64,000 bases of DNA, from assembly GCA_027596075.1 (NCBI GenBank), contig JADGJC010000063.1:96749-160748 (forward strand), given 5' to 3'. The position numbers and the translations under genes are program-made. The stretch's first letter is position 1, and each line of letters begins with the position of its first letter. The notes below the pieces were generated by a model that was not told the origin of the DNA, searched no databases, and saw nothing but the letters and a program-made list of their open reading frames with translations. The DNA is from Rhizophlyctis rosea. Taxonomy: Eukaryota; Chytridiomycota; Chytridiomycetes; Rhizophlyctidales; Rhizophlyctidaceae. Of the stretch, positions 1-64,000 are shown one piece after another.

Positions 1-29
1 TATTTGTTGACCATATTGCCCGTCATCAG

Positions 30-395
30 CCAAGCTCTCCGCGTACGAAGTCGAGGGCGACACCCTCAAGAACTTTAACGAGTTCTCTCTCGCCAACGCT
101 TTGTACTGGGCTCTTGCTGAAGGTTACGCCTCTGAGATGGCTGCCAGGCGCACGGCCATGGAGAACGCTACCAAGAACGCCGGTGAAATGATCCAGAAGT
201 TGACTTTGACCTACAACCGATCTCGTCAAGCCGCTATTACTAACGAATTGGTGGGTATTTTGTTGTTGTTTTGGTCGGGATTCTGGGCATGCGAGGATGC
301 GTTGTTGTTTGCGGTCATTTGCGATGCTGATGTCTTTTCAATGTTTTTGCTTTGATGATTAGATCGACATTATTACTGGTGCTAGTGCGATGTAG
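30..395 (+). CDS. ATP3: Mitochondrial F1 ATP synthase gamma subunit, C-terminal end (5' truncated by window)
   Basis: Rotor-shaft subunit of mitochondrial F1Fo ATP synthase. The window opens inside an intron; an AG at 28-29 is followed by exon 30-250, then intron 251-362 and a last exon 363-395 ending in TAG. The spliced frame reads from an SAYEVEG-type segment through [16 protein letters not shown], the [16 protein letters not shown] helix, [15 protein letters not shown] and finally [10 protein letters not shown]. This is the conserved C-terminal helix of the gamma family, which ends in ITNELVDIITGA in fungi. About the last 85 residues are present; the N-terminal part lies outside the window. 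Identification is secure; the exact splice at 250/251 is inferred from phase. Confidence 0.93.
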
Positions 396-1103
396 AGTGG
401 GTTTTGTGTATGTTTGAATGAGGAATACATACCTAGAAATCTTCATGATACTATCCACACATGGCTGGCACAGTACGTATCCGATAATCGTGGGTATTGA
501 GGAAGGACGCCATCTGGGTTTTCCTTTGGAGACGTGGTCGTGATGTGGCGAGAGTAGGATAACGAGAGAGATATTTAAAAAGTTGAGAAGGTCCAAGCGT
601 CATCAAAAATTCAACCACACTTCTTCTCCTACAGCCTCATCCATCCAAGTATTGACCTGGATATTCTGATTTTCGTTGGTCGTTATGCGAGTCAATTCAA
701 TCCGATGGGTCCACAAATGTGCTTCAACTATGTGCTCAATAAGTTTAATACCGGGGAAATCGGAAAACATTCGCATGGTGTGGTCACCGTGCCCAAAAGC
801 ACAGTGATGCTAATTTGAGGGCACAGTCATACTGTTCTTTGTTGCGCCACGAGTGAACGTTTTCCAATTTTTGCGGTAGGTACATTGATGAGGTGGGTGT
901 TATGTGACTCATTATGAGGTGGCGCTGAAGGGGGCTTGACTTTCAAGCCTCTGCCTCCTCAATGACCATCAACTGCCCGAGCTACTTGACCTCTGTTTCT
1001 TCTTTCCTGGGATGGAAAAGCCTTCGCACTAGAGCGTTTTCTCTTCCCCTTCGCCGCTTTTAAAGATAATCCTCTGCAACAAGTAGTGCGCTATTCATCA
1101 AGT
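396..1103. other. Intergenic, no gene seen
   Basis: Runs from the ATP synthase gamma stop to the next start. No open frame with protein-like composition, no RNA gene and no repeat was recognised. Confidence 0.5.
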
Positions 1104-2735
1104 ATGCTTCTACTCACTGACTTGCTGGAGCTCTCAACGACCGAGGCAGCATGCTTCGTACGATTCGACAACGCAAAGTCCCTGCGAAGATGTTTGCGCG
1201 AGGGGACCACCAGCGTTTACCTTCCTGCTACTTCTCGCTTACTTTCCTCCGATCAAGTCAACTCCATATTCCCGCTTACTCAACGTACATACGGTCTCCT
1301 CATCCCCTCACAAACCCTGTGGGCAAGCACTCAAGTTTTACGGACAGAGTACAAGGAAGCGGTCACGACTCGGTCGAGTTTGCAGCTACGTGCTTGGATG
1401 CTGAAGGTTTATGAGGAGGAAGACTCCATCTGGAGTGTTTATGAAGAATTGAGGGACGCAGCGGAAGCGGAATGGTCGAATGCGGATGCCGGTCTCGCTT
1501 ATTTTGAAGAGAAGGGAGAGGACCCGGAGTCAGTGGGAAAGAAGGACAAGAAGGGAAAAGGCAATAAGAAGAAGAGGAAGCCACAACCGGTTGTCGCCGC
1601 GGTGGTCGAAGCGGTTGTCGAAGGGGCCGGGGAGAATCTCGCACAGGGGCATGCAGACGCCGCACAACCGGAAGAGGGTGTTATGAGGGAAGAGGGGGGA
1701 GGGGACGGGGAGGACTTGAGGGGAGGAGAAGGTCAGGAAAGGGGAGAGGAGTGGGGCGAAGCTGGTGCCGGGCAAGAGGCGGAAGCGAGGGAATTGCAGG
1801 AGCTGGAAGTTGAGGAAGAGGAGGGGTGGAAGTTGAAGTATCAGGGGAAGGTATTGACCTTCATGGACGTCATTACAGAGATGCATGAAGGATTCACTGC
1901 CGTGAGGGAAGAGTTGAGGTTTGAAGTCAACGGTCTTCATCGTCGTATCGATGATGTTCATCGTCGTATCGATGATGTTCATCGTCGTATCGATGATGTT
2001 CATCGTTGTATTGATGATGTTCATACATCCTTGAACTATGATTTGGAGAAATTGGCAACTGCAACAGCACTGGACATCATCGACGGTATGGGTTACCAGA
2101 TCGTTCACAGCACTCGCCCATACAGCCGTACCCTTCAATTCTCCAACATCAACTCAAAGACTTGGAAAAAGTTCAACAGCGCCACTGAGGACATCCTACC
2201 GCCTCCGCATCGACCTGAAATCCTCAAGTATTCCTCGCAATGCCCAAGAGTCCGAATGCAAGCGAATGGGGCAGTCCAACTCGACCTATTCGCCAAGCTT
2301 AGCGTTCCCGGAAAAGGCGACCTCTCATCTCCCTCAACCTCCCTCCAAAACCTCACAAACATACCCGCTACAACACCAGTAGACCCATTCACGGGCACGG
2401 CTGTTTTTGAAGTAACTCGCGCAAATCTTCCCACCATCTTCACCGCCATCGACGACCTCAAAGCTGCCAAAACCTTCAAAGCAACCAACCCCATCATCAA
2501 ACTCGTTGCCAAACTGGTACAATTGGAAAAGCAAGTCCGGTTAGTGAACCGTCACTACAAGCGTACGGATGCGGTGGCTGTCGCAGGTCTCATCAGTCCT
2601 AGCTTTGATGACTTGAAGCCGGATGTTGAAGCTCAATTGTTGGATGACATCTTTGCGGATCAGCACGTGCAGTCTACTCTGGACTCTCTTTACGCGCTTT
2701 ACCAAAGGGGTGCGTTACATTTTGGCGGGTTGTGA
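1104..2735 (+). CDS. Unrecognised coiled-coil protein with 21-bp in-frame tandem repeat
   Basis: Single open frame without introns, about 543 residues from the ATG at 1104; an upstream GTG at 1086 is not needed. I do not recognise the family. Visible features: a moderately hydrophobic N-terminal 100 residues; a Lys-rich patch (KKDKKGKGNKKKRKP) near residue 155; a long Glu/Gly-rich acidic stretch; then four copies of the heptad RRIDDVH encoded by a 21-bp tandem repeat at 1938-2021, which should form a short coiled coil; and a Ser/Pro-rich C-terminal domain ending in an Ala/Leu-rich helical tail. No signal peptide or membrane segment is evident. Absence of introns is unusual next to intron-rich neighbours. 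Probably a real but lineage-specific protein. Confidence 0.6.
   Translation: MLLLTDLLELSTTEAACFVRFDNAKSLRRCLREGTTSVYLPATSRLLSSDQVNSIFPLTQRTYGLLIPSQTLWASTQVLRTEYKEAVTTRSSLQLRAWMLKVYEEEDSIWSVYEELRDAAEAEWSNADAGLAYFEEKGEDPESVGKKDKKGKGNKKKRKPQPVVAAVVEAVVEGAGENLAQGHADAAQPEEGVMREEGGGDGEDLRGGEGQERGEEWGEAGAGQEAEARELQELEVEEEEGWKLKYQGKVLTFMDVITEMHEGFTAVREELRFEVNGLHRRIDDVHRRIDDVHRRIDDVHRCIDDVHTSLNYDLEKLATATALDIIDGMGYQIVHSTRPYSRTLQFSNINSKTWKKFNSATEDILPPPHRPEILKYSSQCPRVRMQANGAVQLDLFAKLSVPGKGDLSSPSTSLQNLTNIPATTPVDPFTGTAVFEVTRANLPTIFTAIDDLKAAKTFKATNPIIKLVAKLVQLEKQVRLVNRHYKRTDAVAVAGLISPSFDDLKPDVEAQLLDDIFADQHVQSTLDSLYALYQRGALHFGGL
1938..2021 (+). repeat. 21-bp tandem repeat, four copies
   Basis: Copies at 1938-1958, 1959-1979, 1980-2000 and 2001-2021. 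The first three are identical; the fourth differs by two C-to-T changes. The period is seven codons, giving a perfect heptad (HRRIDDV), so copy number can change without breaking the frame. Confidence 0.95.
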
Positions 2736-3613
2736 TGGCTTTGTGGGGATGGGCGACATGTGGAAGGGCGGGGAGTTGGGCGTGGTTTGAGGGGAGAGTC
2801 GCAATAGGGTGGGCGGTTTTTGCAGGGCGGTTGCCGGAAGCTGGATGGGCTCAGTGTATTGCTGGTTTGAGTAGTCTGTTTTCTCGTTTTGGCAAAGATT
2901 GCGTTTTGTAAATACCAGAAGTTGTTGTTGTTTTCTTGTCCTTTCTTATTGTGTTTTGGTATATGCGAGCTTTTTTTTCTGTTTCCTTTGATATGTGTCA
3001 AAAATTCTGGTTTTAGCTATTTGTGTGCATACGTCGCTCCGTTTTTGTAAAATAGTTTTTTTGTAGCTTGTGTTCCTGTCTTGTGCCGAGCTGCTTATTC
3101 TGTTTAATAGTACGTTGTGCCATTCTTGCTTTCTGTGAAAGAAGTGATATGGCGGTTCCGGAAGAGAAGGGTAGCTTTCCTTGAGAGATGCGATGAATGC
3201 GTGTCGCCCGATACTGCAGCTGTGCCCGTTTGGATGCGAAATTTGTCGAAGTGATGATGCGACGACCCCCGTGTCATTTTGAATACATATCTCCGAAGAT
3301 TCAGAGTTGAAGGTTACCTGCGTTTGACATGCGGCTGCATGCGGGGCTGCGTCAACCCTGAGTTTGGTTGTGGAGACATGCGAGTTAGAAAGCGCCCATT
3401 TCCAAACAGGAGCATTACACAAGTCAAACCAAAAGGACGACCATTGATTCGTCGTTGAAGGAATGGCACTGTACACTCAGGTATGCAGACTAACTATAAT
3501 TACATGAAAAAGTACAAGAAAATCAGTTCCTTCTCTATACAAAAAATCTATATATACATTACATATTCCCCACCCCTTCCCAGCAAACAAAACTCCTCAC
3601 ACCTTCCCCCACA
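2736..3613. other. Intergenic between convergent genes
   Basis: Lies between the 3' ends of the coiled-coil gene and the transporter on the other strand. T-rich after 2880, no recognised coding or RNA feature. Confidence 0.5.
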
Positions 3614-5234
3614 CTAAATCTTCCTCAACCCAATCCCATCCTCCTCATCATCCTCATCCTCCCCCTTAACCTTCTCAAACGCCACTCCCTTCCCACCAGC
3701 CTTCGCAACCGAAAATCCCACCACCCCACAAACAACAACAACAGTCGCCACCCCCTTCATCGGCGTAAAACACTGCATCCCATCCTCCCCACAAAACATC
3801 ACGTGGCTGAGTCCAAAGACCATTACTGCGCGCAGGGCTTGGAGGACGCCTGTTGCGACCGCGCCGGAGGTTTCGATTAGGTGGAAATAGGTTAAGTTAT
3901 GATATAACGAGGACAGGATCAGGATCAAATATCCCAGTAGGACGGAGGGGTCTGTTAAGGGCATTGCGAGGACGGTGTCGAGGGATATTGAGCAGATGAT
4001 GAGGGTTGTTAGGAGTGTGCAGGTTGTTCCGACGCTGATACAGAGGCGGCGTGGAGGAAGGGTTGTTGGGGATGTGGAGAGGTAGTGGTCGTTTAGGATG
4101 TAGACTATTGCGTAGATTGCGGTGCCGAGGAGGGTTAGGAGGAAGCCGAAGGGTTGGGTTTCTGGGTGGGCTGTGTGTTGTGTGTGTGGGTTAGTCGGTG
4201 TCCTTTGGGACTTTTATCTTGTACAGTATTCCTTCTTGCTCCTCTCCATGCCAGGAATGCTCCTCAATAACCCCCATCCTGTGGAAGTTCTGCCTCATCC
4301 CGCCTACAACCTCATTGGTCCATTTCGGTCGCTGTTACCACCCTCCTCCATGCTCTCCCTCGCGATCCGGCGCTTCTTCCTTGTGTTCCTTCCTCACCCC
4401 ATCCTTCAATCTCAACCATCCCGCCCACCCACCCTTTCACCTCAGGGTCGTCCCAAGGTATGATACTTACGTGTATGGTCAGATGCTCTCCGGGTGTTAC
4501 GTTCTGGGTGCTCCAAGGCGGTTAGAGACAGCCCTCCAGTGATTGCAAAAATGGCTACCCATTGACCCCATTTAAGTTTACGGCCCAGGAAGCATGTTGA
4601 CATGAGGGCCGTAAATACTATTACACTGGAGTAGATTACTTGGTATAACTACGGGTTTTTGATGCGCAGTTTTAGTCATTAGGCGGAAAAAATGCAAAAG
4701 CCAGGCCATGAGGACAGGAACTTACACCACTCCCAACGTAGAACATCCCCACCATGAGAATGATGTTTCCTAGTACATCTAATGTGGATATACCGAGGAT
4801 GTGTCGGAATCCTCGCTTTGGTTCGTTTGGGTCTGGTTTTTGATGCACGGTGTGTTTGTCGGATGGGAGACAGAAGACGGCTGCCATCCCCAGATATGTT
4901 GCCAGGACGGGTAACATTGATCTTGATTCTGGTTCATGAGACAGGGAAGAGATGATGAGGATGGATTCATGAAGAATGGGTCGTGATTTCCATGGGAAAC
5001 TCCTGAGTTTGTGACGACGAGCAGCAAGTACTCACCAGCAGCTCCCCTATAATGCAACCATTGTGATCCCAATGTTGATACCAGCCCAGTTGCCAGGAAT
5101 ATGACTTGTGACATGAGTATCTTCTTGTAGTCACTGGCTTTCTGTACCAATAATGGTACTCTCGGTTTGAAAGGTGACGACGGGCGTTCGAAGGCGTCGT
5201 CGAAGGACGTGCGGACGGGCGAGGAGGAGACCAT
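3614..5234 (-). CDS. Drug/metabolite-superfamily membrane transporter (SLC35F6-like)
   Basis: Exons on the minus strand: 5036-5234, 4726-4928, 4471-4648, 3614-4170, giving 378 residues in one frame. A short hydrophilic N-terminus is followed by about ten hydrophobic helices. Segments such as MSQVIFLATGLVSTLGSQWL, the GISTLDVLGNIILMVGMFYV helix and YSSVIVFTALMSTCFLGRKL with GQWVAI resemble the EamA/SLC35F6 group, in which a second-repeat ETSGAVATGVLQALRAV-type helix is also usual. The C-terminus is acidic (GEDEDDEEDG). Likely moves a nucleotide-sugar or small metabolite across an endomembrane; substrate cannot be told. The third intron could alternatively start 31 bases upstream in the same phase. 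Confidence 0.8.
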
Positions 5235-6312
5235 TTTTCTGTTATGGTCGTTCTTGTGAGTTGTTGGCGGAGCAGAGATTCAAAATGGTGGTCTGCCTAC
5301 TGACTAAGATCATGCGAGGTCTGTGTGGTGAGAAATGCGGAAAGCTGCAAGTTTGGCCTGAGGAAGAAGAGGGAATGAACACAAAGTAAAAAGTGTGGAG
5401 AGGTGAGTAAAGGAAGAGTGAGTTGTTCACACAGTTGCCCGACTGGGCCAAGAATCCAGATTGACAGTGATCATCAGGTTCCTCTTGGCAAAGTGCATCC
5501 TGTCACACGTGTGTGTCACGATGTCACAAGTGGCAAACTCGCCGGCCGCGCATCCTTCTACGCATTCCTGGCTCTATTGCATTCAGGACCCTGGCTGATG
5601 AGATCACTGATATATACAGGGTGACAGTTCAATGGATTTGGATATGAGAAAGTGCGCTTGACTAGAAAGTGCCCCAACATTGATAGCGTAGTGGCCGATG
5701 CGCTATCCCAGTTTTTTTTGCTAGCCCGAGGTCCCCGGTTCAATTCCCATTCGAGTCCTTCAATTGAAATTTTTGTTATGACTGTTTCCAAAGATTGTCG
5801 TCACTTTGCTGTCTGCTCGTACGAGTTCGGATATCGTCAGTATCTTGCTTAGCAACAATTGCCATGAAGTTCTGGCAGTACTACTTCCCAATGATAGGCA
5901 TTCGTGCTCTTCCAGTCCCGACCAAAGTCTTTCCACCTCCATACCAATCATAAATTCGTGCAATTGAGTCAGTGGCCTGTGGGTGCCATAACCGATTTTT
6001 TACTGCGGTCCGTCATCACCGAGCGATGAGCTGGCCAAGTGACCAATCCTATTGTTAGGTCAACGCCTCATTTCCTCTAATAGGCTCCTCGCCTAAAGCA
6101 GATATTTGAACCACAATGTACGCAACCTCATGTCACTGCAGAAATATGGTCAGTCTTACGCACAAAGGAACTAAGCAACATATCAACATTACTACTTATA
6201 TAAACACTGAAAAATCACAACACAAAAACATAAACAAATCATTGTACTGAAGCATAGAACGATGAGCACCACCAACACCGTTAAACTTTGGAACCTAAAT
6301 AGACTCCATCTC
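5235..6312. other. Intergenic with a tRNA-like relic
   Basis: No protein gene. Apart from the tRNA-like stretch near 5685-5755 nothing is recognised. Confidence 0.5.
5683..5756 (+). other. tRNA-like pol III box A/box B relic
   Basis: TAGCGTAGTGG fits the box A consensus and GGTTCAATTCC about 50 bases later fits box B. A four-pair D stem can be drawn, but the T stem does not pair (CCCGG against CCCAT) and no acceptor stem is found. It is therefore a decayed tRNA or tRNA-derived SINE rather than a working tRNA. Confidence 0.4.
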
Positions 6313-7525
6313 CTACAGAACCATCCCCACCACCGCCGCAACACCCACACCCACCAACCCCGCCCACCCAACCACCCTAGTAGCCGCACCACTAGCAGTA
6401 GCAGGACCAACAACTCCATACCCATTCACAATCTCCTTCACACCAGTGCCGGGGGCAGATTGAAGACGGCATCCGCCCATGTAGACACGGGTGCTGTTGT
6501 CGGCTGGGTGGCAGTCCAGACAGTTGTTTTCGAAGCAGACGTGGGGTGTTAGGGTTCCGTCTGGGGAGGGGAGGAAGGGGGTATGGAGGACCCAGACGCC
6601 GTTTGCGACTGGGTGGCAGGTTTCTTGATATCTGGTGGTGGTTGATTTGGTTTGTGAAGTGATTTTTGATGTTTGGTCTTGTTTCCTCGGGCCCTGCTGC
6701 GCCGCGGCGGGCGGCGGGCGGGGGCGGGGGGGGGGGGGGGGGATTTGACAGTGCAGGCTGCGAGATGATTTGCTCTTACCTCTGGATTCTGGCAGCAACG
6801 GGAGTTTGCGAGCAAGTAGTGTCAGAGTCGGCGTATCTGTATTGGCGGAGCCATGATTCTTGGCTGTCGTCTTTTTGAGCAGTTTGAGTGACGGGTGCGC
6901 CATCCTTGGCGGAGTATTTGAGGGGTCTATAGAAACAAACAGTCAGTCCAAGCGAATAATGTAAATAGCACAGTGGGTGAGGACGCGGTAGACTTACGCC
7001 AAGTCGTTGACGCTCCCGGCTAGGATGTAGTTGAAGGTAGACTTGTCACAGGGGTCGCGCGCTTGTGCGGGGTATGGGGACGATGCTATTGTGTTGCAGT
7101 TGTNNNNNNNNNNACTACAAAGAGCACTGGGTTTAGGAAGCTAGGAGGATGTCTCAGCCTACCTATCGGTGCACTGGTTCCGATTCACATTGGAACTCGT
7201 CAACCTCCACACCTCATACTTGTCCGTAGAACCCGGAGCGCTAATCTTGACGCATTGGTCAAAAGCATATGCCTTGTCACCGATATCTGGTCATTCAAGA
7301 CATCAGTCCTTTTTACCAAGTAACTGGAGTAAACAAAGCTGCGCACTTACTGGTACTCCCAAAGAACTCAGCAGCAGTCCGTCGCTCGGTGTTGTTTCCT
7401 CTGTTTACGCCGCCCTTCCAGGTGCATTCGAAGGTCGGTTGGGGGATTAGGACCCAGTTGTTTGCTGTGGCGGAGGAGAAGAGGATGGTGAAGATGGTGC
7501 TTCCTATGAGGATTTTGGTGTGCAT
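6313..7525 (-). CDS. Secreted cysteine-containing protein, probably GPI-anchored
   Basis: Exons: 7351-7525, 7163-7286, one spanning 6998 to about 7100 (5' edge at or inside the assembly gap 7104-7113), 6780-6926 and 6313-6631. The start at 7525 gives a clear signal peptide (MHTKILIGSTIFTILF, then SSATA). The mature part is rich in Cys and Tyr/Asn: FDQCVKISAPG, NRNQCTD, DPCDKSTFNYILAGS, a CSQTPVAA region and two Cys in CFENNCLDCHPAD. It ends with a hydrophobic tail (VVGWAGLVGVGVAAVVGMVL) and no cytoplasmic residues, as in GPI proteins. The intron at 6632-6779 contains 17 consecutive C on this strand. Function unknown; likely cell-surface or wall protein. Four exons join in phase; the third is uncertain because of the gap. 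Confidence 0.7.
6726..6742. repeat. 17-base G homopolymer (C on coding strand)
   Basis: Uninterrupted run of 17 G inside the intron 6632-6779 of the GPI-type gene. Length is likely unreliable in the assembly. Confidence 0.9.
7104..7113. other. Assembly gap (10 N)
   Basis: Ten N at the upstream edge of the third exon of the minus-strand secreted protein gene. True length unknown. Confidence 0.99.
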
Positions 7526-8042
7526 TGTGGGAAGGGGTATATATAGGTTGGGATGAGGAATGGTACTATGTGGGATGAACGGCGGGAGGGATGGTGCGTT
7601 GCTGGAGTCTATCGTTTTTAGGGCCCTGGAGAATCCAAACTTCAGATGAGTCCAAGCGACGCTTTTTGTATTTACCAGTGGAGGAATCCCAAGGTGCATG
7701 CTCGTTATTTGTTTACTTCATTCTGCATTTTCTTCAGACGTCAAAGCGCAGCGCCCAGTCCCACTCAGCCCAATCAACCAGTCCGACCAAACGCGTTTTT
7801 TGGGTTGGTGGTTTTTGTGATGATGACCTCATCGTTCAAGCGTGCATGGAGGGCTCCGCATTCCCACATTTCGTTCACAAGGGAGAATGGACAGGCTTTC
7901 GAGCCGAAACTCTAACGGCGGCTTGAAGGAACCAGGTTCAATCCATCTTGCAGTGCTCTGTCAACTTTCAAGACTGAACTTTTCCCCCTGCCATCTGCAT
8001 CCTGTCAATCTACCCATCATCTTCCCACGCTGAACCATCACC
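7526..8042. promoter_or_regulatory. Divergent intergenic region between secreted protein and farnesyltransferase beta
   Basis: 517 bases between two start codons pointing outwards, so it should hold both promoters. No specific element was recognised. Confidence 0.4.
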
Positions 8043-10077
8043 ATGAAAATAACAGACAACCCAACCGACATCTCCGACACATCGTCCTTCTCCGACTCAG
8101 GCACAGACATAATCTTCGGTCAAGACGACGACGGGTACCCCACCCACTCCTCGCAACTCCAACAAGAAACAGAGGACACGATCTTGCCGCTTTACTTGCC
8201 GTTTAAGTTTGAGGACCCGCCGGCGTCGAGGGCAAAGTGCGATGTTATTTCTATTCTTGAATCCAGCTGATTAGAGGAAATGCAGTACCTGATTGACCTT
8301 TTGTTCCGTATAGGTTATCACTCTACCGAGACACGCATGTGAAGTATTTGTACAAAGGGTTGGAGAGTCTTACGAGGGGGTTCGTGTCTCTTGACGCTAG
8401 TCGGCCGTGGCTGGTGTATTGGATGTTGAAGGCGTTGGATCTTTTGGGGGAGGAACTTTCGGATGAGTTGAAGGTTCGGTGAGTGAGTTGTGTTTCCCAT
8501 CCCCGGTGAAAGCGATAACTTACATTCTTGGATTACTCGCTCCCAGCGCAACATCAACCCTATCCCACTGCCAACACCCATCCGGAGGATTCGGCGGCGG
8601 ACCGGGGCAATTGGCTCATTTGGCCACGACGTATGCGGCCGTGAATGCTTTGGCTATCGTTGGGACGAAGGAGGCCTATGATGTTGTTGATCGGTATGAA
8701 TTCTCTTCCGTGTATGCGTTCGCGTATGAGAGATATCCAAAGCTAAAAACTTACACACATGCACTACCAGCCACTCCCTGCTCTCTTTCTTCACCCGCCT
8801 AAAACAACCCGACGGATCCTTCCTGATGCACGACGGAGGCGAAGCTGACGGCAGGTAAAGAACGCACCCACCTCACACGTCATCCCAACCTGAATTTAAC
8901 ACCCAAAACATCAAACAGAGGAACCTATTGCATAGCCTCCTGCGCCCGCCTCCTCAACCTCCCCACCACCCAACTCTTTACCTCCGCCCCCGAATTCATC
9001 GCCCGCTGCCAATCCTATGAAGGCGGCCTGTCCGGTTACCCGGGCGTCGAAGCGCATGGCGGGTATACGTTTTGTGGGTTTGCGGCTATGGAGTTGATGG
9101 GGAAGGCGGAGTTGGTTGATTTGGATGCTTTGGCGGTTTGTATCTATTGAAGTTTCCTGTTTCTTAGGATGTGGTCGGACGGTGCTGATCTTTACTATTT
9201 TGGGAGGACAGTAGACATGGATTGTCCAAAGACAGATGAGCTTTGAAGGAGGGTTTTCGGGGAGGACGAATAAGCTTGTTGATGGGTGTTATTCGTTCTG
9301 GCAGGGTGGGACGATGCCGATTTTGGAGGTTGCTTTGACGAGACGGGCGAGGCGGCGTGGTACGTCTATTGTAGTTCTGGTTGAAGTTTTGGGGAGTGTG
9401 GTATAGTCGGTGGGGAGGCCTCTATTCTGATACTGGAGTTGGGAAATTGACAGATCCGACCGCGGAGCAGGTTGACATATTCAATCGGGGTGGGGTTTTG
9501 CTGAATTTGGTGTTTGTGCTTTGACACCCTTCTCACATGATTGGACCTGATGCGTCCTTTCCCTTTTTTTCTTTTCTTTTCAACAGAAGCCCTCCAGGAA
9601 TACATCCTAATATGCTGTCAAAACCCCGTGGGCGGATTGCGGGATAAACCTTCAGCGTGAGTTTTATCATGGTTGCCCCGTTTCGAGTGGTTTGATCCTA
9701 CCACAACGCGCCGTACTCATTCGCCATCCAGCCGACCAGACTACTACCACACCTGTTACTGTCTCAGCGGTCTCTCGATTTCACAGCACCATTATGAATG
9801 GGATGAGGGGAAGGGTGATATCGTGGTTTCGGATCAGTTTCCATTTGTGTTGGGTGAACCGGGAAATTTATTGGTAGGTTTCTTCACCTCCATCGATCCC
9901 CTTTTACTGTTTGGGTTTCGGTGGCGGCAAATTTTGACATTGACCCTGTCCTTCCGTTTCCTCTCTGACGACTCTCAGCATCCAACCCATCCCCTTCATG
10001 GTATTCGACCAGACCATGTCGATCGCATCCGAGCATACTTTGATAGCAGGGTGATGACGGATTTGGAGGAAGTCTGA
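8043..10077 (+). CDS. RAM1: Protein farnesyltransferase beta subunit
   Basis: Catalytic subunit that transfers farnesyl from farnesyl diphosphate to CaaX cysteines of Ras-like proteins, working with the alpha subunit. Ten exons: 8043-8236, 8314-8478, 8547-8693, 8771-8854, 8919-9135, 9215-9359, 9454-9489, 9587-9656, 9732-9873, 9979-10077; 432 residues, matching the family (human 437). Hallmarks: LDASRPWLVYW, GGFGGGPGQLAHLATTYAAV, KQPDGSFLMHDGGE, EAHGGYTFCG, FEGGFSGRTNKLVDGCYSFW and RPDYYHTCYCLSGLS. The zinc ligands Asp and Cys of LVDGCYSFW and the His of YYHTCYC are all present. All splice phases agree. The 36-nt seventh exon was fixed by phase because a donor 20 bases later breaks the frame. 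Confidence 0.97.
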
Positions 10078-10306
10078 ATCGCTGGGGTGGGATATCACAA
10101 GACAGACAGCATATCACAAGGCGTCCAAAGTCCAGATTTCATTCCCATGATTCCCAGCCAACTCCATATTTCCGTTCCACATGCTAATGTACACAATTGT
10201 GTTTCAACAATCAACAATCAAAACAAGAAAACAATATACACGCTGATGCTCCCCTTTTTCAGGGGACTGTCTTACGCTGAAAAAGAAAAAAATCTACAAT
10301 CAAAGG

Positions 10307-12561
10307 CTAAAGCTGCTGGCCCAATTGGGGCAACGTGACGGCGGGTAACGTCGTCGCAAAAGCCTGTAAAGTCGCTACGGCCGATCTTTCCTGCAGGTAG
10401 GCAATCAGGTCGAACGTCATGGTTCCAATACCGATGATGATTTCGAAGGCTGGTGGTGCGCGGGAATATGGGGAACGTGGAAATGTCAGTCGTCAAATGC
10501 CCCCAACTAAATGAATGAAACAAAACCCTGTGCCTCACCAATAAGAATAATAACAATCCACTCCAACTGCTCCCCATGCGAACTCGTCATATGTTCTTTG
10601 AGCATGTCCAGGAGATCGGAAATGACGGACACGCGTTGGTTGAGGAGGTCTACGCGTTGTGAGATTTCTAGGTAGCCTCTGATGGCCATATATAGGGGTT
10701 CTAGAGCTGGTTCGGACCTGTGGAGGAGTGTTAATTATGTTGCCCGGTTTACAGCGTGGGAAAAGAAGGTATGATGTAGCTTAAAGCGAAAAGCAGCAAA
10801 GCGGTTGCGTACCAGAATATTTCCGGTATATCTATAGGACAGTGAGCGGTTAGCGACAATGTCATTGACCAGGATGCGGCAGATCCCTCTTTGGCCCCCT
10901 CACCCCCTTTCATTCCTTGCCCCTCCAAATCCGAAATCACAAAGAAACCCACCCAAAACATTCGACACCAAATTCACATTAATCCTCATAATAAACAACT
11001 GCCCAATCTTCTTATTAATCGCCTTCCTCGACATCTGGATCTTGCCTGTCTCCGCCATGATCTGCGGAATATGCTTTGTGCTCTCGATCGTTGCTTCGAT
11101 CAACCCTTCAAAGAGCGCTAGCTTGACGGATTGGGCGATGGCGTGGGAAATTGTGAGTTTTATCATGTAGTTGGCGGGGTTTTTGAGGGTTATGATGTCG
11201 TTGTAGATGCGGGGTTGGTATTGCGCTGTGGGAGGGTGTTAGAGGGTGTGAAAGGAGGGGGGGATAGGGTGTGGGGGAGGCTTACTGTTGTAGTGGAAGT
11301 GGAAGTTTTCGACCTCTACGTCGTCTTCTGCTGGAAGGGGTCGTGTGGTGTCAGCAACTCCCGTGGGCAAACATGCACGAAAATCCTTCATGACGCACCC
11401 AACTTCTCCTCCTCAAAGCCCGCCAACTCCTTCAAAATCTCCTCCTCCTCACTCTCACTCAAACCCCACATGACCACCACGCCGTAATCGAAAAACAAGC
11501 ACTCCCCGATTGGCGAGATCCGTTTTGCCAAGCCTGCAAATGAGATAGTACTGGGTATGGTGCGGCCGCTGGCGTCTATGCTTTGTTCGAAGAAGGATTC
11601 TAGGTCGTTGAGGGGTTGGGCGGTTGCGTCGATTTCTCCCGGACTGCTCCAGTCTATTAGGTCCGCGTAGGAGTTGTCGGCTGTTAGCCCGTTTGGAGGG
11701 AGGTTGCCCGGATTTGATGATGTTGACACCCAGGGAGTGTAGATTACTGCAGAGGTGAGGGCGTTTTAGTTTTGCAAATCGTTATAGGTCGCATATCCGC
11801 CATGCTCATCGTCTCAGGCATTGGTGGACCCAGATAGCTTGCAAGGAAGCAAATGTCTCGAAGCACCCTGATCTTCGCCTTGAAACAGAGCAGAACATTA
11901 CCTTCATCAAACTTTTTCGGAGCTGTATGATTTCTATTTGACCGGCCTTTGAGCCATTCAAACAGCGCATCAAACTTATATGAGCTGTATATGTCAGTGA
12001 GCATCACGGTGACTACCTATTTTTGGTCAGCCAGGCAGGGACATACTTAGCAGTACAATAAGCCGTGACTCTCGGCAACCACTTCTTCTCCATCTTGCTG
12101 AGCCATTGTTCCTTCTGTGTTTTTGCCGTAACGTGTGGGAGCTGGAGGGCGTTATCGGGTTGCGAGTCGGTCGTGGCCGCGTCATGACCAGCAGTCAGGG
12201 CGTCTTCGGGAAAAAGGGTGAGCTTCTGTGCAGTTTTTGTCGTCCTACATGCACCGGCGGGACGCAGAGTGTGAGACTTCAGATTGGACATTCCCTAATT
12301 GAATTACAGAATGAAACAAGCGCGTCCCTACCGTTTGGGTGCTCTAGGACCCTCCGCTTTTGGCTTATTTGACGGTGTTGTAGGAGGATTTGCTCCAGGT
12401 TGTGCACCCTGCTGAGCAGGGTTGGCGGCGGGCTGAGGGCTTGCATTGATGTTTGTTTGACTAGTTTGGGCTTGTACTGGCGCTGGTAGAAGTGGTGCTG
12501 TCGTGTCATCGATTGCGGAGATTTCGCCCTTCGACCCAGATCTTTGTGGTTTACGGCTCAT
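10307..12561 (-). CDS. RMD1: RMD1/RMND1-family (DUF155) protein
   Basis: Nine exons on the minus strand: 12332-12561, 12047-12244, 11902-11984, 11399-11746, 11286-11330, 10953-11225, 10813-10831, 10539-10717, 10307-10449; 505 residues. Pro/Gln/Ala-rich N-terminus, then KRTTKTAQKLTLFPE, EKKWLPRVTAYCTANSYKFD, CLFFDYGVVVMWGLSESEEE, EDDVEVENFHFHYN, RIYNDIITLKNP, MIKLTISHAIAQSVKLALFE, DIPEIFWSEPALEPLY and a QRVDLLNQRVSVISDLLDML helix, followed by two hydrophobic C-terminal helices around WIVIILIAFEIIIGIGTMTF. This is the DUF155 family of yeast RMD1/RMD8 and human RMND1, membrane proteins linked to sporulation or mitochondrial function; the exact role here is inferred. The seventh exon is only 19 nt. 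Convergent with the farnesyltransferase gene 229 bases away. Confidence 0.93.
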
Positions 12562-13037
12562 TGTGCTGGAAAACTATTGAGGGTTAGGGTCCTTGTAAAT
12601 TGTGGAAAGTGTTCAGATGGAACCAAAGGTGCACCTTTATTCGGTAAAAGAGATATATGGATGATGATACGATAATCGAGCGAGAGTATTCTATTCTAGG
12701 TGACCGTGAGAATTTACAGTATGCTTATGCGGATGAAAGTGTCAGGATGCTGTGTTGGTGCCAAACAAGGTTTTGGCAGCGAACACCCAGGTTCTCGAGT
12801 TGCATGATGTCGCGAGTTTGTGTGACACATGATGACATTCTCGACTCCTTGAGGCGAGGTTCACGTGCGGTGCCAAGATGCGGCTCGGCCAAACTTCGTG
12901 TTTCCCACGTTCCCACACTCCCTCATCCCCTCTTCTCCGCCATCCTGCCATCTGCATAAGCGATCAAGAACCCGTGGGAAACATAACATTCACATAGCAA
13001 GCAAAACGTTTCACCTTCCCCGAATTTACGCGCGGCC
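12562..13037. promoter_or_regulatory. Divergent promoter region RMD1/DOP1
   Basis: 476 bases between outward-facing start codons. No individual site recognised. Confidence 0.4.
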
Positions 13038-16000
13038 ATGGCCGATATACCCGGCAGTGCAGCGGAATTCCCAGCCGCACCTGCCACTACCGCTGGTCCG
13101 AACAGCTCAGCAAGCTCCCTCCCATTGATACACTCCACATCAGAAGGAATAGTAACTGACGCGGTCGAAGAGCAAACTCTAGAAGGTGATAAAAGCTGTT
13201 CTAATAATATCATCAAGTGCAACGTCTTTATAGTAGACTTGAGCTTCCTGGCCTCGTTTGAACTGTTCACGATGGCTGAACGACCTTTTAACAGATCTCC
13301 GCAAAGATGTAAAATATAAACGTTTTGTGCAAGCCGTTGATAAAATACTGCAATCATTTGAGTCGGTCAATGAATGGGCAGACGTCATCGGCTTTTTGAC
13401 GCGTTTAGCAAAGGTTATTCTGTTGTGTCTGAGCTAGATTCATTCGACTCTAACGCGAAGCGTTCAATAGATCTTTCAAGCTCATCCACAATATTCCATT
13501 GTTCCTCGAAAGTTGATTGTATCCAAACGGTTAGCCCAATGTCTAAATCCTGCGTTGCCGGCCGGCGTGCATCAGAAGGCACTGGACGTTTATGGACTCA
13601 TCTTTGAGGCGGCTGGGGTAAGGAATGACGATGGGCAAGTGCTCTGACACTATGATAACATTCGCGCCTACTTAGAGTGCACAACTTGCCGAAGATCTGC
13701 CATTATGGTCCTATGGACTTTTTCCGTTTCTGCAGAACGCTGCCATGTCAGTAAAGGTACATCACCGCGTTCCTGAGAAAGCGTCCATGTCGCTCACCAA
13801 TACCATTATACCAGCCAGTCGTGCTCAACCTATATCAGAAGTACTATCTTCCGTTGGGCCTCCGACTGAAGCCATGCCTGAAGGGTCTAATACTGGGACT
13901 ACTGCCCATTTTGGAGGAGGAGAACAACGAGTATTTCGACAAAGGGTTGTCCATCATGGATAATGTGTCAGATACCGTTGGACAGGGGTACTTCTTTCAC
14001 TGCACATGGCTGGCGTTGATCACTGTTCCACATCTTCGACTTGCTGGGTTGCATTATTTGCTTAAGCGGATGCCGACAGTGTCGTCTAAAGAAGGTCAGT
14101 CAAAAGTGCAATGATCTATCGTGCGAAATTTGTGCCCAACGTCTCATGTAGACGTCGCCGTCGTTCTTGGGAATGAAACCGGCTTGCTGGCCGCGGCACT
14201 GTCGGCCATGTTGGAGGATAAGGCTGTGCTAGTACAGCGTGGAGTTTTGGAATTGCTCGTGGTACACTTCCCTTTAGAACATCGGTAAAGTTCCGGAGGC
14301 ACACAGCTTTCAGAGTCAATTTTCTCATTCGAATTTTGGTATGCAGACTGTTTAGGGATGATGATAGTATTGCAATCATCCGTTCAGCCGTCAGTGTTGT
14401 GTCTCGACGTGATATGTCGCTGAATAGGCGATTGTATTCCTGGCTCTTGGGTAAGTTCCGATTTGCGATGAAGCTTCACACATGATGCTAAGAGCTGCCG
14501 GTACTTAGGGAAAGGGGAAGAGAATGAGAAGGAAAAGTCGATGATTCAGGCAAATCAGGATGCACTCGTTGCTGCGCTTCGGGTATGCCCACGTTGTTGT
14601 CGATCGCCTCTGAATTGATTTGCTGACTATGGGCTAGACAATGTTTATGACTCCAAGCACGGAAGTGACGGAGCTAACAAAGCCTTACCGAGTTCTCATT
14701 TCTTTGATGGATAGGCCGGAGATTGGACAGGCCGTGCTGGACCACATCTTCTTTGACATGCTGTCATCTTTGAGAGAGCATTGCAGTACAACATCACATG
14801 CGACGGAGGTAAGATTTGGCAACGCTGCAATTGCTGACAAGAATGCTGACACCAGTCTAGCTTTTGCAAACGGCCAAGATGTTTTTTGACTTGCTGGACC
14901 CGTTCATTGTATGGAAACAATTGTATCATGTTGTGCGGAGAAATCCGGTCGCCGACGCTAAATCGGGTGACGTACGTTGATTTGATTTCTATCAATGCTG
15001 TGCAACTCCTTAAAGAGTTTTTTCAGGCCTACCATCTGGTGTCGTACGCCTTGGAACACGTCAAATTCGCCGATGATGAGTCTCGTCGCGTTCACATGCC
15101 TTTTGTCCTACACACCGCCGTGTCGGCAATAAGTGAAACACTGCAACCGACCAGTTTGGAGCCGCTGCCGCCTTCTCTTTTTCCATCGCTTTCAATGTGT
15201 GCACAATTGTTGGACGGATTCGCGGAAGAAGCATACGGGACTGACTGGAGATTAGGGGATTTCATTGAGGGCGAGGGGCTGCCGAAATTGAAGATTGATA
15301 CTGGGAAAGGGTCCATTGTGCAGGAGGAGAAGGACGATGAGGTGGTTGTTGAGAAGCAGATTGAGATGTTTTACGGGCCGGAGGATTCGGGGCAGATTCG
15401 GGAGGATCCGTTTACGGTTTATAAGGATTTCCGGGCGGGGAAGATGGTTGTTGAGAGGAGTTTTGGGTTGTTGAGGGGGTTGCTTGATGTGACGATGAAA
15501 CATGGAGTTTTGGAGAATAGGATAATGGAAGGAGAGATGTTTACGGTTGTGGACATCACGGGCGGGATGATTGGACGGTTGGCAGAGCGGGTGGATGCGG
15601 TTGGGAGGGAGAGGATGAAGCATATTGTTGGGTTGGGGTATGATGATGAAGCGGAGACGCCGCATTGGGTGGAGACGTTGTTGAGGGGATGTACTGAGGT
15701 AAGAGCGTACGATCTTGCTCAAGTGCACTTTGAGAGATTGACCTGAAGTCTCAGATCAACGATTTCGGTATTGTACGGGTTTGCGTCCGATGCCTATTCA
15801 GCGCATTTCGGAGCCCTTTGTACCCCGTACCATTACCCAAAGATTTTGACACTTATCTTGACCGGATAGTTCGGAAGGTGAGCTGCCTTTTTGACCAGAT
15901 GTCGTCCTTCACACCATGCAGATGACAAAAAAATCAGTTTTGGAATTTTCTCGCCCCGGAAGATTCGGCATACCACGAAGAAATCACGAATTTGATATGG

Positions 16001-19000
16001 GAACTGACGGTTGTGTTGTCGACGTATTCGGTTGAGAATGTCTTTGTGAGACTTTTGGCGGAGGAAATACCGGAGAAAAGGGGGGGTGCCATGAGGAAGT
16101 TTGGGGTTTTTTATCGTTTGTCGGGTGAGCTTCTGCTTTCTTGGCGCTGCTGCCGTTGACGAAACGCTGATGAGGGAGGTTGGCAGAGGAGAAGAACAAA
16201 CCTGTGAGTTTGGCGTTTTCGCGAGTGTTGTTTTTTGTGTTGGACTCGCTGCGGTGCGACGATGTGACGTTGCAGAGGGCGGGAGAGATGTGGGTTCGGT
16301 CCTATGTTCGGAATCAAATAAGGTATGTTCATCTCCCTGCTGCTACGCGATTATGACCCTTCAATCAACGCATCCGGTCTATCAGACTACTAGATCCAAT
16401 CCTGGCGATTCTCTTCCACCATGATGTTGTGCCCAAGCCTGCGACGGTGCGCATCAGTGGAGAGGAGGTGCCCCTTTTGTATTATGTGGGGCCTTTCAAT
16501 TGTGGGCAGGTTGAGTATGGGCTTGCGACTTTGGCGGCGGTGACGAAGGTTGGGGATAGGGGGTTTGTGAGGATTGTTTGGAATGTTGTGGTTGATGGGG
16601 ATGTGGGGAGTGAGGGTAAGAGATTCGTGGAGAAGGAAGGTTATTGTTGTGGTACTGATCGTTATGTTGTAGTTGATGGAGATGGGGGGGAGAAGATGAC
16701 GTATGGCGATTTGTTGATGAATATCAGTTTGAGGTCGGTTTTATCCCATTGAATTGAAGTTTAGCAGCCTTTCAACACTCACAATACCACCCATAGATAC
16801 CTCGAATCCGAACCATCCCCAAAACACACCGACCTCTTCACGCAACGCAAAATGGACGCCATCCACGCGCGCCTATGCGACTTTTTGCATCTTCTGATTG
16901 TGCGGAGCGAGAAGGATAATTTGAGACAGAGGCTTGTGAGGGAGATGCACGATGTCGTTGTTCGGAAGTTGCTGTTTTGTATTTTTTCGGGGCGGTGCGA
17001 TTTGCAGCCAAGGTTGTTGAGGCTTTGGAGGGCTGGGATGGCGGTTGGGGGTGGCGAGGAGGATGGGAAGGGGGGTGTGGAAGGTGAGCTTCTCTGGAGG
17101 GATGGTCGCGTGCATGCCCTTGGGAGGAATGGCTAACAGCCACATTTGACCAGGATCACCACCCTTATTCGTCCGCACAATCCTCGACGCCCTCTCCGTC
17201 CGCACCAACCGCCCCGTCCTCCAAAACTGGATCGACTTCATCCTCGTCTCCCTCCCCCACTTCCGCAGCTCCTTCACCAAAGTCCTCCTCCCCATCATCC
17301 GCTGCATCTGTGAGGAAATCTCAAAAAACCGGTCGTACCTTTCGCGGTATATTCGTTTTTTCTCGGGAGAAGGGGGGACGAATGCGTCGCCGGCAAGGAC
17401 TGGGGAGGGGAGGGTTGATACCGAGCTACCGGTTTTGTTGTTTGGATTGGAGAGGGTGTTTGCGTTCTTTTTGGAGGAAGGCGGGGGGAGTTCGTTTGCT
17501 GATGGGAGTGTCAGCGGTGGAGGTGGCGATACGATACGGTTCTTGACGGATTATGTAAATAGTGTTGTGTGGGGTGAGACGACGCAACCGGAGGAAGAGT
17601 CTGTGCAGAGGAAAGTTCGAGAATTTATATTGTTGATGACGCCTGGGGTGTTTAGGGCTTTGGAGGAGGTGTATGCGGTTGTGATTTCGCCGGGGAGGGC
17701 GTTTGATGTTTTGGGGAAGGAGGTTAGGGGGAGGGTGCTGAGGGTTTTTGAGGTTGTTTTTGGGGCGTTTCCGGTTGATGCTTTGGAGGCTGTGGTTGAG
17801 GTTTGGTTTGCGGAGTGTGGGGGGATTCCGGATGATGAGGTGAATTTTGGAGGAGTGTTGGTGTGTTGGAGACGTGAGATCCTCTGACTCAAGGGCCTAC
17901 TACAGCACGTCAAATCGAACAACGTAACGATACAGATGATGCATTCGATCCAAGGGTGTGGACAGGTGGATATTGTGAACATACTTTTGGAAAGTTTGAG
18001 AAATCGGGCGGCGATTAGTCAGGGTGGAGCGCCGAGGGAGAAGACGCGGAGGTTGCTGCGGCCTCCAACGTTGTGAGTTATTGATTGTTTCTATGTTTAA
18101 CAAAGAGGTTTGGGGTAATTTTTCGCGTGACTGAGTTTGCTTTTGCATTTCAAGACCCGACGCGTCGATTATGCTCTTTCTGGAGAAATACTGCCAGTAT
18201 TGGGCTGATGTTCAAACATTGGAGGAGACTTGGTCTGGGGTTCTCGCTTATTTGAAGGATTCGTTCTTGGCGCCTGGAGCGTACAAGTTTATGTTTCCTT
18301 CTATGTTGAGGTACGTTGTGCTGATGTGTGAAATTGAATTAGCGGTGTGGTTCTGACTGTTAAAATAGGTTGCTGACGGTGTATTTCGATAAGCTGGTTG
18401 GTCGACCGACTTTTGAAGATAAGCGATACCGGAGGGAGGCCGAGGTATGTGTTGAATGTTGTATATGTCTTCAGGCTAACTACTGACGGTTAGGGGTTTG
18501 TACAGGATGCGTACCAGAAAATTTGCGATTCTTGTATTCTGATTGGTGGGCGGGCATTTGATAAGGGGGGCTGGAGTGGACGGGCTGTGCCCGTGGTCGA
18601 TGTTGAGGGAGTGGGGATAGGTGAGGACTCATTCCAGTGCATGTTGGCTCTTTTCGATGACGATGAAACTGATAGGACTATTTCAGTTGTGGACGACAGC
18701 GGAAATGAGAGTGGGCCTATTGCCGTCCTGCCTGAAATTGCTGGCAATTTGAAGCGGGCGAGCAAGATGTCGGAGGATACGTTGATGCAGGAGGTTTGTT
18801 GTTTACTGTTCTATGCTATATGTCAAACCCGCAAGGGAGGCTGATCGAGTCATGTGCCGTCAGATTATCATGTATTTGGCGACAGCGGTGTTCCCTTCCC
18901 TTCGCAAGTTCTTGACAGATCAGGACCGAGTTTTGGCGTTGTTTACCAACGCAATGTATTACATTGTTGGACCGACGTTACGGAATCGTCAGAAGTATGC

Positions 19001-20657
19001 GACATTCCTGAATACATTGCCTTCAGTTATCCGGTGTACTAACCAAACCCTCCTGCAGCGTTCGTTTGCTCCTCGCTCCCGTCTTGGAACTCATTTGCGC
19101 AATGACCAAAGTACCGTCCGGGTACAAAACCTGGCGGAAGGACGCGTGGGATTCCTTCATGGATCCACGGTTCTTCCAAATGGGCTTGGCGGCGGAGAGA
19201 AAGTGGAGGGTGATTGTGCAAAGTGCGATGGTGAATGAGAAGGAGCGGGTGGGAGAGTTGCTTGGTGAGTATGATGTTGGGGCTTGCATGTTCAAATCAG
19301 CGGCGATTTTCATTGTTTTGCTGATGACAATCCGTAGGGCGGATATCGGCAGCACCTTCGTCAACACTGTTTGTATCCAAGGATCAGGAAGCGTTGAATA
19401 GGGCGCATGCGCTGAGAAGATTATCGTTTGCGATTTTCTGCGGGCCGACTGATCAGTATGTGCCGCATTTGCCTGCCATTCAGGAGAAGTTGGTGGATAT
19501 TCTCAAGGTGTCGAATGGAGGGGTCGTTCATTGTGAGGTCAGTTGAGGGGTGTTTATGGTGCTTGATATGGAAAAATCATTGACAGTACAGTTTAGGCGT
19601 ACTTGTGCTTGCGAGTTCTGTTGAGAAGAATGACTCCGAAGCATTTAGCGAATATTTGGCCTACTGTTTTGACTGAGCTGGTAAACCGTCAATTTGATCG
19701 AGTTGCGCGATAAAGCATGTGCTAATGCTGCAGTCGCTCCAGATCCGTTTATTTGGCGTGTATCTGAGGAGTCAGGATGCTGAACGGCCATCGGAGGATC
19801 TTAGTGTCTTCTTCGCTGCCTGTAAATTTTTGGATTTGCTGCTGGTGCTGGGGATTGATGACTTCCAATGGTAAGGCTCTGCTAGGACAAGGAGACTTTT
19901 ACATCCGAATGTTTTTGACATTCAAGCAATCGCCTGCAGGCATCAATGGATATTTGTAACGGAAACGCTTGAACTCTTGCATGATCTGATGACCGCGCAA
20001 GTGCGTCCAGTGGCCCTTGTCGATAAGCTGAGCTACAAATGGACGGGCGGTGCTCCATCATCAACACTCTCCACATACATTGGCGTCAGTGCAGTGCCGT
20101 CGGCAGATTCGGACATCTCAGGCTCGAAGGGCACCGCAAACGCTTCCATGCAACCCATCCTTCCCGAGCATGAACGCCCCAATATCGGCGAGGCACTGCG
20201 ACGCCCTCTGCTGACGATGCGCTCAATACACGATCGCAAGCAGCTGGAACCGTTCGTGCAAAGCGTTAGCGGATACGTGTATCAAACGACATATAGCGTT
20301 GCGAAGCCCGATCTGGATTTTATTGAGAGTATGCTGGAGAGTGACTTTTTGGATGTTGAGGACGCCGCGCTTGGGGCTCGGAATGGGGTAAGGATTGTTG
20401 GTGCGGGGTCTGGATCTGATGGTGCAGGAGGGATGGCGTTGTCGCCGTCTCCGAAGAGGGTGGCGATTTCAGTGCCGGCGAGGAGTAGTATGGATTCTTT
20501 GGGTGGGTCACCGGGGAAGAGTGGGACTTCGCCGGCTGGAGTGAGGGGAAGGACGGCGACGGGACGGTTGAGGGGGCAGAGTGTTTCTGCGGGTAGTGTT
20601 GGGGGCAGTGATACGGAAGGTGGGAGTGACTTTGAGGATGGGAGGAGGGGACGGTAG
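13038..20657 (+). CDS. DOP1: DOP1 (dopey) endosome/Golgi trafficking protein
   Basis: Very large protein of the Dopey family, which works with Neo1/Mon2 on endosome-Golgi membranes. 27 exons could be joined without breaking frame, giving 2000 residues: 13038-13185, 13295-13413, 13471-13617, 13676-13756, 13815-14094, 14152-14284, 14347-14450, 14509-14582, 14638-14808, 14861-14971, 15027-15698, 15755-15877, 15938-16124, 16187-16322, 16386-16733, 16797-17083, 17154-17860, 17894-18072, 18155-18310, 18370-18445, 18506-18793, 18864-18994, 19059-19264, 19338-19537, 19597-19680, 19734-19870, 19940-20657. The diagnostic N-terminal block is exact: KYKRFVQAVDKILQSFES, VSKRLAQCLNPALPAGVHQK, DLPLWSYGLFPFLQNAAMSV, YYLPLG and RRDMSLNRRLYSWLLG. 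Conserved late blocks include MTPKHLANIWPTVLTEL. The 17th donor and the acceptor at 17893 are the weakest joins. Ser/Gly-rich tail. Confidence 0.95.
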
Positions 20658-21268
20658 GAATGTTGATATGGAGGATTTGTGGGAAGTATGTATAGTGTAT
20701 CTTTTTGTTCAAATTTTTGTACATATGGATTGTGTAAAGCGTCACGCATATGTTGATAATGAATGATATTGTTTTTGACCGTTACTTTGACGTAAAATCG
20801 TTAGTATTCAATGTAATAGATGTCTGAGGCGATTTATTATATGTGGTGGTGGGCTTAATCAGAGTCCTTTCCATACGCCAGGATCTCTTCAAAGTTCAAG
20901 GTGGCACCGGGTGACCGGACTCGGGACGATCCGGCAAATCACCCAACCGGCAGACCGGAATGACGCACACAAACTTTGGAACCTTCAACTTTCCATGGAT
21001 TTGATCAGTTTTGTCGCACAAATAAGATTTTGAGAATATTCGACCGCTGCGCTTTCGAAATGAGGAAACATCCGTGGGCGCACCATCCTTCAAAAAAGGA
21101 CGGAGGAGGACGGGCAACTGAGTTGACGCCTTCCAACTGTCAAACGTTCTCCCGGATATAAAGCACGACGAGTGCGGTCCTGAGGATCGGACTGGTCTCA
21201 TACAGGCGAAAATTAGTCACATCATACGCTAGAACATTCACAACAACACTTTCCGATACTGCCAAAAC
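20658..21268. other. Intergenic DOP1 to MFS
   Basis: No gene or RNA recognised; expected to contain the MFS promoter. Confidence 0.5.
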
Positions 21269-23311
21269 ATGTCTTCAAAGGACCCATTAGGGGAACACCC
21301 TCCTCGTCCTCCTCGCGTCGATTCCACTCAAGCCCTGTCACCCAAATCGTCATCACAACCACCCGATTGCGCAGATCCTCCTCGTAGAGTATTTCCGGCA
21401 TGGGAACGATGGTTAGTGTTGTCGGTCTCCACCCTTGGAGCACTGATGGCGAGTATTCAACAATCTGCTTTGATCGTAGCCTTGCCGGATTTGATGAAGG
21501 CTTTGAATATGAATTTTGGTGAGTTTTGTTGGGTTTTGTGACGACAATATGAAGCGCAGCTGCTTCCATTATAAGATACCATTCCCTATATCGCTGATAC
21601 GGACTGACCCATTGCGTCTCATTACATAGCAACCATCCTATGGGTCATGATGGCCATGGTGGTCGTGATCGCCTCCGTATCTCAAATCCTAGGAAAGTTA
21701 GGCGACAAAATCGGCCGCGCCGTCACATACAATTTTGGATTCGCAGTATTCGGCCTGGCCGGTCTCCTGGCGGGGTTTTCGCAGCCGCAGTTCAAGGGAA
21801 TGGATCTCATTGGCTACAGATGTTTGCAAGGGTTGGGGGGTGCATGTATTTTTGTGTCTAGTGCTGCTATTGTTGCCGATCGGGTAGGTGGTTTTGTGAG
21901 GATGTTGGCGGGGTTGGGGTTTGTATCATCTAATTGCTAGTTTGTATGATCAGTTCGCACCGTTCGGTCAAGTCGGTCTAGCAACGGGCGTCATCCAACT
22001 CGCCCTCGCCGTCGGCTTTGCACTCGGTCCAGTCATTGGTGGAGGAGCTCTCCGTGCCAGCTGGTCGTGGATCTTCTGGGTGACGGTTCCAACTGCAGTA
22101 ATCGGTTGCGCGCTTGGATTTTGGAAAAACAAAGACGCTGTTCCATTCTCCTTGAAACGCGTTACATCCTTCCTACGCCAATTCAACATCCTCGGCTGTA
22201 TTATGTTGATCACCAGTATTGCCTTGCTGGTTGTTTTGCTTAGCGAGGCGGTGTTTCCTGATGGGTCGGGTGCTGGCAAACCTTTGGGAATGGGGATGTT
22301 GGGCTTGGGGTTTGTGCTTGCCGGTATCATTTGGATCGTGACGGAGTTTAGGGCGAAGGTGCGGGTCTTGAGTGTGGAAATGTTTAGAAGTAGGGATTTC
22401 ACTATTGGATGTTTGGGAATTGGGATTGCGTCTTTCTGCCGGTCCTGCTTTGTGTTTGCTTTGACGTTTTTTTACCAGGTAAGAATTGCGGATGTTATGG
22501 ATTGGATGATGAAGTTTGTAACATGACTACATCTTGTTTTCGTAGGGACCATACGGGCAAGACCCGCTCATGGCAGGCGTATATCTTGTTCCGCTGGGAG
22601 TAGGGTTGGGGGTTGGTGGGTTTCTGTCGGGTCGTCTGGCGGATCGCATCGGCTTCCGTACAATGTGTGTCGTCGGTCCTCTCGTTGCGGCCGTCTCCAC
22701 CATCGGTGCGGTGTTCCATAAAGCCAACACCCCGTACGCTGGCATTGCGTTCACAGAGTTGTTCATCGGACTGGGGTGGGGACTGTTCCAGAGCCCCAGT
22801 GCAACGTTGTGTATCATGACAGTGCCCCCTGCAAAGAGAGGGGAGAGTTCTTCCGTGCGTATCGGTATCCTCGTTCTGTAGTTATTTGACGCTGCCTCAC
22901 AATCTCTCGCTCCACACAAAGATCCGAATGACCCTCATGATGCTCTGCCAAATGTTTGCCATCATCCTGGTATTCAAACTCATTCTCGCTTCCCTATCCT
23001 ACGAAGAAGCCATCTCCCTTTTCCTATACGGCGGTGGACTTTCGGACCCGGCAACAACTGACCAGTTCCTGGATGGCCTGCATAAGATTTATTACATTGC
23101 TATTGCAGTTAGTGTGCTGGTAGCTGTGATAAGCTTCTTTATTAAGGCGAAGATCATTAATCCGGGAGCTGGAACGAAGCCTGATGGGAAGGGAAAGGTT
23201 GAGGTGGGTCCAGGTGAGGTGGAGGGGATTGAGGAGGTTGAGGATGTTACGTTGGGGGATTTGGAAGTTGGGAAGAGGGATGGGATGATGAGCGAGGAGA
23301 GAGCGGCATAG
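21269..23311 (+). CDS. MFS multidrug-type transporter (DHA2-like)
   Basis: Five exons: 21269-21518, 21630-21883, 21954-22478, 22546-22854, 22922-23311; 575 residues. A Pro/Ser-rich cytoplasmic N-terminus precedes WERWLVLSVSTLGALMASIQ (helix 1). Motif A is present as GKLGDKIGRA between helices 2 and 3 and the antiporter motif C as LALAVGFALGPVIGGGALR in helix 5, so a proton-coupled drug or metabolite exporter is likely. Helices extend to ISFFIKAKI, and the tail is acidic. The length and the number of hydrophobic segments fit the 14-helix DHA2 group, though I did not count helices rigorously. Substrate unknown. Convergent with the reductase gene. Confidence 0.92.
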
Positions 23312-23630
23312 ATTGTATGTATGTATATGCATATATCAGTTGTTTATCATTGTATGATGTTTATCAGAACCTTTGTCATATCGAGTTTTGGGTGCTTCAT
23401 ACCAGCAGGGGTAGTAAGAGTGACGTCCACATCCAATAGCTGGGCAATGTTCTAGTTTCATGCTCACTTATGCGCGACGCCCTATTACCGTCAACTCCCA
23501 ATTTCCTCTTTGCAGACTTAGCAGTTGCACCAACATCTCTTTCAGCTTAACCGGTCATTTCGTGTCGGCGCCACTCGCTACCAATGACGTCCGTATCTCG
23601 GTATTTCAACAATGCTTGCCCTTTGAACGA
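23312..23630. other. Intergenic between convergent genes
   Basis: 3' flanks of the MFS and reductase genes; nothing recognised. Confidence 0.5.
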
Positions 23631-24493
23631 TCATAACGATGCACTCAATGCCTGACGTCCAATGCGAACAAGATCATCGTTCAACAATCTTCCTTTCACG
23701 TCAAAGCCATGAACAGCGTGGTGCAGCAGAGCAGCCGCAATCTCCTGTTGCGTCACCACAGGCATCCCGGCCATGTTAAGGATACCCGATGTCGCCCATC
23801 GCACCATATTTGTAGGACTCCAGACCGTCGCTGGGGATATGAAACCAGGTTTGGCCATACATGCTTGAATTTCACCGGGATGTTCGTTGGCGGTCGCGAA
23901 GAGTTTGTCTTCGGTTTCCGACTACAACGAGTGAGGGAGGTTGAAATCAGTCATCCAGTAGAAGACCATAAGTGGGAATTTCCTCGTACCCGCATCTGGA
24001 TGTACTGAGCCATGATGCCTTTGTCGCTGCCAGGTGCAAATTGTGCACTCATGAATATGAAGCGGAATGGTTTCTCAGGTCCGGCTTCGTGCATGGCTTT
24101 GAGACCTGCTAGTGGAGATGACTGGCATACTCGCTTGACTTCGTCAAAGTTGACGAAGTTGGAGCGGCTGGGTGTTATAGCGACGGTCCTATGCGAATAG
24201 GTTAATACCGTCGGACTCTGTTCATAAAGGAATTGTTGACCTGCTCTTGACACTTGCCAAATACACGCTTGTGCGCCAGCAAACTCCTTTCTGACATCTT
24301 CTGGGTAGACCTCGTAATCTTTTATGATGACGCTTTTGAGTTTACTTATGTCGGCTTTTGCGAGTATATTTGGTGGTGGGGTGACGGGTGTTCGCGCGAG
24401 AGCTACGACAGAAGTGATTTCTGGGATGGACAGACTTTGACGGATGATTTCCGAGGCTACGTAGCCTGTTGCGCCAGTTATGATCAGTTTCAT
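23631..24493 (-). CDS. NAD(P)-binding Rossmann reductase/epimerase (NmrA/HTATIP2-like)
   Basis: Exons on the minus strand: 24258-24493, 23990-24188, 23631-23921; 241 residues. The start MKLIITGATGYVASEIIRQ gives a textbook GxxGxxA dinucleotide-binding loop right at the N-terminus. VVALARTP follows as the second beta strand, then a NFVNFDEVKRV segment and a PFRFIFMSAQFAPG strand. The first intron only keeps the frame if it begins with GC (GCAAGT at 24257 downwards) and ends at AG before 24188, so it is called a GC-AG intron. The fold is an extended or atypical SDR; substrate unknown. Related fungal proteins are usually annotated as nucleoside-diphosphate-sugar epimerase. Confidence 0.82.
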
Positions 24494-26087
24494 GGTCGCA
24501 AAATCGATGGATTGCGGGGGAGGGCGAGAGGGTGCAGGATGGAAAAAGGTACAGGCACTCAAGTGTGATGGATATTGATTCGTGACGGAACAATTTCGGA
24601 CAAGCTGACATGTCGACGCGTTGTGCGGCTTGTGCGGGGGGCGGGACAACCAAAACGCACCCATCCTTGGTTTGAACAGGGCTTCCTTGACACCCTACGC
24701 ACGACATTTTGCATATCAGCCCCAGCCGCAACCAACACGAAGGGTCAAAATACTGAATGTTTCAAACTGTTTCTATTATATTACACTAAGCAATGTAACT
24801 TCCTTGGGTAATGTTGATAAACGACAGCCTACTGATGCGAATTTACCAACGACCTAAAAGAAGACTCCGTAGATTTATCTTGGCCACACTTTGACTCATA
24901 GGAACATGGTGCATCTGCGTTCCTACGAGCTTCGATAGGGCCAGCAACGTTCCACTTCTACTTCAAATCCCAAACCACACCACAGAAAGCGATGACCGCT
25001 TTCGCAAGAAGAAAGTCAAGTATATTCCAAGCGCACTACCTGTACTCACACGATTAACTATCTCTACGTGATGGTGGCCTATCTGGAACAGCGATGGAAC
25101 TCCTCAGCACGAAAAAAGTGGCATCATTTCCCTACCCCGCTTAACGACACCCGGCGAGGTGCCACGATGGTAGGGGTCGGACGCAAATTACCAAAAGTAC
25201 CATCACGGGAGTTCCGATCGCCTTATTCGCCTCGATTGAACTAGACTATTTTGAGTACGACCACGACGCCAGGATTGGGCGGCAACAGTGAAGCCGCTGA
25301 TGCAGGGGCAGTCCAGAGATTGGCGCAACATCCTATTCGACAAGGAAAAGAGGACAATTAATAATGGTCCAAAAGTAGGTAGTATCGCGACGATAGGGAC
25401 TGGACTCAGTGAATTGTAGTTATTTTGAAAACCAACACGGAAGATTTTGGTCATCTATTGTCATCCATGTCCAGTCCCGTTTCCCATCTAGCAAACGTTG
25501 ATATTTACCTGGCGTGGTGCTATTCAGTTTGGAGCAATCGACTCGGAGCTTATCTGAGGGATTGAGGGAGAAAAACAGTCAGTTCAGGTCTTGCTAACTT
25601 GTGGCGTCCGACACCACTGAAAAATAGAGCCTCAGAGATCTTGGTGATAATTGAAAGTCCTCATAAAGAATCAGGATTCGAGAGTTGTTTTCCTCACAGG
25701 CAAACACTTTACACAATGCAAGGTTGTGCACATACCTAGACTTGATCACATCTGGAATGTGACGAGATTGGTTGGGTGGAAGGAGAAAGGAGGAGGGAAA
25801 GTGAGGGAACGAGCCCAAATTTATTGACATGAGGCTTGTTTGGAGGCTTGGGTTTGGGCTCAGCTGGTTACGTAAATCTCCACTGAATCCTTTCTGGGTC
25901 AGATTGGTCCGCAGGGGGTTTCATGATTTGGGTACCCACCTTCCTCCTTAAAAAGCTTCCCAATTTCTCATCGCTAGTCATAAAACTCACAATTCACACG
26001 CAGCGATTTCGTCATACGCACTCCTGAACACTCTGGACACTTGAGCTACTGTCTACTCCCCTTTTACCCTGATCACTGTCGTTCAAT
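24494..26087. other. Intergenic, about 1.6 kb, nothing recognised
   Basis: Only short open frames of random composition on both strands. Should include promoters of the reductase and of MND1. CTCCTTAAAAAGC near 25946 is AT-rich but is not claimed as a TATA box. Confidence 0.5.
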
Positions 26088-27332
26088 ATGGTCAGTTCCT
26101 TTAACTTCCACCTCATTCCCACAGCCCCAACTGACTGCCCACACTCCAGAGCAAACGAGCTAAAGCCTTATCCTTTGAGGAGAAACGCAAACGTATGGCC
26201 GAGATATTTTATGAGACGGTTAGCAATCTTTCTAATTTCACCGTGTCGGATAGTGTACTAACAGTTCCTGCATTGCCATCCAGAAAGATTTTTGGCAACT
26301 GAAGGTATGCACATAAGGAACACGCGCAAAGGTATCACAAAAACTCACGTCGCTCATACTGCTCACAAAGGACTTGGAAAAAATGGCGCCCAAACAGAAG
26401 GGAATAGGTTGGTACACGTGTGGATATGTGTGATTCCATTTCGAGACTGACCTCAGTTTTTCGGTAGTCCAACAAAGCGTCAAAGAAGTCCTCGACTCCC
26501 TAGTCGTGCGTACACCTCCTTGCCTCGATCGCAAATGATAAGCCCAGCTCACGTATATATCAGTCTGATAATATAGTCACCCTCGAGAAAATCGGCACAT
26601 CAAATTACTACTGGAGTTTTCCAAGTACAGCAATGCAGACGGTGAGGGAGGCCATGTGGGTGCCAATCACGTCAACGATTCTTAATATCACACACAGAGA
26701 AAACGCAAATTGGAAGACATGGAGAATGAACTGAGCGCACTGAAGGCAAGTGTTACGTGGTACCTCACTCGATGACCGGCATCTCATCACTGTAGTTCTT
26801 CGCCGCAGAAACGACAAACAGACCTACAATTAAATGTTGAGAAGGCTCAGGAAGGACGGGAAGAGTCGGTTCGCATTGCAAGGACGCGTTCCCTTCTGGT
26901 TCTGCATGTCTCATGTGATTCATGCAGGACGAGCGAGCCGACATGCTCGAACGCCTCCATGACGCCGAAGCTCTACGGAAATCTTACCTGAAGGAGTTGG
27001 AACAATTCCGAGATTGTGATCCGGCAGTGTTGGAAGCTAAAGGTACTTGGACTGCTAGACTACCAGCGAGCAGCGCATTCCGGATTGACTGAAACACGGT
27101 TTCGCCACTCATGTAGAACTAGCAACAACATTAGCGAAAGATGCTGCGAACCGATGGACGGGTATGAACTTTTGGACATTACGTATTTACTAATAGAGAA
27201 TATTTACATCTCCACCCTCCAACAGACAACATCTTCGCCCTCCAATCCTACTGCAGCCGAAACTTCAACATCACCTCACAGCAGTTTAGTGAGCAGTTTG
27301 GCATACCGGAGGACTTTGATAGCATTCCGTGA
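26088..27332 (+). CDS. MND1: Meiotic recombination protein MND1
   Basis: Partner of Hop2; the complex promotes strand exchange by Dmc1/Rad51 in meiosis. Eleven exons: 26088-26090, 26150-26218, 26284-26304, 26371-26407, 26468-26505, 26564-26641, 26698-26745, 26809-26868, 26928-27042, 27117-27161, 27226-27332; 206 residues, as in human (205). Spliced protein: winged-helix start MSKRAKALSFEEKRKRMAEI, then FYETKDFWQLKDLEKMAPKQKGI, QQSVKEVLDSLV, KIGTSNYYWSFPSTAMQTR, a coiled coil, ANRWTDNIFALQSYC and the invariant end FSEQFGIPEDFDSIP. Exon 1 consists only of the ATG. The intron after exon 7 starts GCAAGT (GC-AG). Its presence implies the organism has, or recently had, meiosis. Confidence 0.96.
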
Positions 27333-27620
27333 TTGGAGCTAGGGGCTCGGATAATGGTGGGATTTTGTATATAGACAGAGATAGTGGTTTGTAGCATTTG
27401 CTGGGTACGCTTAGGGTAGTCTTGCATGCTGCCTTGTATATTTGAAATTGGGTATAGTGTAGTGAACTGGGTAGGACCTGCCGTGAAGGTTGGCATGATC
27501 GGAGTTGAGTATTGTTACTTCCCAACTAGAAGTACCCGCATGACAAAAGCCCAAAGACATCGCAACCTCCTTCTGACATTGTGCACGTCTGAGTAAACTT
27601 ACCGATAAAACAGCTCCACC
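27333..27620. other. Intergenic between convergent MND1 and BSD gene
   Basis: 288 bases of 3' flank; nothing recognised. Confidence 0.4.
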
Positions 27621-28899
27621 TCATTTTTCGCCCTTTTCCTCAATATCATGCTCGACGTGGATGTCCTCATCATCCTCCAACTCCTCACCAGCTTCATACA
27701 GCACCTCCCCTTGCTCCCATTCGCTGCCGTACGCATCGCTGGCAAACTCTTCGTAGTCCATCGAATGGGACGCCTGCGAGGTACAATGAGAGATGTTCAC
27801 GGATTGCTAAAATTGAGTATTGCCGCAAACTTGAAATGTTAATTTGGACACGTTACCTCGTCATTCAGATGACTCGGCAACCCAACCACCTCACGCAACT
27901 CCTTTGCTGTTGGTCCTTCGCCCTGATCCGCCGGGGACGTTTTTTCGACTTTCGGCTTTGATTTTGCTGCAACGTTCTTCTCGGTTGTGAATTCCTTGTC
28001 ATCAGACGCGGCATCAGGGCTTCCGTCTGCAACGGAGTGTTTGGGTGATGCATCCCCTTTCGGTGCGGATGAGGGGTCGTTAAGGTGAGTCAGGGCATGG
28101 TGGGTTGTCAGGAGATGGATGTGGTGGAAGTAGTTGCGCCAGAAAATTGGGTCTTTCATTCTGGTTGGTGATTGGGACGTCAGTCAAAGGTCTTCGAACA
28201 AGAAGCAAGCCTGAAGATGTACTGTACTTTCGAGGGACGAGCTCATAGCGCATTTGTTGGAGGTTTGGGTCAAGCTCCAGGAGGCGCTAGATGAGAATGG
28301 GGAAAACAATGTGCGTCTAGGTTAGTGACACGTGATTGAGTATAGGGGATGGACTGAGCCTTCACCATTGCGACCGACGCGTTTGCATTCATGTCAAAGT
28401 CAAAGCCCGCATCGGATGGTGGATCAGTCGTAAATGTTTCTTTGTTCTAGATCGATGTACATGCAATGATGTCAATTCCGCTCCACTTCCGGCCAAGCCC
28501 AACACCAAACTTACACCCGACAACGCAAAAATCTCCTTCTTCAACCCCTCCTCATTCTCAAACCCTTCCCAAGGCATAGTAACATCCGCACTACCATTTC
28601 TGCTCTTCGCCTCTTTTCGCTCTCCTTCAGCAGGCCTCGCCAAGGCCACCGTCACGGCATCCTTCACAACATCCGCGAACGCGAACCGCGGAGAAGTGAC
28701 GGACGCGTCGCTTTCGGCAAAGTCACCTCCGTCTTGTGCCTTTTTCTTTGCGAGGTCCGCGGCGTGGGCTGCGTCGAGGTTGTGGGTTATTTGGGTTAGG
28801 GTTGTGGTGAGCTTGTTTGTGAATGCCGCTGCAAGATGAAGAATGACGTGAGTTGGCAGGTTTGAGGAAGGGACCGGTTGTTCCGTACTTACTGAACAT
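27621..28899 (-). CDS. BSD-domain protein
   Basis: Exons on the minus strand: 28893-28899, 28515-28828, 28366-28446, 28228-28286, 27857-28160, 27621-27773; 305 residues if the ATG at 28899 is used. The BSD domain (named after BTF2-like factors, synapse-associated and DOS2-like proteins) is seen as PWEGFENEEGLKKEIFALSG, NKETFTTDPP, LDPNLQQMRYELVPRKMKDP and IFWRNYFHHIHLL, with the paired aromatic residues of the domain. A Lys/Ser/Asp-rich linker and a Glu/Asp-rich C-terminus (EELEDDEDIHVEHDIEEKGE) follow. The start is the weak point: an upstream open stretch without ATG reaches a TAA. Related fungal proteins are DOS2-like; the function is not established. Confidence 0.82.
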
Positions 28900-30053
28900 G
28901 AGGGCGGTGATGGAAGGGAATTTACGACAGACGATGTGGTAGGGTTTCGTGGTGCGTTAGGGACGATGTTGAGCAGTACACCTGTAGATCGTGGAGGACG
29001 ATTTGGTGGGAAAGGCGTGGCAAGGCCAATGGTGTTTGTTTACCTGATGGTCATGCTGAAATGTGGCGTAACGCGATGTGGTCAACACACCACGCGTCAA
29101 AGGGTGCTTCTGAGGGTTTGTGCATGTAAATATCTTACTTCTCCAGACGGCATTGAACTGGAAGCAATGTCCACAACCGCCGTTCCCACAACATGGCCGT
29201 CCTTCGTAAAATCCCCTTCTCAAACGAACAAACAGCGGGCTTTCGATTGTTCACATATTGGGTACATTGCCATATAATTGACTTGATGGCGACGCGATTG
29301 AATGTCAACTAATGTCAGTAATGTCTTCAGGGTGGCGTCCCAAGAAAATCATTGAATGGTGGATGCCGATTAGATTTGACAACCATCCATCTAAAAGATT
29401 GGTGAGACTAGATGTTAATGTGCCTCAACCATAAGCAGTATAAGCTAATTCCACCATCCCTAAGAGCCAAACCTGTGAACTGAGAATTGCAAGAAGACCC
29501 TTGTGTTCAACGCCTGGTAACACCACAACGACCCTGAACCACATTTGCCGGATCAGGGGAGCCAATTCACTCAATTCTGGGCGTTGAATGTTTGGCAACG
29601 CTGGCAACGGCCCAAGTTTTGTTCTTTGCACTCCCATCCTCCCCACAATCGTTGCCTTATCCCATCGGAGTTCAATCGCATAGTAACTTGCACGCGCGAC
29701 ACATCGTTTAGCTTGGCAATTATCAATGCACAGAAGGTATGTGCGTGTGCGCTCAACGTTATGATATTAGAAATTCGAAAGCGAGATAAGACGGTTCGGT
29801 GCACCCTCTTATTACCCCCAAGAATGCTTGCGAGATTATGGAGGGTGGGCCGTTTGAAAAGTAGTTGAAAAAGTTATAAATGATATTCAAAAACATGTTT
29901 TGCTGATTTCAGAACGTACGGCTGCTGCCAGTTGACAACAGTCACATAGCCATTTCCACTTGCTCGAAAGCACAAGGTATGAACGGGGAAGGACAGAACG
30001 TATTTTAATCATTTTACCAACGCTCACTCTGGGTCACATCCAGCGGAATTGCG
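28900..30053. other. Intergenic, nothing recognised
   Basis: Short open frames of random composition only. Confidence 0.5.
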
Positions 30054-32325
30054 ATGGAACGGCACATTGAAGAAGCTTCATATTTTCCTCAAAGCATGAC
30101 GGAGAGCCCACAAGAGTTTGAAAAGGCAGACCTGGAAAATACCGGGAGTCTAGTTTTTCAACGCCCATCGCTTCCAGATGATATCGGTCACGATTCATCA
30201 CAAGTAATTGACCAGGCTATTGAATCTGAAGCATTCAAAGTTGGTTCAGGAGCTTCCGAGCTTGCTGCTACAGTTCCAATTAACGCCAGCCCAATCATTG
30301 AACGCAATGCTTCACGCGCCTTGCAGGCTGTGCAATTTTTGGAAGATTTCTTGATCACTGTGAGCCCCTGTCCAATTGAGGACGCAGAGTCGTACTTCGA
30401 CAGTTTGGACAGTCAATTCTGGGACACCAAAATACCGGATACACTCGTTTTCGAGAAGAAAGAAAGAACTCGGCAGCCTCTCACAATCTGGCAAGACATA
30501 GCTTCGGCACAGCAGAAGAGGATCAGATTCAGCCGAGCATTTCCCGAAGTTCCTCTTTTCGGTGTTCGTCTGTCGTACTTGACCAGTTTCATTAAGGAAT
30601 GCGGCGGCCGCGACAGACGATTAAACCTCACAACTGCAGAAGTTTGCGATAAATTTGTGAAGCATCAAGTCAAAGAGGAAAAGCAATCCTTCTGCCAGTA
30701 TTTACGACTGACCCTGCTGATTGATAAGGACAAAGCTACCGGTCACGCCCTCAAGGATACCGAAGCTTCCCCATTGGCCCATAAAGTGGATACAGCAACA
30801 TAGTTCATCAGTCACTCCTGGCAATACTGCTTCTTAGACGTCGTCGACGCCCTCACCATGTTCTTTGCAGAACAAGAAATCGATGACCCGGTCGTGTGGC
30901 TCGACCTCTTCTCTCTCCCACGACGCAACAGGGTAACAGTCGAGCCTCAATGGTTGACAAAAGTCTTCACCACAGCCATTTCCCGCATCAAAAACGTCCT
31001 CATGGTCTGCACACCATGGAACAAGCCAACCACCCCACCCGCGCTTGGTGCGTTTTCGAACTATACACCTGCGCCGCTACCGGGTCCAATTTCCAAATCG
31101 CCCTTCCACCCCACCAGTCAGAGGCGTTTCGACGCTCCCTCGCCTCAAACGTAGATGTGTTCTATAACGCCATAGCATCCATCAAATCAGAGAGCAGTAC
31201 TGCAACTGAGGTGAATGATCTAACGGCGATTCGGACGGCTATTAGGAGCACCGTTGGGTTTGCGGCGCTGGATCAAATGGTTTTCACCTTGTTGTTTGAT
31301 TGGATGGTGGGAAGGGTGCGGACGTTCATCCAAAAAGCGGGATCGGCGAGGGACGATCTGGAACAAGCCCGTTGACTGGGACGTTTGGGTGAGCTTTATC
31401 TCAAGCGGGGCTCGATTGATGAAGCAGAATGCTATATAGTTAAATGCCGGGATATTGTAGGGACGCTTGCTGGGGAAAGTGCGGACAGCATCGCTTGCTT
31501 GAGCACCTTTGGGGGCTTGAGGAGACAGCAAGGGAAGAAGGAAGAAGCGGAGGAGATCTTTCGGCAGTGCTGGGAGAAGGCAGTTCAAGTCCTCGGGCCT
31601 GATCATTCGGATACGCTTTCCTACATGCACCATCTGGCGACATCAATGGAAGGACAAGGACGATATGAAGAGGCGGAGCCTTTGTATGAGGAGTGTTGGA
31701 CCCTACGCAATCCTTGGCGTAGATCATGTAGATACCCTTATTGCTCATATTGACCTAGCCGGCGTACGTGAACGGACTGGAAATTGGGCGCAAGCTGAAA
31801 ACGAATTCCGGTACTGTTTGACGAAAGGGAGGCAAGTCTGTGGCGAAGATCATCCGCAGACACTGTTTCTGGTGGGGAAAGTCGCTGCGTTCTATAGAGC
31901 AAGGGGTCGGTTCAAGGAGGAGGAAGGGCTGCGGGTAGAATCATTGGAGCAAAGTAAGCGCGTCTTCGGTTCGGATCATCCGCAAACCATCAAAGCCATG
32001 ACGGGCCTTGCGTGGGTATACGATCGACTGGGTAACCACCGCCGGGCGCAAATGCTGTTCGAAGATTGCGTGGAACATCATACTCGCATCCATGGCAAAA
32101 CGCATCCCAACACCATCATCGATTAACAACTTGGCAACGTGTTACGAGCGGCAGGGCAAATACACTGAGGCGGGAATGCGGTATTTGGAGTGCGTCAAAC
32201 GGGCAAAGCGGGAGTTGGGAGAGGACGATCCGAGGACTCAACAGTATGTTAGTAGTTTAGTTAGGGTACGCAAAGGAGGAGGACGCGGTGCCAGGAAACA
32301 GGGAGGGCGAAAGAAACGGCGGTAA
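30054..32325 (+). pseudogene. Broken FISHSW-domain / tetratricopeptide-repeat (kinesin-light-chain-like) protein
   Basis: An intact N-terminal part runs 30054-30800 with LTTAEVCDKFVKHQVKEEKQ and SFCQYL, followed by an in-frame TAG at 30801-30803 directly before FISHSWQYCFLDVVDAL. This FISHxW block, then VVWLDLFS and (after a frame change near 31035) TRAWCVFELYTCAATGSNF, is a TIR-like signalling module often joined to TPRs. A second stop, TGA at 31373-31375, precedes LGRLGELYLKRGSIDEAE. TPR units then continue (EEAEEIFRQCWEKAVQVLGPDH, RYEEAEPLYEECW, RTGNWAQAENEF, GNHRRAQMLFEDC) with further frame changes near 31705 and 32115, ending in a basic tail. Two stops and three shifts in otherwise conserved sequence indicate a recent pseudogene; clustered sequencing error is the alternative. 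Confidence 0.8.
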
Positions 32326-33119
32326 CGGGTGGGGAGAGATCGAATACACGTTGGGGCAAGGACGGAGCGTACATGTATGGGCAGCTCACGCAAGTTCGGT
32401 AGTATCCTCAATCACATGCATTTCGCATTGTCGAATCCCCCGGCATAATCGCTCCTAACGCCGCTCTGCTGGCCTAACTATCCTAACTTCGGATTCAATC
32501 ATGTCAACTTATTCACCGCCTTTAGTTGCTCAATCCCGGCAGAGCTTTCCCTCAAACGATTGGCCAGATAGCATATTACAAAAAGATCTTGTTGAGCCAC
32601 ACTCAAAGTCATCCTGAGCATAGGCCATACTGATTTGTTGCACATTGTGACCTCTATCACTTCAGTTACTTCTGTTTGCCATGTGGAAGCGAACTTGCTG
32701 AAGGCATGTTGTATGCCTTGTTCGGTTTAAAGGCATGCCTCGGACAGCAATTGGCGTGCATAACAATGCCACTTACACAACCTTGCACAAGCCATTCGGT
32801 AGGCCTGTAGGCTGGGTGAACTTTCAATGATCAAAACGCAGGGTCGCAAATTCGCAATGAGACGCAGCACGCGACAAGAGCAAGGCGCAGCAGGGAGCCC
32901 AAATGCGCAGACGCGCGGCTGCCTTTTTGAGCAACACGATTGCCATTTTGAGATCTTGTTACCAAAATTGTGGGGCAACAAGGGGAAAGGGTTGAAGCCC
33001 CATCCACCAGTGACCAAGCCATTTCACCCCTCCTTCCGAAAACACTTCACCCCAACCCGCCTCACCATCTTTGCACCTTGAATACCCACTAAACTGTTCT
33101 GAAACTTCAACAGCCCAAA
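32326..33119. other. Intergenic, nothing recognised
   Basis: No gene or RNA recognised; includes the promoter of the SDR gene. Confidence 0.5.
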
Positions 33120-34238
<1,119 letters not shown>

Positions 34239-34468
34239 TCGCATATCATAATCCAGGATTGGGCGGACCTGATTAGATTTCCCTTCATCATAGAAGAAGC
34301 TGGATCAATCAGATGTCGAAAATGTCACATAATATCCAAGCTCAGTCCACCACTACAAGCAATTGGCCAACAGGCCTCCATTCAATATTTACATCACGTC
34401 CAAACCATGCAACAGAAGGACGCAAAAGGCGCAAACCCTCCAACGGAATAGACCCTAACGCTCCCAAC

Positions 34469-36285
34469 TTAGTGCATCCTCTTCTCACACCCCTTCCCAA
34501 CCTCCTCATACTCCCGTTTCGAAATCCAAAGCTGGTGGAACGTCCCCAAACTCGCCAAGATCGACCCGCCAACCCATGGTCCAAATTTCCGTTCCGATGA
34601 CCCGCCCGCCGCGGCCAGTCTGATCTTCGCCTGAAAGGGAGTGTCAACATAATTGGAATACTTGCGAATGAGCCATGGAAAGACTACTCACCCCTGATGT
34701 TAGCGAATACAATTCATTCGCCACCCGATCCGCAAACCCAGTTACCAACGTGTTCGCCCCCGTCAAATTGACCGCACCCCATAGTTGAGCCCTCAAATCA
34801 ATATCGCATGCGCTCACGGCCTGGTGGGCCAGTTGTGCGATCGATACCGGGTCAGGTATATTGTCCTCTGGCTTTTTGGAGTCCTATTTCCACAGAATGA
34901 TGGTAAGCTCGAATGACGTTCAAACGCGAACGGCACAATTCGGGTCCCCATACTTTGACCATGAATGACGGGTTGAACAGCACTTCTGGAATTTTAAACC
35001 GTTCGAGTCCGAAGGCGTTGTTGTAGCCATCGGGGAACTCGAATGATTTCATAGGCCGGGATTTCAGTTGGCTGAAAACGACTCTATGTCAATTCAAGTT
35101 GTATGGGGTGACTCTGAAGCAATTGATCGAAACCCACATCTCATTCCATGCATACTCCGACAAATGGCAGACAGTCTCCTTGAACTCGTTGACAACCCGC
35201 TAATTGAGCCATTAGAATCTTCCATGCACAAAGTCCTCTCGCAAAATGCCTCTACCTGCACCGCAACGCGATGGAACGAATCTGTCGTATTTGGTCTTTC
35301 CCGTGGTACGTACTGAGATGGTTGTCCCGCGTCGACCGCAGTTTTGGATTTCACGAGGTACTGTGGGACAACCGATACACCGATCTCCTTCAACCTCAAC
35401 AATGCTTGCTCCCCAAGAAAGTCGCCGCCATATGGTTGTTTCATGATTCCTTTTCTCAAAACGTATCCATCGTAAACTGGCACAGCGCTTGTGACCGATG
35501 CTCCGGAATCAATTACTAGACATGTGGGTTTTCCTGCTGCGAAACTTCATTGTCTGTCAGCACGCAAATCTGTAGGCTCCACAATGATCAATCACTCACG
35601 CAGAAAGCACTGCACTCCGCGCAAGATAGAAAGCGGGAAGATTGTACTTTTCAAATGCCAGTTCTAGCAGCTTCTCGCGCACGTCGCGTGGGTTCCATGA
35701 AGGTTCGGAGAAGAGGAGTGGGTGTTCGGTCGGGTCGGCGCGAAGGCGTGTGTAGTAGGCATGGTCCCATAGAGCTTCTAATGCATCCCAGTCTTCCACT
35801 GTGTCGTTCATGATCTTCAGTTTCGCGCATCATGGAAACTCCCACGGCAAACTGCGCAACTCCAAGCAACATACCTACACCCTCCTTGAACGGATTCTTC
35901 AACTCCATGTGTTCCCTCCACGTATAAATCTCCCCTTCCCCAACATATCTCTTCGGTCGTTTCCGCCCCGCCCCACCCAGCCCTCCACTCCCACTCCCCG
36001 GTACGCGTTCGTCTGACTCCTGGTTCATAATGGTGTCGCCTTGTGCATCGGTCGCGGGTGGTGGTGGAGGAGGAGGGGACTGTATCGACTCTGGTGTGTA
36101 ACCGACCCATGAAGGGAACACTGCTTTTGGGGTATCTTCTCCTGCGTAGCCTACTTTCGAGAGGGAGGAGCCAAGGTCGAAGACTAAGGCGTTGACCTCA
36201 TCTGTGGACGGAGAAGCTGAGAGGGGAGCAATTCCGGAAATTGCAGGCTTAGCCACCCACCTCCGCCATATGTTATGGTCGTCAT
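34469..36285 (-). CDS. ARP4: Actin-related protein 4 (NuA4/SWR1/INO80 subunit)
   Basis: Nuclear actin-related protein shared by the NuA4 acetyltransferase and the SWR1/INO80 remodellers. Eight exons on the minus strand: 36261-36285, 35879-36201, 35600-35814, 35262-35544, 35138-35199, 34954-35071, 34692-34883, 34469-34630; 459 residues. Evidence: [22 protein letters not shown] with VFPSWVGY (Arp4 phosphate loop), [56 protein letters not shown] and the C-terminal signature [20 protein letters not shown] followed by [16 protein letters not shown] Pro/Gly-rich insertion of about 50 residues after the first strand is longer than in yeast. All splice phases agree. Divergent from RET3 with 343 bases between start codons. 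Confidence 0.96.
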
Positions 36286-36628
36286 TGTAAAGCTGAGACC
36301 TTGACAGTAGCCCTGCACAGATCCGTTGACGGATAGTCAAGCAAATTATACAGGAAGACTTGCGCGATCTGGATCGTGAGAAAGAGAAATGGAGGTGAGG
36401 GAAAGGAAGGTCGGGGAGTGCTTTGGGGTCAATGGTTTGACTGGTTTGAGTGAGTCAGAAACAGTCATGAATGTGCGGCAAGGCGACGCCACCGCCACCG
36501 GGCCACGTCGCATTTCGCTCCCCTTCGATCCCCTCTCCTTTCTCCTCAGAATTCACAACCTCTAAAATACAATCGCCGCGTTCCTACGCCCACATATCCC
36601 GCATACCGAGAAGCTCTACACGAAAACC
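36286..36628. promoter_or_regulatory. Short divergent promoter ARP4/RET3
   Basis: 343 bases between two outward-facing starts of constitutive genes; probably a shared bidirectional promoter. No individual element recognised. Confidence 0.4.
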
Positions 36629-37393
36629 ATGCCAGCAGGACCTCTGGTAACGTGTTGGCAGTGAAGTGGTTGGGAAGTATGACGACTAAATTCGCTGACG
36701 ACCACTGTTGGACGTCTAGTCACTCTACTCCACAAAGGCCGTCATCCTTCTCGATAGCGAGGGCAAACGTATCCTTTCCAAATATTACACAAAAGACTAC
36801 CCAACTGCAGCAGACCAAAGGACATTTGAAGCCGCCCTTTTCCAGAAGACAAAGAAGCAAACAGGTACTTCTTCGCACATCGTTTTCACCGCGTTTTGCC
36901 AACTTAGCCAACTCACACTCCTCCCTCACACTCCGCACAAAGCCGAAATCATCCTCTTCGAAAACCACATAGTCCTATACAGAACGTCTGTCGATGTCAC
37001 AATCTATGTAATAGGCTACCTAGATGAGAACGAACTCATCCTCTCCGCCCTCCTCAATACCCTTTACCAAGTCTTCTCCAACATCACCGGCGGGTAAGTT
37101 CCTTCATCATCTCCTTCAATCCTTATATCGTGCGCATCTAATCTCCTCGTAGCCAAATAGAGAAAGAACTCATCTGGCAAAATCTGGATCAAATCTTACT
37201 CGCCCTCGACGAAACAGTCGACGATGGCATTATCCGCGATCTAGACTCAGAGGACATCATTTCCAGAGTTAGCAAGATTGATTATAACGAGAGGAGCGAG
37301 GCAAATCTTAACCTTAGCAATGTATCAGAACAGACGCTAGTCAATGTCTTTAGGCAATTGGATGAGCAGTTTGGGTTTAGAATAGGATTGTAG
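36629..37393 (+). CDS. RET3: Coatomer (COPI) zeta subunit
   Basis: Small longin-fold subunit of the COPI coat for Golgi-to-ER transport. Four exons: 36629-36646, 36720-36864, 36943-37093, 37153-37393; 184 residues, the usual size. Signature: YSTKAVILLDSEGKRILSKY with YYTKDYPT, FEAALFQKTKKQT, EIILFENHIVLYRTSVDVTI, YVIGYLDENELILSALLNTL and LLALDETVDDGIIRDLDSED. Phases agree throughout. Convergent with the alcohol dehydrogenase gene. Confidence 0.95.
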
Positions 37394-37706
37394 ATTTCAA
37401 AGTAGAGCATAGACGTTAGTAAAGCCAAATTTACTCATATCTGGGCGTCAGCTGATACATATGACCGTTTGCAGCTGGTACCATCAAAATTTGTCACGTG
37501 ACGCCCTGATCTGTGTGAATTGGGCTGTAGCAATATGTCAACAGGCCCGCTAAAGTGGCACACACAATTGATCAAAGAAAACACACGCTCACAAGAATGG
37601 GTGGATATCTTGACTATCAAATTGGTATACGTTTTAATCAAACTATGCTGATCACATGTGCAAGAACAACCCTAAGCTATACTTCTGTTTCCTTCCCTGC
37701 ATTAAT

Positions 37707-39328
37707 TTAGAACGGCCTCAGCATGACCTTAACGCAGTTATCCATCTTGTCGTTGAAAATCTTGTACATCTCAGGGCCCTTCTCCAACGGAACTTCGTGG
37801 GTGACGACTAAATGGGAGAAAGAGATGTGTCAGTGTTCCACTCGGCAATACTTAGTGGTGAACAGCAACCCCACTTGATTCAAAAACTTACCGAAGCTGG
37901 GATCCAACTCCCCACTCTCAACCAAAGGCAAAAGCGTAGGCCAGTACCTCTGCACAGGCGTTTGTCCACCGGCCATCCTCAACCCCTTCTCCATGAACGC
38001 ACCAATGTTGAATCCGTTCGTCAACCCAACATACACACCAACAATACTAATCAAACCTCCCTTCCGCACCGCCATGATCATCTCATTCAGAATTTCACTC
38101 GGGTCAGTCTCAATCCCCACAAGCATCTGAGCTCTGTGCATGGGCGACCGAGCGTAGTGGAAGCCCACGGCCTCGATCGCGACATCGGGACCGTGAGGGA
38201 CCATCTCGCGGAGTTGTTCGAGGGCGGAACGGTCACGGATGTTGATGGTTTCGACGTAAGGGAGGTGCTTCTTGGCGTAGTCGAGGCGGTATTGTTCTTG
38301 GTCGATGAGGATGATGCGGCCGGCTTTTTTGTAGTGGGAGGAGGCGGCGGCGAGCATTCCGACTGGGCCGCAACCCCAGATGGCGACGGTTTGGCCTTCG
38401 CCGACCTCACTATGAAAGGCAAGCGCGCATCAGTGATTTGAGTTATGGAGATAGGAGTTCAGTTAAATGCAGGTGCTAAACAACGAAAACCTACCCCATC
38501 TCAGCAGCGTGCCAGCCAGTTGGGAGAATGTCGGAAAGGAAGAGTGCCTTCTTGTCGGGAAGGGAGTCCGGGAGTTTGAGAGTGTTGGTATCAGCGAAGG
38601 GAACACGGACGTATTGGGCTTGGCCACCGTCCCATCCACCGGTCAAGTGGGTGTAACCGAACATCCCTAATTGCACAAAGATCAAAAAATCAGCGTCCAA
38701 CACCAATCATCTCCCGCGGACAAATTGTCAAGAAATCGAGTAGACACCAGCAGTCTTATGCCCATACAAAGCCTCCTGCTTCACCGAGTCATTCGTGTTA
38801 TCACAGGAAGAGAACAACTTGTGCTTGGAACAGAACTGGCAGGAAGTACAGCCGATATCGAACGCGGTGACGACACGGTCACCCTTGCGAATGTTCTTGA
38901 CACCTGAACCGGCGTCTTCGACGATGCCCATGAATTCGTGGCCAACGACATCGCCGCGTCGGAGGCCGGGTGTGTAGTTGAGGTACATGTGCTGGTTGGT
39001 TGGGAGGCGTTTTGTAAGTATGTAATAGTCACACTTCTCCTCGCTCCGTTCAACACAAAGTTCCAAGGTAGTCTCTCGAAAAGAGAATGAGAAAACTCAC
39101 CAAATCCGATCCACAGATCGCAGTAGCGGTGACTTTGAGAATCACATCTCCGGGGTCAGTGACCTTGGGCACGGGTCGCTCAATGACTCGCATGTCGCGG
39201 GTGCCGTGCCATTCGAGAGCCTTCATCGTCCGCTCGGTGTCGCGGATGGGAGTGATGGTACATCCGCCGGCCTTACGGACGGCGGGTTCGGAGAGGTTCG
39301 CGACGGCGGTTTTGAGTGTTGCGGCCAT
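37707..39328 (-). CDS. Zinc-containing alcohol dehydrogenase (formaldehyde-dehydrogenase-like MDR)
   Basis: Exons on the minus strand: 39101-39328, 38748-38991, 38495-38666, 37892-38409, 37707-37807; 420 residues. Medium-chain dehydrogenase with both zinc sites: catalytic Cys in ATAICGSDL and [12 protein letters not shown], structural Cys in [16 protein letters not shown]. Cofactor loop [16 protein letters not shown] and the NAD-specifying acidic residue in [13 protein letters not shown]. The long insertion with [20 protein letters not shown] resembles the glutathione-independent formaldehyde dehydrogenase/FdhA group. Likely an NAD-dependent alcohol or aldehyde oxidoreductase; substrate unproven. 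First ATG used; it gives a hydrophilic N-terminus without a targeting signal. Confidence 0.95.
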
Positions 39329-40337
39329 GTTTGTGTATGTGTGGGAATTGAGTGGGTGGAACAGGTTATGTGAATGTAAGGGTATTGATTGGTATGGCGT
39401 TTTTGGGTGTGGAAAAAATAGGTGAGAAATGGGGATGCGGGGTGTGTGCAGTACTTTATAGCAAGTGGGGTAATGACATAAGGGATTGTTAGTGGTTGTC
39501 GCGGGTGACGTCGTGATCTTCGATCCGTCGCGTCCTCCACCAGGTTCCCCCTGGTTTGACCCGCGTCGAATGCGCGGTGCTGCTCATCGGGGCATCATCA
39601 AGCGCACACCGGAGCTGTCAGACGCCCGCAGTCCCAAGGAAACGAGCTACTTCAATAGGTAATTGAGAGTGTGCACCGCGCTTTCCTTAAAAAAAAAGGG
39701 TCTGAATTGCATTGAATACGTACGGCTCGCACCTGCATTTCGGAGTTAGCACCGAGACCGGACCTGTCGAAGTCCCATCTACCGTAATCCCTGATGAATA
39801 GATAGCAATCCTCAGAAATGTACACCGCGGTATACCAAACAAAAGGGGTCTCAGTAACATCGAGGCCCGTAATTCCAAATCCCTACCCTCCGTCCGGAGT
39901 TAGCACCAAGACCGACCTTCGAGGGTGACAATCGACGATGATATTTCCCTTCGTCAAAATAATACCCGTGCCCTTCTACCTGCCCTTCTACCTACCCTCC
40001 TACCGTAATCCGAACATACCAAAAGGCCGCTGGCACGAGGAGCATATGCCTATCTTTTCGTGATGATGACTTCATGAATCAAGTGGATCATGGACACAAC
40101 TGTGACGCGTCAAAAGGACTATCTTGGTGGCGGTGCCATGATGCTGGTGTTAGGGGTTGGAGCAGTGCCACCACGCCAGGGTGTTCGTCCAAGCAGCCGG
40201 ACAACAAATAACAAAATGGGTTGGATGTGGTCGTATGGAAAAGAAGCAATTCAACAAAAAATGAGATGGCATAGCGGATGCCAAAGCAAAAAAGGAGGTT
40301 AGGGGTGCGGACAAGTGTGATAAGGCTGAGAAAAAAA
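39329..40337. other. Intergenic with short direct repeat
   Basis: No gene. CGGAGTTAGCACC followed by A/GAGACCG occurs near 39740 and again near 39893, about 150 bases apart, and CTACCGTAATCC also occurs twice (near 39777 and 40007), so a degenerate repeat unit is present. The 5S rRNA terminator T run (AAAAAAA on plus, 40331-40337) closes the region. Confidence 0.5.
40331..40337 (-). terminator. Pol III terminator of the 5S gene
   Basis: Run of seven T on the minus strand directly after the 5S rRNA 3' end. Confidence 0.85.
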
Positions 40338-40455
40338 CTACAGCACGCAGTATTCCCGTGTGGTCCCCCACCACAGTACTGACTGCGCCATCATCAGCTT
40401 AACTTCGGAGATCAGACGGGATCCGGTGCTTTCTGGTGTGTATGGCCGTAGATGC
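40338..40455 (-). rRNA. 5S ribosomal RNA
   Basis: Read on the minus strand, the sequence starts GCATCTACGGCCATAC, contains CCGGATCCCGTCTGATCTCC and GAAGTTAAGC (the conserved loop and internal control region of eukaryotic 5S), then CAGTCAGTACTGTGGTGGGG and GACCACACGGGAATACTG, and ends CGTGCTGTAG, pairing with the 5' end. Length about 118 nt. Seven T follow immediately on the minus strand as a pol III terminator. It stands alone, away from any large rRNA genes, so 5S genes are dispersed in this genome, as in many fungi. Confidence 0.93.
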
Positions 40456-41253
40456 ATATAATTGTTGCGAATTCCCACTTATTCTTTTTTTTGGTGCGCC
40501 AGCAAGGGAGAAGCACTATTCAATTTTGTACAAAAGATGGATGCAAATGCTATGCATATCTCATGAATCCTGGTTACCTCACGAACTGGTGAGAACGTGG
40601 AGCGAGCAATGACAAAATGTTCGTGCGAGACCATCTCATCATCCTTTCAACGTTCCTTCCGTCAGAACTACTCCAACTGGCAGGAACACATTCGCATATC
40701 AGCCGGGGGCCACGCAACGCTGAGAGGGATACAACAAACTTTGTAGGCTATGGTAGGCACCGATGCCGGCGTTTCGACGCTTTTGAGTACATCCGTTAGT
40801 GGTCATTATCTTTAGCTTTCCAGTATTTTACGAATGGTTTGTAAAGAACATGGCAATCGCTAATTACATCACAAGTTCATCAGCACATTGATCTCGATTG
40901 CGCTCAGGCATCATTTGCGTGACTGCGGTCTTCGCATCGTAAAACGAGCAGAAGGCGGCCACACTTGGTTTGTCCCCCTTCCCCAACTGAGTTCCACATC
41001 ACTGTGACTTGTTGCTCTGATTTGAATTTGGGGTGAGTTCTTCACTTTCTTATCACATGAAGCATTATCATACTGATATTTACTGCCCGTCAAATAGGAA
41101 AGGGTAATAGATGTTGACAGTCACGGCACGCCTTTCTCATTGCACAAAACAATCATAGGACAAATCCAGCATGGCACCATGCTGCTACATCGATGGAAGG
41201 CAGACATATTGTTCATGGTATCGTAAGTCAGGCGGGGTGTGATCAGACCATAT

Positions 41254-41350
41254 CTTCCGAAGTGATACTTGGGCCACGTTGCCTGCCAGTTGCCTTTTTG
41301 GCCTGGGACCATCGTTTCCCGGAGGATCTCCGGCCGACATTGTGAATGCT
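41254..41350 (+). repeat. 5S-like repeat, copy A
   Basis: Starts CTTCCGAAGTGATACTTGGG, then GCCTTTTTGG flanked by CCAG/CTGG arms (hairpin) and GGGACCATCGTTTCCCGG. Same start as copy D. CCGAAGT and GGGACCA match the 5S rRNA gene at 40338-40455. Confidence 0.8.
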
Positions 41351-41402
41351 ACTTGAGTGTCATGAAGGCGCGGCGTTGATTAATTAGCCTTGGATGTGTG
41401 AT

Positions 41403-41550
41403 GCTTGGTTGGGCACACATAATCTGGGCCTCCTCAACTACCAGTGCCTTTTTGGGCTAGAACGAACGTTTCCCGGATCTGTATGGACCGGCCGACGTTG
41501 TGGGTGCTGTGTGTTTGTGAGGTTCAAGTGGCGGCAATTCATTAGCCTTG
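41403..41550 (+). repeat. 5S-like repeat, copy B
   Basis: Contains TTGGTTGGGC, CTGGGCCTCCTCAACTACCA, GTGCCTTTTTGGGCTAGAAC, CGTTTCCCGGATCTGTATGG, GTGGGTGCTG, then TGGCGGCAATTCATTAGCCT. About 160 bases after copy A in the same orientation. Confidence 0.8.
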
Positions 41551-42059
41551 AGTTTTTATGGACTACTGTCGCTGTCACACCTCGCTTTTTCGGGATTCGG
41601 CAATGATGTGCTGCTTGCTCTTCACTTCTGGTTTCTTTCAGCATGGATTTCGGCAACAGATGAGTGGACTGGCACTTATACGGTACGTTTCAAAAAACCA
41701 ACAACCTTCCTCAAACAGCGTCTCAATCCATCCCAGATTCTGCCAGATTCATCGACAGTTCGATCTCTCGAAGTCGGTGGGCTACGCCTTCGTCACATCT
41801 GTTGATTCGAGTAAGTTTGCTTTGGTCGATCCCTTCATCCTCGATCCACACACTGGCATTCTGCTGTCGCAATCTCAGAAGGTCTGTGGTCATGCCAACA
41901 CATGATGATGTCAAGCCCGACCTTGATCTATGGTGATTGGGAGGAGACTGGTTGGCTGGTATGTTCAAGGCGAGGTGTGACGGCGTTTCTGGAGTGTTGC
42001 TTCGGGCTGGACCGCATGGCCTAGAATCCGTTGAGGAACTGGCCGATGTGTGTGTGTTG

Positions 42060-42310
42060 TTTGCCCTCTGTGGGTGTGTGGCATTATGGACCTAGCCTTT
42101 GGTCAGTGTTCTATCTGGTTGGGTGGATACTGTGCCTGGGCCTCTATAGCTACCAGTGCCTTTTTGGACTGGGATCACGTTGCCCGATCTGCATGGAACG
42201 GCCAACGTGTGGGTGCTGCCTGCTTGTGTGTGTGCAGATGGCGGCAAGGACCTAGCCTTGGGTACTCACGGAGAGAACATTGCCTGTCACACCGTTGCCT
42301 TGCGGAACTC
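42060..42310 (+). repeat. 5S-like repeat, copy C with partial neighbour
   Basis: Contains GGTTGGGTGGATAC, GCCTGGGCCTCTATAGCTAC, CAGTGCCTTTTTGGACTGGG, CCCGATCTGCATGG, GTGGGTGCTG, TGGCGGCAAGGACCTAGCCT. The stretch at 42090 (ACCTAGCCTTTGG) is the tail of a preceding partial unit. Confidence 0.8.
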
Positions 42311-43425
42311 GGCATTGTATCAAAAGCCCATGCTTGTACATATCTCTGTTGAATAGGATTATCTGTACATCCATGCATTTTCTGGCGTCACATTGCTCCA
42401 CGCGCTTCATTTGCACATGCCCGTCAGTTGGAGAACCCACCACAAGTCTGAGCTACAGCAGCATTCATTTGCCAGCCTTACCTATTTGTTGTGGAGTACG
42501 CGATTGAGAGTGTGCATGGGCTTCACTGCCGGGCGCTGCATTTTGGGAGTTCAAGTTACTAGCTCAAAATTCCATCACCGTCAGGCTTTGGCCCACACTT
42601 GGAAAGGCATACAAGCGACTCTTCAAGCCGTTCTCACCGTTAGTTTGGGAAGGTTCTTACATGTGGTGTTTGACGTGGCTGCAGGATGTTCAAGCAAAAT
42701 TTCATCACCTTTCCCATACTGATTGGCCCCCTCATCAAGCGAGTCCCCATAAAAGGCAGCGCGTAAAGAGGTTCACCCCTCAATGAGGCCATTTAAGGAG
42801 CGCTCTAAGGCTGACGAAGTTGTTCAAGAAGCGGAATCGATCGTCGTCTCCTTGTGAACTTGCGGAGCTTTGTGGGAGCGAATAAGTCGAACACCTAAAG
42901 ACTTGGCGCAAACCTCCCAGTCAGGTTGGACCAGGAAATTGCAGTGCATGGGTGGTCATATGAGCTACATGCAAAACAAGGGACCGTCTTCCAAATAGGT
43001 AATGATATGTTTGAGTCGTAATTTCGTCACGTCGGAGTTAACTCAAGACATGACAATTTCGAGGAAGAGGAAGAGTCTGAAATCGGGAACTCAAAATCAA
43101 CCCACGACACGCGGCACCAGATCGCGCGTCAGATCATCGATCAATCATCAGCCATCTCTGGCTCAGCCTTCCGCGTGACTGCGGCCAGCCCTGGAAAAAG
43201 ACCCACCAAGACAGGCAACTTCCAGCACCTCCAGCACCCCACAATTGCAACGCCAGAACCAGGTTGGAGCGGCAACATACTCTTGGAGCTTCCAGCCATG
43301 TCAACATCACTTTCTTGCTTCCAAGTTGGCAGAGCCGGAATACGGAAGGAAACAGCTGGGGCAACGACTGTTGAAGCGAAGCTTCCCGATCTACTAGGTG
43401 AGGCGAGGTGCGGTGACGTTGAGAC

Positions 43426-43592
43426 CTTCCGAAGTGATACTTGGGCCTCGTTGCTTACCAGTGCCTTTTTGGCCTGGGACCATCACTTGTCCGGATCCTG
43501 TTCTGCGGTCGAGCCGGGTAATATGCGAATGCTGGTCGCGCAGTATGGGTTTGCAGCGTTGGGGAATAAGCCTTGGGTATGGCTTGTTATAT
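43426..43592 (+). repeat. 5S-like repeat, copy D
   Basis: Begins CTTCCGAAGTGATACTTGGG as copy A, then CCTCGTTGCTTACCAGTGCC, TTTTTGGCCTGGGACCATCA and ends GGAATAAGCCTTGGGTAT. Directly abuts copy E. Confidence 0.8.
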
Positions 43593-43800
43593 TCGGTTGG
43601 GTAGACAAGTTATGCCTGGGCCTCGTTGACTACTAGCGCCTTTTTGGGCTAGGACCTCTTGGTTGTCGGATCCCGCCCGTGTCGGCGGTCGAACCGGGGA
43701 CGGTGTGTGTACTGTGAGCTCGTGGTGTTAGATTGGCGGCAGGGAATAAGCCTTCGGTATTCGCGAGGAGGGGATCAGCTGTCACGTGCACCTCTCGTTT
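43593..43800 (+). repeat. 5S-like repeat, copy E
   Basis: Begins CGGTTGGGTAGAC, then GCCTGGGCCTCGTTGACTAC, TAGCGCCTTTTTGGGCTAGG, GCGGTCGAACCGGGGAC and TTGGCGGCAGGGAATAAGCC. Tandem to copy D with a period near 172 bases. Confidence 0.8.
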
Positions 43801-44393
43801 TGCGCGAACAAACAATGCCCTTTGCTTTTCACTTTTTCATTTGTTCATAGTCTGGCAACATTCTGAGATTATAAGGCAGCCTCCTCCATCGAAATCTGAT
43901 CGATAATATCGTGACGCGCCTTATGTGCCTCTGTCAGATTGTTGGAATGTAAGCACATTTCCTTTTCATGGTTGCATCCATCGCATACACTAAAATCATT
44001 CTGGTAGATTTTATGGATAATGGATCGGAAAAGACTGAGAAGTCAAGTTCACATTTGTACATAAATCAATATAAAGTTTTCATCTAAGAAGTCCCTCATG
44101 TTGGGGTGTGTTGGGTCATTTGTTGGGTCATTTCATTGTACGTATCTTCATGATATGTCGGGTACCGCCATCCTCAAAGCTATAATCAGCAGTTATTGCC
44201 GGGTGCACTTGGTGTCTTCACCCGCAATTCGCTGTTGTGCAGTTTCTTGTCATCTACGTCCGAAATGTGCATCTCTGGTCATCTAAATGATTGATATAAA
44301 TTTGCTGAAGAGCTTACCAATTTACTTTGACAGTCCTTCTATGCGGTAGCATACCAAGGTCGTGAGAACATATATTCCGAAATCAAATCGCAA

Positions 44394-47300
44394 ATGGACG
44401 CTGAAAAATGCAAAATTGGCTCCCAGATCTATCACGTCATCACGGAACAAGCGGTATCTTACCTATTTGCTTGGATCACTGGCCAACCGAAAGTCATTAC
44501 GAGCGTGCTGCAGAAATTTGGAGAGGTCAGAAAGTGCGCTGAGAGCGTGACAGGTATGAAACGTCGAGGCTGGAATTCACATGATGAACGTCTCCTTACC
44601 TGACCTTATACTGCAACAGGAAACATCATCGAGACCAAAACTGGATTCAAATCAATTGATATGTCTCAGCATAACGATGGAGGCTCCTCAAAGGCTCGAA
44701 AGAAGCAGAAGCGCAAGCGAGATGATCAGGGTGCTACTACCCTTGAAGACAGCCCTGGTTCGGATAAAGAGAATGTGCATCCCGCAACAGCCTCGACAAG
44801 CGGGAATCCCCCGTCTGGAGAGCCCGCAATGAAATGTCATTCCCCCAGCTGCCTAGAATCTCGTCAACGCGCCGAGGATCTGCAGAAGGAATGTGCAAGG
44901 CTGAAGCGAGAAGCTGAGTTTTGGCGACGCTCTTTCGAGGATTTCATCAAGGACAACACGGGGATGGAGCAGGAAAACCGGCAGTTGCAACATCGGGTGG
45001 TGGAATTAAAGACTCTTGTGAAAGATCTGCAAGAGAGGTACCCAGTGCTGGAGCAGTTGCAAGCGCCGCAAGCGGAGGTGCAGGTCAAGGGAACACGCGA
45101 AGCTGCAGGACGCACGGATCCTCATGTGGAAGTGGAGGAAGAGGTCAGTTTTTTAATGGTGTAATGTTGTTTGTCCTCTTGCGAACTAACTGGATGTCGG
45201 TTGCCATTGCAGTTGCTGCAACCCGAAGTGGGGTTGGCGGACAAAGGGAAAGGTCCAGCTCAAGCCGATGCTCATGTAGAACTTGAGAAGCAGGTGAGTC
45301 GATGATTCAGGGTGATGCTGCATGCGTTTGCTGCCACTCCATCATTTGTCACTGACCTGTATAAACTTCTGTCCGTAATTGGCTCTTTTTCCCCAATATC
45401 CCCATTCTCTCTTACCTCCCAGCATTCTCAACTCTCCATCGAAACGGAAGTGCAAAGTGAACATTCATTTGTCTCTGACGCGGAAAAGCCAGCCTTTTGG
45501 GGATGGTTGCGACCCATGAAGAACTGCAAAGGTAGCCTGCTGTTCAAACCTTCCCCCAAGGCACACTAATGAGAATCGCCACAGGCCTGCCATACATATG
45601 CACCAAACCCAGTTGCCTCCATACATTCACCTTTCTGGAAGTTTTCCAGCTGCAAACAAGAGTTGTCACCTGTGGGGAGTGCAGAGTGGCCGGTCAATAC
45701 AAACAGGCGGAGCTTCCAACAAAATGCCACAACCCTGCCTGCAGCTTCAACATCACTCGTGAAAGATGGAATACCTCCACTATCGTGCCCATTACCTGTC
45801 CGGACTGCAACTCGCACAATGAGTATGACACCGACCGGCCCACGTTACTGCTTGCTAGCGAGAAGAGGGAATACGTTCTTGGATCTGATCCTACCCGTGC
45901 GGACATAGTCACCGCCGGCCACCGCATTGACAGTAAGGTAGCACAAGCCGTGATTCCACGCCTCTTGCAATCATTGACTCACGTGGACGTCGTCACCCCC
46001 GCCATCAAACTGTAGCACTGTCGTATATTCAGAATAAGTGGCAGGGCGTACATCAAGAATTTGTCTGAAAATGGAACGGTAAGCCGATTCGGACTTCAAG
46101 GTGATTGCAATAAAAATAACTCGACTGTCTTTGCATAAATCTTAGGATCACAATGGAATCAGAATGAAGAAAGGACAATCAAGCGAACTCTGGCCGTATG
46201 ATGATATTACCTTGGTGGCTGAGGAGGGTCTTCAGGCATACCGTGAGTACGTGCTAAATGGTAAAAATCTGCCAGGATCAACTAAGCCATTGATAGGTTT
46301 CGTATTCAAACCTGTGGATGATGCTGCGCCTGTGTTGAAGCATGTGGATGATGAGCCGAACACTGACCCTGATATCTTTCCACTTGACAACTCAAAGGTT
46401 CTGTTTTTAATGTCCATTGAAGTGCTTCGCTGAGTCTTGTACGCGTTTTAACCTCTGCCATGCAGATGTCGGGTGTTGTTCCCGACAAGGAAGAGGAAAC
46501 GCCATCACAATTCATGAACAACTTTCCCAAGCGCGAGATCGGTCACCACCAGCAGCTCAAAACAAGTCCTTCTCCGCGTGTTGGTCTCCAATTCGGCAGT
46601 ATGATCAACGATATTACGAAAGCTGGGCCAAGTCGTGAGCCAGCCCCGTCAAATGCTCTCATTACATGGGGAGATGTTCAAGCAGGGCCAAGTCGTGAGA
46701 CTGCTCTGTCAAATCGTTACATCACTTGGGGAGTACCACAACCTCCCAAAGAACCTTCTGGTCGCCCCGGTTTTCAATTCGGCATCGGCGGATTTGATAC
46801 TGGGCCAAACCTTGCGCCTGAGCCGCCGAATCCTTTCATTACACCGACAGAACTTCAAGGCCCCTCAAATGGAATAAGCGCAAGTGGAGGAAAAGATGGA
46901 GATGAGTTTGAAGTCGCTGGCAAATACATCGTGAAACAGGTTCTTGGACGGTACGGTATTTGAAATTGCATTTGCCGCTCCACTGTTGCTTTGTGATTGA
47001 GATCCGTTTCAAGGGCAGTTTCTCCGAAGTCCGGCTTGCTGTCGATAAGGAAAGTGGTCGCACGTACGCTATGAAGATCATTGGCAAGTCAAAATGATAT
47101 CTTGCCCTTGTACCAAACATGTGACGGTTCAAGCAGATAAACGCAAACTCCTCATGGACTTCAAGTCGCGCATGGCACTGGAGCGTGAGGTACAGTTCCA
47201 CTGCTGTCATGCTGTGTCGTCAATGTCGACAGGCCTAAGGATTCAAATCTCATCAGGTCGATATCATGCAAACGCTGAGACAGGTTCCACATGTAAGGCT

Positions 47301-48362
47301 CAGTGTGGGATGCGATGACCCTATCCGCAACTAAAACACCATTTTAAAGGACAATGTGCTTCATATGAAAGAGGTCATAGAGGAGACCGACAGACGCTGC
47401 TTGGTCTTGGAATACATGGGCGGGGGGAGTTTGATGGACTACGTGCACCGGAAGCGTGGCTTGAATGAAAGCAAAGCGCGGGTGTGCTTTTTGCAAATGG
47501 TGGGTTATCCTGAATTTCATATGGCACCGTCATGATCCATTGATATCTAATCCACTGTCGCATCTCATTGGCACCTGTCAGCTCTTGGGTGTGCAGGTAT
47601 GGAGCTGTACAGGGTGAACCCGGGCATGGGCATTAAGTGTACTTACGTCCCATTTGGAAAACAGCGTCTCCATAGTCTGAAGATCGTGCATCGCGGTAAG
47701 GCGTCTCTATCACAAAATTGAATGAAAGAACATTTGTTGACAGCTCTCTATACGCTCGTTGCAGATATCAAGCCTTAAAACTTCCTTCTGACTGAATGGG
47801 GACAAGTCAAGCTTGCAGACTTTGGGTACGACACCGCTTCCGCAAACTGATATTTCATGAGATGTATTCAAGCAATCATCTAGAGTGGCAAAAATACCCG
47901 GTGAGGGAGGACTGAGGAGCTTCTGCGGTGAGACATTCCCAATTCAGACAAAGTTTTGCATGTCATTGATGTAACTTGCGACAGGCACACCCGCATACAT
48001 GGCACCGGAGGTCATGTCAAATCGCGATGCTTACAGAAATGTTTATGATACCCAAGTTGATATGTACGGTCTTGGCGCTACATTGTATTTCATGATATCG
48101 GGGACGGACCCATTCGATGGAAATGATGCCGATGCTCGGGAGAAGATTCTGAGGGGCATTGTGAGTTGGGACTCACAAGTTTGGAACGACAAACCAGCCG
48201 GTAGGTTTAGTTTGTGTGATAACTGGCGTGTACGTGGCGACTGATCATGTATGTCCATCATCCATAGTCGTGGATTTCATCCAGAAGTTGATGATGGTTG
48301 ATCCTCGATTGCGCTGGAGAATGGATCAGATAGGGTCTCACCCTTGGATAAGAGGATTTTGA
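44394..48362 (+). CDS. Coiled coil + zinc-ribbon-like + FHA + Ser/Thr kinase (Chk2/Rad53-like), with in-frame TAA
   Basis: Eighteen exons join in one frame of 931 codons: 44394-44553, 44620-45143, 45213-45293, 45423-45531, 45585-45937, 46016-46078, 46146-46397, 46466-46950, 47019-47083, 47137-47189, 47257-47292, 47350-47499, 47582-47596, 47665-47695, 47765-47825, 47884-47927, 47985-48200, 48268-48362. Order: basic segment, coiled coil (residues about 140-230), Cys pairs CGEC, CHNPAC, CPDC, an FHA domain (EYVLGSDP, HRIDSKHCRIFR, YIKNLSENGT with HNGIRM), a low-complexity linker with AGPSREP repeats, then a kinase (YAMKII, LVLEYMGGGSLMDYV, KIVHRDIKP, VKLADFG, CGTPAYMAPEVM, SHPWIRGF). FHA plus kinase suggests a DNA-damage checkpoint role. 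TAA at 47776-47778 replaces the residue before the catalytic-loop Asn. The Gly-rich loop join at 46950/47019 loses one or two expected residues. Confidence 0.75.
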
Positions 48363-49279
48363 TGAGTGTGGGACAGGTCAAGTCAGATGGAAATCAATAG
48401 AGGGGCCGTTCCGTCCCAAGACAGCAGTTGTCAATGATGAAGCCCTGTATATGTGTTCTGCTAAGACGAGAAAGATGTGTGAATAAAAGATATTGCATTT
48501 CTATTCGCGAGATGGAGGAACAAGCATGACCTTGCGCACTGCATCTCTGTCGGCTGGGTGTTGGAAGCAGGGATGTAACGGAGGTTACGTTGGTGGGGAC
48601 ATTCATTTGCATTGAACAACCCCCATTGGAGAATGCCCCACCAGGTGCTGGACAGATTCTGGAATGAGATCTGTTAGGTTGTAGCAATGCATTTGAACGG
48701 AGTTTCGCTGAAAAGGGAAAGCGAAAGCCGACCTCATTCGTGATTGCGACCAAGCGTTCGTTCCCCTACCTGTTGTCGACAGCTGATGTCCCAGAAACTG
48801 CCTTCCCCATGCACTCTTGTTCAATCGGCAACCGAATGGGATGATTAGCAGACATGAAGGCCGTCTCTTTGAAGCCGTCATATCGTACAGGAAGTGACAT
48901 TCGATGAGTCCAGCGTTCCGCCCATTGCGAAGATGGAGTGTGGGGTCTTTGAGTCTTTGACGGAAGTTTGACCGCTTCCACGCAGCTCCGTGTCAGATTT
49001 GTTGAACCTTCGACAGGCTTGCGAAACCATTTCGGAGCAAATCAGCCGGGAAAGGTAACGCATGCCGCAACGGGTGACACCGAAAATGGGTAAACTCATC
49101 AAGGATCGGAGGTTGTTTTTTCGGTGGCGCGCCAACAGGCGTTGCACATGAAAGACTAATGTCATGTAGGATTTCAACCGCCCAACATGTGGGAAGATAA
49201 AAAGGCACGGAGGGTGCTGATGCCCCTCTGTCACCTTTCGCTGATTCTACGACCAAGTTCTATTCACATTCTGCACATA
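48363..49279. other. Intergenic, nothing recognised
   Basis: No gene or RNA seen; should include the GH43 promoter. Confidence 0.5.
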
Positions 49280-50736
49280 ATGAGGCTCTTACCAATTGCT
49301 TTCACAGCACTCTCGGCGACGCTCGTGTCGGCCGGTATGGAACGATTAGTTTCGCAACCAAAGATCAAAATCATCTCATCAATCTGGCCGTGCAGCATAT
49401 CCAAATCCTCAAGCAGTCAGTGGCTCAACCAATGTCCACGACCCAACACTGGCAAAGAATGGAAACACCTACTACCTGCTGGCAACAGCGCCTGGCATCT
49501 CCATCAAGACTTCGACCGATATGAAGACTTGGAAGGACGCTGGCTTGGTATGTACAGTCGATTTTTTTGAAGATTAGATCTTTGCGGAGTTTCATCATTC
49601 ATGTGGTGTCTCACAGGTCTGGCCAAACGGTCAAGCAACCTGGACCGACACCTATACCAAGACCTCGAACGGCAACCTCTGGGCTCCCGACCTCTCCTAC
49701 CGCAATGGTCAATTCTACCTCTATTACGCCGCTTCCTCCTTCGGTAGCAGCACCTCCGCCATCTACCTCGCCACTTCCTCTTCAGGCGCTCAAGGCACAT
49801 GGTCAAACAAAGGCATCGTCACCTCCTCCACCTCCTCCTCCAACTACAACGCAATCGACCCCAACCTCTTCGTTGATTCCGACGGCAAATGGTGGATGAC
49901 TTTCGGGTCCTTCTGGAGCGGTATCAAGCAGATTAGGTTGGATCCTAGCACCGGGATGGCGTACAGCGCGGATAAGACGGTTCGGAGTCTGGCGAGTCGG
50001 ACTGTAAATGATCGGGCTATCGAGGCGCCAGTCATTTACAAGAGGGGGAGCTGGTATTACCTCATTGTGTCGTTCGACAAGTGCTGTCAAGGCGCTAGCA
50101 GTACCTACCGTATCATGGTAGGGAGGTCGAGCTCTGTAAACGGACCGTTCACTGATAAGAGTGGTGTTGCTATGACAAGTGGTGGAGGGACAGAAATCTT
50201 GGGTAAACACGTTTGTTTATTTACATCACGTGGCGTCATTTGTTTACTAACATTCTGGACAGCTGGTCATGGAAGCTACCATGGTCCTGGAGGACAATCT
50301 GTCTACACGGAAGGGGGAGTCGACTACCTGGTATATCATTACTACGACGACGCCGGCACGGCAAAGCTGGGCATCAACCAATTGACGTATGATTCTGCTG
50401 GCTGGCCAGTCGTCTCGTCGTCTGCTGGGGGTTCTACACCTACCACCACTACTACCAAAGCGGCTACTACGACCAAAGCATCCACGACCAGCAGTGGAAG
50501 TGGAGGGAGCTGCGCACCAATCTACGGTCAATGCGGTAAGCATCTTCCAACGTACCACCTGGTTTGCACCATACTAATTGACGGGTCAAGGTGGTTCTGG
50601 ATTTACTGGCCCTACGTGCTGCACTGGATCAACATGCAAGGTGTCCAACCAATGGGTATGTACTCATGACGCTTTGAACAAAGCATTGTCAAATTCTAAC
50701 AACATATTCGATGCGTAGTATTCCCAATGCCTGTAA
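49280..50736 (+). CDS. Secreted GH43 arabinanase-type glycosidase with C-terminal CBM1
   Basis: Six exons: 49280-49334, 49396-49547, 49617-50202, 50263-50535, 50591-50655, 50719-50736; 382 residues. Signal peptide MRLLPIAFTALSATLVSA. Five-bladed propeller of the endo-1,5-alpha-L-arabinanase type with all three catalytic acids in their usual contexts: NVHDPTLAKNG (base), NAIDPNLFVDSDGKWWM (pKa modulator) and AIEAPVIYKRG (acid). A Thr/Ser-rich linker leads to a CBM1 of the form CAPIYGQCGGSGFTGPTCC ... YSQCL, whose four disulfide cysteines are present. The enzyme would cut arabinan side chains of pectin while held on cellulose. The last exon codes only five residues. Pairs in function with the esterase at 57258-59083. 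Confidence 0.94.
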
Positions 50737-53010
50737 TATAGCGGTCACACGGTTTCCGCTTGGTCATCAGTTCACGAGAACGCTCATGGCGGGCACATGG
50801 GTTAAGGAATGGAATGTATGGAGCGGAACTATCTTGAATGACATATGCTTTATCCTTCTCTGCCCACTGCAGCTTGTTGACTGGGATGCAGTTTCGAAGT
50901 GGTCGGGGGATGCAGATTCTTAAGATCGGCACGAGCTTGATACCTGACGATGATCAACCTTTGCCTTCAGGAGCCTAATGTGCAATGAAACATGTACACA
51001 TTCAACTTCCCGTATCGAGATGCATCGTGTACCCATGCCCAATCTTCCCACGGCAAGCGGATGGTTGCAAGTTTTTGTCGCAAGAGAGTTGGCTATTGTA
51101 TGAAGTTTTAACGTTCTTTGCGCTTCTCATAGCACTGTATTCAACGGTCGTGCTTGCAATCATGCGCAGTCATCTGCCAGCCATGTCATGGTGATTGCAA
51201 TCAACATGATAAAGGCACTTGAAGAGATGTACTCATTGTTGAGTTTGTTGTGCAAAGCCCGGAAAATCTGAGATCCGTAACAAGATGGCAACCCCACTTT
51301 GGGACCGTCGGGGCCCGAGTGACTGTGCCCGCTAGCATATATGCTGTATGCTTCTTCGTTCCCTGCACCATGTTGACTTGGATGACAACTGCTTCCAAGA
51401 AGTCTGGGAGTCTTTTACTCCTGGGATCATCACAGGCCGGTTTCTCAACAATGAATCTTGCCTTCTTCCTACAGTAGCAATAGTTTGCAGCGGATGGCAC
51501 ACGCACACATTAAGGGTCTTGTATGAGAATGCACCATGCGCCCATGCTACAGTATCCCAAGTGCAGACCGGATGCTTGCGAAACATACTCACAGGAGAAT
51601 CGCCCACTGAAGTCAAGGCCAATATTGGGCGCCAAGCAGTTTGGCACGCGACGGTCGCGCTGGCAATCTTTTTGAGGCATGTGCCAGCCCTGCGGCGATT
51701 ACTCTTGACACGCGGTGATAAGTAAGGTTGCTTATGCAAAAGCTGGGAAAATCCAAGGTGATGTGCCCAATACCCACCGAGCGTCGAATTTGCCCGAACA
51801 TAGTGCCATCCATCCCATACATTCGAATTGTCGATGTCAGAATTGACATTGGATATCAGTCTTGACACTGCATTCTGCCTCTGAAAATAACCAGATGAAT
51901 GTATACAATAGGGCTGAGTCTCAAACCGCCAACATACTGTTGTATCAATATTGACATCAATTATGGTATTTTCTCATAAGGAATTTTGAATACGGGTAAT
52001 CGCGCTTCCAGGTCGACTTTGTGACAATCAACATCAAGTGTGACATCAAGGACATTGACTTCGAGGTCGATATCAACGTTGACATCAAACATCGAAATTG
52101 ACATGTCGAGCAAGGAAAACTTGACATATGCGTCATGCATCGAACACACTCGAAGGTGCTCGAGAGGTTTCCGAACAACTTTGGTGGCACAGTCTCAGTC
52201 GCTGTGCCCTTTTCTCCACAATGGCCAAGGCGCGGGGCGGACACGACATTAAAATGCTTTGCATGTCCATGTGCTCCCAAAGGGATTTGATAAAAGACTG
52301 CTTATGCCAACAAGCAATCAGCATCAAAGCCATTGGACCGCCTTTCGCAACTCACTTTGCTTAATGATTTCAGAAATGCCCCCTTCTCCACCATACAATT
52401 GTGACGACATCCTGATTTTGATTTTCGAATGCGTCTTACATACCTACGGCCCCGTCCCCCTGCCAACCACACAATACAGTCCCTGCTGGGATTGTCGTTC
52501 GGGAGTTTGTATCTACCATGACAGCCGAACGCCCCGGACCTATTAATATTCTCAATTCGGAGGTCGATTAAAGGTCTTAAGTCTCGTATCGCCCGCATTC
52601 AACGCGTCTGTTCAAGTGTTCTGTCAGGATGCTCAGTCTCGTTGTTCATGAGCTCTAAATCCTTGATCCACAGCTAACCAAAGGCACCCTTCACGCTGCA
52701 GTGGAGGAGCAAATAGCGTATGCGCTTTAACGAATGAAGAGGCATTTGCCTGGAACATCGAGCAGCACGTGAAAGGCCCACTATAAGGGTGCCGTTGGAA
52801 GGGTCAACTGATATAGTAAATCTACTGGTCAGCTATCTTAGTGGATCTACTGTTGAGTTGAATTCACCATAGGTCAAGCTCCCTCCTTCCTCCAGACGTC
52901 ATAATAAAGCACACATATATTTGATTACAATTATGACTGTTTCCAGCCTATACACAATATGCTACAGAGTTTCTGATTTGTTGCAGTCGAAAGGTGATGG
53001 TGATATGTTC
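50737..53010. other. Intergenic with diverged repeats, no gene assigned
   Basis: Two diverged direct copies (about 51022-51190 and 51530-51700) share TGCA(C/T)C(A/G)TG, CCCATGC and CTGGCAATC...CATGTGCCAGCC-type words. 52000-52110 is a GACATCAA/ATTGACAT-rich low-complexity stretch. At 52376 a short frame beginning MPPSPPYNCDDILILIFECV looks like an F-box start but ends soon, so at best a fragment. Confidence 0.45.
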
Positions 53011-53652
53011 TTAGGCGATGGCGCGGATAACAACGTGAATCTCGCCATGGCTGCGAATGTGGAAGCCGCCGTGAAGCTTAACCCATTCTGCAAAGGGAAG
53101 TCGTTTCACGTCAGTTATAGTTGAGAAAGGGTAAAAACTTTGAAGATGGTCATCAATCAAGTCTCGTTCATTTGGAGTGACCTTTGCAGAGATTGGGCAA
53201 TCTGCGCCATGTCGTTTGCATCTTCAAATCCCACACCCAAATGTCCGATGGAACAGGCTCATAAAAGACGTAAGCCTCTCAAGTCTCTCAAAACGTACCA
53301 TCAATGACGTGCCCGTTCAATGCCCTGCTGATGTCAATGGTACCCGATCCAATGTCATCCTTGCCAACGAGGTCCTTGTCGAGTGCCTTGAGAGTAAGCT
53401 TGTGCTTGCCACCGAGGACTTGGAAGGTGAACGTCTCGTTCCAGACAGGGTTGTTGGAGTTGTTCACGACGGAGGAGCGCTAAGGGATTGGTATGTTAAG
53501 AACCATGACAATATTGCAAGGAAATTCATCATACATACCTGCTTATAGTCGTCATCGAACCAGAGCTCAACGTACGCGTCGTTTTGACCGCCGAGAGTAT
53601 CTTGGTCCTTGAGGTTCTTGGCTTCGAGGAGACGGACTTCGACGCGGGACAT
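53011..53652 (-). CDS. Small C2-domain protein
   Basis: Exons on the minus strand: 53539-53652, 53299-53479, 53011-53087; 123 residues, a single C2 domain. MSRVEVRLLEAKNLKDQDTL begins at strand 1; calcium-loop acids are seen in LKDQDTLGGQNDAYVELWFD and in LKALDKDLVGKDDIGSGTID; NNPVWNETFTFQV is the usual C2 core; the last strand is GEIHVVIRAIA. No signal peptide, membrane segment or second domain, so a soluble calcium/phospholipid-binding protein. Such single-C2 proteins are common in fungi and plants; partners unknown. Confidence 0.9.
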
Positions 53653-54861
53653 TTTGGATTTGTGTTGTTGATGTGGTAGGTTGTGATGATGTATGTAGTT
53701 TTGGTTGGGAATATAGTGAATGTGCGAGCTGACAAGGGAGATGCCCGTCCGCCGTTTTTATATGCGTTGCATGCCCAGCCTCCACTCCTCCTGCTTGATC
53801 AGCCACAAGGTGAAACACAACAGTCCCATTCCCAAAGACGAGATGAAGGAGACCGCCGACTCCGCCCGAAACCCGGATGTGCCAGGGTGCAGGGTGCGGT
53901 AGCGAACGTCATTGGCTGCAGGAATGGACCAATTTACACGTGTTCGCAACGGATGGCGGAAGGATCCAAACGCGTTTTGGTCTTGGTGTCACAGGACAAG
54001 CCTCGCATTTCGGGGCCTTCCTTCTGGCCCGAATGGGTGGCATAGTGACTTCGGTGGCTGTGTGGGCTGGGAAAACTGAAACCTTGATTGGTTCCATGCT
54101 TGGCTATCGTTCGATATTCGAAGTTCGATGATGTTCTTCCGTAAACTTTATTTGACTAGCAATTCAACAATATGCGGTTATGACCGTGACCCATGGATGG
54201 ACATGGCCTTTCAGGTTGTCGATTGTGAATTGAGTTTAAAAGATGAACTCAAGCAGTATATCAACCGGAGGATCCCGGTATTCACCGCTTTACGACAACC
54301 ATCGTCACCTGAACACTGATTCTTATGAGTGTGAGTCTGTCACGTGCCCTAGTCCTCATACCGTTCGTCGACAGCCGGAACTTCCAATATTCCGTCTGCT
54401 GGTCTCTTCCATAAGCATTCCCAGTTACAATCAAACAGATCGGAATGGTCACAGCGATGCAAGGTTGACTCCATCATTATTTGAGGTTGCCCGTAGTGCT
54501 TCATTCGGCAGCGAAACTGATAGCTCTGAGAAGAGGCAACCATTGGAAGTTCCGCAGGAGATGAGTCGGGTCGCTGAACATTGAGATTTGTTGAATGTTA
54601 ACACAGGAGCCATCGGTATGGGTGCTGGGGAGAGGGTGGCCGAGGTTGAGCTCCTTCAAAACTCGACCGTAGCATGACACCAGGTCGATAAACCCTCCTC
54701 GCCAACGCATAGGTAAAACGTAATAACCTTCACGACCCTCACCAATTCGTCCCTGTCCGTGGTTCCCGCAATAGTCCCATGCACCGCATTGTACTCTCCT
54801 GGCCAGATGGATCGAATCTGGGCTTGATGGCGATGCAGTGATGCAGGTCTATCCCATCTGA

Positions 54862-54930
54862 CACATTGGCTTCCACCGCCAAAGAATTCATAGTGGCACA
54901 TTGACTTCACCACCAAAGAATTCATAGTGG
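54862..54930. repeat. 35-bp tandem duplication
   Basis: Units 54862-54896 and 54897-54930 both start CACATTG, contain CCAAAGAATTCATAGTGG and differ at a few positions. Confidence 0.85.
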
Positions 54931-55502
54931 CCATGCCCACATCTCCCCTGTGAATGTATTTGTCAGTGGTAGACTGGGGCGACTGTCTAATGAGGTCGCA
55001 CGGCAGGAAGGCTTCAGCGCAATCTCGCAGCTTTGCATTTCGGAATACACACCGCACATATGTGTCCATGCGATACACAGGCCAGGCTTTTTTTGATTTT
55101 TACCATCGGCAATTGCGTAGAATCTCAGATACCGTTGTAGTCTATATATTTCAAGCAAGTCCACATGGAGCTTTCAGACTGTGCGGTCATCATCACTGAT
55201 ATCAATTGCCGGTCAACTGGCCCAGCCACTTTGCGAACAATTCATTTTCTTCTTTATTGTGAATTTCCCTACTCTGATTCTCCGAATGGAGAACAGAGGG
55301 TATGGAAAAAATGGTGATAACCTCCTTTTGGTGATATTTACACAGAAATCCATAGTAAAAGGCGATGGGTTCATTTGGTTGATTGCAACTATCACAGAGG
55401 CGAATGGAACGGTAGCAAGGGGATGCCGGGGGTGGTCCTATTTATAGAGTTTTGGGTGAAGGCCAACCACAATAATTTTGCGCAGTCGACTCAGCAGCCC
55501 AG

Positions 55503-55575
55503 CAAATGAATTGACCAGGGTTCGAACGCGTGACCTGACACTACCGTGACGCGGTAAGAATCGTAAGATCCATAG
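55503..55575 (-). other. tRNA-like relic (minus strand box B)
   Basis: On the minus strand GCGTTCGAACCC fits box B and TTACCGCGTCACGGTA forms a stem-loop like an anticodon arm. T stem and acceptor stem do not pair, so not a functional tRNA. Confidence 0.3.
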
Positions 55576-56081
55576 GACCCCAGCCCCAGCAAGATCGTGA
55601 ATGGGTATTGAGAAGGATCTGAGGATGAGTCTAAGAAAGTTAAGAATGCACAGAAAGGCAATTTCTTCATCAAATATTTCAGGATTTGAGTTTCGCGTAT
55701 CAGATTTGGGCGCAGGTGTTGAGTGCAGCGATCTCGATGTGAGCACTTGCTGAATAGGAATCACAGGAATAGACCCTATGGCGCAGAACAGAGTGAAGAG
55801 GGAAGCTGGGTTGCAGTGGGTGTTATTCTGGTCGTTGGAGAATTTAAAGTCTGTAGTGCCGGTCCTTTTCTGATGGACCAAACGCAGGACCCTGAAATGT
55901 TCCAAAAATGTCTCATCACGATGGCGATGTCACTGTGCCACCATGTTTCAATGATGATCATCGTTACCCTCCCGGTGGAAAAGAACACGACAGCATAAAA
56001 GTGAGCGGATGCCGCTTTGGTATGACTGGCAAGATCCCGTAAAGCAATTGCGTTTCGAGGATTCAGTTATATTGCCATAGA

Positions 56082-56928
56082 ATGCTCACATCAAGTACTG
56101 CCTGGCTGCTCCAAATCGGCCTTATTTCCCAATCATTTTTGTCCATACACGCGCAAACCTGCCGGAGCAACCAAACCGGCACGAACGGAAACGGATACGA
56201 GAATCAGCTGTGCGCTACTACGAGGTTATGCATCAACGGACAATGCGTCGGCGCCGCGCCAATCGGCAGTCTTTGTTTAAGCATGTGAGTTCTTCTACCG
56301 TTTGGCTTCATGAGCATCTTCATGCACAGATGTGATTCTTAAACGTCGGAATATGAACAGTCTTGACTGTGTTTCCTTCTACAATCCGAATGGTACTTCG
56401 TATTGCTCCTTACCCTCGGCTAACAGCACCTCAAATATCGGCTTATGTCAACCGCGGAAACCGATATCTTCACCCTGTGCCAGCTCGGACGAATGCCAAT
56501 CGCAGCAATGCAACAGAGACAGCGACCTACAATGGTACTGCACCGACGCGGAGGGCAACGGACTGCTAACACAGAAGATCAGGCCAGGAGGCACACCGGC
56601 CAATCCCACGACACTAAAGATTATTTTGATCGTTTTAGGCGTGCTTGCACTAGTTGTCATGGCGGTGTTCGGCATCGGTTGTTTTGGTGCCATCCTCCAA
56701 CCTGTGCTTCTCAGTATATTAAGTTTCTGCGGCTGTGCCTCATGTGCAGGGAGATTCAAGAGGTGGAACGCACCAGGGCCAACAGTCACGAAGGATCAAG
56801 CGTCGGCGATGGAGAGCGCGGAAGCATCCCCTGGGACTAGCCGTGGGTTAGAAACACAACCGACTGGGCGTGCTCAATCTGAAGCGGCCGGAAATGACAC
56901 TGGTCCAATCTTGACGCTCAATGTATGA
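56082..56928 (+). CDS. Cys-rich single-pass type I membrane protein
   Basis: Two exons: 56082-56284 and 56361-56928; 256 residues. Signal peptide MLTSSTAWLLQIGLISQSFL (cleaved near SIHAQ), then an ectodomain with about a dozen Cys (ENQLCATTRLCINGQCVGAA, LDCVSFYNPNGTSYC, SPCASSDECQSQQCNRDSD), several N-glycosylation sites (NGT, NST), a membrane helix around ILIVLGVLALVVMAVFGIGC and a Ser/Thr-rich cytoplasmic tail. The Cys spacing is like small disulfide-rich EGF/Dickkopf-type repeats but I cannot place it in a named family. The acceptor at 56360 was chosen because the one at about 56328 leads into a stop. Confidence 0.75.
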
Positions 56929-57257
56929 GTGACAGGGTAGAATTAATGCGTTGCGTAAAGATGAGCAACCCGCTTACATATAGATTGAACTTTGGAGAAT
57001 GCATATCATGAAACCCTTCTTCGCGTAGTCATTCTCAACATCAATGAACCAACTGCTTGGTTTTTCACGCTGAAGAGGTGATTGCGCAAACAAATGCAAG
57101 GTTTTCAAGCGCGCAACCTACATCAATCAAATGTGAACATGCTCGCATATGTGACGAACCATTTACTCAGTTCAACAAACATTTGAGGATATCCCACTAT
57201 ATACATCATATTCATCCCAAAGCTCGATCGGAGACCAGCTCCATACCCCCCTACCAA
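56929..57257. other. Intergenic between convergent genes
   Basis: Nothing recognised. Confidence 0.4.
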
Positions 57258-59083
57258 TCACTGAAAGATCGAAAGCGGGAACGCATTGGCCATAGCCTGG
57301 TACCCAGCCACATTAGGATGCAAATGGTCCCCACCATCATACTGACTCAACAAATGGTCACCCGACCCCACAGCAGCAGCAAAATCAACCACATAATCGA
57401 ACGTCCCGCTAGTCAAAATCCAGTTGTTGACTCGTTGACGAGTTTGTTCGCGCGTGGGGTTCGAGTACGATTGACCGCTCCCGCCGAAGGGTGTAATAGT
57501 GCCACCAATGGTTTGGAGACCTGTTGCTTTGCAGTCTGCAACGATTTGTTTGAATGCGGCGATTAGGTTGTCCCCGAGTTTTTGTTGAGTTGTGGTATCG
57601 GTGGCGGCGGAACCGATGTCGTTGACGCCTTCGAAGATCATGACGTACTTTACGCCGGCGACCGAGAGGGCGTCACGCTTGTAGCGGGAAAGGAGGTAAG
57701 GACCTAGACCGCCGGAAAGTACAGCGTTGCCGCCTGCGGCTTCATTGTTGAAGGCGACGTTGGTGATCCCGGCGGAACGGACACGGGCGAGGAGTTGGTC
57801 TGGCCAGCTGGTCGTGGTGATGTGAGCTTGGAGAAGTTGGAATGCCCGCCAAGAAATCCATCAGGTACTTACCGGTTATTCTTGTCATTGTCGCTACCAC
57901 GCCCATCTGTGATACTGTCGCCCAAGAAGACAATGGATCCCGTAGTTGTTGGAACATATGCCTCTACTGCATTGATGAAGTACCTATATCATCACAGAGA
58001 GATAAAGTTCAGTCATCACACACCTTGATTACCGATCACGGGAACCCATTCCTCACCAATGAGCGACACTGGACCCCGTCACACTACCAGCATTAACCTG
58101 ATTCCCACTCTGCATCCAACTCGTCGTCCGACTCCCCGGATGTCCAGTAATCTTAGCACTAGCCTGGCCCGTCTGGAGATACAAACTCAAGGCAATATTG
58201 CCTTGCGCCTTGATTTTGAAGTCAATCGGATCGGAGTATGCCATTTGACCCGCCGGGATGGAGATCGAGGCCGAGCCCTTGAAGGTAAGAGTCTTCAAGG
58301 TGATAGTATCAATTCCACCGACGCCTGCGGCGCCATTGGACGGAAGAGCGATGGAGGCTGCGGTGATGGGGAGAGCGGCGCCACCGAATGTGTTGGAGAT
58401 TTGGAGGCGAATGCGGTCGGCGTCGAGGGTCGTGTAGACGGTTTGGCGGATGGTTGCGTCACGGAACATTGTGGAGCCTCCGTTCTGAACGGATACAGGA
58501 TTAGTTTTTGGGATATTAACAACCTCCAAGGCAGATTTAAGCATGGATCAGGTGCCCTTGTATACTCACGAATGGTGATGGAGGCAAGTTGCTTTGTTCA
58601 ACCTCCTGTGGCATCGATGCCCATGCCGCCACCCATTGGTCGTTGCCTGCGGGAGTTGGGGAGCTGATCGGAGAGTTGACGGTTGTGGATGTGGTTGTGG
58701 TGGAACGGACCACGGTCGTAGTGGTAGTGGTTGGACGAATGATGGTGGTGGTCGTAGTGGTGCGAGCCGAAGTCACTGGTCGGGTAGTTGTCGTGGTGGT
58801 GGTGGTGGTGGTGGGCCCGGCCGTCCCTGGCACACATTGGGAGTAATCTATTTACATTTGCCCCTAATGGTTAGCATGCAGTCTTGGGCCATGCTGCAAC
58901 GTTTGAGGAAAGGGCAATCCGGTCGGATCACGTACAGTCATTGTACAGCTCGCAAGTGTACCCGCTGATACAGGTTTTGCCACCAGTGAAGCCAATGCCC
59001 CCACATTGTGCCCATGCTCCTTGTTGAGCAGCAACAGACGAGACGAATGCTAGCGCCGCGATGGATGCAGTCGTGAACTTCAT
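57258..59083 (-). CDS. Secreted SGNH/GDSL hydrolase with N-terminal CBM1
   Basis: Exons on the minus strand: 58936-59083, 58570-58847, 58057-58484, 57873-57983, 57258-57807; 504 residues. Signal peptide MKFTTASIAALAFVSSVAA, then CBM1 (QCGGIGFTGGKTC ... YSQC), a Thr-rich linker encoded by a (GGT)n-like stretch, a beta-rich region, and a GDSL esterase: block I FLGDSITDG with the catalytic Ser, block III IFEGVNDIGS, and block V DGGDHLHPNVAGY with catalytic Asp and His. Likely an acetyl- or other carbohydrate esterase acting on plant wall polysaccharide. The CBM1 is at the opposite end from that of the GH43 enzyme. The fifth exon begins at 57807 because an earlier acceptor breaks phase. Confidence 0.93.
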
Positions 59084-59649
59084 GGTGGAGATGATGCAGA
59101 TGACAGAGGGTCCGAGGAGGAGAACTACTGACCACTGCCTTTTATGATGGGAGGCTTCGATATCATCGGTCGGTTCGTCGGGACTGTATTCTGCACATGC
59201 TTCTATTTTTGTTTGCATTTATTGTCCTCCACCTCCGACACGGTGGGGAGGAAGGCGCAAAGTGAACACAAACTGCCACACCGTTTGTTGCAAAGAGGCA
59301 AGTTCCTCCCGTCGCGGAAGGTTGCACCAAGACATGTCAACTTGGTGCTCAGGAGTTCGATTGTTGAACAGCAACGCCCACGCGCGCACGAGATTCTGAC
59401 TGAGGGACATTGGTTGTTCTTTCAGAGTAGATTCAGCAGATTCAGAATCGAAACCTCTTCGTAATGTTTCCTTCTCAATATTTCTTAAGACATGTTTTGG
59501 AGAGCCTGCTTTCAATTTGGCGGTCACTTCGCCACCACAAATCGCGGTGCTGGTACAGTCACTAGAAATTGCCAATCGCGTGGATCGTCTTCTTCCTTTT
59601 TCCCGACAATCCCCCATTTTCTCTCTTTCCCCATTGACGTTCCGCCACA
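59084..59649. promoter_or_regulatory. Divergent region between esterase and oxygenase genes
   Basis: 566 bases between outward-facing starts; no specific element recognised. Confidence 0.35.
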
Positions 59650-61588
59650 ATGAGTGGACGGATTTCAACACTCCTGAAGGAGCAACCCACAGTGACCTTG
59701 TTTGCCAATTTGAGGAAAGCGGCTCGTGGCATCCAAGCGACCTTTTGCTGTGGTGGTACCATCCAACCCCGAGTTCCAACCAAACTGTGGTATGAAAATG
59801 GTAATGGTGGAGCGAGCACTCTTGTGCTGCCTATTAAGAATAATGTAGAAGGTATACTTGAGATGCTCCATTCAGGACACGTCATGAACATTATGGGCGA
59901 GCTTTGTCCCTCCTTCAGACATAAAGCTCTAACAATTACCACCACTTCCAGTGTCGTTGAAACCTCTTCTGTCAGTCACGAAAAACGCCACCTTCGGACG
60001 TGGAGGAGAAGAAGTCAATGACACCTCCTACCGATCAGCTTTACAACTCGAACCTTCACAGTTCGCCACATCCTTTGACCTATCCTCTTACACACTATTG
60101 GATGAAATCCGCAACATCATGATGCCCAATCATTCCTCTATTCGTGCGCACTTGTACAAGCTGAACGTATATGGCAAAGGCCACCACTTCAAACCCCATG
60201 TTGACACGCCTGTCGGGGAGGAGATGTTTGGCAGTTTAGTGGTTTGTTTGCCTGTTCCGTTTGAGGGGGAAAAGCTCACTATTGAGCATGGTGAAAGGAT
60301 GGTGGAGTTTGATTGGGGGAAGGAGATGCGCAATATTAGTCAGAAGTCTGATACTCCAATCGAAGCTGCTACGTCGGAAGTCATTGACGGCAACGTCGAC
60401 GGTGAACGTGGTGCCACGCAAGAACCGGATGCTGCCGCAGCGGAGGCCAACGATGCAATTCGCTGGGCGGCGTTCTACTCTGACTGCACCCACACCATTG
60501 CACCCATCCAATCCGGCCACCGCCTCACATTTACCTACAATTTATACTCCACACCGGCAAAAGCCGTCACGAGCCTCCAAACAATCTCCCCTACCACGTT
60601 TCCAATCCATTCCCTGATACAAGCACTCCTCCGTCGCAACGGCTTCCTTCCTCCCCAACGGTGGTCGCCTAGGTTTTGGCTGCCAACACGTCTACCCACA
60701 TGTTACTGATGGCTTCCAAAAGCGAGTTGCGAGCGTATTGAAAGGGGCTGATCGCACCATCTAGGCATACATGAAGAACGCGGGGTTGGAAGTTTCTGTC
60801 AGGCCGGCGTATTGGTTTCAAGAGCGGTGGGAATTGGAGAAGGAGAAGAAAAAAGCGGAGAAACAGATGCGAAAGTTGAAGGAGAAGCTTGGAGGCAATT
60901 TGGGAAAATACTTAAATTGTGATTGGAAGGTCCCGGAAGCAAAGGGGTTCAAGTCTTTCACGGTAAGGGGGTAGTGTCAAGTTGCTCTTATATCATTTGA
61001 AACTGTTTTGCACTGAACGGTTATATCATTCCCTGGCAGACCCTGGAACAGGACGGTTACTCGAACCAATATGTAGAAGCTCTAGAGGAAGTCGGTATCA
61101 CTTCCAAATCGGGTAGGGACATTATTTGGGCGGTACCGATTCAACATGACGAACTTGCGGGTTCGTATGGCGCGTATGGGAATCAGCCTACCGTTGAGTA
61201 CTTCTACTCGGCGGCTGCTATTATTGTCAATGTTCCGTCTTGGGATGTGAGGAAGGACCCGAGTTATTGGGAGAAGGGTAGCACTTTTGAAGATGGGAAC
61301 CTCAGCAGATTCAGATGGGACGTCAGTGATGATGATACAGATACAGAGAGCGACGAGGGCGAAACCGATGAAGGCGACAGCATCACTGAAGATACTGACG
61401 AAGAGACGGATGAGGAGAAATTTGATGAGGAGGTCACCGATGATGACGAGACTGATGAGAGCGAGACTGATGAAGACTCAGATGAGGATGAGGAGGATGA
61501 GAAGAATGAAGATGACCCTTCTGAAAGGTGGCCAAAGCGGTGGGGCGAAAGGGTGTGGAATGAAGAATGGCCACCACCGCGAAAATGA
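59650..61588 (+). pseudogene. Fungal 2-oxoglutarate/Fe(II) oxygenase with acidic tail, one frameshift and one stop
   Basis: Exon 59650-59851, then 59952 onward. FCCGGTI, ATFGRGGEEVNDTSYRSA, HFKPHVDTPVGEEMFGSLVV (HxD iron ligands) and SDCTHTIAPIQSGHRLTFTY (distal His and Arg) define the fungal Fe2OG family whose members continue GGxLGFxCxHxYP. Here the frame must shift by one base in the C run 60653-60656 to read NGGRLGFGCQHVYPHVTDGF and VLKGADRTI, which is then followed by TAG at 60762-60764 and AYMKNAGLEVSVRPAYW. A last exon 61040-61588 carries VEYFYSAAAIIVNVPSW and a long Asp/Glu/Thr tail (TDE-rich). Either a young pseudogene or assembly error plus a real stop. Confidence 0.75.
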
Positions 61589-62167
61589 GGTAATGCTTCC
61601 CGGTCGAATTGAAGGAGACCCCAATGGCTTACTTGGCTTTTGTCGTGCGATGTTGATCACGTACATCTTTCACACTTCAGGCAGTAGATAGCGACACGGA
61701 ACTGTTTGGGTTCGATGTTCGGCGCCGGCTCATGGCGAAACTATAGGGCGGCAAAAGGTTGAAGGGCAAAGAAATACTCTCAGTTGGAAGAACTTTGGGA
61801 AATGCATGTCGGATTGCCGAGTTTGCCGCCATAACGAAGCACTCTTCCAGATTGGCGAACCAAGCAAATCCCTACTCTGGCGTCGGCCCTTATACAGTCA
61901 TGCTCGAAATCAATTCACAATTATGCAAGGAGGAAAAGAAAGAAGTAAGGCAGTGGGACGACGATTGCCAAGGACGGATTGACAAGAGTGATAAGGTCTA
62001 ACCATTGTCCCATTCACATGACTGGTGAAACCTGCTAATGATTGACGAACTCAAACACCTATGGTGAGAGCGGTGGAGTCAAATAATCTCTCAGGGACTG
62101 CCACACTAATGTCGGAAATTCCTCACATGAATGCTCTGCATGTTTCCCTCATCCCCCTTTCTTCCGC

Positions 62168-62189
62168 TTTTTTTTTTTTTTTTTTTTTT
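62168..62189. repeat. 22-base T homopolymer
   Basis: Uninterrupted T run; could be the A-tail of a minus-strand retroposed element or simple slippage. Confidence 0.9.
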
Positions 62190-63159
62190 GACTTTTTGAC
62201 TCTCGCGCCCTGATCATGCAATATCCCAAATCAAGAACGGTGCTGCAGAATGAATTGTTCGGATCAACTCCCTTTTCACGTCAAACGAATATGCGCGTTT
62301 CTGAAGGGTTTGCATTCGGCACGACAAAAAAAACAACAACATTAGCTTGGTTGACTACCCGGGCTCTCCCCCCATCCACTCCAATTGAGGTGTTGCTCAA
62401 GAATGTGGAACAGGATTTATGGACAAAGGTCAAGCGCGCCTTGCGGGCGTCCACAAGTTCCATCCTCTGAATTTCAGTGTATAGCAATCCGGCCCTTACG
62501 GACCTCCAAAAGTCATATAGGTATAAGTGAAAATCGAGGGAAGCGCGATTTGGATACCAAAGTCACTAGAGAACACGGAAATGGTGCACTAATCGCTTAA
62601 TCAGATTTTGTATTTCCGGTCCTGACCGCATATTTTTTGCATTTATCCATGACTGTCAAGGAGGTTACCTGCAATCATTCACAGCAGGCGCCGAAATCAA
62701 CGCTTTGCCCAAGAAGCGCACAGTGTGTTCTTGGAAAGAACGGGACAGGGATAAATACACATTGCACCAGTCTCATGGCGATCTCGCTGCACAAGACAAC
62801 TCTTTTTTTTTTTCCCCCGGTCCTCTGTTCCGGAGATATACATTAAAGCTAGAACGCTAGGTACCATCCTTGCCTACCAACGCATGTGTCGGGTGAATGA
62901 AATTTCCTCTATCCTTTTTCCCTTCACGGATTCCCTTGCGCTCACGCAAGTTTCTTGCCAGCTCCAAGTCGATCTGCCACATAATTGCGTGTGGAAGCAT
63001 AACCATAAGGCATCATGCCTTGCAATGGACAACTTTCTTTACTAGTGGCACCGTTTGTGATGATACACCGCATCTGACATCCATCGGGGGTGAAGCTACC
63101 GGATATGGTCATGGCAAGGGGCGCTACAAAGAATTTTCATAAAGCCGACCCTAACCAAC

Positions 63160-63248
63160 TTTGACGGTACCAGCGGGTATGTACTGCCGCATGCTCAGAG
63201 AACAACGCATACCCGCAATCGGGACCCACTAAATCTGGTACCGTCAAA
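63160..63248. repeat. Nested inverted repeat (hairpin/MITE-like)
   Basis: Outer arms TTTGACGGTACCAG (63160-63173) and CTGGTACCGTCAAA (63235-63248) are perfect complements; inner arms CGGGTATG (63174-63181) and CATACCCG (63208-63215) also pair. Confidence 0.85.
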
Positions 63249-63985
63249 TGCCTTGAAACAGTGGGCATGGTAATCACAAAGTCCAAAGGGGGGATTCAGA
63301 CAATCAACGTGTCGTTCCCATCTCTTGTAAGTATGGCCGAAACAAGTGAAGTTGGCCAGAAACTATGTGTGAAATCTGCTATACCACGCCAAACGTCCAT
63401 GTGACGTAAAAGCGCACGTCAACCTTATGTTGGCATGATCAGCCCACAAGTGGGTCGTGGGGATATCCGTGCGATTCACATCTTTTTTGGCGACTTGATG
63501 TTGGAGGGCAGTGATTACCCAGCATTCAATCGCCTTAGATTGATCATGCCACCCTTTGCAATACTCCCCATCTATTCTACTTGGCCGTCCGACCAGTATA
63601 AAATAGAAAGCACAAAAAAGAGCAACCACAGGAGCAGTCGGAATACGTGGGTCAAGTACCATTTGCACATGAAGCATCATTCGAAATCATTCAAACCGTT
63701 ATCAATCCATATTAACATACGAGGTAAAAACTATACACTATACAATGCCCTTTCCCATCATTTGCTGTACATTCATCAATACACAACCCGGCACTACGTT
63801 GAAATCCTACTCCCACCCTCACCACAACAATCTCAATCCAACCCCTCCGGCAACTTCACCCTCTCCGCAATCTCCATGATATTCGAATATATCCGATCCT
63901 CAATCTTCGAATCCGTCCCTGAAGCTATTCGCAGGATGTCCTCTGTATATGGATGAAGTGAAAGCGCGGTTGAGTGTCGGGAAGC

Positions 63986-64000
63986 AAAAAAAAAAAAAAA
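63986..64000. repeat. Terminal A homopolymer
   Basis: Fifteen A at the window edge; may continue beyond it. Confidence 0.8.

Follow-up and report, generated by a model that had tools for sequence, protein, structure and literature searches.

The forward-strand gene at positions 44394 to 48362 of the window (the whole 64,000-nucleotide stretch of Rhizophlyctis rosea DNA that was analysed) is best explained as a decayed duplicate of a Chk2-type checkpoint kinase gene, with a tandem zinc-ribbon-like pair nested in its FHA domain, which would now be a pseudogene or the source of a kinase-less product. This reading as a whole was given a probability of roughly 0.6; it overlaps with two of the alternatives weighed below, a live kinase-less protein and a pair of adjacent genes, and the likelihoods assigned to the readings do not sum to one. 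The host is a soil chytrid placed in the Rhizophlyctidales (Chytridiomycota), and is saprobic.

Gene structure and the published gene model

A motif-by-motif reading, followed by spliced alignment, resolved the gene into 19 exons. The start and end given by an earlier sequence-only reading, which had counted 18 exons, were borne out by the spliced alignment, and the linear order that it had described (basic segment, Cys-rich block, FHA domain and kinase) was recovered with Pfam and the gene model. The same gene is annotated in GenBank as HDV00_010600 (P0001), a protein of 508 amino acids and the only one matched by the Cys-FHA part in the protein search; in the search that yielded the chytrid FHA-kinases P0004 and P0006, no other protein named as from R. 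rosea was found among the 120 matches listed, many of which carried no name. The published exons were traced to our exons 1-3 (44394-44553, 44620-45143 and 45213-45293), a mini-exon at 45909-45937, and then 46163 onward. P0001 was identical to our model in 255 of 255 residues over aa 1-255, and 223 of 243 aligned columns matched over the later linker, with an 18-residue gap. It reads through 46243-46296, an intron in the present model, and its C-terminus VLGRYGI corresponds to read-through past the donor at 46951. As a consequence of this exon choice and read-through, P0001 lacks the Cys block, half of the FHA domain and the kinase, and the published gene model conceals the Cys block-FHA-kinase arrangement.

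Exons 1-3 (aa 1-255), supported by the identity with P0001 and by the splice scores, encode a basic segment at aa ~78-87 and a coiled coil at aa ~133-216; the latter, described earlier as long, is probable, since families of coiled-coil proteins matched it weakly (best E 0.0044, short of the family cut-off). The N-terminal extension also contains a CHSPSC knuckle (aa 126-131; 44835-44852), which resembles the CHNPAC and CTKPSC of the Cys block (BLAST E 0.16). No paralogue of the region of exons 1-3 was found in the R. rosea genome.

Splice-site scores were built on 25 supported introns, 15 from C90 (the canonical copy, on the contig of that name in the same genome, described below) and 10 from the window gene, leaving out the GC-AG and glycine-loop introns of the window gene and, in C90, a weak GC intron (3849-3906). 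Ranked against all GT/AG sites in the window, introns 1-3, which have no homology behind them, had donors at the 99th percentile and acceptors between the 88th and the 95th. The linker introns 46243-46296 and 46398-46465 were weaker, with donors at the 78th and 84th percentiles and scores of 2.8 and 3.5, against a supported minimum of 3.8. The first of them, 54 bases long and in frame whether spliced or not, may be coding, since the FHA alignment with the chytrid protein P0006 also reads through it. Exons 1-9 are open over 657 codons, and the model frame scored best for codon usage in 17 of the 19 exons, after training on 11 long frames from R. rosea, some of them not certain to be coding.

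Other features were observed around the gene. Upstream, at 43432-43656, there are two copies of a 50-base direct repeat, 82% alike and 175 bases apart. Downstream, a frame at 49578-50669 encodes a GH43 glycosyl hydrolase (Pfam 3.6e-39), the end of which looks by eye like the start of a CBM1. Elsewhere in the window, a TPR frame of the TPR_12/TPR_10 type at 31521-32126 is likely part of a larger gene.

Relationship to chytrid Chk2-type kinases

A kinase tree of 13 rows placed the window gene together with C90, P0004 from Irineochytrium and P0006 from Blyttiomyces (named Checkpoint kinase 2) at a support of 97/94, in a chytrid group whose internal order forms an open fork. Its branch was 3.7 times as long as that of C90 (1.12 vs 0.30). 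The four FHA-kinases of other fungi were not united with the chytrid group at any good support: P0014 and P0063 had 48/9, and P0007 and P0012 fell beside DCLK3 (81/87). Kinase identity to the window gene was 47% for C90, 43% for P0006 and 40% for P0004, and 33-37% for nine others. The best match among solved structures was CaMK1D (5.7e-44), ahead of CHK2 (9.3e-42) and RAD53 (1.7e-41), so that the Chk2 label derives from the chytrid relatives, the FHA domain and the introns.

The C90 gene (C90:96000-103500, at about 3250-5530 within it) was aligned over its FHA domain and kinase, with 16 introns and neither a stop nor a frameshift; a candidate start ATG lies about 28 residues before FHA strand 1, and a further FHA match was seen downstream of the kinase. 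Kinase introns of the window gene were placed by spliced alignment with the chytrid FHA-kinases P0006 and P0004. With P0006 as the query, with which the comparison to C90 was made, each of the nine introns placed had a C90 counterpart at the matching query position and in the matching phase; for two of them, the script's donors (47284 and 48210) lay nine bases off the preferred ones (47293 and 48201). With P0004, seven of eight placed introns were the same as in the P0006 run, and the eighth skips a 5-residue mini-exon. In the FHA domain, two phase-0 introns coincided with those of C90, and the phase-1 intron that follows strand 1 lay within one residue; C90 has one extra FHA intron, and past the FHA domain the two genes differ in their introns.

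The window gene shares with these relatives the order of FHA domain then kinase, and with C90 and P0006 the WGxLxP strand 1. Unlike it, C90, P0004 and P0006 have no Cys block in their aligned parts, carry the pocket Arg and first Ser, and have an open kinase; P0004 and P0006 also lack the long N-terminus and, by eye, have further FHA domains after the kinase. A Chk2-like FHA-kinase origin is indicated by the tree, the introns and the domain order, by which the window kinase is a divergent, fast-changing Chk2 paralogue, a second copy beside C90. Several Chk2/Rad53 homologues per species are known, Dictyostelium having five (PMC3637376).

Two further loci were considered as relatives and rejected: C624 reads by eye as a MAP3K-type kinase, and C258 (8500-14500) is an FHA and RING gene, which resembles CHFR. 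In the open-licence literature, a search for an FHA kinase with zinc gave no paper, and, by title, none of the papers listed in further searches concerned chytrid Chk2 duplicates.

A cysteine block within the FHA domain

The FHA domain precedes the kinase and matched Pfam above its cut-off (E 3.2e-8, aa 388-453). Its strand 1, FWGWLRPM (45495-45518), lies in exon 4 (45423-45531, aa 256-292), as supported by the alignment and the window test described below, and aligned with WWGKLVPL in C90 and FWGRLIPM in P0006; among seven aligned relatives, W-G or W-A was found in five (C90, P0006, P0007, P0014 and P0063), P0012 has F-A, and P0004 begins after strand 1. Exon 4 is followed by the phase-1 intron (45532-45584; donor at the 90th and acceptor at the 95th percentile), which the C90 gene also has. 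The next exon (45585-45937) opens with the Cys block (45587-45844, aa 293-378) and runs through EKREYVLGS into strand 2 (YVLGS), the FHA domain from strand 2 onward occupying 45845-46397 (the rest of that exon, then 46016-46078, 46146-46242 and 46297-46397).

The sequence-only reading had counted three Cys pairs; the block has four (CTKPSC-x18-CGEC-x14-CHNPAC-x18-CPDC), which form two equal units C-x4-C-x18-C-x2-C. With the spacing 4-18-2-14-4-18-2, two equal quadruplets arose in 83 of 1,000,000 random placements of eight Cys. Beyond the Cys themselves, the likeness of the two units was not significant (p 0.085), and by codon usage the block's own frame was not preferred (-0.04 vs 0.08 in another frame). 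Profile searches, which had been proposed as a check and which returned FHA and Pkinase from Pfam, yielded no family above cut-off for the block in Pfam, NCBIfam or the PDB. The Ogr/Delta-like zinc finger (PF04606) matched it as a fragment (E 1e-4; 22.6 bits, below the cut-off of 26.3), and the best PDB match was C2H2-like, in REF6 (E 0.084). A structure prediction had likewise been proposed, and a single-sequence model of the Cys exon was of no use (pLDDT 32). The block has paired Cys knuckles, a feature of zinc ribbons, and shares the C-x-N-P-x-C knuckle with the Ogr/Delta-like finger, from which it differs in its two tandem units; it is a predicted zinc binder, best described as a tandem zinc-ribbon-like pair.

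No second copy of the block was found in the R. rosea genome, where, among the best candidates scored, its own locus was followed by matches at E 0.31 and 3.24. In a set of 5.8 billion proteins, 295 candidates led only to P0001, itself without the block, and a further search of that set, with 10 candidates, gave no match. These results are consistent with the earlier claim that the arrangement is lineage-specific, within the reach of searches that depend on shared exact short words and could miss distant relatives.

The Cys block had been placed before the FHA domain; profile scores place it inside. With an FHA profile made from the seven relatives, the best-domain score rose from 51.0 bits with the block to 60.5 without it, and the full-sequence score from 53.2 to 60.6. 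As a control, 361 windows of 18 residues from before the FHA core were each joined to it: the eight with the highest scores (56.3 to 62.7 bits) begin at aa 272-279 and cover FWGWLRPM (aa 280), whereas the best unrelated window reached 56.2 bits and the median was 52.2. In P0007, too, the loop between strands 1 and 2 is longer, at about 30 residues, indicating that this site tolerates insertion. The FHA alignment with P0006, a query without the block, consequently passed over it through two introns whose splice sites are poor (45532-45765 and 45785-45858). Between 45686 and 45860 the donor at 45532 has no in-phase acceptor, and skipping the block in frame via other donors either costs strand 1, wholly or partly, or needs read-through past 45532. 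These comparisons locate the block within the FHA domain, in the strand 1-2 loop, at a conserved intron.

The FHA domain also differs in its phosphate pocket. In Rad53 FHA1, the phosphate contacts are Arg70, Ser85, Asn86 and Thr106, and an Arg70Ala variant is unable to bind phosphorylated targets (PMC5041073). By sequence the window FHA is similar to Rad53 FHA1 (PDB 1g6g) and keeps the N107-G108-T motif, whereas it has an 86-residue insertion after strand 1 and S, D, S and E at the four contacts (0/4 kept), where C90 has R, S, N and T (4/4); the direct Rad53 match is a weak one (E 0.099), but an eight-row alignment agrees with it. In the latter, seven of seven relatives have the Arg and the first Ser, both of them absent from the window gene, whose FHA domain has thus probably lost phosphothreonine-peptide binding. 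Kinases of the Chk2/Cds1/Rad53 type carry an SQ/TQ cluster before the FHA domain; such a cluster is absent here, the stretch up to strand 1 (aa 280) having three SQ (aa 10, 69 and 257) but not a single TQ.

Kinase defects and alternative explanations

Exon 9 (46466-46950) contains the linker and the start of the kinase, and ends in a glycine-loop codon at the donor 46951 (99th percentile, phase 2). In C90 a phase-2 intron lies within LG-RG of the glycine loop, by eye at the same place and phase. For the intron of the window gene (46951-47018), the acceptor that scores better, 47013 (74th percentile), lies in the wrong phase, and the one in phase, 47018 (37th percentile), gives VLGR-FSEV and removes the Gly-Ser of the loop; a weaker splice pair, 46940/47001, gives KQIRFKGSFSEV. 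The kinase continues through ten exons (47019-47083, 47137-47189, 47257-47292, 47350-47499, 47582-47596, 47665-47695, 47765-47825, 47884-47927, 47985-48200 and 48268-48362), the first two separated by a GC-AG intron (47084-47136, GCAAGT...GCAG) that was found with both queries at a place shared with C90. The read-through protein, with X at the stop, matched Pfam Pkinase at aa 657-910 (E 1.7e-59). An in-frame TAA (47776-47778, aa 779), seen by reading and in both kinase spliced alignments, interrupts the catalytic loop right after HRDIKP; among single-intron splicings tried across 47665-47825, ten were in frame and open, and all ten drop the HRDIKP..N loop. An uninterrupted kinase domain with intact catalytic and glycine loops is not encoded in the present assembly. 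The claim that all pieces join in one frame fails at this stop and at the glycine-loop intron, which has no good in-phase acceptor, and the sensor-effector fusion once suggested presumes a working kinase, at odds with the catalytic-loop stop, the mis-phased glycine loop and the change of four of four FHA contacts.

All seven further residues of the kinase signature that were looked for (Lys of YAMK, aC Glu, HRD, DFG, APE, aF Asp and aI Arg) are kept, suggesting that a working kinase was under selection until recently. The kinase loss therefore looks recent, and the FHA change must be older than it or functional. Several observations speak against the preferred reading: these seven motifs, the open exons 1-9, the one intron in eight of the P0004 run that differs, the failure of the FHA-kinases of other fungi to form one clade with the chytrid ones, CaMK1D as the best structure match, and the useless model of a block whose zinc binding is a prediction.

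The alternatives are taken in decreasing order of likelihood. The first, which we consider unlikely, is a live kinase-less protein that ends in or before the kinase like the VLGRYGI model of GenBank, and serves as a scaffold or decoy made of the coiled coil and the zinc-FHA part. The 657 open codons before the kinase, the end of the GenBank model and the location of both defects in the kinase (chance about 0.08 for two lesions uniform over 912 codons) agree with it; however, that model omits the Cys block and half of the FHA domain, and a scaffold would not need kinase motifs so well kept. Also doubtful is a live gene in a wrong assembly, in which the stop and the glycine-loop phase are sequencing errors and a full-length active kinase carries the zinc block in its FHA domain. 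Since the seven catalytic residues are retained, sequencing error keeps some plausibility, both defects being small and exons 1-9 open, but two separate defects fall in about 256 kinase codons and none was found in C90 by the same method, and four substitutions of FHA phosphate contacts are unlikely as sequencing errors. It is rather improbable that the twin zinc ribbon, nested by way of the old intron, turned a phosphothreonine reader to another use by taking over ligand recognition, freeing the phosphate pocket to change, and that a kinase-less zinc-FHA scaffold, now or recently, opposes or redirects the canonical Chk2.

Less likely still, whatever the fate of the kinase, exons 1-3 would be a small coiled-coil gene and the FHA-kinase gene would start near exon 4. 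Read past its donor, exon 3 runs into a stop at 45303-45305, an ATG at 45315 is in frame upstream of exon 4, C90 has its candidate start ATG about 28 residues before strand 1, and intron 3 has 129 bases, compared with 53-85 in the 25 supported introns; nevertheless, its donor (99th percentile) and acceptor (88th) join in frame, and the GenBank model likewise joins exons 1-3 to the FHA half. A pseudokinase made by splicing is very improbable: an intron at 47696 with the acceptor 47806 restores an open frame (HR-VKLADFG) but removes about 14 residues of the core loop, an in-phase AG among the several there is probably due to chance, and the glycine loop still fails.

Under the preferred reading of a decayed duplicate, the shared introns and the tree show the duplication of a chytrid Chk2/Cds1-type gene, whose ancestor was presumably a working Chk2-like kinase, recruited through its FHA domain and activated near its partners. 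After duplication, the window copy gained its long N-terminal extension and, probably through the old phase-1 intron, the tandem zinc-ribbon-like block that sits between FHA strands 1 and 2; it evolved fast and lost the phosphothreonine-contact residues, as the alignment shows, probably together with the corresponding binding. In the present assembly it has also lost an uninterrupted kinase domain, and kinase activity in the organism is probably absent. The present locus most likely has no active kinase, and would be a recent pseudogene or at most encode a kinase-less coiled-coil and zinc-FHA protein, leaving the canonical C90 copy to carry the checkpoint function. The locus offers a clear example of a cysteine module set into an FHA domain, exactly where a conserved intron lies, within a duplicate of a checkpoint-type kinase whose phosphate pocket then changed and whose open kinase frame was lost. 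If its product is live, it would show the re-purposing of a checkpoint reader; if the gene is dead, it records the steps of loss.
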